Part shown: positions 1-64,000 of the stretch, piece by piece
Layout of the letters: the number at the start of each line of letters is the position of its first letter
Numbering within the stretch: the first letter of the stretch is position 1
DNA from: Microvirga sp. VF16
GTDB lineage: Bacteria > Pseudomonadota > Alphaproteobacteria > Rhizobiales > Beijerinckiaceae
Assembly: GCF_016864375.1 (NCBI RefSeq)
Contig: NZ_CP069354.1
Location: 3,321,501-3,385,500, forward strand
Direction of reading: 5' to 3'
DNA length: 64,000 bases
Program-made: the position numbers and the translations under genes
The notes under the pieces: model-generated
Seen by the model: only the letters and a program-made list of their open reading frames with translations
What the model was told of the DNA's origin: nothing
The model's database searches: none

Positions 1-6
1 GAAGTC

Positions 7-1602
7 ATGATTCGTGTCGTCGTCAGCTTGATATCCCTGGTGTTCGTGGGATTCTGCGGCTGCAATTCCGCCCTCGCGCATGCAGCCCTGATCGAGTCCC
101 ATCCCTATGACGGTGCCATTGTCGAACTCGCGCCATCGAGCGTTCGGCTGCGCTTCAATGAACCCGTGTCGCCTTTGGCCATCAGTCTGACCGACGCTAA
201 AGGGAACGTGCACCGCGGTCTGGCGTCCTCTGCGCACAACGAAGTGCTTGAGGTCGCGATGCCTTCCGACCTGCCTCAGGGCAGTCAAATCCTAAGCTAC
301 CGTGTGACTTCAGGCGATGGTCACCCCATCGGCGGATTGATCGTGTTCTCGATCGGCGTCTCAACCAAATCGGGTCTCACTCCCGAGATGGAAGGCAGTG
401 TGGGAGTGCACCGCACCCTTTGGCTGACGCGGATGGCTTTGTATTTGGGACTGTTCGTCGGCGCGGGAGGTGTGTTCTTCCAGGCTTGGCTGGCTCCGAT
501 CTCGACAAGCGGAAGGAAGCGTGTGCTTGCTGGCCTCCTTGTCATGGGCCTCCTTGCTGCCATCACGTCGTTGGGCCTTCACGGGCTCGATGTATTGGGG
601 CTGCCTCTAGCAGGCCTGAGAGCATATGCCGGGTGGGCTGCCGGATGGCAGACATCTTTCGGGTCAACAGTGGCGGCCGGAATGACAGCCCTCTTCATCG
701 CATGGATTGGCCTGCACGGATCCACAAGATGGCGGCGGGCATGCAGTCTTGCGGCCATGATCGGAGTCGGTCTGTCCCTGACATTGAGCGGTCACGCTAG
801 CACGGCGGCCCCGCAATGGCTGACACGTTCCGCCGTCTTTCTCCATTCGGTCGGCGTGGCCTATTGGGTCGGCGCCTTGATCCCTTTGCTCTGGACAGTC
901 CGACAGGCGAATGCGCAGGCCCTTGCCGCTGTCCGTCGGTTCTCGATCGGCGCCGTCGTTGCGGTCGCAATCCTGACGCTGGCCGGTCTCCTGCTGGCCG
1001 CAATCCAGGTGGCCGATCCCGCGAACCTGACGAGTTCCGCCTACGGGCGCGTTCTGATCGCCAAGACGCTGATCGTTGCAGCGCTCATCGGTCTGGCTGC
1101 TCTGAACCGCCTTCGGCTCACGCCCACATTGGTTGTCCCAAGCAACTCCGGCGGCGCATGGCTCGTTCGTTCTATCGCGACCGAAATCGTCCTGGTATTT
1201 GCTGTGCTGGCGCTGGTCGGCCTTTGGCGGTTCACGCCACCGCCGCGGGCGGTGGCGGTCGCCTCAGAGACAACCGCATCAGCCAGCACTCATCTCCATT
1301 CACCGCGCCTCATGGCACAGGTGACGCTCTCTCCTGGACGGGCAGGAGCCGTGCAGGCGAGGATCGTCATTGCTTCCGGAAACGCCGAAAAAATCGCGCC
1401 CAAGGAAGTGTCCCTGATCTTGATGAAACCGGATGACGGGATCGAACCGATCAAACGTCGGGCCCGCAAGGCAGAGCACGATGGATGGGAGATCGATGCC
1501 TTGGTTCTGGCCCCAGCGGGCGTTTGGCAAACCAAGGTGGAGATCCTCATAGACGACTTCGAAAAGGCAAGCCTCGAGGGAAAGATCGTGGTTAGGCCGT
1601 AG
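7..1602 (+). CDS. CopC-CopD fusion, copper resistance/uptake protein
   Basis: A 531-residue protein with a signal peptide (about residues 1-25) ending in ALAHAA, so the mature protein begins at or near a conserved His, as in periplasmic CopC. Residues about 25-120 form the CopC beta-domain, including the metal-site segment GDGHPIGG. Residues about 135-410 are a series of hydrophobic helices matching CopD, and a soluble tail of about 110 residues follows. CopC binds copper in the periplasm and CopD moves it across the inner membrane. It converges with the ferritin-like gene only 13 bp away. It lies just before the nos cluster, whose NosZ needs many copper atoms, so a role in copper supply is plausible but inferred. 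The start is the first ATG in the window and fits the signal peptide. Confidence 0.88.
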   Translation: MIRVVVSLISLVFVGFCGCNSALAHAALIESHPYDGAIVELAPSSVRLRFNEPVSPLAISLTDAKGNVHRGLASSAHNEVLEVAMPSDLPQGSQILSYRVTSGDGHPIGGLIVFSIGVSTKSGLTPEMEGSVGVHRTLWLTRMALYLGLFVGAGGVFFQAWLAPISTSGRKRVLAGLLVMGLLAAITSLGLHGLDVLGLPLAGLRAYAGWAAGWQTSFGSTVAAGMTALFIAWIGLHGSTRWRRACSLAAMIGVGLSLTLSGHASTAAPQWLTRSAVFLHSVGVAYWVGALIPLLWTVRQANAQALAAVRRFSIGAVVAVAILTLAGLLLAAIQVADPANLTSSAYGRVLIAKTLIVAALIGLAALNRLRLTPTLVVPSNSGGAWLVRSIATEIVLVFAVLALVGLWRFTPPPRAVAVASETTASASTHLHSPRLMAQVTLSPGRAGAVQARIVIASGNAEKIAPKEVSLILMKPDDGIEPIKRRARKAEHDGWEIDALVLAPAGVWQTKVEILIDDFEKASLEGKIVVRP

Positions 1603-1615
1603 TAAGCGGTAGCAC

Positions 1616-2503
1616 TCAACCCTCACCCCGCCGCAGTTCCGGGAGATCGGCCCGCAACCAAGCTAAGCGAATGATGGCGCGTCCAGCCAGTGCCTGCACC
1701 CGCGCCAGCGCTTCCTCGTTCCGCAGGGCGTCGCCGGCTTCGAGGTAGAGGTCGGTGAGAAGCTCGGCCAAGGACACAGGATCGTCCGGAGGAGTCCCTC
1801 GGCCCAGGTTCCCTGGCAGAGCAATGGGAAATTGATCAAGCTCCTGCGCATGACGCCTTGCCTCGTCGGCGAAGCCCTTAACGCGCGCGCTGTCCTGAGG
1901 GGCTACTCTGGTCGCGAGAGGGGCGAGCAGATCGGCGAGGTGCCGCTCCAGAGCGGCGAGGTCTTTCCCAGTTGTCCCGTCTGCGGGACCGGCTCTCAAT
2001 TTCCTGCGCTCGGCATGGAAGGCGTTCCGGCGCTCCCGCCGCAGGATCGACACATGCCCCAGCTCCTCATGGGCCATGGCCTCCGCCGCATCCTGGATCT
2101 CGGGTGCCTCCGCATGGGCGGCGACATAGCTCCAAAAGGCAAAGGCGCGCTCCTCGTTGCGCACCGCCATCGAGAGCGCCCGATAGGCGCTCAGCAGCTT
2201 GGGATCGGTCGTCGCGACGCCTTCATCGTCGAAAGCTTCCGGAAGCTTCCAACGAATTGCGGTCGGATCGGGATTTTGCCCCTTGGCGCTCTGCGACCAA
2301 GCGGCAACGCTATCGAGATGCCCCTGTTCATCTGCCGACAGTCGCTCAAACACTTCTGCCAGTGATGGATTGCCTTCCAGGCGCATTCGCACAGCAATCT
2401 CCGCATAACGCGTCGCAGCCTCATGCTCCATGGCGGAGGCGATGGCGAAAAGCTCCTCCAAGGACTTCACGGCACCTGACGGTTCAGCTTTCAACAGCGA
2501 CAT
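1616..2503 (-). CDS. Ferritin-like / rubrerythrin-type diiron protein
   Basis: This 295-residue protein shows two helical stretches with diiron-type spacing. The first is EELFAIASAMEHEAATRYAE followed by ADEQGHLDSV. The second, NEERAFAFWSYV followed by AMAHEELGHVSILRRER, has the E...ExxH pattern of the ferritin-like superfamily. The C-terminal third is also helical and has no recognised motif. No rubredoxin CxxC domain is visible, so it is not a classical rubrerythrin. Members of this superfamily store iron or reduce peroxide; the substrate here is unknown. It is transcribed away from nosR and may share the 223-bp intergenic region with it. Confidence 0.75.
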   Translation of the reverse strand: MSLLKAEPSGAVKSLEELFAIASAMEHEAATRYAEIAVRMRLEGNPSLAEVFERLSADEQGHLDSVAAWSQSAKGQNPDPTAIRWKLPEAFDDEGVATTDPKLLSAYRALSMAVRNEERAFAFWSYVAAHAEAPEIQDAAEAMAHEELGHVSILRRERRNAFHAERRKLRAGPADGTTGKDLAALERHLADLLAPLATRVAPQDSARVKGFADEARRHAQELDQFPIALPGNLGRGTPPDDPVSLAELLTDLYLEAGDALRNEEALARVQALAGRAIIRLAWLRADLPELRRGEG

Positions 2504-2567
2504 CGCGATCTCCGACGTAAATTGTGGCGCATACGAGACAGGTTAGACGCATCCGCATAGGGGTGAC

Positions 2568-2581
2568 TTGCGCCAGATCAA
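2568..2581. promoter_or_regulatory. Candidate Crp/Fnr-type box upstream of nosR
   Basis: TTGCGCCAGATCAA fits the TTG-N8-CAA framework of the Crp/Fnr superfamily. It sits between the divergent ferritin-like gene and nosR, 146 bp before the nosR GTG. Its left half-site TTGCG recurs in the motifs at 13160 and 17089. Binding is inferred. Confidence 0.45.
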
Positions 2582-2726
2582 AGACCTTCCCGCTCGCATG
2601 GCCCATAAAGTGCCTTGGGTTCATTGGCCACGTTTCAAGAACCCCGGGAAGATCAAGCTGCGACTGCCTGGACATTCCAACTCAGGCGCGACCGACATCT
2701 TCCCGAGTTGAATCACATGCTCCACC

Positions 2727-5153
2727 GTGGACGGTCCCCTGTTGGAAAGAGAACGCATCCCGCAACCTAGACGGCGCACTTGCCTGAGCTCCGTACACTC
2801 GATCTGCGGTGCGCTGATCCTCGGAATGCTTTTCCTGCTGCTAGCAGGCGCAGGCCCGGTTCTCGCTGCAGGGCGAATGGAAGAATTCCTACCCAAGGCT
2901 CAGCCTGCCGAGTTCTTCCCCGGTGCCGACCGCTTCGGAGCGCCCCAAGGGGATCCGCCGCTCGTTCCTGTCCATCAGGGAGACCGCCTGCTCGGCTATG
3001 TCTACCTGAACACCGATTTCACCGGCTCCACCGGCTATTCCGGCAAGCCGATCAACCTTCTGGTTGGGATCAATCCAAACGGCGTCATCACCGGAATCAA
3101 GCTGGTCGACCATAAGGAGCCCATCGTTCTCGTCGGCATTCCCGAGCGCCGGATCGTCGCCGCGGTGAACACGCTCGTCGGCAAGGACATGAAGCCCGTC
3201 GCGACCGGAGCCGAGCGGCCGCCTCAGGTCGACATTGTCAGCGGCGCCACCGTGACTGTCCTTGTCATGGGCGACAGTGTCGTGCGCTCGGCCGTGCGCC
3301 TCATCCGCAGCGGCCGCCTCGGTGCGGGAGGTGCTGCCGCAGGAACGGCCGCCCCTGCCTCGACGGCCGTGAGAACGCTCGATCTGTCGCAGAGCGAAAT
3401 CCGCGACTGGCAGACTCTCCTGGGCGACGGTTCGGTCCGCCGCCTGTCGCTGACCGTTGGCGAGGTCAACGATGCCTATGCCAAGGCCGGCAACCAGGAG
3501 GCTGCAGCCAACGCGGAGACGGCCGATCCGGCCGACATCTTCATCGACCTCTATGTCGCACCCGTGAGCGTTCCCACCATCGGGCGCAGCCTGCTCGGGG
3601 AGACGGGCTATGAGCAGCTCAAGGCAAGGCTCAAGCCGGACCAGCAGGCCATCGTCGTGGCGGGCGAAGGAGCTTACTCGTTCAAGGGCTCAGGCTATGT
3701 CCGCGGCGGCATCTTCGACCGCATCGAATTGCTTCAAGAGGGCCAGAGCACCCGCTTCCGCGACCGCAACCACACCCGCCTCGGCGACCTTGCTGCGGAG
3801 GGGGCTCCGCCTCTGCGCGAAATCGCGTTGTTCATCGTGCCCGAGGACTTCAAGCTCGATCTCACCGAGCCGTGGCAACTGCAACTGCTCGTGCAGCGCA
3901 ATGTCGGCGCGCGCGACAAGGCCTTCCTGACCTACAACCTCGAATACACACTGCCGGATCAGTATCTCCGGATAGAGCAACCCCTGCCGCCCGTCGCGCA
4001 GGCTCCTGCTCAAGTTCCGGCTCAGGCCCAGGTGCAAGGGCAACCAAGCGCACCCGCCCCTGCTGCCCCATCGACCGAACCATCGCTGAACGACGCCAAC
4101 GCGCTGGCCGCGGGAGAGGTAGAGGAGCCGCTCTGGCTCAAGATCTGGAAGACCAACACCGTCTCCATCGGCATCACTGCCGTGGCGCTTCTGGTCCTCA
4201 CGGGCATCTTCTTCTTCCAGGACGCCCTGGTGCGGCGTCCCAAGGTCTATGTCTGGGTGCGCCGCGCCTATCTCACCTTCACGCTCATCTGGCTCGGCTG
4301 GTACGCCAATGCCCAGCTCTCGGTGGTGAACGTCCTGACCTTCACCAATTCGCTCATCACGGGCTTCAACTGGGAATTCTTCCTCGCCGCTCCGCTGATC
4401 TTCGTCCTGTGGGCGGCGGTTGCGGCAGCGCTGCTGTTCTGGGGACGGGGCCCTTTCTGCGGCTGGCTCTGCCCGTTCGGTGCGCTCCAGGAATTGACCA
4501 ACAACATCGCCCAATGGCTCAAGGTGCCTCAGATCACGGTGCCATGGGGGCTGCATGAGCGTCTGTGGCCGATCAAATACGTCATCTTCCTCGGCCTATT
4601 CGGCCTCTCGCTCTACAACATCGCGCTCGCCGAGGTCTTCGCGGAGGTCGAGCCGTTCAAGACTTCCATCATCCTGAAGTTCGTCCGCGACTGGCCCTTC
4701 GTCATCTATGCCCTGACGCTGCTTTCGATCGGCCTGTTCATCGAGCGCTTCTTCTGCCGCTACCTCTGCCCCCTCGGCGCGGCGCTGGCGATCCCCGGCA
4801 AGATCCGGATGTTCGAATGGCTCAAGCGCTGGCCTGAATGCGGCTCGCCATGCCAGCGCTGCGCCAAGGAATGTCCGGTGCAATCGATCCACCCGGAGGG
4901 CTTCATCAACGTCAACGAGTGCATCTACTGCATGCATTGCCAGGAGCTGTACCACGACGACCATCGCTGCCCGCACATGATCCAGGTGCGTCTCAAGCGT
5001 GAGAAGCGCGAAGCGCTTTCGTCCCCGTCCATGCGCCAAAGCAAAGATGGCGGCACAGGCCCCGCTAAACCCATCATTACCCATAAGGGCAAGGTAGTCG
5101 GAACGCCCACGGATGCGCCGACCACGGCCGATGTCCCGACCACCGCTTCATGA
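2727..5153 (+). CDS. nosR: NosR, membrane flavo-iron-sulfur protein for N2O reduction
   Basis: At 808 residues this has the NosR layout. An N-terminal membrane segment precedes a periplasmic FMN-binding domain, which carries the flavinylation motif SGATVT near residue 172. After a Pro/Ala/Gln-rich linker (about 420-450) come transmembrane helices with two CxxxCP motifs, [11 protein letters not shown] and [11 protein letters not shown] ferredoxin-like cytoplasmic tail has Cys runs [12 protein letters not shown] and CIYCMHC. NosR passes electrons towards NosZ and is needed for nos expression and maturation. ApbE (nosX, below) would attach the FMN. The start given is a GTG; a TTG 15 bp downstream is also possible. 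The stop overlaps an ATG of the nosZ frame. Confidence 0.96.
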
Positions 5154-5158
5154 GCAAG

Positions 5159-5165
5159 AAGGAGG
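5159..5165 (+). promoter_or_regulatory. Shine-Dalgarno that decides the nosZ start
   Basis: AAGGAGG ends 5 bases before the GTG at 5171. The in-frame ATG at 5150 overlaps the nosR stop and lies upstream of this site, so the GTG is the better start. Confidence 0.7.
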
Positions 5166-5170
5166 CTCAC

Positions 5171-7120
5171 GTGTCACAGGAAGAAAAGAAGAATGGTTTC
5201 AGTCGCCGTCAGATGCTCGGAACGACCGCCGCCGCGGCCGCGGCGGGAGCCGCCGGTGTGGCGGGGGGCGTTTCCCTGAAGGATGCAGGCGTAATCACGC
5301 CGGCCGAAGCGCAGACGCGCCCGGCCACGCCGGCCGCACGGCCCGCCACCGCGGCCAAATATGAGGTCAAGCCTGGCGAACTCGACGAGTACTACGTGTT
5401 CTTCTCCAGCGGCCAGACCGGCGAGGTCCGCATCGTCGGTCTCCCATCGATGCGCGAACTGATGCGCATTCCGGTGTTCAATCGCGACAGTGCCACCGGC
5501 TGGGGCCAGACGAATGAAAGCCTCAAGATCCTTACCGAAGGATTGACGCCGCAGAACCGCGAGTTCCTGAAGGACCGCGGCGGCATCTACATGAACGGCG
5601 ATCTCCACCATCCGCATCCGTCCTTCACCGAGGGCACCTACGACGGGCGCTACCTCTTCGCCAATGACAAGTCCAACACCCGCGTCTGCCGCATCCGCCT
5701 CGATGTGATGAAGTGCGACAAGATCGTTCAGTTGCCGAACCAGTCCACCGTGCACGGTCTGCGCGTGCAGAAGTACCCGAAGACAGGTTACGTGTTCTGC
5801 AACGGCGAGGATCGGGTGCCGATCCCGAACGACGGCAAGATCCTCGACGACCCGAAGCAGTACACCTCGATGTTCACCGCCGTCGACGGCGAGACCATGA
5901 AGATCGCTTGGCAGATCAAGGTCGACGGCAACCTCGACAACGTCGATGCCGACTACCAGGGCAAGTACGCCTGGTCGACCTGCTACAACTCCGAGGAAGG
6001 CGTCACGCTGGCCGAGATGATGGCCAAGGAGCAGGACTGGGTCGTCATCTTCAACCTCAAGCGCATCGAAGAGGCGGTGAAGGCCGGCAAGGCCGAAATG
6101 ATCAATGGCGTACCCGTCCTCGACGGCAAAAAGGGTTCTCCGTACACCCGCTACATCCCGGTGGCCAACAGCCCGCACGGCATCAACACCGCTCCGGACG
6201 GCATCCACTTCGTCGCCAACGGCAAGCTGTCTCCCACCGTCACAGTCTTCGACGCACGCAAGCTCGACGACCTGTTCGACGACAAGATTCAGCCGCGCGA
6301 CGTGGTCGTCGCCGAGCCGGAGCTCGGCCTCGGACCGTTGCACACCGCTTATGACGGCAAGGGCAATGCCTACACGACGCTGTTCCTCGACAGTCAGGTG
6401 TGCAAATGGAACATCGACCTGGCGAAGCGCGCCTACAAGGGAGAGAAGGTCAATCCGGTTCTTCAGAAGCTCGACGTCCACTATCAGCCGGGCCACAACC
6501 ACACCTCCATGGGGCAGACCAAGGAGGCGGACGGCAAATGGCTGATCTCGCTGAACAAGTTCTCGAAAGACAGGTTCCTGAACGTCGGCCCGCTCAAGCC
6601 CGAGAACGATCAGCTCATCGACATCTCAGGCGACCAGATGGTGATCGTGCATGACGGCCCAAGTTTCGCCGAACCGCACGATGCCACCATCGTACATCGC
6701 TCGAAGATCAACCCACTGCATGTGTGGAAACGCGACGACCCATTCTTCGCCGACGCCGTGCAGGAGGCCAAGGCGGATGGCGTGGATCTCATGGTGGATT
6801 CCAAGGTGATCCGCGATGGCAGCAAGGTGCGGGTCTACATGACCTCGGCCGCACCGGCGTTCGGTCTCGAGAGCTTCCAGGTGAAACAGAACGACGAAGT
6901 CACTGTCTACGTCACCAACGTCGATGACGTCGAGGACCTGACCCACGGGTTCTGTATCGTCAACTATGGCATCAACATGGAGGTGGCGCCACAGGCGACG
7001 GCATCTGTCACGTTCACGGCCTCGAAGCCCGGCGTGTACTGGTACTACTGCACTTGGTTCTGCCATGCGATGCACATGGAGATGCAGGGCCGCATGCTCG
7101 TCGAGCCACAGGCGACCTGA
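5171..7120 (+). CDS. nosZ: NosZ, nitrous oxide reductase (clade I, Tat-exported)
   Basis: This is the catalytic enzyme reducing N2O to N2 in the periplasm. The N terminus carries a twin-arginine signal ([10 protein letters not shown]), which marks clade I NosZ. The seven-bladed propeller holds the CuZ histidine motifs [33 protein letters not shown] and EPHDA. The C-terminal cupredoxin domain has a complete CuA site, [12 protein letters not shown]. Length (about 649 residues) is normal for the family and every expected ligand motif is present, so the enzyme should be functional. I chose the GTG at 5171 because of the strong ribosome site in front of it. An ATG at 5150 would add seven residues. 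Confidence 0.98.
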
Positions 7121-7124
7121 CATT

Positions 7125-8519
7125 ATGGCAAGCCTTCGTACCATGGTACGCTGGGGATTGGCGGCGATCTTCGCCGCCAGTCTCGTCCTGCCCGCCCGGG
7201 CGGAGCGGATCACGGTCGGCTCGGCCGACAATCCTCAGGAAATCCTCGACCTCGCCGCAGAGGGAGACGTGATCGTCCTCAAGGCGGGTGAGCACCGCGG
7301 CCCCGTTCGCCTCACGCGCAAGGTGACGCTCGAGGGCGAACCGGGCGCGGCCCTCATCGGGCCGGGCAAGGGCAGCGTCGTCACCCTCTCCGCCCCGGAA
7401 GCTGTCGTGCGCGGCCTGACTATCCAAGGCTCTGGCCGAGACCTTGAGAAGATGGATTCCGGCGTCTTCATCGAGAAGTCGGCGGTCGGCGCCCTCGTCG
7501 AGAAGAATCACGTCAAGGGCAATCTCTACGGGATCTACATCCATGGCGCGCGCGATGCCGTCGTACGCGAGAATGAGATCATCGGCATCCAGGCGGGCCG
7601 CATGAACGACGCCGGCAATGGCGTCTCGGTCTGGGATGCGCCGGGCGCGAAGGTTCTCGACAACAGCTTCCGCTTCGGGCGCGATGGCATCTTCTCCGTC
7701 GCCAGCCGGCAAAATGTGTTCAGCGGCAACCGCTTCCGCGACCTGCGCTTTGCCATCCACTACATGTATACCAACGACGGACAGGTGACGAACAACGTGT
7801 CCGTCAATAATACGGTCGGGTATGCGATCATGTACTCGCATCGGCTGAAGGTCAGCGGCAATGTTTCGGATGGCGACCGCGACCGCGGCTTCCTGTTCAA
7901 TTTCGCAAACGGCTCGCAGATCACGGGCAACACTGTGCGTGGCCGCCTCCAGCCGGCTTCGCGCTGGACGTCCGCCGGCCTGCATGACGCCGAAGCGCGC
8001 GAACACGGACTGCCAAAAGAGCGTGAGGCCGAGCCGGCCCTTGCAGCTGGCGACCGTATCGGCCCCGAGAAATGTGTATTCATCTACAACGCCAACCAGA
8101 ACCGGTTCCGCGACAACTGGTTTGAGGGCTGCGAGATCGGCATCCATTTCACTGCCGGTTCCGAGGGCAACGAGATCGCCGGCAACGCCTTCATCAAAAA
8201 CCGCAACCAGGTGAAGTATGTCGGCACCCGCTACCTCGACTGGTCGAAAGGCGGACGCGGCAACTATTGGAGCGACAACCCGGCCTTCGACCTGAACGGC
8301 GACGGCCTGGGCGACAACGCCTATCGTCCGAATGATCTTGTCGACAAGGTGCTCTGGACCGCGCCGCAGGCCAAGGTGCTGATGAACAGTCCTGCCGTGC
8401 AGGTGATCCGCTGGGCGCAGGCGCAGTTCCCAGCGCTGCTACCGGGAGGCCTGGTCGACAGTCATCCTCTCATGGCGCCGCCCGAGCGCCCGAAGCTCGC
8501 CGAAGGAGGCAAACCATGA
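7125..8519 (+). CDS. nosD: NosD, periplasmic copper-site maturation protein
   Basis: NosD is a right-handed beta-helix protein that works with NosF and NosY to deliver sulfur or assemble the CuZ centre. The 464-residue product starts with a signal peptide (GLAAIFAASLVLPARA) and continues with many short beta-helix (CASH-type) repeats containing N-x-F/V/I ladders, such as VLDNSFRFGRDGIF. The ATG at 7125, four bases after the nosZ stop, is preferred; an ATG at 7143 is the alternative. An open frame extends upstream inside nosZ but is not the gene start. The last bases overlap nosF by 4 bp, indicating translational coupling. Confidence 0.95.
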   Translation: MASLRTMVRWGLAAIFAASLVLPARAERITVGSADNPQEILDLAAEGDVIVLKAGEHRGPVRLTRKVTLEGEPGAALIGPGKGSVVTLSAPEAVVRGLTIQGSGRDLEKMDSGVFIEKSAVGALVEKNHVKGNLYGIYIHGARDAVVRENEIIGIQAGRMNDAGNGVSVWDAPGAKVLDNSFRFGRDGIFSVASRQNVFSGNRFRDLRFAIHYMYTNDGQVTNNVSVNNTVGYAIMYSHRLKVSGNVSDGDRDRGFLFNFANGSQITGNTVRGRLQPASRWTSAGLHDAEAREHGLPKEREAEPALAAGDRIGPEKCVFIYNANQNRFRDNWFEGCEIGIHFTAGSEGNEIAGNAFIKNRNQVKYVGTRYLDWSKGGRGNYWSDNPAFDLNGDGLGDNAYRPNDLVDKVLWTAPQAKVLMNSPAVQVIRWAQAQFPALLPGGLVDSHPLMAPPERPKLAEGGKP

Positions 8520-9436
8520 GCGCAACGGTTGCCATCCGTCATGTTGTCAAGCGCTTCGGCCAAGTCGAAGCTGTCCATGATGTCTCCTTCGAGCTGAAGG
8601 AAGGCGAGACGGTGGCTCTCGTCGGCCACAACGGCGCCGGCAAGACCACCCTGATGAAGCTCATGCTGGGCCTGATTCGGCCAACCGAAGGCGGCATCAC
8701 CGTTCTCGGCGACGATCCGGCCGCGGGAGAGTTCGCAGCGCGCCGCAAGCTCGGCTATCTGCCGGAGAACGTCTCGTTCAACGCCGCCCTGACCGGCCAG
8801 GAGACGCTGGCGTTCTACGCGCGCCTCAAGCGGGAACCGGCGAAGTCGGTCACATCGCTCCTCGAGCGGGTCGGACTCACCCATGCTGCCAACCGGCGGG
8901 TCGGCACGTACTCGAAGGGCATGCGCCAGCGTCTCGGGCTCGCGCAGGCGCTTCTGGGCGAACCGCGCGTCCTCCTGCTCGACGAGCCGACCACGGGCCT
9001 CGACCCGGCCCTGCGCCACAGTTTCTACGAGATCGTCGAGGAGCTGCGCGGGCGCGGCGCAACGCTCCTGCTGTCCTCGCATGCCCTGACCGAGCTGGAG
9101 GAACGCGCCGGACGGGTAATCATCATGAACCGCGGGATCAAGGTCGCGGACGGGACCCTCGACGAGCTGCGCCGCATCGCGCGCCTGCCGACCCGCATCC
9201 GGCTGAAAGTCACCGATGCGGGTTTGGCTACCGTGCCGAAATGGCTCGGTCCTGTCGATGCCTGGCGCCGGATCAACGGCCACATGGTCGAGATCGATGC
9301 GGGCCCTGACAGCAAGATCGAAGTATTGCGGCGTGCGACCGATGAAGGCGCTCCCGTCGAGGATCTCGATGTGGTCCCGCCGACTCTCGACGAACTCTAC
9401 GCCCATTTCCTACTCTCGCAGGAGGCCGCGCGATGA
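8516..9436 (+). CDS. nosF: NosF, ABC transporter ATPase for NosZ maturation
   Basis: This is a cytoplasmic ATPase of 306 residues with Walker A GHNGAGKTT (about 37-45), the signature YSKGMRQRLG, and Walker B LLLDEPTTGLDP, followed by a typical H-loop (LLSSHALTE). It pairs with the membrane protein NosY and the periplasmic NosD. Four-base overlaps with nosD and nosY show a tightly coupled operon. Confidence 0.96.
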   Translation: MSATVAIRHVVKRFGQVEAVHDVSFELKEGETVALVGHNGAGKTTLMKLMLGLIRPTEGGITVLGDDPAAGEFAARRKLGYLPENVSFNAALTGQETLAFYARLKREPAKSVTSLLERVGLTHAANRRVGTYSKGMRQRLGLAQALLGEPRVLLLDEPTTGLDPALRHSFYEIVEELRGRGATLLLSSHALTELEERAGRVIIMNRGIKVADGTLDELRRIARLPTRIRLKVTDAGLATVPKWLGPVDAWRRINGHMVEIDAGPDSKIEVLRRATDEGAPVEDLDVVPPTLDELYAHFLLSQEAAR

Positions 9437-10263
9437 GAAACATCCTGATCGTCGCGCGCAAGGAGATCCAGGAGGGCCTGCGCAATCGCTGGGTCCTGGC
9501 GACGACGCTGTTATTGGCAGCGCTTGCTCTCTCGCTCACCTTCCTCGGCAGCGCCCCGACCGGCACCGTCGGGGTGCGGGCGCTTGACGTGGTGATCGTC
9601 AGCCTGTCCAGCCTCACCATCTTCCTGCTGCCGCTGATCGCCCTGCTGATCTCGCACGACGCCATCGTCGGCGAGATGGAACGGGGCACGATGCTGTTGC
9701 TCCTGAGCTACCCGGTGGCGCGCTGGCAGGTGCTGCTCGGCAAGTTCGTGGGCCACCTGTCGATCCTCGCCTTCGCGACGCTGCTCGGCTATGGGGCCGC
9801 CGCGGGCGCACTGGCCGCAACCAGTGAAGCCATCGACTGGGAGAGCTGGACGGCGTTCGCCTCGATGATCGGCTCTTCGATCCTGCTCGGGGCTGCGTTC
9901 ATCGCGGTCGGCTATCTCGTCAGCGCGCTGGTGCGCGAGCGCGGCACCGCCGCCGGCATCGCCATCGGCATCTGGCTCGTGTTCGTGCTGATCTATGACA
10001 TGGCCCTGCTCGGGCTGCTCGTGGTCGACCAGGGACAGGTTCTCTCGGGCGGGCTGCTGAATGCCCTGCTCCTGCTGAATCCGACCGATGCCTACCGCCT
10101 GTTCAACCTGACCGGGTCTGGCAATGTGAGCGCGTTCTCCGGCATGGCCGGGGTCGCCCAGACCACGACGCTGAGCCCGTCCGTCCTCCTCGCCGCGCTT
10201 GCCGCCTGGGCACTTCTGCCGCTCGGGCTCGCGGCGTTCGCCTTCTCCAGGAGAGAACTATGA
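9433..10263 (+). CDS. nosY: NosY, ABC-2 type permease for NosZ maturation
   Basis: A 276-residue integral membrane protein with about six hydrophobic helices. It opens with the ARKEIQEGLRNRW segment typical of ABC-2 permeases that sits before the first helix. It forms the transmembrane part of the NosFY complex. The reading frame overlaps nosF and nosL by 4 bp each. Confidence 0.95.
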   Translation: MRNILIVARKEIQEGLRNRWVLATTLLLAALALSLTFLGSAPTGTVGVRALDVVIVSLSSLTIFLLPLIALLISHDAIVGEMERGTMLLLLSYPVARWQVLLGKFVGHLSILAFATLLGYGAAAGALAATSEAIDWESWTAFASMIGSSILLGAAFIAVGYLVSALVRERGTAAGIAIGIWLVFVLIYDMALLGLLVVDQGQVLSGGLLNALLLLNPTDAYRLFNLTGSGNVSAFSGMAGVAQTTTLSPSVLLAALAAWALLPLGLAAFAFSRREL

Positions 10264-10856
10264 GACAGATCGCTTTCCTCGCGATATTCACCGGTGCGCT
10301 TGCGCTGGCGGGCTGCAACGACCAGAAGACCGCCGAGGCCCCACCGCCCCCGTACGAAATGACAGCCTCGGCCATCGGCCACTATTGCGGCATGAACGTG
10401 CTGGAGCATACTGGACCGAAGGGGCAGATCATCCTGGCGAGCCGCAAGGATCCGGTCTGGTTCTCGTCGGCACGGGACGCGATCTCGTTCACGCTGCTGC
10501 CGGAGGAGCCGAAGGACATCCGAGCGATCTACGTCTCCGACATGGCCAAGGCCCCGAACTGGGAGACCCCCGGGACGACGAATTGGGTTGATGCCAAGCA
10601 GGCCTCGTTCGTGATCGGCAGCCGCATGAAAGGCGGCATGGGCGGTGACGAGGCAGTGCCGTTCTCCGACAAGGGCGCGGCCGAGAAGTTCGCGGCCGAG
10701 AACGGCGGCCGCGTTGTGGCCTTCGCGGAAGTGCCGAAGGATTATGTCCTGGGCAGCACGAGTGAGACTACCAGCGCGGTGGGACAAGACCATGACGCAA
10801 GCGGGCAACATCAGGACCATACTGCCCCTGCCCCAAAGGATGGCCACATCCATTAG
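10260..10856 (+). CDS. nosL: NosL, copper-binding lipoprotein
   Basis: NosL delivers Cu(I) for NosZ maturation from the outer face of a membrane. The N terminus has a lipobox (ALAGCND) that anchors the protein through Cys19. The family motif CGMNVLEHTGPKGQI contains the Cys and Met candidates for Cu(I) binding, and a second conserved segment (GGMGGDEAVPFSDKG) follows. A His/Asp/Gln-rich tail (about residues 175-198) could also bind metal. Confidence 0.95.
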   Translation: MRQIAFLAIFTGALALAGCNDQKTAEAPPPPYEMTASAIGHYCGMNVLEHTGPKGQIILASRKDPVWFSSARDAISFTLLPEEPKDIRAIYVSDMAKAPNWETPGTTNWVDAKQASFVIGSRMKGGMGGDEAVPFSDKGAAEKFAAENGGRVVAFAEVPKDYVLGSTSETTSAVGQDHDASGQHQDHTAPAPKDGHIH

Positions 10857-10866
10857 GAAACCAGCC

Positions 10867-11862
10867 ATGCCCCCCCCTCTCTCCCGCCGACGCTTCATCG
10901 GGATCACCGCCGCCGCGGCAGGACTTGGCCTCGCGCCGTTCGAACGCCCGGCAAAGGCCGAGGCCCACCTGGTCACATGGCACGGCCAAGTCATGGGCGC
11001 GGTGGCGACGCTGCAGGTGCACCACCATGACAGAATCGTCGCAGGGCAGCTGGTCGAGCGCTCGCTCGCCGAGGTCCGCCGCCTGGAGGCGGTGTTCAGC
11101 CTCTACCGGGGGGATTCTGCCCTGGTGGCGCTGAACCGTCACGGCGTCCTGGTCGCCCCACCCGCGGAGCTGATCGCGGTCCTGGCCGAATGTCGCCGTT
11201 ACTGGGAGTTGACCGGAGGTGCCTTCGACCCGACGGTGCAGGCATTGTGGGTTCTATACCGGGACCATTTTTCCAAGACCGATGCGAATCCCTCGGGGCC
11301 GTCCACTCTTGCCCTCCGTGAAACCATGGAACGGGTCGGGTTCGGCCAAGTGAGGTTCGACGCTAACCGGATCGTCCTTGCCCAGCGTGGAATGGGACTG
11401 ACCCTGAACGGCATTGCCCAGGGTTACGTGACTGATCGGGTTGTGGATATTCTGCGCGCGGGCGGCATCCGCAATACGCTCGTCGACATGGGAGAGCCCC
11501 GAGCCATCGGGTCCCGCCCCTCGGGCGAACCCTGGCGTATCGGCATCGCCGACCCCGGCCGCCCCGAGCGGATCAACGACACGCTGGAGGCTGTCGATCA
11601 GGCCGTTGCCACTTCCGGAGGGTACGGCTTCCGCTTCGATCCGGAGGGCCGCTTCAACCATCTGCTCGATCCGCGAACGGGCACCTCGGCCCACCTGTAT
11701 CGGAGCGTCTCCGTCTTGATGCCGACGGCGACGGCGGCCGATGCGTTGTCGACGGCGTTCAGTCTCGTGTCTGAAGACAGCATCGGGAGCATCCTAAAAA
11801 CGGAGGGCGGAGAGGTCAGGCTGGTTACCGCACAGGGGGAGCTACGTGTCCTGACGGGCTGA
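10867..11862 (+). CDS. nosX: NosX, ApbE-family FAD:protein FMN transferase
   Basis: This protein covalently attaches FMN to a Thr of NosR in the periplasm. It has 331 residues. The Tat-like signal SRRRFIGITAAAAG starts at the ATG at 10867, 10 bp after the nosL stop. The body has ApbE motifs including LNGIAQGYVTDRV, a DMGEPRAIGSRPSG loop and the C-terminal VATSGGYGFRF followed by FNHLLDPRTG. The longer open frame beginning inside nosL is not used. This is the last gene of the nosRZDFYLX operon. Confidence 0.93.
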   Translation: MPPPLSRRRFIGITAAAAGLGLAPFERPAKAEAHLVTWHGQVMGAVATLQVHHHDRIVAGQLVERSLAEVRRLEAVFSLYRGDSALVALNRHGVLVAPPAELIAVLAECRRYWELTGGAFDPTVQALWVLYRDHFSKTDANPSGPSTLALRETMERVGFGQVRFDANRIVLAQRGMGLTLNGIAQGYVTDRVVDILRAGGIRNTLVDMGEPRAIGSRPSGEPWRIGIADPGRPERINDTLEAVDQAVATSGGYGFRFDPEGRFNHLLDPRTGTSAHLYRSVSVLMPTATAADALSTAFSLVSEDSIGSILKTEGGEVRLVTAQGELRVLTG

Positions 11863-11989
11863 TGGGGCACCTCTCGACCACAGGCAATACCTTGTGATGT
11901 AGAGCTGTTTCCATGTGCATGGAATCATCTCCCGTCATTGAGTTACCGCATTTCGACGGAGAACCGGATCTACGTCGCCGAAAGATGCT

Positions 11990-12718
11990 CTAACCCCGCC
12001 CGCCACGTCGATGGCTTCTTCTCACCTGCGGTTGGGGCGAGGTGCTTTTGTACAGAATCCCGGCCACGGATTCCACGTCGGCGATCACCAATCGACGCCG
12101 ATACCGCCTGATCTGGCGCTGCGCCTCCCAATTGCGGAGTGTCCGGCTCACTGTTGGCAGGGTACTTCCGATCAGATCGGCGAGATCTTGGCGACTGACG
12201 GGGAATGGAATCTCGATCCCTTCCGGTCCCTGTCGGCCAAACCTCTCGACGAGCTTGAGGATGGCGCGAACCAATCGATGTTCAACGGATTCGCCGGAGA
12301 GATCCCGCACCCGGTCCTCCATCTCTCGCAGACGCGTCTCAAGATCGCGGATAACGTTGAGGGCCACCTGAGGATAACGGTCAACGATTGCCCTGAGCGC
12401 GGGTGCCGGCCACTGCAGCTCCTCACACTCCGTGATCGCGACAGCATCAACTGGGTAGAACCTGTCGAGCAGCGCCGGACTGCCGAAAACTTCACCCGGT
12501 CCAACGTACTTGACGACCACGCGCGAACCTCGCGGCGTGGATTGCACGAGCTGAGCGACCCCGGAGACAAGGACATGGACAGCCCGGGCGGGTTGTCCAG
12601 CCGCGAATAACACAGTGTCCGCCGCGAGAAGCCGCCGCTTTGCCTGGCGCAACAGATCTCTCGCGACGTCTTTCTCGAGCCCGCTGAGCAGTCCGATGGA
12701 CAGTGCTTCATCGTCCAT
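11990..12718 (-). CDS. Crp/Fnr-family transcription regulator (NnrR/Dnr-like group)
   Basis: The product has 242 residues: a cyclic-nucleotide-type sensor beta-roll (about 15-115), a dimer helix, and a winged helix-turn-helix with recognition helix STLPTVSRTLRNW. There is no N-terminal cysteine cluster, so it is not an oxygen-sensing [4Fe-4S] Fnr. Position beside nos and nnrS suggests a nitric-oxide or redox sensor of the Dnr/NnrR type, by inference. In the recognition helix a Pro stands where Fnr has the specificity Glu (ExxSR becomes PxxSR), consistent with a half-site other than TTGAT. It overlaps the 131-residue gene upstream by 11 bp, so both should be cotranscribed. Confidence 0.9.
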   Translation of the reverse strand: MDDEALSIGLLSGLEKDVARDLLRQAKRRLLAADTVLFAAGQPARAVHVLVSGVAQLVQSTPRGSRVVVKYVGPGEVFGSPALLDRFYPVDAVAITECEELQWPAPALRAIVDRYPQVALNVIRDLETRLREMEDRVRDLSGESVEHRLVRAILKLVERFGRQGPEGIEIPFPVSRQDLADLIGSTLPTVSRTLRNWEAQRQIRRYRRRLVIADVESVAGILYKSTSPQPQVRRSHRRGGRG

Positions 12719-13103
12719 CGCAATCTCCCGACGCGGATGTCAGACCTTCCCGACAGGACGCAAGCCCCCTGGCTCTTGTCATGTCCTCGGCACCGCATGC
12801 AGCTGCGAGACCGATATCCGCGAAGAGGAGCGCGATTTCATCGAAGACGCTGAGATCCGCCTCATCGAACGTGACCGTATCGAGCTCGCTGACAAGCTCC
12901 AGGAGCGCTGCAATACGTTCAGCTTGATGCCTCGCATCTAGGATGAGGGCGCGAAGCTGCCGTCGGCTTTCGAGCGCCTCAAAGCGCTCCAGGGCGTCAT
13001 CAAGCTTCTCGCGGCATCTGCAGTCTAACTCAAGCGTTCCCAGAACTGCACGGACGCGATCTAAGAGATGTGACGGAGTTTGGTCGGTTGACTGTTCTTC
13101 CAT
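12708..13103 (-). CDS. Small protein of unknown function, cotranscribed with the Crp/Fnr regulator
   Basis: The 131 residues are mostly helical and acidic, with a C-x-C (LDCRCREKLDD) near residue 28 and a further Cys near 110. No family was recognised. Support for a real gene comes from the 11-bp overlap with the regulator start, same-strand coupling, and a promoter-proximal Crp/Fnr-type palindrome. A helper or modulator of the regulator is possible but unproven. Confidence 0.6.
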   Translation of the reverse strand: MEEQSTDQTPSHLLDRVRAVLGTLELDCRCREKLDDALERFEALESRRQLRALILDARHQAERIAALLELVSELDTVTFDEADLSVFDEIALLFADIGLAAACGAEDMTRARGLASCREGLTSASGDCDGR

Positions 13104-13159
13104 TCCGGCCTCCTGCTGGTTTGCCTGGAATAAGAAGACACACTAGGTTCCGCGATTCA

Positions 13160-13173
13160 TTGCGCTAGCGCAA
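13160..13173. promoter_or_regulatory. Perfect TTGCG-N4-CGCAA palindrome (Crp/Fnr-type operator)
   Basis: TTGCGCTAGCGCAA is a perfect 14-bp palindrome ending 56 bp before the start of the small gene and the regulator. It suggests autoregulation by the Crp/Fnr protein encoded downstream. Confidence 0.55.
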
Positions 13174-13200
13174 CGACTGTCGCGCGGCATGTGTGGGTAG

Positions 13201-13244
13201 TAGCCTGCTGTGTTCACCCCCTCGCCCTGGAAGCCAGCAGGCTA
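13201..13244. terminator. Stem-loop downstream of the nnrS-like gene
   Basis: A perfect 10-bp inverted repeat (TAGCCTGCTG at 13201 and CAGCAGGCTA at 13235) with a 24-base loop. It lies about 120 bp after the minus-strand nnrS-like gene and before the next minus-strand promoter. No T-tract follows, so terminator function is uncertain. Confidence 0.35.
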
Positions 13245-13361
13245 ATGACAGCCGTGCTCGCGGCGACCGTACCCTGCCCGCGGCATAACTCTACCGGGAC
13301 CCAATCGGCCAGTGGGGATCGACGCTTGCGTGAAAGGTGCAGCTGAAAAGAGAGGTCGCAG

Positions 13362-14480
13362 TCAGCTCCATGAAATTCTTGTCCTGTTGTTGCCCCACAG
13401 GCCGGATACGATGAAGGTCAAGCAACAGGAGAAGGCGGCTATCCAGCCGAGTCTTGCTGCGAACAGGAAAACAGGACTGGCCATGATCATGGCAGCGGAA
13501 ATCCTTACAATTGCGGTCATGGCAATCAAGGCATAGGACGTGTTGGTGAGAGATGAGGGCTGGAACGACATTTGGTCACGTTTGCGCGTGACGCTGGTCA
13601 TGACGGCTATCGCGATCGTTCCGAGGCCTCCGACCGACCATACGTGAATGATGGCTAAGTCTGGAATGGGATAAATCTCTGCCTGGACGATGCCCAGTCC
13701 CACGAAACCGAGATTCATCCAGGCAACACCCGCAAGTCCGGCAAGGATGCCAGCAATTGGGCGGATTCCCCACGGTCGCAGGAGAATCAGCCGCTTAAAT
13801 CCCACAAAGCCCGCGACAAACGCCAGAATACAGAACGGAATGTCAAGCGACCATAACGCAAGTGCCCCGGCAGCAAAAACGCGATGAGCAAGCACAAGAC
13901 CTGATCTTACAGGGGCAGGTGGCACCAAGCCCTCGCGTTCAAATGCAGCACTCACAAGGGCGAATGCAATACGACCGCCAAGCTCAAGGCAAAGCAAGAT
14001 GATCGCGGAGAGACAGATTCGGGTGAAGACCGGACCCAAGTGGGATGCGTACGGAACTAGGGATCCTGTAATAGCCTGGATACCGACAAGAGCAACCACG
14101 TACGCTGTGCCGCGGACTCTCGCGACGATCGCGTGGCGCACGAAAACAGCACTTGCCGCAATGGTGGCAATGACCTGCAAAAAGAGGCTCGCTCTCGGCG
14201 CACACCATGTCAGTAGTAATGCCAGTGCATGGCAGACAAGCAGAACCTCGAGGACTCCAGGAGGCGCGATGGCGTGCCTGGTCCAGCGCGGAAGCGCCAC
14301 GGACAGGAAGCCAATCAAAAGTATTGGTACGAAGCTCACCAAAAGGTCGCGCGGGTGCGAGCCGTCGTGGCCCAGGACAGCCATGGCGTTGATCGCTGAC
14401 AGACACGCTAGTGCGAATGCGGCCCGAAACGTTTGCCCGCGACAAAGCTCGAGTCCCGCCTTGCTGCTCTCACGCTCCAA
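13362..14480 (-). CDS. nnrS: NnrS-family membrane protein
   Basis: NnrS proteins are polytopic haem/copper membrane proteins expressed with denitrification genes and implicated in relieving nitric-oxide stress. This one has 372 residues with about 11-12 hydrophobic helices. Family-like segments are GFLSVALPRWTRH after the second helix, LAHRVFAAGALALW, and IHVWSVGGLGTIAIAVMTSV near the C terminus. The His-rich positions fit metal ligands. It follows ubiV on the same strand after a gap of about 107 bp, so it probably ends the ubiTUV transcript. Confidence 0.8.
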   Translation of the reverse strand: MERESSKAGLELCRGQTFRAAFALACLSAINAMAVLGHDGSHPRDLLVSFVPILLIGFLSVALPRWTRHAIAPPGVLEVLLVCHALALLLTWCAPRASLFLQVIATIAASAVFVRHAIVARVRGTAYVVALVGIQAITGSLVPYASHLGPVFTRICLSAIILLCLELGGRIAFALVSAAFEREGLVPPAPVRSGLVLAHRVFAAGALALWSLDIPFCILAFVAGFVGFKRLILLRPWGIRPIAGILAGLAGVAWMNLGFVGLGIVQAEIYPIPDLAIIHVWSVGGLGTIAIAVMTSVTRKRDQMSFQPSSLTNTSYALIAMTAIVRISAAMIMASPVFLFAARLGWIAAFSCCLTFIVSGLWGNNRTRISWS

Positions 14481-14587
14481 AGTTCATCTCTTGGCGTTGC
14501 GATGGAGACACTCACTCGAGCGGCTTCCTTTTCGGATGCCGATCCTGAAACCTGTCCGGCTCAGGCTGCTTGACGACACGAACACCG

Positions 14588-15493
14588 TCACGCCTCGGCA
14601 CCATGGCCAGTTTGATACTGAATGCCGGCGCGACCATGAAGGAATCCATTGGAAAAGGAGATGCCGTCACATAGCGAGGCGAGAGTTACCCTACCCTGCT
14701 CGGGATCGATGAGACCGTCTGAGACGTCACGAAAGATTTTCGCGACTGCCACCATATCGCAAGTCTGCGGCGAGAGCCTGCAAGATGCGACACCCATTGC
14801 TTTGAAATCGGGAATGCTCTCGATCAGGTTGACGTAGGTTGATGACAGTGTCTGCACGCCGTTCACCGTCAGGAATTGCTGCCCGTCCAAGGTATCTGTC
14901 GCCAAGCCGTCGGGATCTTTTCCGCACACGAACTGGCAATTGTCCTTCGTGAGCTTGTGAAGCCGGGCATGGTAGCAGCGGGCCGAGATCGCCAACGGAG
15001 CCCGCCCGAAGGCCCAGACCTCAAGCTCCAGGTCCGGACAGGCTTCAGCTAGGATGCGGATGGATGCAGTGGGCAGCTCCGGCGGCAGGCAGACCCGACG
15101 CGCGCCGTTGTCGGACAGCCAGTTCAACGTCGCTTCATTGTAGACGTTCACGTAGGGACCAATCGCATGGGGGCGTCTGGCAAGATGCACGAGCGCCGAC
15201 ATGTCGTTGACCTCGACCAGATGATCCGCCTCCCGCGTCAGAGAGGCCATCTGCTTTCTCTCCCTTTCCAGAGTGACAAGCGCAAGCGAGCTCAGGAGAA
15301 CCTCCTTTCCGGCTTGCGCCAGACGCTCAACGACCTCCGGGATCATGTCCTGGAGAAAAGGAAGGCGCTTCGAGCAGACGACTTCGCCAATGCAGACCGT
15401 ATCGACGGGTGCCTCGTCCGCAATCCGAAAATGATAGTCCCGCCAGACGGAAGGTTCCCAGTTATACAGAACCGGGCCGAGCGTCAGCTTCAT
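14588..15493 (-). CDS. ubiV: UbiV, O2-independent ubiquinone hydroxylation protein (U32 family)
   Basis: UbiV forms a complex with UbiU and hydroxylates ubiquinone precursors without oxygen. The protein begins MKLTLGPVLYNW. The four iron-sulfur cysteines occur with the known spacing: one in GEVVCSKR (about residue 40) and three in ARCYHARLHK followed by DNCQFVCGKD (C-x12-C-x3-C). The start at 15493 has a GGGAG site eight bases upstream; a longer start at 15520 is less likely. It lies 17 bp after ubiU in the same operon. Confidence 0.95.
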   Translation of the reverse strand: MKLTLGPVLYNWEPSVWRDYHFRIADEAPVDTVCIGEVVCSKRLPFLQDMIPEVVERLAQAGKEVLLSSLALVTLERERKQMASLTREADHLVEVNDMSALVHLARRPHAIGPYVNVYNEATLNWLSDNGARRVCLPPELPTASIRILAEACPDLELEVWAFGRAPLAISARCYHARLHKLTKDNCQFVCGKDPDGLATDTLDGQQFLTVNGVQTLSSTYVNLIESIPDFKAMGVASCRLSPQTCDMVAVAKIFRDVSDGLIDPEQGRVTLASLCDGISFSNGFLHGRAGIQYQTGHGAEA

Positions 15494-15510
15494 GGTGGTA
15501 TCTCCCTGTC

Positions 15511-16488
15511 TCAGCGCCATGTCTTGCGATAGGCGCCCAGCGTGTTGCTCTGCCCCTCGCTCATCTGCTGGAGCATGCCGACGGGAATGGATCGCCCGTG
15601 ATCCAAGGCCGCAAGGGCCTCGCGAAACGAGCGCACCACGTTCTCGATATAGGCGCGGCTGCGCTGCCTTCCCTCGATCTTCAGCGCCGTGACGCCCGCA
15701 TCCCGCAGGCCGGGCAGGAGCGTGGCAGCATCGAGGCTGACAGGATCCTCGAAAATGTATCCAGTCGAGTGCTTGGTTTTAAACCGCCCCTTGCACAAAG
15801 TGGGATAAGCCGCCGCTTCGCCTTTCTCGAACCTATTGATGGTGAAGCCGCCCAGCCGTGAGATGACCGCGCCGCACTCTTCGTCATAGGTCACATGGCT
15901 CGCAGGCGAGCACACACCGTTCATGTTGGGTGACAGTCCGGTTGCGTAGGATGACAGGGAACAACGCCCTTCCGCCATCACACAAAGCCCCCCAAAGACG
16001 AACACCTCGACCTCACAGGCCGTCGCACGCGTGATGGCTGCGATCTCGGGCACACTCAGCACGCGCGGCAAGACCACGCGCTTCGCATTAAACCGCTCGA
16101 CATAGAAATCGATCGCATCAGGATTCGCGGCAGCAGCCTGTACCGAGACGTGCAAGCGCGCTCGGGGATGAGCTTCCGTAGCATAAGCCATAAGCCTGAC
16201 GTCGCAAAGGATGAGCGCATCGGCCCCGGCCGTCACCGCATCATCCACCGCTTTTCGCCACAAACCCTGGGCTCCCGCACGGGGAAATGTGTTGATGGCC
16301 ACGAGCACTCTCGCGCCATACCGGTGAGCATACGCGACGCCATCCGAGAGCTCTTCGAGGCTGAAGTTCAAGCCCGGAAAGTTCCGGGCATTCGTCTCGT
16401 TTCGGAAGCCGCAATATACTGCGTCCGCTCCGGCATCCACGGCCGCGCGCAGAGAGGCCGGTGTTCCGGCCGGACAGATCAGTTCCAT
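15511..16488 (-). CDS. ubiU: UbiU, O2-independent ubiquinone hydroxylation protein (U32 family)
   Basis: UbiU is the partner of UbiV. The product has 325 residues and begins MELICPAGTPASLRAAV, the usual UbiU start. Its four cluster cysteines are visible in GGLCVMAEGRCS (C-x6-C), NGVCSPAS and TLCKGRF. It overlaps ubiT by 10 bp, so the genes are coupled. Confidence 0.95.
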   Translation of the reverse strand: MELICPAGTPASLRAAVDAGADAVYCGFRNETNARNFPGLNFSLEELSDGVAYAHRYGARVLVAINTFPRAGAQGLWRKAVDDAVTAGADALILCDVRLMAYATEAHPRARLHVSVQAAAANPDAIDFYVERFNAKRVVLPRVLSVPEIAAITRATACEVEVFVFGGLCVMAEGRCSLSSYATGLSPNMNGVCSPASHVTYDEECGAVISRLGGFTINRFEKGEAAAYPTLCKGRFKTKHSTGYIFEDPVSLDAATLLPGLRDAGVTALKIEGRQRSRAYIENVVRSFREALAALDHGRSIPVGMLQQMSEGQSNTLGAYRKTWR

Positions 16489-17042
16489 GGCGTTTGTCCT
16501 TTTGGCTCCTGACGATGCACTGCGGTCTCGCGTTTTTCCTCCACCGCCCGTCGGTGTCGGAATAAAACCTCCCCGATTTGTCCCAGAGGTCCGAACAAGG
16601 CAGCCGCTTCCCTGAGGACGTCGACACCTGCGTCATCGACCGCGTTCCGGAGAGCAAGGACCGCTTCGATGTCGCCCTCCACCACGATCGTGCGGGAAAA
16701 GAACAGAGCGTCGCCGTCGTATGATCCGTCGGCCATGCCGAGCAATGCGGCCAGCGGGCCGGAGATCTTGGCGTCGAGTGAAGCGGTCAGCCGGCGTACT
16801 GCTCGAATCTGTGGGGTCTGTGGGGTCGTGTCGAGGATGAACGCGAAAGGCACGTCGCAAGGAGCGAGACCATATCGCTTTCCGGCATGCAACCCGAGAC
16901 GTCCGAATATGCGCGGATGCTGTCGCACAATCCTTCTCAGCACTGCCTTCAAAAACAGTTCGAGCGGCGGGAGGGGTAGAGGCCGCAATACAGCCGAGAC
17001 GAGAGGAGGAAGAGTTGAAACGGGCGTGTGCAGTGGCGTCAT
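16479..17042 (-). CDS. ubiT: UbiT, SCP2-domain lipid-binding partner for anaerobic ubiquinone synthesis
   Basis: This 187-residue protein carries one SCP2-like domain (about 40-150) with GRLGLHAGKRYGL and LFFSRTIVVEGDIEAVLALRNA, as in UbiT (YhbT). UbiT is thought to present hydrophobic ubiquinone intermediates to UbiUV. It is first in the minus-strand ubiTUV operon and divergent to ubiD. The 113-bp spacer contains a Crp/Fnr-type box. Confidence 0.92.
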   Translation of the reverse strand: MTPLHTPVSTLPPLVSAVLRPLPLPPLELFLKAVLRRIVRQHPRIFGRLGLHAGKRYGLAPCDVPFAFILDTTPQTPQIRAVRRLTASLDAKISGPLAALLGMADGSYDGDALFFSRTIVVEGDIEAVLALRNAVDDAGVDVLREAAALFGPLGQIGEVLFRHRRAVEEKRETAVHRQEPKGQTPWN

Positions 17043-17088
17043 GAGAGCATCCTTGAGGTCGATCTACATGCTGCGGCCAAGCTTGTAT

Positions 17089-17102
17089 TTGCGCTGGAGC
17101 AA
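17089..17102. promoter_or_regulatory. Crp/Fnr-type box between ubiT and ubiD
   Basis: TTGCGCTGGAGCAA matches TTGCG-N6-CAA and sits in the divergent promoter, 46 bp before ubiT and 53 bp before ubiD. It closely resembles the perfect palindrome at 13160, so both directions could respond to the neighbouring regulator. Confidence 0.5.
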
Positions 17103-17155
17103 GGACAGAGACACCTCACTGGCCCATCGAACGAGACACTGAGCCGAGGATAGCG

Positions 17156-18206
17156 ATGCGAAATCATGACCTGCCCGTTTTTCAGAACCTTCGCGACTTC
17201 ATGACGTTTCTGGAAGCATGCGGTCGTCTCGTCCGGATCCGGGAGCCGGTATCCGTGGTGCATGAGATCACCGAGATCCATCGGCGGGTGCTCCGGGAGC
17301 ACGGACCTGCCCTCCTATTCGAGCGTGCCGTCCAGCCGGATGGCCGGCCTGCGGACATGCCTGTCCTCGCCAATCTCTTCGGGACGACCGAGCGCATCGC
17401 CTGGGGGCTCGGGGTCGACCCGGGCGAACTCCCCAGCCTTGGCGAGATGCTCGCCGAGCTGCGCGAGCCGCGCCCGCCCCAGGACATCGCGGATGTCTGG
17501 CGAAAACTCCCGTTGGCACGAGCGGCCCTCGCCATGCGCGCCATGGAGGTGACGGGACTGTCCCGAACCGTGCTGACCGGCGATGCCGTCGATCTCGGAC
17601 AACTTCCGGTTCAGATCTGCTGGCCCGGCGAGCCCGCGCCGCTCATCACCTGGCCGCTCGTCATCACGCGCCCGCCGGACAGCATTCACGTGAACGACTA
17701 CAATGTCGGCGTGTACCGGATGCAGGTGCTCGGTCGAGATCGGACCATCATGCGCTGGCTCGCGCATCGTGGTGGAGCCCGTCATCATCGACAGTGGCAA
17801 GCGTCCAGCGAGCCGATGCCGACCGCTGTCGTGATCGGGACGGATCCAGCCACGACGCTGGCTGCAGTTCTGCCCCTCCCGGAGAACCTGTCGGAGTTGC
17901 GTTTCTCGGGTCTTCTGAGAGGGCGGCGCTCCAGGCTCACGCCCTGCGTCAGCATTCCTCTTCAAGTGCCGGCAGACGCGGAGATCGTCATCGAGGGGTT
18001 GGTATCCGCCAGCGAGACCGCACCCGAGGGACCCTTCGGGGATCACACGGGCTACTACAATGCCGTCGAACGATTTCCCGTCATGCAGGTAATCGCCATC
18101 ACGATGCGCCGGGATCCGATCTACCTGTCCACCTTCACCGGACGCGCGCCGGACGAGCCTTCCCGCATTGGCGAGGCCCTCAACGAGCTGTTCGTTCCCA
18201 TCCTAA
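17156..18206 (+). pseudogene. ubiD: ubiD, 5' part (interrupted by insertion sequences)
   Basis: UbiD is the prenyl-FMN-dependent decarboxylase that acts on 3-polyprenyl-4-hydroxybenzoate in ubiquinone synthesis. This part encodes the N-terminal ~350 residues, including NDYNVGVYRMQVLGRD and EGPFGDHTGYYN. It stops being UbiD-like exactly after LNELFVPIL, where IS481 and IS701 sequence begins. The apparent open frame to 18613 runs into the insertion. The gene resumes at 22124. Removing 18207-22123 restores a 1518-bp frame (505 residues) without any other defect, so the disruption looks recent. Confidence 0.95.
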
Positions 18207-18207
18207 C
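18202..18207. repeat. IS481 target duplication, left copy (CCTAAC)
   Basis: CCTAAC here and at 19297-19302 directly flank the IS481 element. The last C is the first base of the IS701 terminus, which shows that IS481 came second. Confidence 0.8.
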
Positions 18208-19296
18208 TGTCTGGTGGCGGAACGTTGTTGGGACCAAGTGCGTTGCGCGATTGAGGAGTATGCTTGGCGCTTTGACGGCCTGCGGCGCCGAGCTCCTCAT
18301 CGCAGGAGGACATGATGCACTCCCTTCATCCGCAAGCCCGCACCACTCCAGCCGTCCGCCAGGAGATTGCCCGCTCATCCGAGCCGACGGGCGTGCTGGC
18401 CCAGCGCTTCAGTGTGAGCACCGAGACGGTCCGCAAATGGCGCAAGCGCGGCCCCAAAGACTGTCAGGACCACAGCAGCCGGCCGCACAAGCTGCCCTGG
18501 AGGGCCACCGAGGAGGAACGCGCCATCGTCTGCGCCCTGAGGCAGGCCACCGGCTTTCCGCTCGACGATCTGACCTTCGTGGTCACGCATTTCCTGCCGC
18601 ATCTCAACCGTGATGCGGTCTACCGCATCCTCAAGGCTGAAGGCTTAGGCCGCCTGCCACCGGCGCAGCAGCGCCAGCGCCGGAGCGGCACCTTCAAGGA
18701 CTACGATCTCGGCTTCGTGCACATGGACATCAAACACCTGCCCAAGCTGAGAACCGCCAATGGCGAGAGCCGCAAACGCTTCCTCTATGTCGCCATCGAC
18801 CGCTGCTCGCGCTGGGTGCACCTGGCCGTCAAAGACGACGAGCTGGCCATAAGCGCGATTGCCTTCCTCAAAGAAGCGATCCGCGCGTTTCCCTTCAAGG
18901 TCACCCACGTGCTCACCGACCGTGGCTCGTGCTTTACCGCTGATGGCTTCGAGGACGCCTGCCACCAGTTGAAGGTGGAGCATCGCAGGACCAAGCCGTA
19001 TACGCCGCAGACGAATGGTCTCGCCGAGCGCTTCAATGGACGGGTGCAGCGTGAAGTGCTCGGCATCACGATCTACAGCCATGGGGATCTGGAGACGCTG
19101 CTCAAGGGCTTCAACCAAGCCTACAACAGAAGACGCCAGCGCGTGCTCAAGGGGCGATCACCGGACGAGGTCGTGCGAAGCCGCTTGGTCGCTGAGCCGA
19201 AGCTGGCCAATCGGCGCGCGAAGCCACCCGATCCACACGCTTTGCCTCAAGCCCTCCAGGTCGTCGCTCACGCCAAGGAGGTCTCGCATCCAGACA
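18208..19296 (+). mobile_element. IS481-family insertion sequence
   Basis: A 1089-bp element with imperfect terminal repeats (TGTCTGGTGGCG at the left, inverse of CGCATCCAGACA at the right) and a 6-bp target duplication CCTAAC on both sides. It has one transposase gene on the plus strand. Confidence 0.85.
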
Positions 19297-19301
19297 CCTA
19301 A
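18312..19301 (+). CDS. IS481-family transposase
   Basis: A DDE transposase of 329 residues. The N-terminal helix-turn-helix (about 20-60) is followed by the integrase core, with catalytic residues in FVHMDIKHL, VLTDRGSCF and GLAERFNGRVQRE. The frame runs through the right terminal repeat and takes its stop codon (TAA, 19299-19301) from the duplicated target rather than from the element. The ORF appears intact. Confidence 0.93.
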   Translation: MMHSLHPQARTTPAVRQEIARSSEPTGVLAQRFSVSTETVRKWRKRGPKDCQDHSSRPHKLPWRATEEERAIVCALRQATGFPLDDLTFVVTHFLPHLNRDAVYRILKAEGLGRLPPAQQRQRRSGTFKDYDLGFVHMDIKHLPKLRTANGESRKRFLYVAIDRCSRWVHLAVKDDELAISAIAFLKEAIRAFPFKVTHVLTDRGSCFTADGFEDACHQLKVEHRRTKPYTPQTNGLAERFNGRVQREVLGITIYSHGDLETLLKGFNQAYNRRRQRVLKGRSPDEVVRSRLVAEPKLANRRAKPPDPHALPQALQVVAHAKEVSHPDT

Positions 19302-19302
19302 C
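19297..19302. repeat. IS481 target duplication, right copy (CCTAAC)
   Basis: Second copy of the 6-bp duplication. It contains the CTAA that is the left target duplication of IS701 (19298-19301) and supplies the IS481 transposase stop codon. Confidence 0.8.
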
Positions 19303-20717
19303 ACTACAGTTGCACCCGTCGGTTTTGCGCTAATTACCTCCTGATCTGACACAGGAGGCTGCCATGACCGGTGTGGCCGTCGAGCAGATGCTCGAACTCT
19401 GGTGCGTGGAGTTGCGTCAGGTCAAAGCTCACCTCAAATCGCTGTTTGCCCATCCCAGCATCGCCGCCTCGGCCGCCGCCTTCCTCGACGGGCTGCTGGG
19501 GCCGGAGCGGCGCAAGACCGGCTGGATGCGCGCGGAAGCCGCCGGCGATTCGGGCCCTTGGCGCCAGCAGGCGGTGCTCGGCCGCAGCCACTGGGACGCC
19601 GATGCGCTGCGGGATATGGTGCGCGACTATGCGCTCGAGACGCTCGCCTCACCCGGGGCGGTGCTGGTGATCGACGAGACCGGCTTTCTCAAGCAAGGCC
19701 AGCGCTCGTGCGGGGTAGGCCGACAATACACCGGATCGGCGGGCAAGATCACCAGTTGCCAGATCGGCGTGTTTGCCACCTACGTGTCGGAGAAGGGCTG
19801 CGCCTTCATCGATCGCCAGCTCTATCTGCCCAAGGACTGGACCAACACGCCCGAGCGCCGCACGGCGGCTCAGGTGCCGGATGCCATTCGCTTTGTCACC
19901 AAACCCGAGATCGCCGCCGAGATGATCGAGCGCGCGATCGCGGCTGACGTGCCGTTCGACTGGGCGGCGACGGACTCCATCTACGGCGTGGGCTCCATCG
20001 AGATGCTGTTGCGCCGGGCCGGCAAGGGCTATGTGCTCGGCGCTCATGCGACCGATCAGTTCAACTCCTGGGGCGACAAACCTGAGGTGGCCGGCATGGC
20101 CGAGCAGATCGCAAAGGCTCTTGCTCCCGGGACTTGGCGACGCCTGTCGGCGGGAGACGGCACCAAGGGAGCGCGCCTGTACGAATGGGCTTATCTAGAG
20201 TTGGCGGATCTCGAGGCGGATGAGTACAACGAAGACCTCACCGGCCTGTGGACGCGCGGCCTGCTGATCCGACGCAGCATCGCTGATGGGGATCTGGCGT
20301 TCTTCTCGACCTGGTGCCCGGCCGGCACGTCGATCGAAGAGTTGGTGCGGGTCGAGGGCCAGCGCTGGGCGATCGAAGATGCGTTCGAGACCGCCAAAAC
20401 GGAGCTGGGGCTGACGCACAACGAAACCCGCTCGTGGCATGGCTGGCACCGGCATGTCTCGCTGGTGATGCTGGCCTTTGCCATGATGGCGGTGGTGCGC
20501 GAGCGCGCCAACACTCTCACGTCACCCCAAAAAAGAAACGACGAAGCCCGGCTCCAGCGCTGGTGCGATGGTCTGTCCAGGAAATCCGCCGTGTGGCCAC
20601 CCGCCTCCAGCAGCGTCGGATCGAGCCTGCCTTCGTGATCGCCTGGTCCGCGTGGCGACGCGCGCATCAGGCGATGGCGCAAACCTCACATCGCAAACGC
20701 AAGGTGCAACTGTAGTG
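19302..20717 (+). mobile_element. IS701-family insertion sequence
   Basis: A 1416-bp element with perfect 15-bp terminal inverted repeats, CACTACAGTTGCACC at 19302-19316 and its complement at 20703-20717. The flanking 4-bp CTAA (19298-19301, and 22120-22123 once the IS110 element is removed) fits the YTAR-type target duplication known for IS701. Confidence 0.88.
19364..20638 (+). CDS. IS701-family transposase, probably frameshifted near the C terminus
   Basis: DDE transposase with motifs LVIDETGFLKQG, GVGRQYTGSAGKI, WAATDSIYGVG and IEDAFETAKTELGL. The frame is normal for about 390 residues and then diverges after an A6 run at 20529-20534. In the -1 frame the family-like C terminus continues (VRWSVQEIRRVATRLQQRR and later RRAHQAMAQ) to a TAG at 20713-20715. 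Either an indel in the A-tract broke the gene, or slippage there makes a 450-residue protein. Confidence 0.85.
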   Translation: MTGVAVEQMLELWCVELRQVKAHLKSLFAHPSIAASAAAFLDGLLGPERRKTGWMRAEAAGDSGPWRQQAVLGRSHWDADALRDMVRDYALETLASPGAVLVIDETGFLKQGQRSCGVGRQYTGSAGKITSCQIGVFATYVSEKGCAFIDRQLYLPKDWTNTPERRTAAQVPDAIRFVTKPEIAAEMIERAIAADVPFDWAATDSIYGVGSIEMLLRRAGKGYVLGAHATDQFNSWGDKPEVAGMAEQIAKALAPGTWRRLSAGDGTKGARLYEWAYLELADLEADEYNEDLTGLWTRGLLIRRSIADGDLAFFSTWCPAGTSIEELVRVEGQRWAIEDAFETAKTELGLTHNETRSWHGWHRHVSLVMLAFAMMAVVRERANTLTSPQKRNDEARLQRWCDGLSRKSAVWPPASSSVGSSLPS

Positions 20718-20749
20718 CTTCTGTAATGGGCCGTTGGGTGTCAAGCCCC

Positions 20750-20970
20750 TGAGTGACTGTCCTGTCGCCGAAGTCTTGCTTCTGTTCGGGGTCGACGCGA
20801 GGCCGCCCCACCATGCCATCAGAGAGGATGCGGTCAGCCCATCTAAGGCGCGTGTTCCACCTCGATGAGATGCTCACGGCACTACTTACGGCTTGACCGC
20901 CTCCATCGTCCCGGCGACGGGACCTCAGGAGAACGGGACGATCGCCGCCCCGTTCCGAACGCTTGTTTCT
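20750..20970 (-). ncRNA. Candidate bridge (seeker) RNA region of the IS110 element
   Basis: Non-coding segment downstream of the recombinase. It contains four short matches arranged as two similar pairs. CTTCTGT (20779-20785) copies the element's left end plus core CT. ATGCC (20813-20817) is the inverse of its right end. CTAAGGCGC (20843-20851) copies the right target flank plus core CT. GCACTAC (20879-20885) is the inverse of the left target flank. This is the pattern expected of donor and target guide loops. RNA boundaries and transcription are not shown by sequence. Confidence 0.6.
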
Positions 20971-20971
20971 C

Positions 20972-22003
20972 CTATGCGGCAACGCCCTCCCGGTTCCAGC
21001 GGAAGGTGGTGCCGTCGATCCAGATGCGATGCAAAATGACCGCAAGCTTCCGGGCCAGCGCCACCTTGGCCCGCCGCATGCCGCGCCGCTTGGCCACCTC
21101 CAGCGCCCAGCGCTTGAGCGCAGAGAAGCGCACCGCGCGGGTGAGCAGGATATGGGCTCCTTCATAGAGCGCCGTGCGCACCATCGGATCGCCCACCCGG
21201 CTCACGGCTCCCGTGATATCCGTCTCGCCCGACTGATACTTCTTCGGGGTCAGGCCAAAATGCGCGCCCACCGCCCGCGAGCGCGAGAACCGCTCAGGAT
21301 GATCGACTGCGGACGTGAAGGTGACCGCGATCAGCGCGCCAACGCCTGGCACGCTCATCAGCCGCCGGCAGACCTCGTTCTTCCGGGCGATCGCCAGCAT
21401 GGCCCGATGCAATCGGGCAAACTCCATTTGCAGCGCGTCCCGGGCGCGCAGCATGGCTTCGGCAATCTTCTCCAGCATTTCATGACCGGCCGTGAGGGTG
21501 CGCACCCGGGCGGCAAACTGGCCCTTGCTGATCTCGCCGACCTTCAGGCCGAAGCCGCGCAACAGCCCACGCAGGCTGAGCTCGACATCACGCATCTTGG
21601 CCTGCAGCTGCTTGCGGGCCATGAGCAGCGCCCGCACTTCTTGCGCCGGCGGCGACTTGCAGTGGACGGGGCGGAACCAGCCCATGCGCAGCAGTTGGGC
21701 GATGCCGCGCGCATCGCGCCGGTCGGTCTTGACGATCATGGCCGAGAGCGCCGCCTTGACATGCCGCGTCTCCAGCAGCACGACTTCGAACCCAGCCTGC
21801 ACAAGGCCGGCATGCAGCCACTGCGAAAGTGGCCCGGCCTCCAGGCCGACGCGGGTGAGCGGTAGGCTCAGGCTGGCGAGAAAGGCCGCAAGCGCCTCCG
21901 GCTCGCTGGCGACCTTCGCCTCGCGGACAATCTGTCCGGAGCCATCGAGGATGCAGACGCTGCTCAGTTCCAAAGACACGTCGATTCCGGCATAGTAGTC
22001 CAT
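20972..22003 (-). CDS. IS110-family recombinase (transposase)
   Basis: A DEDD recombinase of 343 residues. The N-terminal RuvC-like domain starts YYAGIDVS and continues with GLEAGPLSQW and KTDRRDARGIAQLL. The C-terminal domain has MSVPGVGALIAVTF and the serine-containing GLTPKKYQSGETD. These are the expected catalytic segments, so the enzyme appears intact. It is transcribed towards the IS701 element, and the guide-like RNA region lies just downstream. Confidence 0.93.
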   Translation of the reverse strand: MDYYAGIDVSLELSSVCILDGSGQIVREAKVASEPEALAAFLASLSLPLTRVGLEAGPLSQWLHAGLVQAGFEVVLLETRHVKAALSAMIVKTDRRDARGIAQLLRMGWFRPVHCKSPPAQEVRALLMARKQLQAKMRDVELSLRGLLRGFGLKVGEISKGQFAARVRTLTAGHEMLEKIAEAMLRARDALQMEFARLHRAMLAIARKNEVCRRLMSVPGVGALIAVTFTSAVDHPERFSRSRAVGAHFGLTPKKYQSGETDITGAVSRVGDPMVRTALYEGAHILLTRAVRFSALKRWALEVAKRRGMRRAKVALARKLAVILHRIWIDGTTFRWNREGVAA

Positions 22004-22123
22004 GGCTGTCCCTCATGATGCTTGGGGCCGATCCGCTCGGACCCCGTTCCAACACACATCACTCTGAGGGACAGCCACCCCGCTCCGCTACTGCGTGAGC
22101 GGCAGGCCCATTACGGCATCTAA

Positions 22124-22590
22124 GGCGCCAGTTTCCAGAGGTCAGGGACGTATGGCTGCCGCCGGAGGCCTGTTCCTATCGGATCGCGGTCCTCTCCATC
22201 GCCAAGCGCTATGCAGGGCAAGCCCGCCGGGTGATGCTCGGGCTGTGGTCCCTACTCCCTCAGTTCACCTACACGAAGCTCCTCATCGTGGTCGATGAGG
22301 ATATCAACGTGCGCTCCTGGGACGACGTCATGTGGGCCGTAGCGACCCGCTCAGACCCCTCACGGGATCTCGTCGCCATCAACGACACGCCTATCGATTA
22401 TCTTGATTTCGCATCTCCGAAGTCGGGTTTGGGCGGCAAGCTCGGAATCGATGCCACCACCAAGATCGCTCCGGAAGTGGATCGCGAATGGGGACAAGTC
22501 CTCGCCATGGATCCTGCCGTTGCGGCTCGCGTCGACGAAATCTGGGGCCGGCTCGGGCTCGACGTGAATCATCTCAAGGGGACAGCCTGA
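22124..22590 (+). pseudogene. ubiD: ubiD, 3' part (after the insertion sequences)
   Basis: Coding resumes with [18 protein letters not shown] and continues through [31 protein letters not shown] and [11 protein letters not shown], the normal UbiD C-terminal third (about 155 residues). No start codon or promoter is evident, so it is unlikely to make an active enzyme alone. Its stop overlaps the ubiX start by one base, so ubiX lost direct coupling to the original ubiD promoter. Confidence 0.93.
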
Positions 22591-23162
22591 TGCAATCGTC
22601 CCGCGTCATAATCGGGATCAGTGGCGCTTCGGGCGCTCTGCTTGGAATTCGAGCGGTGGAGCTTCTCGCTGCGGCTGGGTGCGAGACCCATCTCGTGGTC
22701 TCCCGTAGCGCGGAGCGGACGATCGCGCACGAAGCGGGTGACGATGCGCTCCATCGGATTCAGGCGATAGTCGCCTGCCACCATTCCATCGACGATATCG
22801 GAGCGACGATCGCAAGCGGTTCCTACCGGACGGCAGGGATGATCGTGGCTCCATGCTCCATGCGAACCTTGTCTGCCATCGCCAACAGCTCCGCCGACAA
22901 TCTTCTTGTCCGGGCAGCCGATGTCCACTTGAAAGAGAGGCGTCGACTGGTGTTGCTCACCAGAGAAACGCCGCTCCATCTGGGGCATATCCGCCTGATG
23001 GCGGCCGCGACCGAACTCGGAGCCATCATCGCTCCTCCCGTTCCTGCCTATTATCGCAAGCCTCGATCCGTCTCCGAGATCGTCGACCACACGGCACGCA
23101 GGGTTATCGATCTGCTCGATCTCGACATTCCTGCACTTGCCGGGTCCTGGAGCGGACTATAG
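22590..23162 (+). CDS. ubiX: UbiX-like flavin prenyltransferase
   Basis: UbiX makes the prenyl-FMN cofactor for UbiD. The 190-residue protein begins MQSSRVIIGISGASGALLG, the FMN-binding GASG motif, and contains MIVAPCSMRTLSAIANSSADNLL and RRLVLLTRETPLHLGHI, all typical. The ATG at 22590 overlaps the ubiD stop. Because ubiD upstream is broken by insertions, expression may depend on read-through or on a promoter inside the IS110 element. Confidence 0.93.
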   Translation: MQSSRVIIGISGASGALLGIRAVELLAAAGCETHLVVSRSAERTIAHEAGDDALHRIQAIVACHHSIDDIGATIASGSYRTAGMIVAPCSMRTLSAIANSSADNLLVRAADVHLKERRRLVLLTRETPLHLGHIRLMAAATELGAIIAPPVPAYYRKPRSVSEIVDHTARRVIDLLDLDIPALAGSWSGL

Positions 23163-23249
23163 CCTCGTCAATCGCATCAGCGAGCTCTGGACACGCAATT
23201 TGTCCCTGGCACACCGACGAAGGCCTGCGGCATAACAAATGAGTAGAAC

Positions 23250-24542
23250 TTATGCCCGGTTCTGGGCCAATCGTGGCCGTGGCCCCAAGCCGGATATCCG
23301 ACGCGGAGCATCCTTCCGCCCGCGACTTCCTTCTGCATTGACGATACGCGCTACGGGCACAAGGGCCATCAGGAGGAGGACGGCCGCCACGAAGAATGGC
23401 ATACCCCAGGCAATCGACGGGCCCGGCTGCGACACGCCTGCGGCAAAACTCGCGGTGAACAGGATAGGACCTATAAGTCCACTCACGCCCCGCAAACTGT
23501 TGAGCGCTCCCTGCAACCGTCCCTGCTCCGAGGCCGCGATCCGTTGGGTCATCAGGCTCTGGGCGGCGGGACCGAACAGGCCCCACAGGGCTGCCACGGG
23601 AATTGCCAGCCAGATCCATGCCCCGCTCGGGGCAAGGCCGAACAGCAAGGTGCCGAGACAACCGAAGGCGAGGCCAGCGATCATCGTTGACCTTTCGCCC
23701 ATACGCGGCACCACGCGACGCACGAGCCCGCCCTGCACCGCCGCTGAGGCAATACCGACGGCGGCCAGAGCCAAACCAATCGTGATCTGGTCCCACCCGT
23801 AGCGATGGCCGGCATAGAGGACAAACACGGCCGGAAACACCTCGTGGGCGAGATTTGAGAAAAACAGGACCGCAGAAACCCGAAACACTTCAGGATGAAC
23901 TCGAATCAGCCGCAGAGCCGCCAAAGGGTTCGCCTTCCGCCAAACGAACGATGCCCGCTTGTCTCGTGGCAGGGACTCCGGAAGGACGAAGACCCCATAC
24001 AGCGCATTGGCGAGACAGAGCCCTGCCGCGATCCAGAACGGTAGGCGCAGGTCAAAGGCTCCGAGCACGCCCCCAAGGGCCGGGCCAGCGATGAAACCAA
24101 AGGCGAATGCGGCGCCGATGACCCCGAACCCCGCGGCGCGGCGGTCTGCATCCGTAACGTCAGCCACGTAGGCGAAGGCCGTGGTGAAGCTTGATGAGGC
24201 CAAGCCACCCACGGCACGACCGACCAGCAGCCATCCCACCCCGGGAGCGATGGCCATGAAGAGATAATCGAGACCCAGTGCCAGATTGGATAACAGGATG
24301 ACAGGGCGGCGTCCGTAAGCATCGGAAAGTGCTCCGAGCACCGGCGCTCCGAAGAACTGAGTGACGGCCCAGGTCAGGCCGAAGAGACCATAGACCTGGG
24401 CCGCGCTGATAGTCTCGCCGCCCAGGAGTTCCTGCACCAATCGCGGCAGGACAGGAATGATGATCCCGAAAGCCAAAAGGTCGAGAGCGACGCTGATCAC
24501 CACGAAGGACAAGGCCGGGCGGCGGCGGGGGTGGGCGTGCAT
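23250..24542 (-). CDS. MFS exporter, TetA-like drug:H+ antiporter
   Basis: A 430-residue membrane protein with 12 predicted helices. It opens with the TetA-type segment FVVISVALDLLAFGIIIPVLPRL and has the loop 2-3 motif GALSDAYGRRPVILLSN. A charged tail of about 25 residues follows the last helix. The family exports tetracyclines or other small molecules; the substrate here cannot be told. It lies 120 bp downstream of ccmE on the same strand. Confidence 0.82.
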   Translation of the reverse strand: MHAHPRRRPALSFVVISVALDLLAFGIIIPVLPRLVQELLGGETISAAQVYGLFGLTWAVTQFFGAPVLGALSDAYGRRPVILLSNLALGLDYLFMAIAPGVGWLLVGRAVGGLASSSFTTAFAYVADVTDADRRAAGFGVIGAAFAFGFIAGPALGGVLGAFDLRLPFWIAAGLCLANALYGVFVLPESLPRDKRASFVWRKANPLAALRLIRVHPEVFRVSAVLFFSNLAHEVFPAVFVLYAGHRYGWDQITIGLALAAVGIASAAVQGGLVRRVVPRMGERSTMIAGLAFGCLGTLLFGLAPSGAWIWLAIPVAALWGLFGPAAQSLMTQRIAASEQGRLQGALNSLRGVSGLIGPILFTASFAAGVSQPGPSIAWGMPFFVAAVLLLMALVPVARIVNAEGSRGRKDAPRRISGLGPRPRLAQNRA

Positions 24543-24662
24543 GGGCTGAGGTCTCGTGACTAATTCAACAAGTGCGGCTATTCAAATCTACGTCCTGCTT
24601 CACCTTGGTGGCCATCAGCTCAGGCTGGGTATCACCGGCGAATGAGGGTTATGCGGCCCGCT

Positions 24663-25118
24663 CTATTGTGAGCCCGGTGTGAAGTCACCTCCCTGCCAGT
24701 AGCCCTGACTCTTCAAGGTATCAGCCACTTCACGCGGCATGTAGTTTTTATCGTGCTTGGCGAGCACGGTGTCAGCCTTGAAGACGCCGGCGAGGTCAAG
24801 CATGCCTTCGGCTACGACGCCGTGCCCTTCGCGGAACAGGTCCGGCAGAAGGCCCCGGTACTCAACATCCACGGCCCCGTTCGCATCCTCGATCCCGAAG
24901 GCGATGATCTGGTTATCGCTCCTTCGGACGGATGCCTTCTGCACGAGTCCGCCGAGGCGAAAGCGCATGCCGGGAGCAACGCGGCTCGCCTGAACCTCGC
25001 TCGGCGTATGAAAGAACACAATGGTATCGCGCATGGCGAAGGAGACGAGTCCGAGCGCGGCGGCAATCATGGCCAGCCCGCTCCCGATGAAGGTCAGGCG
25101 TCGTTGCTTGCGAGTCAT
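24663..25118 (-). CDS. ccmE: CcmE, haem chaperone for cytochrome c maturation
   Basis: CcmE carries haem covalently on a His in the periplasm and passes it to the cytochrome c ligase. The 151-residue protein starts [14 protein letters not shown] with one N-terminal anchor helix. It has the OB-fold core and the haem motif [11 protein letters not shown], in which the His is the attachment site. No other ccm genes are in the window, so this is an isolated copy. The start at 25118 is preferred because an upstream 24-residue extension lacks similarity. Confidence 0.92.
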
Positions 25119-25178
25119 GCTCCATGTCTCCGGGCTTGCAATCACTCGCTTCGGTAGCACCGATGCGGCGATCCGGAT

Positions 25179-25192
25179 TTGACCGAGCACAA
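25179..25192. promoter_or_regulatory. Weak Crp/Fnr-like site between ccmE and the [2Fe-2S] gene
   Basis: TTGACCGAGCACAA fits TTG-N8-CAA with a TTGAC half-site, in the divergent spacer. The right half is poor, so this could be chance. Confidence 0.2.
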
Positions 25193-25358
25193 GCTCACGC
25201 TCACTCGGCTCTGATAAAGAGCGTCGAGAGCTACGTCATTCGGCCACACTATCGCGCCACGGCGCCTCCGGGGAATTCCGGAATAGCCGGAACACGAGTA
25301 AAGGGCGAACTTGACGGGAACTAGCGCTTGTCGACGCCAATACGAACTGGAGACTTTC

Positions 25359-25649
25359 GTGATCGTCTGCTCTTGTAATGTCTTCTCGGACGGCGAAGTG
25401 CGCACCTGCCTGAACCCCGGGCCGGATTGCCCACGCACTCCTGCCCAGGTTTATCGCTGCCTTGGTTGCGGACCCCAATGTGGCCGATGCGCCACCACTA
25501 TCCGTTCCATCATGGATCAGACCCTTGCTCAAAAACATGCCTGCACGGCGGACTGTGAGACGGCCTGCCCATTAACCCAGCAGGCCAACTCCAACGAGCC
25601 CGGAAAGCGTCAGGCATGGCGACCTCGATCGACCCGTGCCGGCCGATGA
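25359..25649 (+). CDS. Bfd-like [2Fe-2S] protein
   Basis: A 96-residue protein starting at a GTG with GGAGA six bases upstream. It has the BFD-like cluster ligands: CSCNVFSDGEVRTC at the N terminus and RCLGCGPQCGRC near residue 40. Such proteins bind a [2Fe-2S] cluster and in some bacteria help release iron from bacterioferritin. The tail from about residue 65 has extra Cys (HACTADCETACP) that may bind metal. It is divergent from ccmE. Confidence 0.75.
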   Translation: MIVCSCNVFSDGEVRTCLNPGPDCPRTPAQVYRCLGCGPQCGRCATTIRSIMDQTLAQKHACTADCETACPLTQQANSNEPGKRQAWRPRSTRAGR

Positions 25650-25799
25650 TGCAAGATCCTGTCACGAAAGTTCTCTCAAAGTTCTACATGACTGGTTACC
25701 TTCTCCCAGATCCGATCAGTTCTGTAGGAAGCCCGAATCGAGTCAAACTAAGAAATTCCCTATCCGCCAGGAACGTCTGCTGTTCCCGTCCTAAGCCGA

Positions 25800-26400
25800 C
25801 ATTCAGCCTTACTTCCGGCATGTGCCAGTTCCGGACCTGGCAGAGCACAATGCTGCCCGGCGCCAGCGCGGGAGCCTTACGGTGTAGTTTACCGAAGAGG
25901 CAATCCCAGCTTGGGATGCGGAGCCCCGCACGGCCCTGGGCGGTTAATCTCGCTATTCGGTTCCGGCCATCAAATCGCCCCTGACGCTGCGGGCTGTGTT
26001 CAGGCTGGCGCTGCGACAAACCGAGGGCTGCTCGGCTCAATCCTGAGGCTCCTGGGCAATGATCTCGCTATCCTGGATCATTCGACCCTGAGCCGAGACA
26101 TCGGAGGTGCCAATACCATGTCGAATCTCCAGAGGGCCGGTTCCCCTGCTGGTGGACTGCACGGGCCGGCATCTACGACACCATCGCCAAGCGCGATCCT
26201 GATGCGGAAGTGATCGTTCCACCAAGAGCGACTACAGTGCTGAGTGATACGGCAGAGAGCGTTCCGATCCAGCGCGATTGGCATCTCCAAAATCCTGGTC
26301 AAGCGTAGATGCATGGGTTGGCAAAGGAGGTCCGGATACACTCGTCGCGCCCTGGGGAAGACCGCTATTAGCCGACCGATAACTCGGGATATCCAGCGTT
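25800..26400 (+). pseudogene. Decayed IS5-type transposase
   Basis: Pieces of one transposase appear in order across several frames: AARRQRGSLTV then a stop, FTEEAIPAWDAEPRTALGG, TLRAVFRLALRQTEG, then shifted LLGSILRLLGNDLAILDHS, then RDPDAEVIVPPRATTV and MGWQRRSGYTRRALGKT. These resemble the common IS5-family transposases that encode a DHTTLSRR segment and VIVPPRS. Stops and frameshifts show it is dead. Ends were not identified. Confidence 0.75.
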
Positions 26401-27895
26401 ACTCCGGCAGGCCTGATCTCCGTAAACCATCCGCGAACAGGTCCAAATCTTCCGGCCGCCGGAGTTGCACCCAGTCACTGAGATTGGAGATGCGCCGAGA
26501 AGGATCGAGTTTGCGTAAATCACGAATTGCGCGCTCTGCTTCGTTCATTCGGCCAGCAAGTGCCTCGCTTGCGGCAACAATGCCGGCGGCAAGCACGAAG
26601 CTCGGTAATTCTCTCAATGCCCTGCCAGCCCATAATGAAGCGAGATCATAGCTTCCGGCCAGCATATGAGCCAGTGCCATCCCGGTCTGCATACGAGGCA
26701 ATTCTGGATCCAAAGGGCTCAGTCGCGTGCCCTTCGCAAAGCGCTCGATTGCATCGTTTGGTTCCCCACGGGCAATTCTTTGGAATCCACTAAGGTACCA
26801 CGCTGCCAGGAGATTGGGATTAAGCACCAGCGCCCGGTCAAGCATTGCAATGCAGCCATCGAGATCGCCTCCAAAATGGCCAAGGGCGTGACCGCCGCGG
26901 GTGAGAGCTACCGCGTCGTTCCTCCCAAGTTCGATTGCTCGGCGGGCCAATCTGGCACCCTGAGCTGTCTCCTGTGCCCGATCAGTCATCCAACCATTGA
27001 TCTTGCGCCAGACATGGCACCAAGCCACCATTCCATAACCGACCGCATAGTCCGGATCGAGCTCGATCGCCTTGTGAAACAGCGGCAGGGCTTGGTCGAT
27101 CGCTTCCCTGGTTCCCTGGTGGAACTTCGTCATGCCACGCAGATAATAGTCATAGGCGTCGAGGCTCTCAGTCGGTTTGCGTTGGGCTCGCTCGATCTCG
27201 GCCCGCTCCAGTTGAGGAATGATTGCGCCGACAACGCTGGCCACAATCTCGTCCTGCACTTGAAAGACGTCGTTGAGCGAGCCTTCAAAGCGTTCCGCCC
27301 AAACATTTAGACCGGTGGTCGCGTCAACAAGCTGACCTGTGATGCGCACGCGGTCCACCGCCTTCCGTACACTGCCCTCCCGCACATACCGGACGCCCAG
27401 TTCCCGCCCCACCTGCTTCACGTCAACCGCACGGCCCTTGTAGGTGAAGCTCGAGTTGCGAGCGATAACGAAGAGCCAGCCAATACGCGATAATGCGGCG
27501 GTGATGTCCTCTACCACACCGTCAGCGAAGTACTCCTGCTCCGGATCTGCACTTAGGTTTAGGAACGGCAGGACAGCAATGGACGGTCGTTCAGGAATGA
27601 TCAGTACAGGTGCAGGTTGTGTATTCGAGCCGGAGAGACCCTGACCGGGAGTAGCAATTCGATCCAATTGATCTGAGATCCGAACCTCGGCAACGAACCG
27701 GAATCCCTTACGGGCGACGGTACGCACCAGGCGCTGCTCGGACCCGCTATCGCCAATGGCGTTGCGCACCGCGTTGACATGGCTCGTCATCGTTGATTCA
27801 GAGACGATCCGCCCGCCCCAGATCGCGTGCAGCAATTCCTGCTTACTGACGACTCTTTCGCTATGCTGTACCAGATAGAGCAGCAGGTCGAACAC
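26399..27895 (-). CDS. Winged-helix regulator with TolB-like and TPR domains
   Basis: The 498-residue frame has an OmpR-type winged helix (about 1-75, VVSKQELLHAIWGGRIVSES), then a TolB-like N-terminal domain (about 105-215, RPSIAVLPFLNLSADPEQEY and YVREGSVRKA), then TPR-like helices (about 240-460). Such proteins are soluble transcription factors or cyclase-associated regulators of unknown signal. Similarity to the winged helix continues upstream of the GTG at 27895 as VFGSYTLDPDRRELIRG, but no ATG, GTG or TTG occurs in that frame before a stop near 28009. The annotated start therefore truncates the first strands of the domain. Confidence 0.72.
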   Translation of the reverse strand: MFDLLLYLVQHSERVVSKQELLHAIWGGRIVSESTMTSHVNAVRNAIGDSGSEQRLVRTVARKGFRFVAEVRISDQLDRIATPGQGLSGSNTQPAPVLIIPERPSIAVLPFLNLSADPEQEYFADGVVEDITAALSRIGWLFVIARNSSFTYKGRAVDVKQVGRELGVRYVREGSVRKAVDRVRITGQLVDATTGLNVWAERFEGSLNDVFQVQDEIVASVVGAIIPQLERAEIERAQRKPTESLDAYDYYLRGMTKFHQGTREAIDQALPLFHKAIELDPDYAVGYGMVAWCHVWRKINGWMTDRAQETAQGARLARRAIELGRNDAVALTRGGHALGHFGGDLDGCIAMLDRALVLNPNLLAAWYLSGFQRIARGEPNDAIERFAKGTRLSPLDPELPRMQTGMALAHMLAGSYDLASLWAGRALRELPSFVLAAGIVAASEALAGRMNEAERAIRDLRKLDPSRRISNLSDWVQLRRPEDLDLFADGLRRSGLPE

Positions 27896-28009
27896 CCGGG
27901 GACCAAGCGCGATCGTGTCGGACCCTCTGATGAGCTCGCGCCGGTCAGGATCGAGCGTGTAGCTGCCAAAAACGAACTGCGCTGGATCGCTCCTAAATCC
28001 GACCGATCA

Positions 28010-28576
28010 AAATTCCAGGATGTTGCCGACGCACTCCGAAGAACTCTGTCATCGTGGCTTTTTGCATTAAGACCAAGAGTTATGACGCTCCTGTCACTTC
28101 ATGGCATGTGCTGCTTATATGAGTTTTGGAGGAAACGATATTCTTTGATCAGGCGTCGGCCAGACGTGGATACTTCAACCCAGGTTTGCCGCGCGGGAGT
28201 GGCCCATTCGATTGCCTCGCTATGCAAGGCGGCTTTCTCGCTGTCAACATAGGGCGTGTCCAGAGTGGAGTGCAGCAATCTCGTTCTGACAGGAAGGAGG
28301 TTGTTGTCCGCTCCGTGGGGGAGGCACATGACCGTCTCGCACTCGCATCCGGAGGCCTGCCTGCCCGCAGCAGACCTCCATTGAGATCAACGCTGAACTA
28401 AGATTGGAGGGCCGGAACAACGCATGTTTCCTTATCGTGAGGATGGAGCGTAGATTCTAGCGGAAACCCCGCCGAAGTCCCTTCTATGATCGGCCAGGGG
28501 CGATTATCAGTCACAAAGCCTCCCTTGAAGGGGTTCACCGTCAGCCCCACCGAGACATCATTACCGTGCCTTGTGC
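28010..28576. other. About 570 bp without a recognised gene
   Basis: Upstream of the winged-helix/TPR gene. Short open frames on both strands lack family signals. It should hold the promoter of that gene; no clear box or repeat was seen. Confidence 0.4.
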
Positions 28577-28876
28577 CTAAAACGGAAGGAATGCTCTTGG
28601 CATGAAGATGTACGTGCACACCATAGGAGTGGTTTTGATCGCCCCGATGATGGTGATACCTCGATCATCCGCCAGGATTTCGGCTGGAATTGATATCTTC
28701 CATCGGTATACTCCCTCACCCGGCTTGGCGCCCGCCACGTGAATGTTGAACGGCCTGCCGCCTGCAACACCGCGGAGTGAAACAAGAGAGGAGTTGTCTG
28801 TCACCAAGGTGGCTGTGCCTCCTTCTGCTTCAATGAAGCCAGCCAGGATGAGTGAAGCTGCACGAGTCTGCATCAT
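28577..28876 (-). CDS. Small hypothetical protein downstream of flgE
   Basis: The 99 residues show alternating beta-strand-like sequence (GTATLVTDNSSLVSLRGVAGG and VYRWKISIPAEILADDRG) and no recognised family. The ATG follows the flgE stop by 25 bp on the same strand and has a GAGG-like site, so it may be cotranscribed. It could be spurious. Confidence 0.4.
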   Translation of the reverse strand: MMQTRAASLILAGFIEAEGGTATLVTDNSSLVSLRGVAGGRPFNIHVAGAKPGEGVYRWKISIPAEILADDRGITIIGAIKTTPMVCTYIFMPRAFLPF

Positions 28877-28900
28877 GTGCCCTCTGACCTCGTAGAAGCT

Positions 28901-30181
28901 TCAACGCTTAAGGTTGATTAAGATATCCAGGAGCTCTGATCCGGTCTGGAAGACTTTCGAGTTGGCCGTATAGGCACTCTGGGACTGAATCATCTCCGCG
29001 AGCTCAGTGCCTAAATCGACGTTCGATGCCTCGAGAGTTCCCGAATTCACGGTACCATAGCCGGCACTTGCAGCTATGCCGTACTTGACTTCGCCTGAGC
29101 CCTGCGTTTCTCGATAGACGTTTCCTGGCTCGGTGCTTAAGCGGTCAGGACTCTCGAAACTCGCGAGCTGGATCTGGTACGATGGGTTGCGTGTTCCATC
29201 CGAATAGATCTCGTATAATATTCCATCAGCTGACACTTCAAAGCCATCGAGCGAATTCGCGGCGTTTCCATCTGCCTCTGCCTTGTAAACAGTGTATGGC
29301 GCAGATACCTGCGTCATGCCAGTCAGGTCGAGAGTGAATGGGAAGGTCGCTCCCGTTTCTGTCGCATGCGGAATATTGAACGAAAGGGTTCCGCCGGAAC
29401 CCTTCCCGGTCATCGGATCAAAGGCGATAGTACTTGTTCCGCGGAGGCTGGCCGGGCGAGACGCGCCGCCACTATCGTAGACGGCAGCTTGCCACTCGTT
29501 GTCACCTGTCTTCGCGAGATAGACGTCGAGCGTCACTTTTGTTCCTAGGGGATCATATGTCACTATACTTGTTTTGAGATCGTAGGTCCCCTCTGCAGGG
29601 AGCGTGCCGGCTGGGGGCGTCCATGGCGAGCGAACGTTTGTGCTGACCGGTAGGTTTGCCTTAAACACCCCGCTTTTTGAGGCATTTGGCTTCAACTCAC
29701 CCGATGGCAATTCGATCGGCACGAGGGATCCTGCCCCACTGGGTGTTCCATCGGCATTTAGCTTCCGACCCAGCAATTCAAAGCCAGCTGTATTGACAAG
29801 GCGAGTAACCGCTTGCTTCGTTCCGGCATCTGTCTCAACCAGCCGAATAATTGGGGCAAACGAGCCTGCGCGAGTGTAGGCCAGGGATCCGCCAGCGTCA
29901 GCCACAGGGAAGAAACCGTTTCCGTCGATCATAAAATCGAACGCTGAGGTCGTGTACTGCTTGGTGCCCTGTTGGCTGACACTATATCTGACGCTTGTTG
30001 TGACAGATCCAGAGTCATAGGAGCCATAGCCGCTTGCGGTGACAAAGGAGGCGAACTCAGTCGATGCCCGCTTGTAACCCGTGGTGTTTTGATTGGCGAT
30101 ATTGTCCGAGATCGTTGAAAGCTTGGAAGATTGAGCGTTCATGCCTGAAACGCTTGTCCGCATTGCACTATAAATTCCCAT
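28901..30181 (-). CDS. flgE: FlgE, flagellar hook protein
   Basis: FlgE polymerises into the flagellar hook. The protein has 426 residues. Its N terminus has the rod/hook signature SGMNAQSSKLSTISDNIANQNTTGYK, and its C terminus has ASNVDLGTELAEMIQSQSAYTANSKV with a final hydrophobic-polar helix. Central domain sequence is normal. No other flagellar gene lies nearby. In this group of bacteria flagellar genes are normally clustered, so this is an isolated or duplicated copy. Confidence 0.93.
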   Translation of the reverse strand: MGIYSAMRTSVSGMNAQSSKLSTISDNIANQNTTGYKRASTEFASFVTASGYGSYDSGSVTTSVRYSVSQQGTKQYTTSAFDFMIDGNGFFPVADAGGSLAYTRAGSFAPIIRLVETDAGTKQAVTRLVNTAGFELLGRKLNADGTPSGAGSLVPIELPSGELKPNASKSGVFKANLPVSTNVRSPWTPPAGTLPAEGTYDLKTSIVTYDPLGTKVTLDVYLAKTGDNEWQAAVYDSGGASRPASLRGTSTIAFDPMTGKGSGGTLSFNIPHATETGATFPFTLDLTGMTQVSAPYTVYKAEADGNAANSLDGFEVSADGILYEIYSDGTRNPSYQIQLASFESPDRLSTEPGNVYRETQGSGEVKYGIAASAGYGTVNSGTLEASNVDLGTELAEMIQSQSAYTANSKVFQTGSELLDILINLKR

Positions 30182-30451
30182 GGCAGCCCCAGCCTCCGAT
30201 GATGCTCTTCATGCCGCACGGTCCATTGTCAGACTTGGCAGCGTTTGTTGTGATCGCAGGATGGCGATGGGCCGGCGGAAAGTCCTTGCAGGAACCTTGG
30301 ATTTTTCGTGAGTTTATCTTGCGAGTTTGTCCAAGACGGCATCGGCCGATGGCTGCAGTGCGTCCCTGAGACGCGTTGGTGATTGCCAGGGTGGTTGAGC
30401 AGAGTCGCCAAGGATTTCGTCTGCTCACCGCCTATTAACAGGAACAAACTT

Positions 30452-30730
30452 ATGGATTACAGCGTCATTGAGAATCCAGTCGCTCATCGCTTCGAGATGG
30501 CCATCGGGGATGCTATTGCAGCAGCCTACTACCGGCTGGAGGATAGCAAGGTCGTCCTCATTCATACCGAAGTGCCCCAAGAGCTATCGGGTCAGGGAAT
30601 CGGCTCCAAACTGGCAGAGGGAGTGTTCCGGCTGATCCGTGAGAGTGGGCGTCAGGTGGTCGTCCGATGTTCGTTCATGGCGAGCTGGGTTAGCCGCCAC
30701 CCTGAGGTCAACGATCTCGTCGTTGGATGA
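30452..30730 (+). CDS. GNAT-type N-acetyltransferase (YjdJ-like)
   Basis: A 92-residue single-domain protein with the compact GNAT fold of the YjdJ-like group. HTEVPQELSGQGIGSKLAEGVF contains the acetyl-CoA loop (Q/G-x-G-I-G). The C terminus reads VRCSFMASWVSRHPE, matching the usual end of this family. The substrate is unknown. The ATG at 30452 has a weak AGGAA site. Confidence 0.82.
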   Translation: MDYSVIENPVAHRFEMAIGDAIAAAYYRLEDSKVVLIHTEVPQELSGQGIGSKLAEGVFRLIRESGRQVVVRCSFMASWVSRHPEVNDLVVG

Positions 30731-30838
30731 GCATCGCCATAACCGCCTCCGCGGTCAGGCTTGGTTACAGATGCAAAAGGTTCCTTTCGGGTTGGTTCTG
30801 CTCTGCTCCAAACAGTCCTTATCACAGACGGATTGCGG

Positions 30839-31783
30839 CTATGGATAGCGCACGGGCGGCGGTGGCAGCTCGGGCAAAGGGATGAACTCGGCCTCGTCGC
30901 CGGGTACCGTATCGAACCGGGCCGCCTTCCAATCGGCCTTGGCCTGCTCAATGCGGTCTTGCCGCGACGAGACGAAGTTCCACCAGATGAAGCGTGGACC
31001 GTCCATCGGCTCACCGCCCAGCATCATGAATCTGGCGTCGTTCCGCGCCCGGATCGTAATACGGTCGCCCGGCCGGAAGACCAGGAGCTCGCCGGGCGGA
31101 AACACGTCGCCGGCGATCTCGACCTGGCCAGAGACGGTGTAGATCGCCCGCTCGTCGTAGGTTGGGTCGAGCGGCACGGAGGCTCCGGCCTGCAACGCCA
31201 CGTCGGCATAGAACATCGGGCTAGACGTCTGCACGGGCGAGCTCGCGCCGAGAATGGAACCTGCGATGAGCCGTACAGTCTTGCCGTCGCCGGTGAGTAC
31301 CGGCATCTCGCCCGCATCGTAGTGGACGAAGCCGGGATTTGCCTCCTCGTCCTGCGCCGACAGGGCCACCCAGCTCTGGATGCCGAAGAGCTTTGAGCCC
31401 GTTGTACGCAGTTCCGGTGCGGTTCGCTCAGAATGGACAATGCCGCGCCCGGCGGTCATCCAGTTGAGTTCCCCCGGCCGGATGGGCAGTTCGGTTCCAA
31501 GCGAGTCGCGGTGCATGATCTCGCCGTCGAAGAGGTAGGTGACGGTCGAGAGTCCGATATGAGGATGAGGTCTGACATCCATCCCTGATCCGAGCAGGAA
31601 CTCCGATGGGCCCATCTGGTCGAAGAAGATGAACGGGCCGACCATCTGCCGCTGCGCCGATGGGAGCGCGCGGCGGACCTCGAAGCTACCGAGGTCACGG
31701 GAGCGAGGTACGATCACGGTTTCGATGGCATCGCAGGCGAACCTGTCACCAGGTTCCGGATCTTCGGCGGGGTTCCAGCTCAT
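30839..31783 (-). CDS. Pirin-family protein
   Basis: The product has 314 residues and two cupin domains. The N-terminal cupin carries the metal ligands in [16 protein letters not shown] and [17 protein letters not shown]. Bacterial pirins include quercetin 2,3-dioxygenases and regulators of metabolism. Function here is not determined. It has its own spacing from the cyclase gene upstream and no visible partner. Confidence 0.9.
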
Positions 31784-31825
31784 GAGACCTCTCCTGTGTA
31801 GTTTCTTGCATAAGGGCCCTGGTGT

Positions 31826-33019
31826 TCACGCTCGATGGCCCTGTTCGGCTGCGATGGCAAAAACGTCATGCTCTCCGTCCAACCCCTTGAGCTCGAAGCG
31901 GCCTATGCGACGGGTGAGCGTCATCGGCAAGGCGGAGGCGAAGGTCTCGGAGCAGACTACCGTCTCGCCGCTCGCCTTGGCGATCCCCTCCAGGCGGCTG
32001 ACCATGTTCACCGCCGGCCCGACTACGGTAAAGTCCAGCCGGTCTAGGCTGCCGATATTGCCATACATCACAGATCCCACGTGCAAAGCCGCTACGAACG
32101 GGGGCAGACCCTCGGCCCGGGCCACTGCGATCGCTCCCGATACGGCACGCACGGCCGCTGCACACGCCGCCGTGCGACCACCCTCACCCACCCGGAAGAT
32201 GGACAAGACCCCGTCCCCCAGAAACTTGAGAACGTCGCCTTCCTCCGCCCGCACGGCATCGGCCACGGCCTCGAAATAGCGTCCCAGCGTGGCCAGGAGT
32301 TGTGATGGGGATGACGCGAGAGAAAGCGGTGTGAACCCGCGCATATCTGTGAGCAGAATGGCCGCTTCGGTCTCGACGATGTCACCGCGATGGATCGCGC
32401 CGGCTTGCACGCGTGCAGCCGGCCCCTCGCCCAGGAATGTGGCCAGGAGGCTTGCTGTCGAACGGCGCATGGCAATGGCTTCCAGCGCAGCCGAGAGCGG
32501 CACAGAAAGGCTCTTGATCAGAGCGATGTGGCTTTCATCAAACCCGCTGCCGTGCCGCGTGGCGAACATTGCCGGTTGGATGATCCCGTTGCCGAAGGTC
32601 ACCGGCACCGCAACATAGTCCGTAAAGCCGGCACTCGCCAACTCATGGAGAACAGTGTGATCCTCGGGCACGAGCTGGTCGAGCCGCCACCGGACCGAAG
32701 TCCCAATCTCCATGACGTGCTGGGAAGGGCTGCCGAAATAGGTGGGGGACTCGCGCAGAGCCTGGCTGATGGTGAAGAGCTCGGCCGCCGTCTCCGGTGC
32801 CCAGATGATGCCCCAAGCGGTCAGCAGCGGATTATCGACACGCATCGCGATGCGCAGCCGGTGCAACGGAACCCCCGTCGCGATCAACTGCTCTGCAAAC
32901 CCGGATGTCAACGCAACTGCATCGCCAGACAAGCGCCCCGGCCCGATCAACCACGCCGCGAGTTGCTTCCCCTTGCGTGTCCAGTCGTCCAAGGCAGCGG
33001 TCTGACGGAGTGGCACCAT
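31826..33019 (-). CDS. Class III adenylate/guanylate cyclase
   Basis: The 397-residue protein has an N-terminal sensory region (about 1-190, unknown fold) and a C-terminal class III cyclase domain. Metal-binding Asp residues lie in LLTDMRGFTPLS and KFLGDGVLSIF. The transition-state Asn/Arg segment FTVVGPAVNMVSRLEG is intact, so it should make a cyclic nucleotide. The ATG at 33019 is preferred over an upstream ATG that overlaps the bestrophin gene in a low-complexity stretch. It follows the bestrophin gene by 10 bp. Confidence 0.88.
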   Translation of the reverse strand: MVPLRQTAALDDWTRKGKQLAAWLIGPGRLSGDAVALTSGFAEQLIATGVPLHRLRIAMRVDNPLLTAWGIIWAPETAAELFTISQALRESPTYFGSPSQHVMEIGTSVRWRLDQLVPEDHTVLHELASAGFTDYVAVPVTFGNGIIQPAMFATRHGSGFDESHIALIKSLSVPLSAALEAIAMRRSTASLLATFLGEGPAARVQAGAIHRGDIVETEAAILLTDMRGFTPLSLASSPSQLLATLGRYFEAVADAVRAEEGDVLKFLGDGVLSIFRVGEGGRTAACAAAVRAVSGAIAVARAEGLPPFVAALHVGSVMYGNIGSLDRLDFTVVGPAVNMVSRLEGIAKASGETVVCSETFASALPMTLTRRIGRFELKGLDGEHDVFAIAAEQGHRA

Positions 33020-33029
33020 GCGCTCTACC

Positions 33030-34049
33030 TTAGAACAGAATACTGTCCCTTGTCTCGATCGGTTTGAGCTCTGTCTGCTCACCGAGCATAACCCGCATCT
33101 CGATCTCAATTCGCCGCGTGATCGATGAGATCGGGACATCGTTGGAATTCCCTTCAAACGGATTCGAGGAATTATCTCCGACCTTCTCCATCGAGACGAA
33201 TATCCAGCCGACGACCGCACTGAGCGGGACATTCAACCAGGCCGTCCAAGCCGCGATCCCAGCCGCCTCGCCCAACTCCCGGGCGTACGGAAAGAGACCG
33301 AAGGGCATGATCGCGACGAAGATCTTCACCACGATAACGGCGATGGAATAGTAGTTGCGCGAATAGGGATAGTTCTTGACCCGCTTCAAGCCTCCTTGCA
33401 ATCGAAGAAGTTCATCGAGCGCGGTCGCCAACACGGTAAAGATTAATTCGCTGATGCGGCTTCTGCTATGGAGATCCTTGATAGCTTCATATTGCCAATG
33501 AAGAATGAGAGCTTCCTTGTCGCCGCGATGCGCCTTGAATTTTTGCAACTCGGCATCCGACAAATAGGTTGCCAGCTCATCCTCAAGGACAGATTGACTT
33601 TCAGGACTCGGGAGCCTGGCAAGGAAACTAACGTTCCCCGGGTCAAACGTATTTTCCCAGGATCTCCTTTCGCGCAAGTAAAAGCGCAGTGCGGTCAGCC
33701 AGGCAAAATGGCGGTAAAATATCTTTTTCAGTCCTTGGTCCGACGCGGCATCTCGACTGCCTATCGTCACCATCAACCTGTTGGCCAAGACCAAACTGGC
33801 GGTGCTGACTTGCCCAGACAATGTAAGACCGTCGTTGAAGCGCGCATAGCATTGCTGATTCTTGAATGCGAGACTGATCGCGAGCGCCGATCCTACAATT
33901 GTTAGGATCGGCCCCGGTACCGTCAAAAAGCTCCAGCCCGAGAGCTGGAGGAACAAGGTGGCAAACAATGACCAGGCAACAATCCAGCCGGTCTCCCATC
34001 TCGTCCAGGCGAGAAAGTCGGTGGTCTTGTACTGTCGACCTAAGTGCAT
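33030..34049 (-). CDS. Bestrophin-family anion channel
   Basis: A 339-residue membrane protein of the bestrophin/UPF0187 (YneE) group, with the segments TVPGPILTIVGSALAISLAFKN and CYARFNDGLTLSGQV and a late pair of helices. Bacterial relatives form pentameric ion channels. It starts three bases after the cytochrome b stop, so the two are translationally coupled. Confidence 0.86.
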   Translation of the reverse strand: MHLGRQYKTTDFLAWTRWETGWIVAWSLFATLFLQLSGWSFLTVPGPILTIVGSALAISLAFKNQQCYARFNDGLTLSGQVSTASLVLANRLMVTIGSRDAASDQGLKKIFYRHFAWLTALRFYLRERRSWENTFDPGNVSFLARLPSPESQSVLEDELATYLSDAELQKFKAHRGDKEALILHWQYEAIKDLHSRSRISELIFTVLATALDELLRLQGGLKRVKNYPYSRNYYSIAVIVVKIFVAIMPFGLFPYARELGEAAGIAAWTAWLNVPLSAVVGWIFVSMEKVGDNSSNPFEGNSNDVPISSITRRIEIEMRVMLGEQTELKPIETRDSILF

Positions 34050-34052
34050 GGC

Positions 34053-35336
34053 CTAACCACCCTTAAGTTGTCGGATGCGTATGATGGACCTGTCGGACAC
34101 CGGATCAGGCGCCTTGTGACGGGAGAGCACGGACTCGTTGATCGAAACGGGCAGCGGTAGCGGCGTTTCAAACAGGTCAACGACCGGCAGGGCGGCGAAA
34201 TAGCCAAAGTAAACAGCCGTGAGAATTTGAGCGGCAATCACGTAGCCGCCCTCCGCCGGCCTGCTGCCGAGATACCCAAGGCCTATGAACGCCGCAACAA
34301 AAGCCCAGAGCATCCACCGGCCGATCGGGCGGTAGGACATGGAGCGTACCTTGGAGGTGTCGAGCCAAGGCAGAAAGGCCAGCACAAGGACTGAGGAGGC
34401 CATCGCAACAACACCGCCGAGCTTGTCGGGAATGGCACGCAGGATCGCGTAGAACGGCAGGAAGTACCATTCCGGAACGATGTGCGCAGGTGTCACGGCT
34501 GGGTTCGCCGGGATGTAGTTGTCTGCGTGGCCGAGATAGTTCGGCATGTAGAACACCCAGAAGGTGAAGAAGACCATGAAAGTGACGATCGAGAAGATGT
34601 CCTTCACCGTGGCTTCTGGGGTAAATGGCACCGTATCTTTCTTGAAGTCCGTGATCTCGACACCGGTCGGGTTGTTCTGTCCCACATGGTGAAGCGCCCA
34701 GACGTGAAGCGTGACGGTGCCAACGAGCATGAAGGGCAAAAGGTAGTGCAGCGAGAAGAACCGGTTCAGGGTTGCATTGCTGACTGAGTAGCCACCCCAC
34801 AAATACTCGACAATCGTTTCACCAACGAGCGGAATGGCGGAGAACAGATTGGTGATGACGGTCGCGCCCCAGAACGACATCTGGCCCCAGGGCAGGACAT
34901 AGCCCAGGAACGCGGTCGCCATCATGATCAGGAAGTTGATGACACCCAGGAGCCAGAGGATCTCGCGCGGCGCTTTGTACGATCCATAGTACAGGCCACG
35001 AAAGATGTGGATGTAGACCACGATGAAGAACATCGACGCGCCCGTCGCGTGCAGGTAGCGGATGAGCCACCCATAGTTGACATCACGCAAGATCCGCTCG
35101 ATCGACTGAAACGCCAGATCGGCATTCGGCACGTAGTGCATCGCGAGGAAAATGCCGGTCACGATCTGCGACGCGAGCATGAGGGTCAGGATACCGCCGA
35201 AGGTCCAGAGGTAGTTCAAGTTCCGCGGCACCGGGTACGACACGGCCGTATCATAGGAAAAGCCGATGATGGGCAGTCTCGCCTCAAGCCACCGCTCGAG
35301 CCGGCTTTTCGGCTCGTAATTGCTATGCTTGAACAT
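34053..35336 (-). CDS. Stand-alone cytochrome b (bc1-type) protein
   Basis: The protein has 427 residues and looks complete. Haem ligands are in [21 protein letters not shown] and [11 protein letters not shown] followed by [11 protein letters not shown]. The Qo motif [13 protein letters not shown] and eight transmembrane helices are present. In a normal fbc operon a Rieske protein precedes and cytochrome c1 follows. Here the neighbours are a short-chain dehydrogenase-like gene upstream and a bestrophin gene downstream. It is therefore a paralogue or a cytochrome b working with unknown partners. Confidence 0.9.
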
Positions 35337-35365
35337 TTCGTTACCCGATCCTGTTCAATCGTCTC

Positions 35366-36136
35366 TTAAAAGGCCACAGGTAACGCATCGGCGACATAGC
35401 GCCTGAGCCAGTCCTCGAACCGGGTTGGCGCAAATCGTGGATGATCGCCCGGAACCAGGGTATCGTCGCGCAGAACCGCTCCGAAGTACAAAGCGTGAGC
35501 ATCGGCAACGACGCTTCGGGTATCCTCGTTGGCGGCCAGGATCTGTTCAGCGAGCTCGTTGAGGTAGAACCTATCCGGACCGACGATCTCAACCTCGCGG
35601 TTCTGGGGACGACCCATCGCCACGTCGCGTAACGCGACCACAACGTCATCGGCCGCAATGGGTTGGATCGGAGCCGGCGAAAGGCGAAGCACGTTGCCGT
35701 CGGCGGCGCTTTCGACGATCCCGGTCAGGTACTCGAAGAACGGCGTCGATCTGAGGATCGTATACGGTATGCGCGATGCACGAATCAGATTTTCTTGTGC
35801 CATCTTCGCCCTGAAGTAGCCGCTCTCGGGCAGACGGTCGGTGCCGACGACGGACAAGGCGACGTGATGCTGAATGCCGGCCGCGTGCTCCGCTGCCAGA
35901 AGATTCCGTCCCGACGTCCTGAAGAAGTCCAGGGCAATGTCGTCCTGGATCGTTGGCGCATTCGACACATCCACCACGATCTGAGCGCCATCCAAGGCCT
36001 TAGCCAACCCCTTGCCGGTAAGTGTGTTGACGCCCGAGGACGGTGAGGCCACCACAACATCCTGGTTGCAGTCCTGTAGCGCTGTGACCAGCCGGGATCC
36101 GATATGTCCGGTGCCACCTACAACAACGATTCTCAT
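35366..36136 (-). CDS. NmrA/SDR-type NAD(P)-binding protein (copy 1)
   Basis: This atypical short-chain dehydrogenase has 256 residues and begins MRIVVVGGTGHIGSRLV, the glycine-rich dinucleotide motif. It resembles the protein at 37765 along its length (shared HVALSVVGT and IQPIA segments). It lacks the SDR Tyr-x3-Lys and may bind rather than reduce substrates. It lies 29 bp upstream of the cytochrome b gene. Confidence 0.82.
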   Translation of the reverse strand: MRIVVVGGTGHIGSRLVTALQDCNQDVVVASPSSGVNTLTGKGLAKALDGAQIVVDVSNAPTIQDDIALDFFRTSGRNLLAAEHAAGIQHHVALSVVGTDRLPESGYFRAKMAQENLIRASRIPYTILRSTPFFEYLTGIVESAADGNVLRLSPAPIQPIAADDVVVALRDVAMGRPQNREVEIVGPDRFYLNELAEQILAANEDTRSVVADAHALYFGAVLRDDTLVPGDHPRFAPTRFEDWLRRYVADALPVAF

Positions 36137-36270
36137 CGCTCACTTCCCGTGCGAGATCAATCTGGTTCGAAAGAGAACGCCGCGGACCGGCATAAGCCGA
36201 CGATCCGCTGTCGTAATTTCAGTCTGGTGTAGTTCGGTCGACTACACAGACCGAAGTCCAGTGCGACCCA

Positions 36271-36720
36271 TCACCTCTTATCCGGGATCGTGAGTTCGGC
36301 ATCGACGTCATCGACGACAAATACGGCGAGGATCTTCGCTGGTTGCGTCTGGCTCGCGTTGGCGCTGACACAATGATGATCGCCAGGCATCTCCGTCCAG
36401 TTCTGCCCGGTCTGATAAGTCACTTCAGATCCGTCGTTGACCTGGCTGCGGACAGCGCCTTCGATGACTGTCGCGTAGATGATCGCTGATTTCGCATGCT
36501 TATGGGACGGCGAGTATCCGCCCGGTCCGTATTCGACCACGACTCCCTTGAGACTCTTGCCGGGAATTCCCGGCAAAGCGTGCTGGTAGACCTGTGTGAC
36601 TTTCGCGTTCTTGGAGCCGGGAAGAGTTATGCCTCTATCCGAAGAGCCTGGCGCCTGAGCGCCGGCGTTAGCCGTGGTCAGCAAAAAAGCTGCAACCGCG
36701 GCACTCATCGTCATTCTCAT
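36271..36720 (-). CDS. Secreted cupin-domain protein
   Basis: A signal peptide (MRMTMSAAVAAFLLTTANAGAQA) precedes a single cupin domain of about 120 residues with YGPGGYSPSHKH and EMPGDHHCVSANAS, the His-containing metal motifs. Cupins of this type bind a metal in the periplasm; reaction unknown. It belongs to a loose stress-type gene group at 35.3-39.1 kb. Confidence 0.75.
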   Translation of the reverse strand: MRMTMSAAVAAFLLTTANAGAQAPGSSDRGITLPGSKNAKVTQVYQHALPGIPGKSLKGVVVEYGPGGYSPSHKHAKSAIIYATVIEGAVRSQVNDGSEVTYQTGQNWTEMPGDHHCVSANASQTQPAKILAVFVVDDVDAELTIPDKR

Positions 36721-36866
36721 TGGATGTCCTCCATTTTAGGCCGACGCTGTTCCCTTCGGGCAGTGCTCGCGTACAAGCCACTCTGCCAAGTCGATATTCA
36801 TCAGGCGCCCTTCGGCTTGAGTTACAGATTGCTCGATGCCAGAGGTGCATATGCGTTGAGCGACCC

Positions 36867-37703
36867 TCAGGATCTGATGAAGGCCAGAAGGTCCGAGTTC
36901 ACCGCTTCAGCGTGGGTGGTGCACATGCCGTGCGGAAACTTCTCATAGACCTTGAGCGTGCCATTCTTCAGCAGCTTTATCGAAAGCAACGCGGAATCGG
37001 CGATTGGTACAATCTGATCGTCGTCGCCGTGCATCACTAGCGTCGGCACGTCGATGATCTTCAGATCCTCGGTGAAGTCGGTTTCGGAGAAGGCCTTGAT
37101 GCCGTCGTAGTGAGCCTTGGTGCTGCCTGCCATGCCTTGGCGCCACCAGTTCTGGATGATCCCCTGCGATGGCGTAGCGCCAGGGCGATTGTAGCCGTAG
37201 AACGGACCGCTCGCGAAATCGAGATAGAACTGCGCGCGGTTCGCTGCGAGCTGCGCACGTAAGCCCTCGAGCACGTCGATCGGCAGACCTCCCGGATTGG
37301 CCGGTGTCTTCACCATGAGCGGCGGCACGGCGCCGATGACGATCAGCTTGGCCACGCGGCCCTGCGGCTGGCCATGGCGGGCGACATAGCGGGTCGCCTC
37401 GCCACCGCCGGTCGAATGGCCGATATGGATGGCGTTGCGCAGGTCGAGATGCTCGACCACCGCCGCTGCGTCGGCGGCGTAGTGGTCCATGTCGTGGCCG
37501 TCCGACACCTGCGCGGACCGTCCATGGCCTCGGCGGTCGTGCGCGACGACGCGATATCCCTGGTTCAGGAAGAACAGCATCTGGTTGTCCCAATCGTCAG
37601 CCGACAATGGCCATCCATGGTGGAAGACGATGGGCTGGGCGCCCTTCGGGCCCCAATCCTTGTGGAAGATCTCGACGCCATCGTTGGTGGTGACTGTGCT
37701 CAT
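36867..37703 (-). CDS. Alpha/beta hydrolase (non-haem chloroperoxidase-like)
   Basis: A 278-residue hydrolase starting [21 protein letters not shown]. The nucleophile elbow is [13 protein letters not shown] candidate acid is in [13 protein letters not shown], and the catalytic His is in HGMCTTHAE near the C terminus. These match the perhydrolase/chloroperoxidase subgroup of esterases. An open frame continues upstream to 37934 but the ATG at 37703 fits the family. Confidence 0.88.
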
Positions 37704-37764
37704 GGTGTTGTCCCCTGTCAGAACGGGATAGTCTTCGCTAAATCGGCTGTGGCTGCCGGCGCGT

Positions 37765-38520
37765 TCAGGCGGCTTTGGCTCCGGACGCGAACCACTGGTC
37801 GAAATCGATCTTGCCAAGGCGTGGATTGTTGTCCGAAACCAGCGTGGCCTCTTCGAGTTTGGCTCCGGAATAAGGGACCCCCGTCGAGGCTTCGACCGCC
37901 CGGGCATCCCCCGTCGCAGCCAAGTATTTTGCAATCAGGTCGCGTATGCGGAACCGCTCAGGGCCGGCGATTTCGATTGTGCCGTTGCGGGGCGAGGCGA
38001 GCGCCACTTCCGCCATGGCATCTGCGACATCATCGGAGGCGATCGGCTGGATCAGCGCGGCGGGCACAACCACTTTATCGCCGAGCCCCCAAGAGTTGAC
38101 CAAGAAGCCCAGCAACTCGAAGAACTGCGTCGAATGGACGATGGTATAGGGGACCCCGGAACTCTTGATCAGTGTCTCCTGTGCCAGCTTGGCTACGAAA
38201 TAGCCGCTCGCCTGCAGACGCTCCGTTCCGACGACTGACAAGGCCACGTAATGCTTGACATCGTTCGCCGTCGCTGCGGCGATGAGATTGCCTGTCGACT
38301 TTTGAAAGAACTCGAGAACGGCGGCATCTTCCCAGGAGGGCGAGTTCGACAGGTCGACGATGACCTGCGCGCCCTTCACCGTTTCAGCGACTCCTTCGCC
38401 GGTTACCGAGTTAAAGCCGCTTTGCGGTGACGCGGCAACCACCTCATGCCCAGCGCTGCGTAATCGTGCGACTGTCTTCGAACCGATGAGGCCAGTTCCA
38501 CCGTTGATGACGATCTTCAT
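37765..38520 (-). CDS. NmrA/SDR-type NAD(P)-binding protein (copy 2)
   Basis: The 251-residue protein starts [17 protein letters not shown] and matches copy 1 at 35366 across the whole length, so the two arose by duplication. It is separated from copy 1 by the cupin and hydrolase genes. Spacing to the hydrolase is 61 bp on the same strand. Confidence 0.82.
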
Positions 38521-38592
38521 AACCGATCTCCTGTAGCAGAGTCATTTCTGCGGGATTGGGGCGCCGATGCTCGTGTGCCGAGGCGACCCGAC

Positions 38593-39120
38593 TCAGTTCA
38601 GCCCCGCCCTGTCAAGGCCGTAGAGCTTGTCGGCCGATCCCGGCACGGACCTGAAGGCCACCCCTGCCCGGTTCCAGGCGTTGATCGCCATCACCGCAAA
38701 GGTCAGGTCGGATAATTCCTTCTCGGAGAACTGGCTGCGGACGCGCTCATAGAGATCGTCCGGCACACCGCCCTCGGGCAGCCTTGTGAGCGCTTCGGTC
38801 CAGGCGAGAGCTGCGCGCTCCCGCGGCTCGAACAGAGGGGACTCGTGCCACGTTGCGACGTGGTACAGCCGCAGTTCACGCTCACCGTGGAGCTTTGCCT
38901 GCTTCACATGCATGTCGAGGCAAAAGCTGCAGCCATTGAGCTGAGACGCGCGGATCTCGATCAGATTGATGATCGACTCCTCAATGCTGCTCTTCCTGAT
39001 GCCCGTCGAGAAGTCGGCGAGCTTTTTGAAGAGTTCCGGCGACTGCGTCGCATAGTTCAGACGCTGGATGGAAGTCGTTGCGTGAAGCGTCTTGGCCTGT
39101 TCTGAAGTTGCGATGTCCAC
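38593..39120 (-). CDS. AhpD-like carboxymuconolactone decarboxylase-family protein
   Basis: A 175-residue helical protein with the redox motif LNGCSFCLDMHVKQA (Cys-x2-Cys-x3-His), as in AhpD-type alkylhydroperoxidases. The GTG at 39120 is chosen because AAGGAG lies seven bases upstream. Peroxide reduction is plausible; the partner reductase is unknown. Confidence 0.88.
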   Translation of the reverse strand: MDIATSEQAKTLHATTSIQRLNYATQSPELFKKLADFSTGIRKSSIEESIINLIEIRASQLNGCSFCLDMHVKQAKLHGERELRLYHVATWHESPLFEPRERAALAWTEALTRLPEGGVPDDLYERVRSQFSEKELSDLTFAVMAINAWNRAGVAFRSVPGSADKLYGLDRAGLN

Positions 39121-39283
39121 ACTCGTTCTCCTTGATGGGCGCTGTCGTTGTGTGCCCTTCAAGGATGCATGCTTGACGGAGGCCTTTCTATTACTCCCGT
39201 GGCCTGGATGCCCCCTGTGTAAGTCTACGACGACTATACCGAAGTTTAGGTTTTACTTGGGGTCGAGCCGGTTCCCGGCGATC

Positions 39284-39694
39284 CTAGTTATCAGTTGGCT
39301 CTTCATCATTGTTGGACGGGTTGTCTTTGTCCGGCAGCGCGGTCTTGATACTTTGGAGGAGGACATCGTCGGTAACCGGCTTCGTCAGATACGCATGAGC
39401 CCCTCCCGCGAGCGCCCGGCCTCGGGTCAAAGGATCGGTCACGGAGGTCACAACGATCACCGGCATGGTCGAGCCCTGGGCCTTGAGCCGCTGCAGCAGT
39501 TCCAGGCCGCTGATGCCAGGCATCCGAATATCAGTGATGAGGCAGTCGAACCGATCGGGTGGGTCGGCCGCCAAGAAGGTTTCGGCCCGGTCGAAGACGT
39601 GACAGGTGTAACCCATGACCAGAAGGAGATCGGAGAGGGCATCACGGATGGCCTCCTCGTCATCCACGACCGCGATGACAGGCGGATTGAACAA
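39284..39694 (-). CDS. Receiver-only response regulator
   Basis: A 136-residue CheY-type domain with acidic pocket VVDDEEAIRD, phospho-acceptor Asp in CLITDIRMPG, and Thr/Lys in VVTSV and YLTKPV. It has no output domain. It is next to the FixJ-like regulator and MASE1 kinase, so it may compete for phosphate. Confidence 0.88.
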   Translation of the reverse strand: MFNPPVIAVVDDEEAIRDALSDLLLVMGYTCHVFDRAETFLAADPPDRFDCLITDIRMPGISGLELLQRLKAQGSTMPVIVVTSVTDPLTRGRALAGGAHAYLTKPVTDDVLLQSIKTALPDKDNPSNNDEEPTDN

Positions 39695-39785
39695 GCGGGT
39701 AGCCTTTGCTGCTGCGGCCCGTCAGGCCGACTTCCCAAGGCTGCGCTCAATCACGCCACATGGAAACCATACCGAGGTTTAGGAT

Positions 39786-40430
39786 TCACGACTTATCACG
39801 AAGGTCGGCGGGCAGCGTCTCCCACGCACGGATAAGCTCGCCAACTGACGCCGCCTGCATCTTACGCATGACATTGCCGCGATGAAGCTTGACCGTGATT
39901 TCCTTGATGCCGAGGTCGAAGGCGATCTGCTTGTTGAGCCGACCACGCGCCACTTCGCGCATGACCTGCCGCTCGCGCAACGTCAGAGTTGAAAACCGGG
40001 CGAAGTGCTGTCTGGCGCGACGGGCAACCGCCATTTGCGCAACATCCTTCTCGATTGCAATCGTTACTGCGTCGAGCAGAGTCTGGTCGCGGAATGGCTT
40101 TGTGAGGAAATCGACGGCTCCAGCCTTCATGGCTTGGACCGACATGGGAATGTCGCCATGGCCGGTGAGGAAGATGATTGGCTTCAGGTTGCCCTTTGCT
40201 GCCAATTGGTGCTGAAGATCGAGGCCGCTTGCGCCGGGCATGCGAACGTCGAGCACCAAGCAGCCGGGGCGGTCGGGAAGCTCGGATTCAAGTAATTCGC
40301 GAGGTGAAGCGAAACAAATCGCATCGAGGCCTATGGATAGCATGAGCTCCTGAAGCGCGGTCCGGACTTCTTCGTCATCGTCAACGATGAGAACCAGTGA
40401 GCGGTCTTCTTTGGCATCAGGTGTGATCAC
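39786..40430 (-). CDS. FixJ-like LuxR-type response regulator
   Basis: The 214-residue protein has a receiver domain with Asp in CLVLDVRMPG and a LuxR helix-turn-helix (TLTLRERQVMREVARGRLN, then HRGNVMRKMQ). The GTG at 40430 has GGAGG seven bases upstream, which decides the start over a longer ORF. The sensor kinase gene ends 61 bp upstream, so they are likely a pair. Confidence 0.9.
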   Translation of the reverse strand: MITPDAKEDRSLVLIVDDDEEVRTALQELMLSIGLDAICFASPRELLESELPDRPGCLVLDVRMPGASGLDLQHQLAAKGNLKPIIFLTGHGDIPMSVQAMKAGAVDFLTKPFRDQTLLDAVTIAIEKDVAQMAVARRARQHFARFSTLTLRERQVMREVARGRLNKQIAFDLGIKEITVKLHRGNVMRKMQAASVGELIRAWETLPADLRDKS

Positions 40431-40491
40431 AGGAATGCCTCCGAGGTTTGGGCAGCAAGGCGCGAAAGAGGGTCGATCCGCTGTCCGGGCA

Positions 40492-43299
40492 TCATGGTGC
40501 CGTTTTCGCTTCAAATGGCAGCGTGAAGATCAATGTCGCCCCCTGTGGCTCGTTGTTCTCAGCCCACAATCGTCCGCCGTGAGACTCGACAATCGATCGG
40601 CAGATCGCCAGTCCCATGCCCATGCCGTGTTCCTTTGTCGTAAAGAACGGTTCGAACATCCTCTCCGGAAACTCGACGCCCCGGCCGCGGTCACTGACTT
40701 CGATCTGGACCTCATCCTTCACTTGGCGCACGCGCACTCCGAGAACTCTGTCGCTCGCAGTAGAGTCCATTGCATCCATGCCGTTGCGGATGAGATTGAC
40801 GAGAACCTGCTGAACCTGGACGCGGTCGAGCGCGACAGGCGGAAGGTCGCCTTCGACCTGAACATTTATACGAATGCGGCGCCGTGCCGCCTCTTCGGCC
40901 ATGAGGTTATGCGCCTCGGCGATAACGCTGTCGAGTGTCGTGCTTGTCCTCGTCTCCACGGAGTGCTTGAACAAGGCGCGGATGTGGCTCACCACGTCGG
41001 CGGCGGAATTTGCGTTATGGATAATGCGTTCCACCGTTTTCTGCGCGCGCTCGAGATTCGGAGGGGTCGCCAAGAGCCAGCGTTGGCATGCATTGGAGTT
41101 GGCGATGATTGCGGCCAATGGTTGGTTCACCTCATGTGCGATGGCGGCTGAAAGCTCAGCAAGACTCGCTGCTTGGCTTGCCCGCGCCAGACTCTCCCGC
41201 GCAAGATGCAGCTCTTCCTGTGCTCGAACTTCACCGTCGATGTCGTGTGAGAGGCCAAACCACTGGACGATGCGTCCGCTCTCATTCCGCAGCGGCTCGG
41301 CGCGGCCCGACATCCAACGATAGTTCCCGTCCACCCGGCGCATGCGGTAGTTGAGAGAAAAGCTCTCGCCGGTAGCCAGAGATCGGTTGAGCGCCTCCTC
41401 CAGCCTGGCGATGTCGTCGGGATGGAAGAGAGTCGTGATGGCGGCCGCCAGTCGGTTGGTGCCCGCCTTTTGAAGGGCTCCCACATCCAGGCCGCAGAAC
41501 TCGATCAAGCGCTTGCTGAAGAAGGTCGGTTCGCCTTTAGGAGACAGTCGCCAGAGCAGGCTCGGAACCATATCAACGAGTTGTGAGAGCTCCCGCTCCC
41601 GATTGCGCAATGCCTCCTGCGCGGTTAACAGGTCGTCAATGTCGGAACTCACTCCATACCACTGGATGATCTTGCCAGAGTCGTCGCGCAACGGCTCCGC
41701 GCGGCTCTCAACCCACCGATGAGGGCCGTTGGCCCGGCGCTGACGATATCTGACGACGAGGGGCACACCCGTCGCGATTGCGCGTGCGAACACCTGATCC
41801 ACCGCGTGCCGATCATCGGGATGAATAACCGACAGCGATCGCGACCCGTCAGGGGCGGTCATATCGTCCAGAGTGATACCGGTGACTTCCGTGACTTGCT
41901 TATTAAGGTAGCACGGTATTCCCTCCGGGGTCATACACCAGATGAGAGTTGGCACAGTGTCGATCATCTGCTGAAGCTGGCGCTCGCTCCGCCGCAGCGC
42001 CTCCTCTGCGCGCATCTCGTCGTCGATGTCGATGGATATCACGTACCATTGCACAATCGCTCCGCTCTGATCCCGTAGTGGCTCCCCGCGGCCATCGACC
42101 CAGCGATACGCGCCGTCCGCACGACGCATACGGTATTTCATGGAGAAGGGTTCGCCGGTGGCGAAGGAATGACGGGCCGTCGTCAGCAGACTGTCTGCAT
42201 CATCAGGGTGGACAAGGGATTGGATGGCCGCCGCCAGCCGGCTCACGCCCGGTTTGTCCAAATGGGCCAAGTCCCCCAGACCGAAGAAATCCAACAACCG
42301 CTTGTTGAAGAAGGTCGGCTCGCCTTCGGGCGTCATACGCCTGATATGGACTGGGACCATATCCACGAGCTGCGACAGCTCTCGCTCCCGTTCGCGCAAT
42401 GTGAGGAGCGCTTGCTGGTTCTGTCGGGAAATGGCGGCCACGATGAGTGCCGAAAATGCCGAGATCGCCAGAAAAAGCTGCAGCATGACCTGCTTTTGCC
42501 TCTGGGTCTCGGGATCGCCGACAAAATGGCTGCCACCGGATATCGTGAGTGCCATCGTGATGAGGGCGAGGAGGGTCAAGGCGACGGCCACGCCCTTAAA
42601 CTCAAAACGCACGGCGGCCCAAAGAAGCGGTGGCATGATGATATAGGCGGAGGCAAGATAGTCGGTGCTCAAGGAAAGCGCGGCAACACCGAGAAAGATC
42701 ACACCTAAGGCGCCGGCTTCCATCCACTGCGCGGCAGAGAGCTGGGTCTTGCTGCTCCAGTACTGGATCACGACCAGTACCAGTGGCGCTACGAGCAAGA
42801 TTCCGGTGGCGTCTCCAATCCAAAATAGCGGCCATACTTCCGTGAAGGTTTGGGATTCTACGCCGAACCACGAAAGCGCCGCACTTCCCACCGTCGCGCT
42901 TACGAGGGGTGCAACTCCAGCGCCCAGCACCACAAATGCGAGAACTTCCCGCAAGGTTTCCAGTCGAACGGGCCGGCCACAGGTCCAGTTCACGAGCGTT
43001 GCGCCAGTCGCCGCGCAGAGCACGTTGCCGACATAAATTAGAAAGCCCGCAGCCAGGGGACTGTGGAACCATACGAGTTGCGCGAACATCTCAGCTAAAC
43101 AGCCGGCCAGCATCCACCACGGCCAACTGTACGGAGAGGTAAGGATGAGCGTCGCGACGAAAACCCCTCCCGGAGGCCAAATGGAAACGGTTATACCTGG
43201 GACGATTGCGAGCGCCTGAGCGAATCCGCATCCCAAGACGTAGGCAGTAAAAAACAACCCCAGGTGCAACAATCGAGGGCGACTATACCAGACGGACAT
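40492..43299 (-). CDS. MASE1-PAS-PAS-PAS sensor histidine kinase (FixL-like output)
   Basis: A 935-residue kinase. A membrane MASE1 domain (about 1-300; several helices) is followed by three PAS domains (about 320-720) that share a repeated NKRL, HPDD and YRMRR-DG-YRW pattern, so they look like tandem duplications. The catalytic part has the His box AAIAHEVNQPLAAIIANSN, the N box VNLIRNGMDAM and the G boxes in SDRGRGVEF and MGMGLAICRSI. The ATG at 43299 has GGAGA upstream; an open frame from 43455 is not needed. Confidence 0.9.
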   Translation of the reverse strand: MSVWYSRPRLLHLGLFFTAYVLGCGFAQALAIVPGITVSIWPPGGVFVATLILTSPYSWPWWMLAGCLAEMFAQLVWFHSPLAAGFLIYVGNVLCAATGATLVNWTCGRPVRLETLREVLAFVVLGAGVAPLVSATVGSAALSWFGVESQTFTEVWPLFWIGDATGILLVAPLVLVVIQYWSSKTQLSAAQWMEAGALGVIFLGVAALSLSTDYLASAYIIMPPLLWAAVRFEFKGVAVALTLLALITMALTISGGSHFVGDPETQRQKQVMLQLFLAISAFSALIVAAISRQNQQALLTLRERERELSQLVDMVPVHIRRMTPEGEPTFFNKRLLDFFGLGDLAHLDKPGVSRLAAAIQSLVHPDDADSLLTTARHSFATGEPFSMKYRMRRADGAYRWVDGRGEPLRDQSGAIVQWYVISIDIDDEMRAEEALRRSERQLQQMIDTVPTLIWCMTPEGIPCYLNKQVTEVTGITLDDMTAPDGSRSLSVIHPDDRHAVDQVFARAIATGVPLVVRYRQRRANGPHRWVESRAEPLRDDSGKIIQWYGVSSDIDDLLTAQEALRNRERELSQLVDMVPSLLWRLSPKGEPTFFSKRLIEFCGLDVGALQKAGTNRLAAAITTLFHPDDIARLEEALNRSLATGESFSLNYRMRRVDGNYRWMSGRAEPLRNESGRIVQWFGLSHDIDGEVRAQEELHLARESLARASQAASLAELSAAIAHEVNQPLAAIIANSNACQRWLLATPPNLERAQKTVERIIHNANSAADVVSHIRALFKHSVETRTSTTLDSVIAEAHNLMAEEAARRRIRINVQVEGDLPPVALDRVQVQQVLVNLIRNGMDAMDSTASDRVLGVRVRQVKDEVQIEVSDRGRGVEFPERMFEPFFTTKEHGMGMGLAICRSIVESHGGRLWAENNEPQGATLIFTLPFEAKTAP

Positions 43300-43612
43300 G
43301 GTCGGCTTCTCCTGCCGGACAAAGAAGGCCTGGGGACTGTCGGCGATTAGTATAACACTCGCTCCCAATATTTGAGTCGGCGAACCCACACCCAATTCTG
43401 GTCCCATGGTCAGGCGTACCTCGTGGAAATCTTTGAGGTAGCGAGTTGAAGGCATCGGTCCAATTTTTGTGATAACGTTTCCGACGCTGCCTGAGCGGCG
43501 AAATGCTCCCTTCGCATGATGGCTCGGTTCAACTCATGCCAGCTTGAATTGTGAACATAAGCGACACGGCCGAACCCTTGAGCGATAGTACTATCATGCG
43601 TATGAGGAGATC
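43300..43612. promoter_or_regulatory. Promoter region of the sensor kinase
   Basis: About 310 bp between the kinase and the TetR stop. It contains a perfect 12-bp palindrome GATAGTACTATC at 43584-43595. No gene was seen. Confidence 0.35.
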
Positions 43613-44239
43613 CTACTTGTCCGGACTAGGACGGACACCGTTCAAAAAAATCTCTACGGCGGAAGCAACCGCCTCCTGCACTTCTTCGTCCGACGGCGGC
43701 GGGCGGAGTCCAAGAAGGACCTGCAGATGTAGGTTGTCGCGGATCATGCCTACAAAATGCCCGGCTGCGCGCTGGCAATCATCCGTCCGAATTTCCCCTC
43801 GTTCCTTGGCGAATTCAAGCACGTCGGCGAGCTGGGACGCGGCTCGTCCCGGTCCTTGCTCATAGAACGACTTCACAAGAGCAGGGAAGCGATTGGCCTC
43901 AGTTACGGCAATTCGATAAACGCCAATCACAGTGGGTGACATGTAAATGTCCATGAGCTGCTGACCGAATGCGGTCAGCGTCTCCCGCAAACTGTGTCTT
44001 TTGATCTCCTCAGTCGCCAAGGTCGACAACGCCATGTCTGCGCTATTTGTGACGATGGCGGAGAACAGGCCTTCCTTGCTCCCGAATTCACTGTAGATGT
44101 TGCGCTTCGATCCACCGGCGCGTTCGATAATCGCGTCGATGCTTGTCGCCACATACCCCTGTTCGAAGAAAACCTCGGCGGCCGCTTGTAGAAGGGCTTC
44201 CCGGCGGCCGCTTAGCCGCCCTGACTTTGCTGTAACCAC
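43613..44239 (-). CDS. TetR-family repressor
   Basis: The 208-residue protein has an N-terminal helix-turn-helix (residues about 15-60, EQGYVATSIDAIIERAGGSKRNIYSEFGS) and a C-terminal ligand domain similar to the AcrR group. It is divergent from an EmrA/EmrB-type pump. Three copies of one operator (44278, 44676, 44704) lie between them, so it most likely represses both itself and the pump. Confidence 0.92.
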   Translation of the reverse strand: MVTAKSGRLSGRREALLQAAAEVFFEQGYVATSIDAIIERAGGSKRNIYSEFGSKEGLFSAIVTNSADMALSTLATEEIKRHSLRETLTAFGQQLMDIYMSPTVIGVYRIAVTEANRFPALVKSFYEQGPGRAASQLADVLEFAKERGEIRTDDCQRAAGHFVGMIRDNLHLQVLLGLRPPPSDEEVQEAVASAVEIFLNGVRPSPDK

Positions 44240-44277
44240 AGGCTTCGAACCTCGTATCTCAATGCGTCCTCTAGACT

Positions 44278-44293
44278 GGTAATGCCCGTTACC
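44278..44293. promoter_or_regulatory. TetR operator copy 1 (GGTAA-N6-TTACC)
   Basis: Perfect inverted repeat GGTAA/TTACC with spacer TGCCCG, 39 bp upstream of the tetR start. The same repeat occurs at 44676 and 44704. Confidence 0.75.
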
Positions 44294-44675
44294 GGGCCTG
44301 TCAACGATAGCGCTGATTGCCGGAGATCACGTGGCGCAGCTCTGCAGGGCATCTTGCGCCGCTCCAGCCACCCCGGCTCTACATCAAAATCCGAACAGCC
44401 GAGGAAGGGACCACGTAAGGGTTAGAGTGGAACAGCTTGCTTCACGGCACACCTCTGCTGTAGCGATCAGCGCTGTCTCCTGTCCGCCCTAGACCTCAGT
44501 TTAGTCATCGTAGACTTATCGCGTGGGCGCCCAAGCCGCCGGCTCAATAGCGCGATCTCCCTTGGAAGGGCATGCTTCGAGGGCAAGGCACTGACAGAGT
44601 GCATCAAGGAGATCGAGCATGAGATCCGCGGTGAGCGCGACTGCGGTCGCAATATGTCGCAGCGTCTTCTTGACT
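44294..44675. other. Spacer between the divergent tetR and pump genes
   Basis: About 380 bp with no recognised gene. A minus-strand ORF at 44467-44739 overlaps the operators and lacks family signals. Confidence 0.4.
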
Positions 44676-44691
44676 GGTAACGAGCGTTACC
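44676..44691. promoter_or_regulatory. TetR operator copy 2 (GGTAA-N6-TTACC)
   Basis: Perfect GGTAA/TTACC repeat with spacer CGAGCG, 28 bp (start to start) before copy 3, in front of the pump. Confidence 0.75.
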
Positions 44692-44703
44692 GTATGTATC
44701 ATT

Positions 44704-44719
44704 GGTAACACCTATTACC
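44704..44719. promoter_or_regulatory. TetR operator copy 3, touching the pump ribosome site
   Basis: GGTAA/TTACC with spacer CACCTA. It ends immediately before AGGAGGG (44720-44726), so bound repressor would block both transcription and the translation start region. Confidence 0.75.
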
Positions 44720-44730
44720 AGGAGGGCGCC

Positions 44731-45765
44731 ATGGCGCATCTCAGCAAGAAGAAGCGGATTGGCCTGCTGCTATGCCTCGGCGCCGTGGCGGTCCCAGCTG
44801 CCGGATGGGCCTGGGCTCGCTCAAGCGGCGAGACATCGACTGACAACGCGTACATCCGCGGAGACGTGACTGCCCTCGCCCCGAAGGTGGCCGGCTACGT
44901 CACGGCCGTTGAGGTTGAGGACAATCAACCCGTACGAGTAGGAGACGTCTTGTTCCGGATCGACGATCGGGACTACCGTGCTCGGCTTGCACAAGCGGTG
45001 GCCAACATCGAAGCGGCCCAAGCCCGCCTGACCAATGTCGATGCCGAGACTGAGCTGCAGCACGCTCTCATCCGGCAGGCGGAAGCCCAAAAGCAATCGG
45101 CTGTGGCCGAGTTGAACCGCGCGACCAAGGCCTCCGACCGCCATCGCGAACTGATCCGCAGCCACGCCGTCAGCCAGGCCCAGATCGATGAAAGCGATGC
45201 AGCGCGATCGCGAGCCGAGGCCGGCGTGTCGGCGGCATCGGCAACAGTCGAGGCGCAGCAGCGCCGCCTCGCCGTCCTTGCCACGCAGCGCGAAGCGGCT
45301 GTGGCGGCCGTCGCGCAGGCACAGGCCGCACGCGATCTCGCAGAGATCGATCTCGACAACACCGTGGTCCGTGCGCCAGTCGACGGCGTGATCGGCAACC
45401 GCCAGGTCCGGATCGGCCGGCTGGTCGCGCCGGGCGCCGGCTTGCTCGACATCGTCCCGGTCGCCGACGTGTGGGTCGTGGCAAACTTCAAGGAAACCCA
45501 GCTCGAACATATCCGGCCGGGTCAGCACACCCGGATCACCATCGACGGCTACCCGAATGAGGCGCTTGAAGGCGTGGTGGATAGCTTCGCGCCCGGGAGC
45601 GGGTCCGCCTTCAGCTTGCTCCCCACAGACAATGCGACTGGGAACTTCGTTCGTGTTGTCCAACGCGTTCCGGTCAAGATCCGGTTTGCCAACAATCCGT
45701 TGCCAGGCCGCCTCGTGCCTGGCCTGTCCGCGCGGGTCGAGATCACCGAAGGAAGCGGCTCATGA
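44731..45765 (+). CDS. EmrA/HlyD-type membrane fusion protein
   Basis: The periplasmic adaptor has 344 residues: one N-terminal membrane helix, a biotinyl-lipoyl-like domain (VAGYVTAVEVEDNQPVRVGDVLF), a long coiled-coil hairpin (about 85-205) and a beta-barrel (VRAPVDGVIGNRQVRIGRL). It pairs with the following EmrB-type transporter, overlapping its start by 4 bp. Substrate unknown. Confidence 0.93.
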   Translation: MAHLSKKKRIGLLLCLGAVAVPAAGWAWARSSGETSTDNAYIRGDVTALAPKVAGYVTAVEVEDNQPVRVGDVLFRIDDRDYRARLAQAVANIEAAQARLTNVDAETELQHALIRQAEAQKQSAVAELNRATKASDRHRELIRSHAVSQAQIDESDAARSRAEAGVSAASATVEAQQRRLAVLATQREAAVAAVAQAQAARDLAEIDLDNTVVRAPVDGVIGNRQVRIGRLVAPGAGLLDIVPVADVWVVANFKETQLEHIRPGQHTRITIDGYPNEALEGVVDSFAPGSGSAFSLLPTDNATGNFVRVVQRVPVKIRFANNPLPGRLVPGLSARVEITEGSGS

Positions 45766-47426
45766 CCACGGCTGTCGTCTCCCTGCCGAGCCGCACCAAG
45801 CCTGCGACAGGAGCCCTTCTTGTCGCAGGCGTCGTGCTTGCCACGCTGATGGAGGCGATCGCCAGCACCGTCCTGTCCCTCGGGCGCGGCGATATCATCG
45901 GCGACACCTATGCCACGCCGGATGAGTTCGCCTGGCTGGATGTCGGCTACACCGCTCTCAAGCTGATCGGGTTCATGGCAGCCCCTTGGCTGATGACCCG
46001 GATCAACCCACGCAGCCTGATCATCGGCTCAACCCTCGTCATGGGCGCAGCCTGCGGTATTGCCGCCATCACGGCTCAGTTGGACCTGCTGGTCGCGCTT
46101 CGCACCATACAGGGCTTTTCCGGCGGGATCCTCCTTGTTGGCGGCCAGGCGATCATCTTTCTCGCCTATCCGCGATCCCACCAACCGATCCTGCAGGCCT
46201 TGTTTGCGATGGGCTCGGTCGTGGCTCCCGCGACAATCGCCCCTGCCCTCCAGGGCTGGCTGATTGACACCCACTCCTGGGCATGGATCTTCTTTGGCGT
46301 TGTTCCCGTGGCCCTGGCGGCAGCCGGACTCCTGCTGATCGCCGACGGCCCGATGCCCCTTACGACCGCACGCCGTCCGTTTGATTGGATCGGCCTCTCA
46401 CTGATCTCCGTCACGCTTTTCTGCTTCACCTATGTGCTCAGCCAGGGCAGCCGATGGGACTGGTTCGAGGAACCACGCATTCTGTGGCTGACAATGATCG
46501 GCGCAGCGACTCTGCTGGCATTTCTTGGCCAACAAGTGATGGCCAAAGGACAGGGACTGCTTGATTTTACCTTGTTCCGGTCGGACGACTTTTCTTTCGC
46601 CTTTATCGTCAGCTTTGTTGCCGGCGCCGCCTTGTTCGGAAGCGCGTTCCTGATTCCCTCGTTTGCCGTATCTGTCCTCGCGTTCACACCGACCGACGCC
46701 GGCCAGCTCTTGTTGCCAAGTGGCGCATTGTTCATCGGCGCGCTCCTTATCGCCGCCTTCCTCATCCAGGTCCGTCGCGTTCCTCCGTTCGCAACCGTGC
46801 CCTTCGGGATTCTGATGATCATGGTGGCGATGTGGATGCTGTCCGGCTCGACCAGCGAAAGCGGCGCGGACGACATGATGGCGGCTATTCTGTTGCGCGG
46901 TTTGGGCCTCGGCTTTCTGTTTCTATCGATCACCCTGATCGCTTTCAGCAATCTCAACAGCCGCAATCTCGCATCCGGCATCGGCCTCTTCAATACCGGC
47001 CGCCAGCTTGGCGGTCTTATGGGGGTCGCCGGCCTTCAGACCCTGATCGAGCATAACGTTGCCGCCAATCTCGCGGTGCTCGGCGCCCACGTCACGGCAG
47101 GCGCTCCTGCAATCAGCGACCGGTTGACGACGACGACGGCCATGCTGGCAGCAAAAGGCATGGACGCCGCGGCGGCAGGCCGTGCAGCCATGAGCCTGCT
47201 GGGCAGGTCGGTCATAGGTCAGTCCACCGTGATTGCCTTCGACACGGCATTCAATGCCGTCGCCCTGCTCTTTGTCATCGCCGCGCCCGTGCTGGTGACC
47301 ATCAAGATCGGCCTACACCGGTACGCGAAATCGCACGCTGCGCAATCACCGGAAACGGTTGTGTTACAGCCCCGGCTGCCGGTCAAACAAGAGGCGGAGA
47401 AGATGCCGATTCAGGCGTTCGGCTAA
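45762..47426 (+). CDS. EmrB-type MFS transporter (DHA2, 14 helices)
   Basis: A 554-residue exporter of the DHA2 drug:H+ antiporter family, starting with GALLVAGVVLATLMEAIASTV and continuing through about 14 hydrophobic helices. It works with the fusion protein upstream to export hydrophobic compounds across both membranes. The first loop lacks the exact DHA2 motif D-x-T-x-V-N-V-A, so the substrate range may differ. Confidence 0.9.
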   Translation: MTTAVVSLPSRTKPATGALLVAGVVLATLMEAIASTVLSLGRGDIIGDTYATPDEFAWLDVGYTALKLIGFMAAPWLMTRINPRSLIIGSTLVMGAACGIAAITAQLDLLVALRTIQGFSGGILLVGGQAIIFLAYPRSHQPILQALFAMGSVVAPATIAPALQGWLIDTHSWAWIFFGVVPVALAAAGLLLIADGPMPLTTARRPFDWIGLSLISVTLFCFTYVLSQGSRWDWFEEPRILWLTMIGAATLLAFLGQQVMAKGQGLLDFTLFRSDDFSFAFIVSFVAGAALFGSAFLIPSFAVSVLAFTPTDAGQLLLPSGALFIGALLIAAFLIQVRRVPPFATVPFGILMIMVAMWMLSGSTSESGADDMMAAILLRGLGLGFLFLSITLIAFSNLNSRNLASGIGLFNTGRQLGGLMGVAGLQTLIEHNVAANLAVLGAHVTAGAPAISDRLTTTTAMLAAKGMDAAAAGRAAMSLLGRSVIGQSTVIAFDTAFNAVALLFVIAAPVLVTIKIGLHRYAKSHAAQSPETVVLQPRLPVKQEAEKMPIQAFG

Positions 47427-47523
47427 ATCGGCATAGGCCGACACCAACAACGATCGCCCCATTGCGGGAAGCTCAACTTGCAGCCCTGTGCCCCCTCCAC
47501 GCAGGCTCCCTGAGCATCCCGCC

Positions 47524-47549
47524 GGGCCCTGGCGCCGCTGCCGGGGCCC
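47524..47549. terminator. Possible stem-loop after the pump operon
   Basis: GGGCCC at 47524 and 47544 can pair around a 14-base loop, about 100 bp after the transporter. No T-tract, so weak. Confidence 0.25.
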
Positions 47550-47665
47550 AACATCAATCACGTGACAGGTGTTAGGGATTTAGCATGCTCGGGAACATCC
47601 CTATTGCGGGCGATGGGCGAACCTCTGATCTTCGGAGCATCCTTAAGAAGTGTCAGATCTTTCGC

Positions 47666-48025
47666 ATGAATGGCTGGCGTAACGCATTGGCTGCCGGATG
47701 CCTGGTCATCTTGTTGATTGCTGGTCCCTCTGTCGAGGCTGATGAGTTCGACCCTCTCGTCGTCTATGAAGAGGCGAGCGTTCTGAACGATCAATGGCAG
47801 GCTTGCGCCGCGTCCTTTATCAGGGGACGGCTCCAAACGCGTCAGACGGAAGAGCGGCTAGCGGAGCAAGCGCTTGATCGATGCCGTGCCAGAGAGGGCA
47901 GTCTAAACCGCTTCCTGACCGACAGAATTGGAGGGAAGAGCGCCAGCAATGTTATGGCGCTCATGCGCGAGAAGTGCCGATCCGGCTTGATTGCTGCTTT
48001 GGCCGAGCTGAGAAAACGCGATTAG
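47666..48025 (+). CDS. Hypothetical secreted protein
   Basis: The 119-residue product begins MNGWRNALAAGCLVILLIAG with a likely signal peptide ending near VEA. The mature part has four Cys (AACA, RCR, KCR types) spaced for possible disulfides. No family recognised. An upstream ATG at 47585 would put the signal internally, so 47666 is preferred. Confidence 0.5.
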   Translation: MNGWRNALAAGCLVILLIAGPSVEADEFDPLVVYEEASVLNDQWQACAASFIRGRLQTRQTEERLAEQALDRCRAREGSLNRFLTDRIGGKSASNVMALMREKCRSGLIAALAELRKRD

Positions 48026-48148
48026 GCCTGCTCGGCTGTCCGCTTGAGAGCATGAAGAAGTGTGGGTCAGTTTGATAACCGGTTGGCTGCACAAGATCTC
48101 CAGCTAGACGAAACAAAGCTGCGAGAAATCCTCACTGGGCCCGTCACG

Positions 48149-48736
48149 CTAACTCCCCGCTTGCCACCGGTTGATGGCCTCAATGGGATAGATCAGCATG
48201 ATGATGTTGAGGATGAGGTTGTCTCGGATCCAGTATCCGACGATCAGCTCCATGAGCAGAGCGATCACTACCGTCAGCGAGACAGGCCAGATCCGGGCAA
48301 GCCAGAATCCGGCGATCATGGCGCTGACATCCATGACCGAGTTGATAACGCTGTCGCCATAATAGTTGAGAGCGATATTCGTTGCACGGTAGCGGTCAAT
48401 GACCATGTTCGTGTTCTCAGCGACCTCCCACGCGCATTCGACGCCGAGAGCCAGCAGGAACGCCACACCCAGCGCCAGCGGCCGCCCTCGCACGAATCCG
48501 ACGAGCCATGTGCCGCAATAGAACAGGAAGCCGTGGATAATATGGGACGGGGTGTACCAATCAGTCAGGTGCTGGGAACTGCCAGAATCCTTGACCGTCC
48601 CGTGCCAGAGCTCGACCGTGCCGCAGGTGCAGATCGCCGTTTGGCCCATGGCGAGTAGGACGGCAACTGTCAGCGCGATCAGACACAGGGCAAGAGCGAC
48701 ATAGAGCACGGTGCGCACGCCAGCCGGCCTGTCCAC
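48149..48736 (-). CDS. UPF0314 / DUF2585 membrane protein
   Basis: 195 residues with about four to five helices and the family segments ELWHGTVKDSGSSQHLTDWY and HIIHGFLFYCGTWLV, followed by NTNMVIDRYR and GDSVINSVMD. Members occur in Alphaproteobacteria and have no known function. The start is a GTG at 48736. Confidence 0.82.
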   Translation of the reverse strand: MDRPAGVRTVLYVALALCLIALTVAVLLAMGQTAICTCGTVELWHGTVKDSGSSQHLTDWYTPSHIIHGFLFYCGTWLVGFVRGRPLALGVAFLLALGVECAWEVAENTNMVIDRYRATNIALNYYGDSVINSVMDVSAMIAGFWLARIWPVSLTVVIALLMELIVGYWIRDNLILNIIMLIYPIEAINRWQAGS

Positions 48737-48832
48737 CCTTGGTGCTGGGGCGGAGTGCAGGCATTCTCTGTTCCTTGCAACGACGTCATCTTGTCCTGAC
48801 CCAACTTTAAGAGTGCTGATCGGATTGGCTGC

Positions 48833-49966
48833 TTACCGGTCGACCGGCTCTAACGTCGAGGTCGCGGCCTTGAACACGAATACGCCGGGTCCAGCGTAGC
48901 GCTTCCCCAACGGGTCTTCGATTTGCGCCTGAAATTTTGAGTAGAGCGCTACCATCGCGGTGAAGCGAGCATGCCTGAAGCTGTCGGACGTCGTCAGTTC
49001 CGAGATGTCGACAACGCGGGCGCCGTATCGCTTAGCCGCAGCCTGAACCCACGGATCGTGGACATCGTCGGCGCCGACACGCCGGCCTCCGGTGATGATG
49101 CGAGACAGGTTTAGAGCGCTGTCATCGCTCGATACCAGCAGCGTGAGCGGACGAGGAAGTCGACCGATGATCTCGAGCTGGCGAACCATGTCGACGACGT
49201 CGATATCAGGAGCAGCCAACACGACGTTTGAAAACTTCTCAAACACCGCTCGACGACGCTCCCGGCTCATTTTGGCCAGCGTCTCCATCGTGAGCCATCC
49301 TCCCATGCTGTGAGCAAGCACCACGACCCGTGCGCGCGACCGCGCAGCCAGAATGTCGATGGTCCTCGCAAGGCCGTCGGTCGATGCTGCGGCCGCCGCT
49401 CTGTCCGCACTATAGCTAAGTGTCCTTCCCTTGGACGGCCAAGCGAACAGCACTGCGACCCGGTTATCGTGGGCATCCGCGGTGATCTGGGCGAGCCGAT
49501 AAACTGTTTCCTGAAAGCTATTATTGTATCCGTGAACGAAAAGCCGAATGGACCGTCCGTCGCCCTCTGCGCTGGCCATGCCGGCTCGGAACTCGGCCTC
49601 CGACAGACGCGCCGCTTCGACGGTGACGAAATCAGTGGCCGGATCAGGCGGGTCACTTGGCCACTCGATCACATCGGTTCGATGTGTCGGTGGGATCGAG
49701 ATCACGTACCGGGCGAAGCGAAGTGTCTGCGAGTGACCGCTAGTGAATGCAGTTCCCGATCCGGGCTCTGGCGTTCGCAGCGTCGCGACAAAGATGGTGA
49801 CGTTCCTGTTCCCACGCTCCGCTCTTGCCGGCTGCAGGAGTTCGGATCCAGGCCGTCCGACACACGCGCCGAGCGCAACGACGAGCGTGACGACCAGGAC
49901 CCAGCAAACTGCGGAGGCTGGCCAGGCTCCAGTCACATGCCTCGTCCGTGCTCCATAGGAAACCAA
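48833..49966 (-). CDS. DUF900-type alpha/beta hydrolase lipoprotein
   Basis: A 377-residue protein with a lipobox (VALGAC) near residue 35 and an esterase-like domain. The oxyanion region is LFVHGYNNSFQET, the nucleophile elbow is LAHSMGGWLTMETL, and an Asp lies in APDIDVVD. It is likely anchored in the envelope. Substrate unknown. Confidence 0.85.
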   Translation of the reverse strand: MVSYGARTRHVTGAWPASAVCWVLVVTLVVALGACVGRPGSELLQPARAERGNRNVTIFVATLRTPEPGSGTAFTSGHSQTLRFARYVISIPPTHRTDVIEWPSDPPDPATDFVTVEAARLSEAEFRAGMASAEGDGRSIRLFVHGYNNSFQETVYRLAQITADAHDNRVAVLFAWPSKGRTLSYSADRAAAAASTDGLARTIDILAARSRARVVVLAHSMGGWLTMETLAKMSRERRRAVFEKFSNVVLAAPDIDVVDMVRQLEIIGRLPRPLTLLVSSDDSALNLSRIITGGRRVGADDVHDPWVQAAAKRYGARVVDISELTTSDSFRHARFTAMVALYSKFQAQIEDPLGKRYAGPGVFVFKAATSTLEPVDR

Positions 49967-50488
49967 CTACCGGTCCTCCCAATGGCATTTCGTATGGAAT
50001 GCCCCAAGCCAATCGCGTGGTCATCGATTGTCGAACTTCAACTCGGCGTAGAACGTGTTGCTGAGGGTAAAGAGCGAGTTGAGTTCGCTAGTGCGTGATA
50101 TCTAGAAGCAGGCACGTTCCTTGTTCGATGCCAGCTAGGGTGCACCATTAATATTGTGGGGCATTTGGAACTCCTTGCACAGTGTCCGATTGCGTCGGAG
50201 TGACTGCCGCTCATGCGGTTCGTCGTTCCGGTAATCATCTATCCATATCGGACAGCGATCGGCTATCTACCGAAAAGGTGGTTTCTCCTATGCCAAAGCA
50301 CGGTATGCCCCTAGCGCTTGGATACCCATCTCCACCACTGCATCTAGCCACCCTAGGCCTTCGCATAGCCCAACAGGTGCCTGTGTAGAATAGGCGGGTG
50401 CGCCGCACTGCCCCATTCTTCTCACACCCGCCACCCCGGCCCAGATGGGGAGAGGTGGTCCGGTATCGGACCGGATAAGGAGATCAAG
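49967..50488. other. About 520 bp without a recognised gene
   Basis: On the minus strand near 50027-50100 a 25-codon fragment reads like a beta-barrel C terminus (TLSNTFYAELKFDN) but has a stop just upstream. Nothing else was seen. Confidence 0.35.
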
Positions 50489-50860
50489 ATGAGAAATGAA
50501 GGACCAAGTAAGGGGTTGGAGTGGACTAACCTGCTTCTCGGCATAGGTTTGGCCTGCGCAGGATTCGTGCTCGCCGAGCTACCTGCCGCCGCTTGGAATG
50601 CCGGGATCGTCGGCACGCTGATCGGGTGCTGCTCCGCTGCCGCGCTCTACCGCTATGGGGATTGGGCCGAATGGTCCAACCTCATCCTGGGCTGCTGGGC
50701 GGTGATCGCTCCATTCCTTCTTGGTTTCGGATCGGTGCAGACGCCGATGTGGACGCACGTCCTGATTGGGCTTTGCATCGTGACGATCGCCACCATGCAG
50801 CTTCTGGCCAGTCACAGGATGCAGGTGCCTTCGAGCACCAAGTCCGCCGCCTCGAGATAA
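50489..50860 (+). CDS. SPW-repeat membrane protein
   Basis: The 123 residues hold four hydrophobic helices in two similar halves (EWTNLLLGIGLACAGFVLAE and EWSNLILGCWAVIAPFLLGF), the SPW-repeat pattern. Function of the family is unknown. An AAGGAGAT ribosome site precedes the ATG. Confidence 0.82.
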   Translation: MRNEGPSKGLEWTNLLLGIGLACAGFVLAELPAAAWNAGIVGTLIGCCSAAALYRYGDWAEWSNLILGCWAVIAPFLLGFGSVQTPMWTHVLIGLCIVTIATMQLLASHRMQVPSSTKSAASR

Positions 50861-51301
50861 TGTCAAAGTGCCAAACACCCAGGGGGCGGACGCGGATTGG
50901 CTTCCGCGACTGTTCCTCGAATGCTTCGGCCACGATCCAGGATTACCGCATGTCTAAGGCGTTAGAGGAACAGATCATGAGGTCCACGAGCTTCCAGCCG
51001 ATGCTGGCCGCCCCCATCACATAACTCGTGATGAGGCGCGATAACATCGACGCGGACGATGTGCAGCGCGTCATTCTTGAGGCTCTTCTGGCACCTCGAC
51101 CACAAGATCTGTACCGGATCAAACTTTCACGTTCCAGCTGCTCGACGAATGTTCGCTCTTAAGTACCGAAGCGAACCGAGCGCTTACGTCTTAGCCGTGC
51201 CAAAAACCGGCACTCCTTGCGACCATTCCGGCGAGGAATATCGGTTCGATCACCAAAGCCCTCGAGGGGTCATGCCTCTCTCTTAGATGAGGGGGCAGAC
51301 G
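50861..51301. other. About 440 bp without a recognised gene
   Basis: Short open frames only. No repeat, RNA gene or clear box was seen. It includes the region downstream of the ABC transporter operon. Confidence 0.35.
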
Positions 51302-52108
51302 TCAGTGACTCTGGATAAAACGGCTGAGGAAGAGGCGCGTGCGCGGATGAGACGGGTTCGACAGCACCACCTCCGGTGGGCCCTGCTCGACCACTACGCC
51401 CCCATCCATGAACACGACGCGGTCCGCAGCCTCCCGGGCGAAGCCGATCTCATGCGTCACCACGATCATGGTAAGGCCCTGCTCGGCTAGATCCCGCATC
51501 GTCGCCAGGACTTCGCCGACGAGCTCGGGATCGAGCGCCGAGGTCGGCTCGTCGAACAGCATCAGCTTCGGGCGGATCGCCAAGGCGCGGGCGATGGCGA
51601 CGCGCTGCTGCTGGCCACCCGAGAGTTGGCGCGGATAAGCGTTCGCCTTATCGGTGAGACCAATCCTCCTGAGCAACTCCATGGCATAGGCCTCAGCCTC
51701 CCGGCGGCTCTGCTTGTGCACACCGACCGGAGCTTCGATGATGTTCTCCAGCGCCGTCATGTGGGGATAAAGGTTGAACTGCTGGAACACCATGCCGATC
51801 TTGCGGCGCTGCATCGCAATCGCTCGGTCGGAGAGCTTGTGCAGCCGTTCCTTCCGGAGTTCATAGCCGATCTGTTCGTCATCAACTTCGATCGAACCGC
51901 GGTTGATGGCTTCAAGATGGTTGATGCAGCGCAGGAAGGTGGACTTGCCCGACCCAGAGGGGCCGAGGATCACCACGACCTCCCCCGGCATCACATCGAG
52001 ATCGATGCCCTTCAAAACCTCGTTCTCGCCGAACGACTTGTGGACATTGCGGGCCCGGACCAGAGGCTCACCGGCTGCGGGCACGATCATCTTGGCAACG
52101 GCGGTCAT
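51302..52108 (-). CDS. Polar amino-acid ABC transporter, ATPase
   Basis: 268 residues with Walker [11 protein letters not shown], signature [14 protein letters not shown] and Walker [14 protein letters not shown], of the GlnQ/HisP type. The ATG at 52108 is chosen; a longer frame upstream runs through the permease gene in a different frame and is not real. It overlaps the permease by 4 bp. Confidence 0.95.
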
Positions 52109-52854
52109 GCCGGCTCCTCCACTCGGATGGCGGTACGGACATTGGCGTCGGAGGCACCCCGCTCGCCACGGGCGTAGTAGCGCTCTATGAAGCCCTGTCC
52201 GACATTGAGGAGGGACGTGATGACTAAATACCAGATCACCGCAACCATCAGCATCGGGATGACCTCGAAGGTCCGGTTGTAGACCGCCTGCACTGAGTAG
52301 AGCAGATCCGACATGGCGATGACGCTGACGAGCGACGTCGCCTTGATCATGCTGATGAGTTGGTTGCCGGTCGGCGGAATGATGGAGCGCATCGCCTGTG
52401 GGATGATGATGCGCCGCAGGGCGCGACTGCGAGTCATGCCGAAGGCATCCGTCGCCTCCACTTGTCCCTTGTCGACGGAGAGCAGGCCGCCGCGGATGAT
52501 CTCGGCCATATAGGCCGCCTCGTTGAGCGACAGACCCGCCAGCGAGCTGAACAGCGTGTCGTTGGACATGCGGGCGATGGCGAGGATCAGGCCGATGGCG
52601 GTGCCGATGATCATCGCCACCACCGTGAGACCGAGCGTCACCGACAGTCCTTTCAGGATCGAATCCGCCGTGAACCACTCCGCCACGATGGGCCAGCCGA
52701 AGTTCTCGTTCCGGGCGACAATCCAGGCGAAGTTCGCCGCTACGATCAGCACAACGAGCCAGAGGAGCCAGCGGCCCCATTCAATCGGCCGATGCGCATT
52801 GGCGACATCCCGGAGTTCGATAGGAGGATTGATGGTGCGCTCGGTCATGTCCAT
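52105..52854 (-). CDS. Polar amino-acid ABC transporter, permease
   Basis: A HisM-type permease of about 249 residues with five helices and the EAA loop [23 protein letters not shown]. The start codon overlaps the stop of the binding-protein gene by one base. It imports an amino-acid-like compound with the ATPase and binding protein. Confidence 0.93.
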
Positions 52855-53747
52855 CACTTCTTCGCCAGATTGATGCCGGGCTCAGCGATCATGTTGTTCT
52901 CGAGGCCCCACTTCTTCATGATCTGGGCATAGGTGCCGTTCTTCATCAGTTCCTTGATGGCACCGAGGAGCACTTCGCTGAGCGGCGAATCCTTCGGCGC
53001 GACGGCACCCTGGAACAGGTCATCGAAACCATTGGACTTGCCAACGCCCGCGAGTTCGAGCTCGCCGTTGGACTGCTGAACGAAATAGGTCAGCGGCGCT
53101 TGTGAGGAGAAGAAGGCGTCGGCGCGCTTCGAACGGACCGCCAGGATCGAGGTCGGCTGGTCGGTGTAGGATTGGACCTCAAGCGTTGGCTTGCCTTCCG
53201 CCGTGCACTTCTCGGCCTGCGCCTTGATCACCTTTTCAGCCGAGCCGCCCGCCTGCACGGCGATGCGGGAGCCGCAGGCGTCGTCGAGGGAGTTGATTTT
53301 CTTCGGATTTCCCTTGTGAACGGCGAATACGACGTATTCCTGCACCCAATCGACGAAGTCGTTCGCCTCTTGGCGGGACTTGAAATCGCCGACCGGGCCC
53401 ATCGCGAATTGATAGCGACCGGACTTGATGCCGCTGAGCAGGGCCGAGAGGCCGCTGACAGTAGCATGCTCGATCTTGACACCAAGCAGCTGACCAATGG
53501 CATCGGTCATTTCAGCGCTGGCGCCCGTCATGGAGCGGGTGTCGGTGACGATCTCGTAGGGAGGAAATGAACCGCTATTGACCGAGGTCAGCTTGTTTGC
53601 GGTCTTGATCTCTTCCGGCAGCTTGGCGCGCAGTGCCTCGTTGACCTTCTGCTCGGGAATCGCGCCGGTCGGCGCACTCTGGGCGAAGGCCGGGGCGGAG
53701 ATCATCACGGCGACCGCCGCGGCGCACAGGACGTTGTGAATATTCAT
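52854..53747 (-). CDS. Family 3 periplasmic solute-binding protein
   Basis: A 297-residue binding protein with a signal peptide (MNIHNVLCAAAVAVMISAPAFA) and the amino-acid-binding domain (SFPPYEIVTDTRSMTGASAEMTDA, VAVQAGG-like IAVQAGGSAEKVI). It supplies the adjacent ABC transporter. The ligand cannot be told from sequence. Confidence 0.93.
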   Translation of the reverse strand: MNIHNVLCAAAVAVMISAPAFAQSAPTGAIPEQKVNEALRAKLPEEIKTANKLTSVNSGSFPPYEIVTDTRSMTGASAEMTDAIGQLLGVKIEHATVSGLSALLSGIKSGRYQFAMGPVGDFKSRQEANDFVDWVQEYVVFAVHKGNPKKINSLDDACGSRIAVQAGGSAEKVIKAQAEKCTAEGKPTLEVQSYTDQPTSILAVRSKRADAFFSSQAPLTYFVQQSNGELELAGVGKSNGFDDLFQGAVAPKDSPLSEVLLGAIKELMKNGTYAQIMKKWGLENNMIAEPGINLAKK

Positions 53748-53775
53748 GTCTTCGTTCCCTTTCTAGTTTATTGAT

Positions 53776-54594
53776 TCAGGCAGCTTGTGTTTGAGACTGC
53801 TCGGCGCGGGCGAGTTCCGGCCGCGCGAAACGTCGGTTGGCAAGAACCGGCAGCACGGCGCGCGCATGAGCGATGCGTGTGGGATCTATCTCAGCGAAGA
53901 GAAGCGTGGGCGTCTCCCCGGCGCGGACGGTTGCCACGCCGAGCGGATCTACCACCATGCTCGCGCCGATGTTGCGCTCACCGCATTCGCCGACGGCCAC
54001 GACGTAACAGGTATTCTCGAGCGCGCGCGCCGTCACCATCACCTCCCAGTGCGCTTCCTTGCCGAGCCCACGCACCCAGGCCGCCGGCAGCACGATCACG
54101 TCGGCACCGTCCACGGCGAGGCGGCGCGACAACTCGGGGAAGCGCAGGTCGTAGCAGGTCATCATGCCGACCTTGAGACCGGCGATCTCGATGATTTCCG
54201 GAATCTCCTCGCCTGGCTGAACATTGGTCGATTCCTTGGCCGAGAAGGCATCGTAGAGATGCAGCTTGCGGTACTGAGAAACGATTTCCCTGTTGCGCAC
54301 GGTGACGAGCACATTGAAGACGCGCCCTGCGCCAGACGGCACGTGGATGCAGGTCATCATCGTGAGGTTCGAGCCGCGACTGGCTTCCAGCACCTGCGTC
54401 ATGAACGGACCGTCAAGCGGTTGTGCGGTCTTCAGCACGATGTCGGGATCGGCGATGTCACGCGCCAGAATGCCCTCGGGCAGGACGAGAAGATCGGCCC
54501 CGCCGGCCTCCGCCTGTTTCATGAGCCGGAGGCAGGTCTCGGCATTGTCCTGCCATTCGCGGCTGACGGCGAACTGACCAAGGGCGACTTTCAT
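53776..54594 (-). CDS. Nitrilase-superfamily carbon-nitrogen hydrolase
   Basis: 272 residues with the complete Glu-Lys-Cys triad: Glu in VLPEGILARD, Lys in YRKLHLYDAF, and Cys in GMMTCYDLRFPEL. This matches amidase or omega-amidase-like branches rather than a true nitrilase, by sequence pattern. It lies in the same operon as the amino-acid transporter and would hydrolyse an amide or nitrile of the imported compound. It overlaps the gene upstream by 4 bp. Confidence 0.92.
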   Translation of the reverse strand: MKVALGQFAVSREWQDNAETCLRLMKQAEAGGADLLVLPEGILARDIADPDIVLKTAQPLDGPFMTQVLEASRGSNLTMMTCIHVPSGAGRVFNVLVTVRNREIVSQYRKLHLYDAFSAKESTNVQPGEEIPEIIEIAGLKVGMMTCYDLRFPELSRRLAVDGADVIVLPAAWVRGLGKEAHWEVMVTARALENTCYVVAVGECGERNIGASMVVDPLGVATVRAGETPTLLFAEIDPTRIAHARAVLPVLANRRFARPELARAEQSQTQAA

Positions 54595-55565
54595 GCGGGC
54601 TCTCCTACGAGATGAGGAACGGCCGGAAATAAATCGTCCGGCGTCAGATCGGTATCAGCGAGGCCCTGGCTGCGAACCTCGGCGAGAAAATCGGCAATCA
54701 TCTTGCGGTTGGCCTCCAGGCCGCTGACGTTCCAGTCGGTCGGCAGATCACGTCCACAGCGGCCGAATTCTTCGATGATCCATGGTGTCGTGTCTGCGTA
54801 TTTGCGGCGCTTTTCCAGCCACACGCGCTGAGACTCGTCGAGGAGGTCGCTCAGTTCCTGCGGCAGCCAGGGATGCTCTGCCGCGAGCGCAGCCTTGATA
54901 CCGAGAATGTGGATGCCGGGAATGTAACCAACGGCATTGAAGTATGCGAGTTCCGCTCCGTGCAGGTCCGCCAGAAGGTGGCGGAATTTCGAGCCACGGT
55001 TGAAGAAACCAGGCGGCATGAACGGCGTAAAGACCGCGTCGAGTTCGCCGCTCTCCAGGAGGTCGAGCATGGGCCGTTCGCCCGGCACCGCCTCGATCCT
55101 GCCGGGCCGCGCGTAGGGGCCGAGCCGGTCGACGATGGGATGCGCCTCCGAGAGGCGGCCCGCATACCAGCGCACGTCCTCGATTCCGACGCCAGCATAT
55201 GCAAGGGCCGCCCGCGTCCAGGTATTACCCGAGTCCTGCCAACCGGTGACGCCGATGCGCCCACCTTTGAGCTCCTCCAACCGCGTCAGCGGGCTGGTGC
55301 GGGCAGTGATGATGCAGCGATGGCGGAACCCACGCATGAGGAAGTTCGGCACGCCGAAGACAGCCGTGTCGCCGCGAGCACGCCCGGTCGTGTAGCGACT
55401 GAAGGAGATCTCGCTCGCATCATATCGTGGATCGTTGGCGAAATCCTCCGGCAGGGTAGCGACCCGATCCACTCGCACATCGAGGCGCTCGGACCGGACA
55501 TCGCCCAGCACCAGCGGCGTCATGTAGTCCCAATCGCGCAGAGCCAGACAGACAGTGATCTTCAC
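54591..55565 (-). CDS. Solute-binding-like protein related to 4,5-dihydroxyphthalate decarboxylase
   Basis: 324 residues starting MKITVCLALRDWDYMTPLVLG. The fold signs (VFGVPNFLMRGFRH, LEELKGGRIGVTGWQDSG) match a periplasmic-binding-like family that includes proteins annotated as 4,5-dihydroxyphthalate decarboxylase. There is no signal peptide, which favours a cytoplasmic enzyme or sensor. First gene of the operon, divergent from the MocR regulator. Confidence 0.75.
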   Translation of the reverse strand: MKITVCLALRDWDYMTPLVLGDVRSERLDVRVDRVATLPEDFANDPRYDASEISFSRYTTGRARGDTAVFGVPNFLMRGFRHRCIITARTSPLTRLEELKGGRIGVTGWQDSGNTWTRAALAYAGVGIEDVRWYAGRLSEAHPIVDRLGPYARPGRIEAVPGERPMLDLLESGELDAVFTPFMPPGFFNRGSKFRHLLADLHGAELAYFNAVGYIPGIHILGIKAALAAEHPWLPQELSDLLDESQRVWLEKRRKYADTTPWIIEEFGRCGRDLPTDWNVSGLEANRKMIADFLAEVRSQGLADTDLTPDDLFPAVPHLVGEPA

Positions 55566-55660
55566 AGCATTCTCCAGCCGTTCGCCAGCAGAACGTCGCC
55601 GCCGGACAAATGTTTGCCTGGAAAGAAAATTAAATGTTCAATTCGCCTGATCAATAATTA

Positions 55661-55678
55661 TTATGTTACTGAACATAA
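55661..55678. promoter_or_regulatory. Candidate MocR operator (inverted repeat)
   Basis: TTATGTT-N4-AACATAA is a perfect 7-bp inverted repeat in the divergent spacer, ending 13 bp before the regulator start. A related half (ATGTTCA) lies at 55634-55640. It is very A+T-rich against the surroundings. Confidence 0.45.
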
Positions 55679-55691
55679 AAAGACGAACCAC

Positions 55692-57026
55692 ATGGATCAC
55701 GTGCCCGATACCGACTGGCTTGCCGAACGGCTGAAGGAGCGCACGGCGCGCGGCATCGCAGTGGAGACGAGCGCCCTCATCCGCTCGGGGGCGCTGCCAA
55801 TCGGCATGCGCCTGCCGACGGTGCGCGACCTCGCCTACAAGCTCGGCGTCAGTCCCGCGACCGTCTCCGAGGCCTGGAGCGAGCTGCGCCGCCAGAAGAT
55901 GATCACCGGGCGCGGCCGCACCGGTACCTATGTCTTCGGCAACACGGTCACGCCGCGTCCAGCCCGCATGGGAAGCGTCGGGCATTTCGGCGAAGGGGTG
56001 CTCGATCTGACCATGGCGGTACCCGATCACGACCTACTGCCGCCCCTCACGCAGGCGCTGATGCATGCCGCGCAGGCGGAGAACCTCAACAGCTACGAGC
56101 GCACGCCGATCCTTCCCGAACTGCGAGCGGCCGTGGAGCCGCGCTGGCCCTACCGGCCGGAAACCTTCCTCGCCACCAACGGCGGCTACAACGCCGTCTA
56201 TTCGACGCTGCACGCCCTTGTGATGCCAGGCGCATCCATCGCCATCGAGGATCCGACCGCCATGCGCATCCTCGACATCATCGAGGATCTCGGGGCCGAG
56301 ATCATCCCGGTCGAATGCGATGCGGAGGGACCGATTCCCTCCTCGCTCGCGAAAGCGCTGCAGAAGAATCCGACGGCCTTCATCTATCAGCCGCGCACCC
56401 ATTCCGTCACCGGCCGCGCGGTAACACGGGAGAGGCTGGCGGAACTCGCCGAAGCCCTGGAGGGAAGCGACTGCTACATCATCGAGGACGACGGCGTGGG
56501 CGATGTGTCTCCGCTGCTCCCGGTCAGCATGGGCGACCGTTTTCCGAAGCGGGTCGTCCACATCCTGTCGTTCTCGAAATCGCTCGGCCCGGACCTTCGC
56601 CTCGCAGTCCTGTCGAGTTCAGTCACCGTCGCCAAGCAGATCCAGTCCTATCGCAGCTTCAGCTCCGGCTGGACGAGCCGGCTGCTGCAAGCCACGACAG
56701 CATGGCTCCTGAAAGACGCCGGGAGCATGCACATGGTCGCTCACGCGCGCGGCATTTACGCGGGGCGCCAGATGGCGCTCACCGATCGGCTGCGCGAGCG
56801 CAGCATCGACATCCCGCCGGGAGAAGGGCTGTGCATCTGGGTCCCCGTGGAATCCGAGCAATACGCCCTCGTCACCTTGGCGGCCCGCGGGATCGCGGTG
56901 CTTCCCGGCATGAAATGCTCAGTACGGCCAACCAACCACATCAGGGTCGCAACCGGAATTCTCACGGACCGCTATGAGTTCGTTGCAGACTCGATCAAAC
57001 TCGCGGCACTCGGTAGTCTTGGGTGA
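55692..57026 (+). CDS. MocR/GntR-family regulator with aminotransferase domain
   Basis: 444 residues: a GntR winged helix (about 20-75, LPTVRDLAYKLGVSPATVSEAW) and a fold type I PLP domain with the Schiff-base Lys in LSFSKSLGPDLRL. MocR proteins sense a PLP-linked amino compound and control neighbouring genes. It faces the transporter/hydrolase operon. The ATG at 55692 is used; the open frame to 54873 is accidental. Confidence 0.92.
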   Translation: MDHVPDTDWLAERLKERTARGIAVETSALIRSGALPIGMRLPTVRDLAYKLGVSPATVSEAWSELRRQKMITGRGRTGTYVFGNTVTPRPARMGSVGHFGEGVLDLTMAVPDHDLLPPLTQALMHAAQAENLNSYERTPILPELRAAVEPRWPYRPETFLATNGGYNAVYSTLHALVMPGASIAIEDPTAMRILDIIEDLGAEIIPVECDAEGPIPSSLAKALQKNPTAFIYQPRTHSVTGRAVTRERLAELAEALEGSDCYIIEDDGVGDVSPLLPVSMGDRFPKRVVHILSFSKSLGPDLRLAVLSSSVTVAKQIQSYRSFSSGWTSRLLQATTAWLLKDAGSMHMVAHARGIYAGRQMALTDRLRERSIDIPPGEGLCIWVPVESEQYALVTLAARGIAVLPGMKCSVRPTNHIRVATGILTDRYEFVADSIKLAALGSLG

Positions 57027-57714
57027 GATCCTTCTTGCTGTACAACGTGCCTTGGTCGAGATGAGAGAGGCCTTCTCTGGCCAAGTCACCAAGCTGGAAT
57101 GCCTGCACCGGGTCAGGCAGAATTGCCATCCTCAAGCATAGGTCTCAGGCGTGCCAAATCCGGACGTTCGCAAGCATTGGACGATTGGCCGGTCCGTCGG
57201 CTCAAGGTAGGCCTATGAAGGAAAGCCCGGGCGCATGGACGACGGCACGGATATAGTTGCATATCCAGCCGCACCATCTATGGGCTTGGCCTGATAAGGT
57301 ACCAGACGAGGCTCGTCTAATGACGCGAGCACAGGAAACGACCGGGCCGGAGGACATCCGGCATGGCACGGCATCATTGAAGCGGCGGTGACAGTGGCCG
57401 GTCTGTGGCTCCCAAAATGTTCTCGAGCCGGGCTCTGTATCTTTGAAACACAATCCGTGAGGGTGGTGCCGCTCTGCCGCGACTGCGCCGGCCATCACAT
57501 CAGCTCCTGCTCCGACATCCGAAATACCTGTCGCACACCAAAATGCTCGGACACCGGCTTGCTGAACCGACCATCGACCCTAAAACCTGCGGTCAAGTTG
57601 AACCTGAATTACGGCAGCAAAACCTCAGACCGGGTAGCTGAGGACAGGCCGTCATGGGCCTGAACCCGATCTGCCGACTGAGCTGAACTATTCTCACTGG
57701 AGGCGATCGCCCAG
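57027..57714. other. About 690 bp without a recognised gene
   Basis: Between the MocR gene and the MFS/cyo operon. Short open frames lack family signals. It must contain the cyo promoter; no box was identified with confidence. Confidence 0.4.
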
Positions 57715-59058
57715 ATGACGATGGATCAGGTTGAAGGACCGCAGCCCTCCTCCACACCGCTCGAGCGCGACGCCCGTCTGGTGTCCACTGATCATAAGGT
57801 TGCGCCAAGTGAGATCGCCATTGGGGTCATCATCGGCCGAGCGGCTGAGTATTTCGACTTCTTCGTTTTCGCCATCGCGTCAGTGGTGGTCTTCCCCAAG
57901 GTGTTCTTTCCCTTTGCGGAACCCGTGACGGCAACGCTTTACTCGTTCGCCATGTTCTCGCTTGCCTTTATCGCCCGGCCGATCGGATCGATTATCTTCA
58001 TGGCGATCGACCGTCGGCACGGCCGTGGCGTCAAGCTGACCATCGCGCTTTTCCTGCTTGGCTTCTCCACCATGGCGATCTCCTTCCTGCCCGGCTACGC
58101 GCAGATCGGCGCCTGGTCCCTGTACCTCCTCGGCATCCTGCGGATCGGACAGGGCCTCGCTCTGGGTGGGGCATGGGATGGGCTCGCCTCACTTCTCGCC
58201 CTCAACGCGCCCATTGAGCGCCGCGGTTTCTACGCCGCCATCCCGCAACTCGGCGCGCCGCTCGGCTTCATGGTGGCCGGCGTGCTGTTCTCGTTCTTCC
58301 TGCTCAATTTATCAGAGGCCGATTTTCTGGACTGGGGCTGGCGATATCCCTTCTTCTGCGCCTTTGCCGTTAACGTCGTAGCCTTGTTCTCGCGGTTGCG
58401 TCTCGTCGCCACCGAGGAGTTTTCGCGCCTTCTCGAACGGCGGCGGCTCGAACCCTCGCCCATCATCCCGCTGATCCGGAGTTACGCTGGCGTTCTCCTG
58501 ATTGGGGCCCTGATTCCGCTGGCAAGTTTCGCGTTGTTCCATCTCGTAACCGTCTTTCCCATCAGCTGGATTACCTTGTTCACTCAGCGGTCGGCGGGTG
58601 AGTTCCTCATGGTGCAATGCTCCGGCGCCGTCATCTGCGCGGGAGCGGTCGTGGCCTCGGGCCTGATTGCCGACCAGATCGGCCGCCGCATGCTTCTCAT
58701 AATCTCGGCAGGCTTGATCGCTGTTTTCGCGATCTGCAGTACCATCGCTCCGTTGATCGTCGAGGAAAATGCGATCGGTCAGACAATCTACGTCAATGCC
58801 GGCTTCTTGTTGCTTGGTCTGTCCTACGGGCAGTCATCCGGCGCGGTCACGTCGCAGCTCAATCAACGTTACCGCTATACCGGTGCAGCCCTCACCAACG
58901 ACCTCGCCTGGCTGCTCGGCGCTGGCTTCGCTCCACTGATTGTTCTGTTCCTGTCAGCTCGTTACGGCCTCGCCTGCGTAGGTCTGTATCTGCTGTCGGG
59001 GGCAGTCACCACCCTGGTGGCGCTCAGCCTGTCCCGCTCGGAAATCCGGCAGGTTTGA
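57715..59058 (+). CDS. MFS transporter at the head of the cyo operon
   Basis: A 447-residue, 12-helix MFS protein of the metabolite:H+ symporter (MHS) type, with RPIGSIIFMAIDRRHGRGVKL in loop 2-3 and FDFFVFAIASVVVFPKVFFP in helix 1. It ends three bases before cyoA, so it is cotranscribed. Substrate unknown; an MFS gene in this position is familiar from other rhizobial cyo operons. Confidence 0.88.
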   Translation: MTMDQVEGPQPSSTPLERDARLVSTDHKVAPSEIAIGVIIGRAAEYFDFFVFAIASVVVFPKVFFPFAEPVTATLYSFAMFSLAFIARPIGSIIFMAIDRRHGRGVKLTIALFLLGFSTMAISFLPGYAQIGAWSLYLLGILRIGQGLALGGAWDGLASLLALNAPIERRGFYAAIPQLGAPLGFMVAGVLFSFFLLNLSEADFLDWGWRYPFFCAFAVNVVALFSRLRLVATEEFSRLLERRRLEPSPIIPLIRSYAGVLLIGALIPLASFALFHLVTVFPISWITLFTQRSAGEFLMVQCSGAVICAGAVVASGLIADQIGRRMLLIISAGLIAVFAICSTIAPLIVEENAIGQTIYVNAGFLLLGLSYGQSSGAVTSQLNQRYRYTGAALTNDLAWLLGAGFAPLIVLFLSARYGLACVGLYLLSGAVTTLVALSLSRSEIRQV

Positions 59059-59061
59059 TCC

Positions 59062-60282
59062 ATGCGAAAGTCGATGCATCCAATCCGTCAGAATGCGTAT
59101 CGCCGCCCGGGCGGGTCCTTGAAGCGCAAAACCCTTCGCGGCTTGGTGCTGATCGCTGCCTCGGTGCTGCTTGCCGGATGCGACATGGTCGTCATGAGCC
59201 CCTCCGGCGACGTCGCGGTCCAGCAGCGCAACCTCATCATCGCATCCACCGCGCTCATGCTGCTTGTGATCGTTCCGGTGATCGCGCTCACGTTCCTATT
59301 CGCGTGGCGCTACCGCGCGTCGAACACAGACGCGACCTATGACCCCGACTTTCACCATTCGACCCAGCTCGAAGTGGTCATCTGGACCGTGCCCCTACTC
59401 ATCATCATCGCCCTGGGCGCCATGACCTGGATCAGCACGCACACGCTCGATCCCTTCAGGCCGCTCTCTCGGCTTGCCCCCAACAAGCCGGTGTCTGCCG
59501 ACATCAAGCCCCTGACCGTCCAGGTCGTCGCGCTCGACTGGAAATGGCTGTTTATCTACCCTGAGTTTGGCGTCGCGAGCGTGAACGAGATGGCCGCGCC
59601 TGAGAACGTTCCGATCACCTTCCAGATCACGTCCTCCTCCGTGTGGAATACGTTCTACGTTCCCGCCCTCGCGGGCATGATCTACGCCATGCCGGGCATG
59701 GAGACCAGGCTCCATGCCGTCATGAACGAAGAGGGTGACTTTACCGGCATCTCGGGACACTACAGCGGATCGGGCTTCTCCCGCATGAACTTCGGCTTCC
59801 GAAGCCTCACGCCGCAGGGCTTCGACGGGTGGGTGGCGAGAGCGAAGGCTGCCGGAACGCCCCTCGACCGCGAAGCCTATCTCCAGCTCGAAAAGCCGAG
59901 CGAGGCGGAGCCGGTTCGCTTCTTTGGGTCTGTGGAGAGCGGCCTCTACGACGCGATTCTCGGCTTGTGTGTCATACCGGGCCGGATGTGCGTGCACGAA
60001 ATGCACCACATCGACAGGATGGGCGGCGCAGCCGAGGACAGCGAGGTGAACCGTCAACGGCTTGAATACGACAGCCGCCGGGTCCAGGAGGGCGACGAAC
60101 CGTCCGGCGCCACCTTCCCTGCCTCGGGTCGTCCGCCCAGGAGCCCCGAAGAGCCGGAAGGTCTGATCCCGCGCGACGGGGAGCAGGGCGGCCAAGGGCA
60201 GGGCAACGTCCCGCCTGCCACCGGCGATGGCCCGGCGCCTGCCCAACTGAACAATCCGCCCACCGGCACCCACCAACACTGA
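59062..60282 (+). CDS. cyoA: CyoA, quinol oxidase subunit II
   Basis: Subunit II of cytochrome bo3 ubiquinol oxidase. A lipobox (LLAGCDM) near residue 39 and two helices precede the cupredoxin domain (VWNTFYVPALAGMIYAMPG). CuA ligands are missing, as expected for a quinol oxidase. The 406 residues are longer than the usual ~315. The last ~90 residues are rich in Pro, Gly, Gln and Glu and look disordered. The next gene starts 15 bp downstream. Confidence 0.93.
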   Translation: MRKSMHPIRQNAYRRPGGSLKRKTLRGLVLIAASVLLAGCDMVVMSPSGDVAVQQRNLIIASTALMLLVIVPVIALTFLFAWRYRASNTDATYDPDFHHSTQLEVVIWTVPLLIIIALGAMTWISTHTLDPFRPLSRLAPNKPVSADIKPLTVQVVALDWKWLFIYPEFGVASVNEMAAPENVPITFQITSSSVWNTFYVPALAGMIYAMPGMETRLHAVMNEEGDFTGISGHYSGSGFSRMNFGFRSLTPQGFDGWVARAKAAGTPLDREAYLQLEKPSEAEPVRFFGSVESGLYDAILGLCVIPGRMCVHEMHHIDRMGGAAEDSEVNRQRLEYDSRRVQEGDEPSGATFPASGRPPRSPEEPEGLIPRDGEQGGQGQGNVPPATGDGPAPAQLNNPPTGTHQH

Positions 60283-60297
60283 TCCGGACGAGCGCCG

Positions 60298-62301
60298 ATG
60301 TTCTCGAACTCAGATCTCAGCCAAATCCTCTTCGGGCGCCTATCGCTCGAAGCCATTCCCTATCATGAGCCCATCCTGGTCGTGACATTCCTTGTCGTGG
60401 CCGTGGTCGGCTTGGCCCTGCTCGCAGCCGTCACCTGGTACGGCCAATGGGGATATCTGTGGCGGGAATGGTTCACGAGCGTCGATCACAAGAAGATCGG
60501 GATCATGTACATCATCCTCGCCATCGTGATGCTGCTGCGCGGCTTCGCCGACGCGATCATGATGATCACGCAGAAGGCTCTGGCGGTCGGCGCATCGGAG
60601 GGCTACCTGCCGCCGCACCACTACGACCAGATCTTCACCGCCCATGGCTCGATCATGATCTTCTTCATGGCCATGCCTTTCGTGACCGGGGTCATGAACT
60701 ACATCATGCCGTTGCAGATCGGCGCGCGCGACGTGGCCTTCCCCTTCCTGAACAATTTCAGCTTCTGGATGACGGTGGGAGGCGCCGTCCTCACGATGAT
60801 GTCCCTGTTCGTGGGGGAGTATTCGCGGGCCACTTGGCTCGCCTATCCTCCGCTGTCGGGGGCGGCCTACAGTCCCGGCGTCGGGGTCGACTACTACATC
60901 TGGGGGCTCCAGGTCGCGGGCGTCGGCACGACTTTGTCCGGCATCAACCTGATCGCGACCATCGTGAAGATGCGCGCCCCCGGCATGACGATGATGAAGC
61001 TGCCGGTCTTTACCTGGACGACCCTTGCCAGCAACGCCATCATCGTCACGATCTTCCCGGTCCTGACCGCCACCTTGGCGCTCCTCGCGCTCGACCGTTA
61101 CGTGGGAACGCGATTCTTCACGAACGATTTCGGCGGCAACTCGATGCTGTACATGAACCTCATCTGGATCTGGGGCCATCCGGAGGTTTATGTGCTCGTC
61201 CTGCCCGCCTTCGGCATCTATTCGGAGGTCGTGTCGACCTTCTGTAGCAAACGGCTGTTCGGCTACACGTCTATGGTTTACGCGACGGCGGTCATCGCCC
61301 TCGTGTCGTGGCTGACTTGGCTTCACCATTTCTTCACGATGGGATCTGGCGCCAACGTCAACGCCTTTTTCGGCATCACGACGATGATCATCTCGATCCC
61401 GACGGGCGCGAAGGTATTCAACTGGCTGTTCACCATGTACCGCGGGAAGATCCGGTTCGAGACGCCGATGATCTGGGTGATGGGCTTCATCCCCACCTTC
61501 GTGCTCGGCGGGTTGACCGGCGTTTTGCTCGCGGTTCCGCCCGCTGACTTCGTGCTGCACAACAGCTTGTTCCTGGTCGCGCATTTCCACAACGTCATCA
61601 TCGGCGGCGTTGTGTTCGGGCTGCTCGCGGGCGTTCAGTACTGGTTCCCAAAGGCTTTCGGCTACAAGCTCGATCCTTTCTGGGGTAAGGCGTCGTTCTG
61701 GTGCTGGCTGGTCGGCTTCTGGGTCACGTTCACGCCGATCTACATTCTCGGCCTCATGGGCGTGACGCGCCGGACGCAGCATTTCGCGGACCCGGCTGTC
61801 CAGCCCTACCTGATGATCGCTGTGATCGGCGCCTTCATCATCATGGCCGGCATCCTGGCCTTCGTGATCCAGCTCGTCGTCAGCTTCTTCAAACGCGAGC
61901 AGTTGCGCGACCTCACCGGCGATCCCTGGGGCGGTCGGACTCTTGAATGGTCGACCACTTCGCCGCCTCCACCCTATAATTTCGCCTTCATGCCGGTGGT
62001 ACACGATCTCGACGCGTGGTGGGACATGAAGAAGCGCGGTCACGATCGTCCGATGGAAGGCTTCAGGCCGATCCACATGCCCAGGAACACAGGCACGGGC
62101 GTCATCTTGGCCGTGCTCAGCACCGTGCTCGGCTTCGCCCTGGTCTGGTACATCTGGTGGCTGGCCGCCCTGTCGTTCGTCGGCCTCCTCGCGGTCGCCA
62201 TCATCCATACGTTCAACTACGACCGAGACTATTACATCCCGGCCGAGGATGTCGTCCGGATTGAAAGCCAAAGAACGGTGGAACTCGCAGGAGGAGCTTG
62301 A
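60298..62301 (+). CDS. cyoB: CyoB, quinol oxidase subunit I (catalytic)
   Basis: 667 residues with the haem-copper ligands: His in [11 protein letters not shown], the His-Tyr pair in [14 protein letters not shown] in WLHHFFTMG, and His in [10 protein letters not shown]. It reduces O2 to water with quinol electrons and pumps protons. All key residues are present and the length is normal. Confidence 0.97.
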
Positions 62302-62305
62302 GACG

Positions 62306-62932
62306 ATGCACGAAAAGACTCCTCCGCCCGGCGCCACCGCGCCTGTCTTCTACGATGAGGAAGGGAACACCCACGGCGATGGGGGGACGCTGTTCGGCTT
62401 CTGGCTCTATCTGATGAGCGACTGCCTCATCTTCGCGGCCCTGTTCGCCACGTTCGGCGTGCTCGGCCGCAACTATGCGGCGGGCCCGTCGGGAGCGGAT
62501 CTGTTCGACCTGCGGCTCGTTGCCGTCAATACGGGATTCCTACTCCTGTCCTCGATTACCTATGGCTTTGCCATGCTGGAGATGCAGAAGGATCGGATCA
62601 GGCCGACCCTTTCCTGGCTGGCGGTCACCGGCTTGTTCGGAGCGGCCTTTATCGCGATCGAGCTCTACGAATTCTCCCATCTGATCCGTGAAGGCGCTAC
62701 CCCCCAGCGCAGCGCATTCCTGTCCTCCTTCTTCGCGCTGGTAGGGACGCACGGGCTGCATGTCACGTTCGGCATCATCTGGCTCGTGACGCTGATGGTA
62801 CAGGTGCGCCAACGCGGACTGATCGTGGCGAACCAGCGCCGTCTCATGTGTCTCTCCATGTTCTGGCACTTCCTTGACGTCGTCTGGATCGGCGTCTTCA
62901 CCTTCGTTTACCTGATGGGGGCCATGCGATGA
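62306..62932 (+). CDS. cyoC: CyoC, quinol oxidase subunit III
   Basis: 208 residues with five helices and the family segment FFALVGTHGLHVTFGIIWL. The ATG at 62306 follows cyoB by 4 bp with GGAGG upstream (62290-62294); the overlapping longer frame is not used. The end overlaps cyoD by 4 bp. Confidence 0.95.
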   Translation: MHEKTPPPGATAPVFYDEEGNTHGDGGTLFGFWLYLMSDCLIFAALFATFGVLGRNYAAGPSGADLFDLRLVAVNTGFLLLSSITYGFAMLEMQKDRIRPTLSWLAVTGLFGAAFIAIELYEFSHLIREGATPQRSAFLSSFFALVGTHGLHVTFGIIWLVTLMVQVRQRGLIVANQRRLMCLSMFWHFLDVVWIGVFTFVYLMGAMR

Positions 62933-63336
62933 GTCAGGTCACCGAGCCCGGGTTCGCCGGGAAGCCGCACGGTCACGGCGAGGCGCACGGGGATCATTCT
63001 CATGACGCACAGGGCACGTTCAGAAGCTACATGATCGGCTTCGTCCTGTCGGTCATCCTCACGGCGATTCCGTTCTGGCTCGTGATGGCCAACGTCCTGA
63101 ACGACACTCTCTTGACCAGCATTGTCATCATGGCGCTGGCGGCGGTGCAGATCGTGGTTCACATGATCTACTTTCTGCATATGAACACGAAATCTGAAGG
63201 CGGCTGGACCTTCCTCGCGCTGCTGTTCACGCTTACTCTCGTTGTCATCACGCTGGTTGGCTCCATATGGGTCATGTATCACATGGATCAGAACATGATG
63301 CCGACGTCGCCACAGGAGGCGTTGCAAAGGCCCTGA
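62929..63336 (+). CDS. cyoD: CyoD, quinol oxidase subunit IV
   Basis: 135 residues with a His-rich soluble start (GKPHGHGEAHGDHSHD) and three helices (FVLSVILTAIPFWLVM and two more). The His-rich N terminus is longer than usual and might bind metal. It is a small assembly/stability subunit of bo3 oxidase. Confidence 0.93.
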   Translation: MSQVTEPGFAGKPHGHGEAHGDHSHDAQGTFRSYMIGFVLSVILTAIPFWLVMANVLNDTLLTSIVIMALAAVQIVVHMIYFLHMNTKSEGGWTFLALLFTLTLVVITLVGSIWVMYHMDQNMMPTSPQEALQRP

Positions 63337-64000
63337 CGGGTAAAGGCATCGCGACGCTGGTCGCCTTCGACATCGTGGCGGTTCTGCTTGTAGCCTGTCT
63401 CGCTGCGCTCACCGTCTGGCAGGTCCATCGCCGCGCCCATAAGCTCGACCTGATCGCGCGCGTGGAGGCGCGGGTCCACGCGGTCGCAACGCCTGCGCCA
63501 AGACCGGAAAGCTGGGCGCAAGTGTCGGCCGCTGCGGAGGAGTACCGGCGCGTGTTTGTGACGGGCAAGTGGCTCGAGGATCGCTCGGCGCTCGTCCAGG
63601 CCGTAACGGAATTGGGCGGCGGATATTGGGTCATGACCCCCCTGGCCCGGGATGACGGAACGACAATCCTCGTCAACCGCGGCTTCGTTCCCGCGACCCA
63701 GCGCGACCCTGTCTCCTGGCGGCCTCGGAGTACGGGACCAGTCACCGTGACGGGCCTGCTGCGCATGTCCGAGCCGGGCGGCGCCTTTCTGCGCACGAAC
63801 GACCCTACGTCCGACCGCTGGTTCTCCCGCGACATAGCCGCGATCACCGCGTCACGTGGCCTGGAGAACGTCGCGCCCTACTTCATCGACGCAGAGCGTG
63901 AGTCTGAGGAACGCGGCCTGCCCGTAGCTGGACTGACAGTGATTTCTTTCTCCAACAATCACCTGGTTTACGCCCTCACCTGGGGCGCTCTGGCGCTGAT
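63267..64000 (+). CDS. SURF1-family oxidase assembly protein (partial, runs off window)
   Basis: The frame reads TLVAFDIVAVLLVACLAALT as the first helix, then VWQVHRRAHKLDLIARVEARV, EEYRRVFVTGKW and ILVNRGFVPATQRD, the SURF1 family pattern. SURF1 helps haem a/o insertion or assembly of terminal oxidases. The only in-frame ATG is at 63267, overlapping cyoD by 70 bp; a non-ATG start nearer 63333 is possible because AGGAGG lies at 63314-63319. The C terminus is beyond the window. Confidence 0.88.
   Translation, partial: MGHVSHGSEHDADVATGGVAKALTGKGIATLVAFDIVAVLLVACLAALTVWQVHRRAHKLDLIARVEARVHAVATPAPRPESWAQVSAAAEEYRRVFVTGKWLEDRSALVQAVTELGGGYWVMTPLARDDGTTILVNRGFVPATQRDPVSWRPRSTGPVTVTGLLRMSEPGGAFLRTNDPTSDRWFSRDIAAITASRGLENVAPYFIDAERESEERGLPVAGLTVISFSNNHLVYALTWGALAL

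Follow-up and report, generated by a model that had tools for sequence, protein, structure and literature searches.

Within the window, a 64,000-nucleotide stretch of contig NZ_CP069354.1 from Microvirga sp. VF16, an IS701-family element (19302..20717, plus strand; NF033540, 1.2e-120) adjoins a second mobile element (20720..22121, minus strand). The first is present to its last base, with a transposase open reading frame at 19364-20638, the terminal repeat CACTACAGTTGC and a matching target duplication. We identify the second as an IS1111-group (IS110-family) element from its DEDD recombinase, its downstream guide-RNA region, its subterminal repeats and its duplicated CT core. A ubiD decarboxylase gene is split in this part of the window (17156-22590): the N-terminal and central UbiD domains lie from 17156 to about 18150, the C-terminal domain falls inside 22231-22590, and IS481-like, IS701 and IS1111 elements are nested in the gap. 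A UbiX-like frame comes next.

The recombinase (20972..22003, minus strand, 343 aa) matches the NCBIfam model of IS110-family RNA-guided transposases (NF033542; 8e-74, score 248.8 against a cut-off of 140) and exceeds the Pfam cut-offs for PF01548 and PF02371. Its alignment to IS621 (8wt6; 2e-11) retains all five catalytic residues described for that enzyme (PMC11208158), with D8, E55, D94, D97 and S258 corresponding to IS621 D11, E60, D102, D105 and S241 (positions counted by hand).

Element boundaries are backed by near-identical copies elsewhere in the same genome. Written in the IS1111 convention, the sense strand runs AGATGCC...ACAGA: it starts AGATGCC-GTAATGGGCC and finishes GGCCCATTAC-AGA, followed by AG, and the second core CT (20718-20719), the target's own, lies outside the element. 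The subterminal inverted repeats, GTAATGGGCC at 20723..20732 with 3 bp outside it and GGCCCATTAC at 22105..22114 with 7 bp outside it, core included, are exact over 10 bp, against a usual 11-13 bp in IS1111 elements, and their outer extensions (AGATGCC, 7 bp; AGA, 3 bp) follow the 7/3-bp layout of that group (PMC11187229). As in the IS1111 group, the longer non-coding region lies downstream of the recombinase gene (20720..20971, minus strand; 252 bp against 118 bp upstream, core counted). An Rfam search of 20600-22200 returned three weak matches, all far under gathering scores, and no curated RNA family.

Candidate guide segments in the non-coding region

Four minus-strand segments of this region read as two pairs of guides. 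Donor guide 2 (20779..20785, RNA ACAGAAG) repeats, in the same sense, the right end ACAGA of the element and the core AG, and donor guide 1 (20813..20817, RNA GGCAU) is the complement of its left end AGATGCC. Target guide 2 (20843..20851, RNA GCGCCUUAG) has the same sense as one target half plus the core AG; target guide 1 (20879..20887, RNA AAGUAGUGC) is the complement of the other half, which lies within the IS701 end, and matches it at 6 of the 8 core-adjacent nucleotides. The target sequence for this element would read GTAGTGCTAAGG. A preliminary description of the locus had listed the underlying motifs, and all are where it placed them: CTTCTGT at 20718 (the element end) and 20779, ATGCC at 20813 (with three further occurrences inside the gene), CTAAGGCGC at 20843 and 22120, and GCACTAC at 20879. 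GUAGUGC precedes GCGCCUUAG in the RNA, so that the top-strand complement comes ahead of the bottom-strand match of the target, the order reported for IS1111 elements (PMC11187229).

The same description took a 12-base repeat, CATCTAAGGCGC at 20840 and 22117, as making a chance match unlikely. The repeat is real, but that argument gave it too much weight: its CAT is the element's own end and its CTAA the duplicated target of the neighbouring IS701, leaving only GGCGC as extra, and GGCGC is not complete in the same-guide copies L002, L003, L005 and L006 (L002 has GG). This overlap, with the shortness of the matches, is what could be said for a reading in which they arose by chance or are leftover repeats (earlier insertions, microhomology scars) and the site is picked by protein-DNA contact. 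Against it, when the non-coding region was shuffled 100,000 times at the mononucleotide level, with gaps of 20-60 nt permitted between halves and the right half of the target pair cut to CTAAGGC for leniency, the donor pair arose in 72 cases, the target pair in 4 and both together in none. Further, among seven hand-picked close relatives target guide 1 is hypervariable (pairwise identity 0.39) beside a scaffold before it at 0.93, and the guides covary with the flanks over 28 distinct guides, as described below. We regard a chance origin as hardly credible. The element almost certainly belongs to the IS1111 group and carries a downstream guide RNA whose two guide pairs would read its own joined ends and a target at the IS701 seam.

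Target guides covary with the insertion site

Loci with a related recombinase numbered 107 (7 own copies, 20 from relatives, and 80 that are the best 80 of 245), and 20 genera are named on the recombinase tree. Both ends were found in 63 of the 107, which gave 59 distinct elements after duplicate removal; the other 44 were dropped with ends unresolved. The filter demanded an AG core, so its constancy among retained elements is no evidence. A looser look at the 44 dropped loci found at least one end-like motif in 39, with AG at every listed end in 36 of these, at none in L101 and L124 and at one of two in L135; L117 has both ends and the core, but was missed by the search pattern.

Guide tests used one element per distinct guide (n = 28). 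Target guide 1 was compared with 8 nt of right flank, core excluded, allowing a shift of up to 2 for own and permuted flanks alike. It matched its own flank at 6.82 of 8 positions (permuted mean 3.78, maximum 4.79; 0/10,000 permutations), and the own flank was best or tied for best among the 28 flanks for 25 guides. When all elements whose flank was long enough were counted (57 of 59), the values were 6.70 against 4.14. A rigid-column test gave 5.18 against 2.68 of 8 (0/10,000), the lower values reflecting offsets of 1-2 columns in some guides. For one guide of the 28, even with shifts, no more than 2 of 8 nt agreed with the flank. The right guides of L060, L087 and L104 fit only with a 1-2-nt shift; in these three loci the guide-matching part of the target lies 1-2 nt away from the core, an offset that would fit guide pairing with a bulge.

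Divergent relatives illustrate the pattern, as with guide UGAAAGCC at flank AGGCTTTCACT (L136), AAUACCCGC at AGCGGGTATTA (L138) and UCAGUGCAC at AGTGCACTGAC (L141). A single-letter switch is seen in L097, with a GUAAUGC guide at CATTAC where relatives have GUAGUGC at CACTAC. L102 and L113 retain GUAGUGC at a CATTAC site, which a G:T wobble would allow; an rG:dT case has been reported for IS621 (PMC11208160). On the tree, target guide 1 changed at least 27 times, any letter difference in aligned columns being counted as a change.

Target guide 2 also tracks its flank, over a shorter span. Compared with 5 nt of left flank (n = 28), it matched at 3.14 positions against 1.71 in permutations (0/10,000), the own flank was best in only 12 of 28 cases, and the fit was poor past 2-3 nt: going outward from the core, the match rates were 0.96, 0.86, 0.47, 0.30, 0.46, 0.28, 0.23 and 0.30. 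Longer exact matches occur in L086 (GATCCAG), L122 (TATTGAG) and L127 (CATCTGAG). Across the family, target guide 2 fits well only in the 2-3 nt beside the core. With match rates falling beyond the first nucleotides, we rejected long guide 2 pairing of the kind seen in the 12-base repeat as a general specificity requirement.

The preliminary description had held that the guide reading would fail if related copies at other targets kept the same segments. Divergent relatives at other targets have different guides, each matching its own flank, and their donor segment 2 continues to correspond to the end of the element. Near-identical copies at different loci have unchanged guides, yet their sites have the guided part, GTAGTR plus CTAR, in common.

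Loci L061-L064 were considered as natural guide swaps and dropped, since they lose similarity after position 1072-1124 of 1402 or are rearranged. Their recombinases are 84-92% identical over the best segment and their non-coding regions are unmatched; similarity ends ahead of the guide RNA region. In several copies from same-genus genomes (L061-L066, L072, L074, L077 and L078), the left end is present and the stretch examined contains no right end.

Predicted, covarying fold of the guide RNA

Folding had been suggested as a check on whether the segments lie in loops. The single sequence folds mildly better than its shuffles (z -2.44) and is only mildly informative, so we relied on the alignment. 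RNAalifold on 50 sequences (window portion 20756-20939) predicted 26 pairs, 18 of them with two-sided compensatory change. With this structure fixed, 96.7% of cells pair, against 85.3 in shuffles, and 181 cells are changed on both sides, against 59.1 in shuffles (0/500) and 10-20 with the partner slid; further pair types show no excess over shuffles (351/500).

In the predicted structure, target guides 1 and 2 face each other in the internal loop that covarying helices 48-51/107-110 and 64-66/87-89 enclose, and the donor guides lie on either side of hairpin 140-148/155-163, in a multiloop closed by 22-29/180-187. All four segments thus fall in loops that covariation over the 50 sequences supports. 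The modelled fold matches the two-loop plan of bridge RNAs, with target guides in one loop and donor guides around a second covarying hairpin; donor-binding nucleotides have likewise been predicted in a multiloop for many IS1111 elements (PMC11208160).

Donor guides follow the element ends

Donor guide 2 and the right end are concordant in all 59 elements: the RNA has ACAGAAG in all 52 elements that end ACAGA and ACGGAAG in all 7 that end ACGGA. It changed four times on the recombinase tree (57 of the 59 elements), and guide and end switched together in all four independent pairs (sign test P = 0.125; four independent pairs cannot reach 0.05, and related elements are not independent). Donor guide 1 is exact for the left ends ATGATG (4/4, one clade) and ATGGGG (3/4), matches the common left end at 5 of 6 nt in four listed of 33 elements, and matches at 4 of 6 nt in L069, L113, L123 and L127. 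Reading of the left end by donor guide 1 is partial, and looser than that of the right end by donor guide 2. Permutation gave small margins for the two segments (5.05 against 4.40 of 6; 4.98 against 4.77 of 7), each beating all 10,000 permutations. The RNA's donor guides thus match the element's own ends as those of a bridge RNA do, the right end in 59 of 59 elements and the left end in part.

An RNA that guides target choice only, with the donor-like segments unused and the ends recognized by protein on the subterminal repeats, would also fit some of what is known. These repeats are long and conserved, and the seekRNA study (PMC11187229) names target matches in a 70-100-nt RNA and suggests that the two families may recognize their ends differently. 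The tie of donor segment 2 to the right end in every element, the four tree switches included, the exact donor segment 1 for ATGGGG (3/4) and for ATGATG (4/4), and the multiloop prediction for donor-binding nucleotides cited above all argue the other way. We judge a target-only RNA unlikely, and favour one in which both guide pairs would be used.

In the alignment of the 59 elements, TTGAC is present in each row, some 17-20 nt ahead of the right end. Joining of the ends in a circle would put AGAAGAT at a suitable distance from it, as for the junction promoter of these families.

The target lies at the edge of another transposon

At the window locus, the IS701 target duplication CTAA is present on the left at 19298..19301 and on the right at 22120..22123, and the CT of the right copy is the recombination core. 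The IS1111 element is placed exactly between the IS701 end and this right CTAA, parting the two. The junction sequence identifies the target as the seam between the IS701 terminal repeat (CACTAC...) and its YTAR duplication, here CTAA.

The genome (9.95 Mb, 6 contigs) has six near-identical full copies of the element and one at 93%, plus fragments. All seven full-length copies sit at GTAGTR|CTAR, the first half being GTAGTG or GTAGTA, and five of them (L001-L005) lie directly against a GTGCAACTGTAGTG-type end. Exact GTGCAACTGTAGTG ends number nine in the genome; five abut an IS1111 element and four do not. Target guide 1, AAGUAGUGC, matches the site of copy L007 at 8 of 8 nt, against 6 of 8 at the window's own site. 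By hand count, target guide 2 matches outward from the core for 7 nt in L001, 4 in L002, 1 in L003 and 2 each in L005 and L006, so the long guide 2 match of the window copy is an exception. In L001, the core CT is present only at the chosen IS701 end (CTAA outward); the opposite end is TTAG.

Two oppositely oriented copies, L003 and L004 (contig C1, about 4540000-4547060), bracket a 1.4-kb stretch with IS701-type ends (of the CATTACAGTTGC form), and each additionally abuts an outer IS701-type end.

Among 56 loci scored, a far repeat followed by a matching duplication was found in six (L001, L003, L007, L096, L097 and L141); three further loci were too short in flank to be scored. The repeat match in L141 does not exceed the highest of 50 shuffled controls; support for that locus comes from its IS630 frame and CTAG. 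L002, L005 and L094 have a far repeat without a matching duplication.

Neighbouring genes were surveyed in 49 loci with at least 700 bp on both sides; an open frame was present close to the right junction in 48 of them and close to the left junction in 45. NCBIfam matches on the right (E up to 1e-10, some partial frames under curated cut-offs) were IS701 in 9 of 48, IS630 in 3, IS5 in 3, IS1380 in 2, ISL3 in 1 and Tn3 in 1. On the left, about 7 of 45 loci had Pfam transposases, one of them DDE_5, among the matches listed (25 of 38 families), and NCBIfam IS630 appeared in at least 2 of 45, again among the matches listed (25 of 219 families). Of the nine IS701 neighbours, five are in the Microvirga genome and the others in L059, L092, L094 and L096; L097, outside the survey for its short left flank, also adjoins IS701. 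The Methylobacterium guide UCAGUGCAC adjoins IS630 in L141 and L151, and a methyltransferase frame instead in L150. L071 and L140 adjoin partial IS1380 frames. The IS5 frames of L006 and L098 begin almost 300 bp off, and a far repeat was looked for there and not found. Many other guide types had no adjoining transposase in the 49 loci.

Insertion sequences cluster, and a guide that happened to be set to one site could produce such neighbours without IS701 ends being chosen as such. That five of nine IS701 neighbours come from one genome would fit this, as would the transposases in left flanks (about 7 of 45, and IS630 in at least 2 of 45, among the matches listed). Clustering does not account as readily for a junction that is base-exact with a matching duplication in six loci, for DDE_5, the domain of the IS701 frames, beside the right half in 8 of 48 loci against 1 of 45 on the left among the matches listed, or for an unrelated guide, TCAGTGCAC, that adjoins IS630. 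We hold clustering alone to be improbable, if the least so of the alternatives weighed here, and prefer targeting of the IS701 seam itself.

A broader reading is possible, with the balance leaning slightly against it: an alphaproteobacterial clade of RNA-guided IS1111 elements may be specialized on the edges of unrelated DDE transposons. Swaps of the variable target guide alone would have moved the clade between IS701, IS630, IS1380 and possibly IS5 ends, the other guide half staying at a YTAG-type sequence beside the repeat, and docking at the seam would spare both host gene and host IS.

Discussion

The preliminary description's central proposal, an IS110-family element with readable donor and target guides, is borne out by guide-flank covariation, donor-end agreement and a covarying fold. 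It is refined in that the element belongs to the IS1111 group, the RNA is on the minus strand, one target guide is in effect a short one and the insertion site coincides with the end of another IS. The sequences themselves show the guides, how these covary with ends and flanks, the RNA fold, the boundaries and the identity of the target; we infer transcription, RNP formation, a circular intermediate and the strand-exchange chemistry from the literature. In the proposed mechanism, the element would encode a recombinase and a downstream guide RNA (bridge RNA or seekRNA) with two guide pairs, one reading its joined ends (donor ACAGA-AG-ATGCC) and the other the target (left half + AG + CACTAC). 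The recombinase would swap strands at the AG/CT core, leaving only the 2-bp core on both sides. With the target read being the seam between an IS701-type terminal repeat (CACTAC...) and the YTAR duplication, the element would dock flush on another IS without cutting into it.

The seekRNA elements ISEc11, ISPa11, ISKpn4 and ISPst6 (Siddiquee et al. 2024, PMC11187229) are described with a similar downstream non-coding region, 7/3 subterminal repeats, the same order of target matches in the RNA and no target duplication past the core. The Microvirga element differs from that description in its target, and in that donor matches can be seen as well, together with the way they covary with the ends. 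The IS621 bridge RNA of the IS110 group (Durrant et al. 2024, PMC11208160; Hiraizumi et al. 2024, PMC11208158) likewise has donor and target guide pairs and a CT core; the DEDD and Ser residues are common to both recombinases, and the short 4-bp half of the IS621 target guide resembles target guide 2. As described there, the IS110 group has its RNA upstream of the gene and no long subterminal repeats, whereas the present element has a downstream RNA with its guides in reversed order.

Guide RNAs of IS1111 elements, and one case of homing to transposon ends (IS4321/IS5075), are already published. Partridge and Hall (2003) reportedly described how IS4321 and IS5075, of the IS1111 family, target the terminal inverted repeats of the Tn21 family, at a site said to lie inside the repeat of Tn3-type transposons. 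These too are IS1111 elements that home to another transposon's ends, but their reported site is internal to the repeat, whereas the one described here falls at the seam where an IS701 repeat meets its YTAR duplication. A literature search, with most subscription literature outside its scope and so not proof of absence, retrieved the three 2024 papers on the mechanism and work on IS4321/IS5075; among the titles and abstract openings listed, none described IS701, IS630 or IS1380 ends as IS1111 targets.

With 28 distinct target guides carried by a single conserved scaffold, and the real insertion site known for each, these elements offer a natural reprogramming series for an RNA-guided recombinase. 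The donor guides add evidence from sequence that the guide RNAs of IS1111 elements read the donor ends in addition to the target. If homing to transposon ends holds across IS families, a sequence-specific element could persist by tracking repeated, harmless sites carried by other mobile elements.
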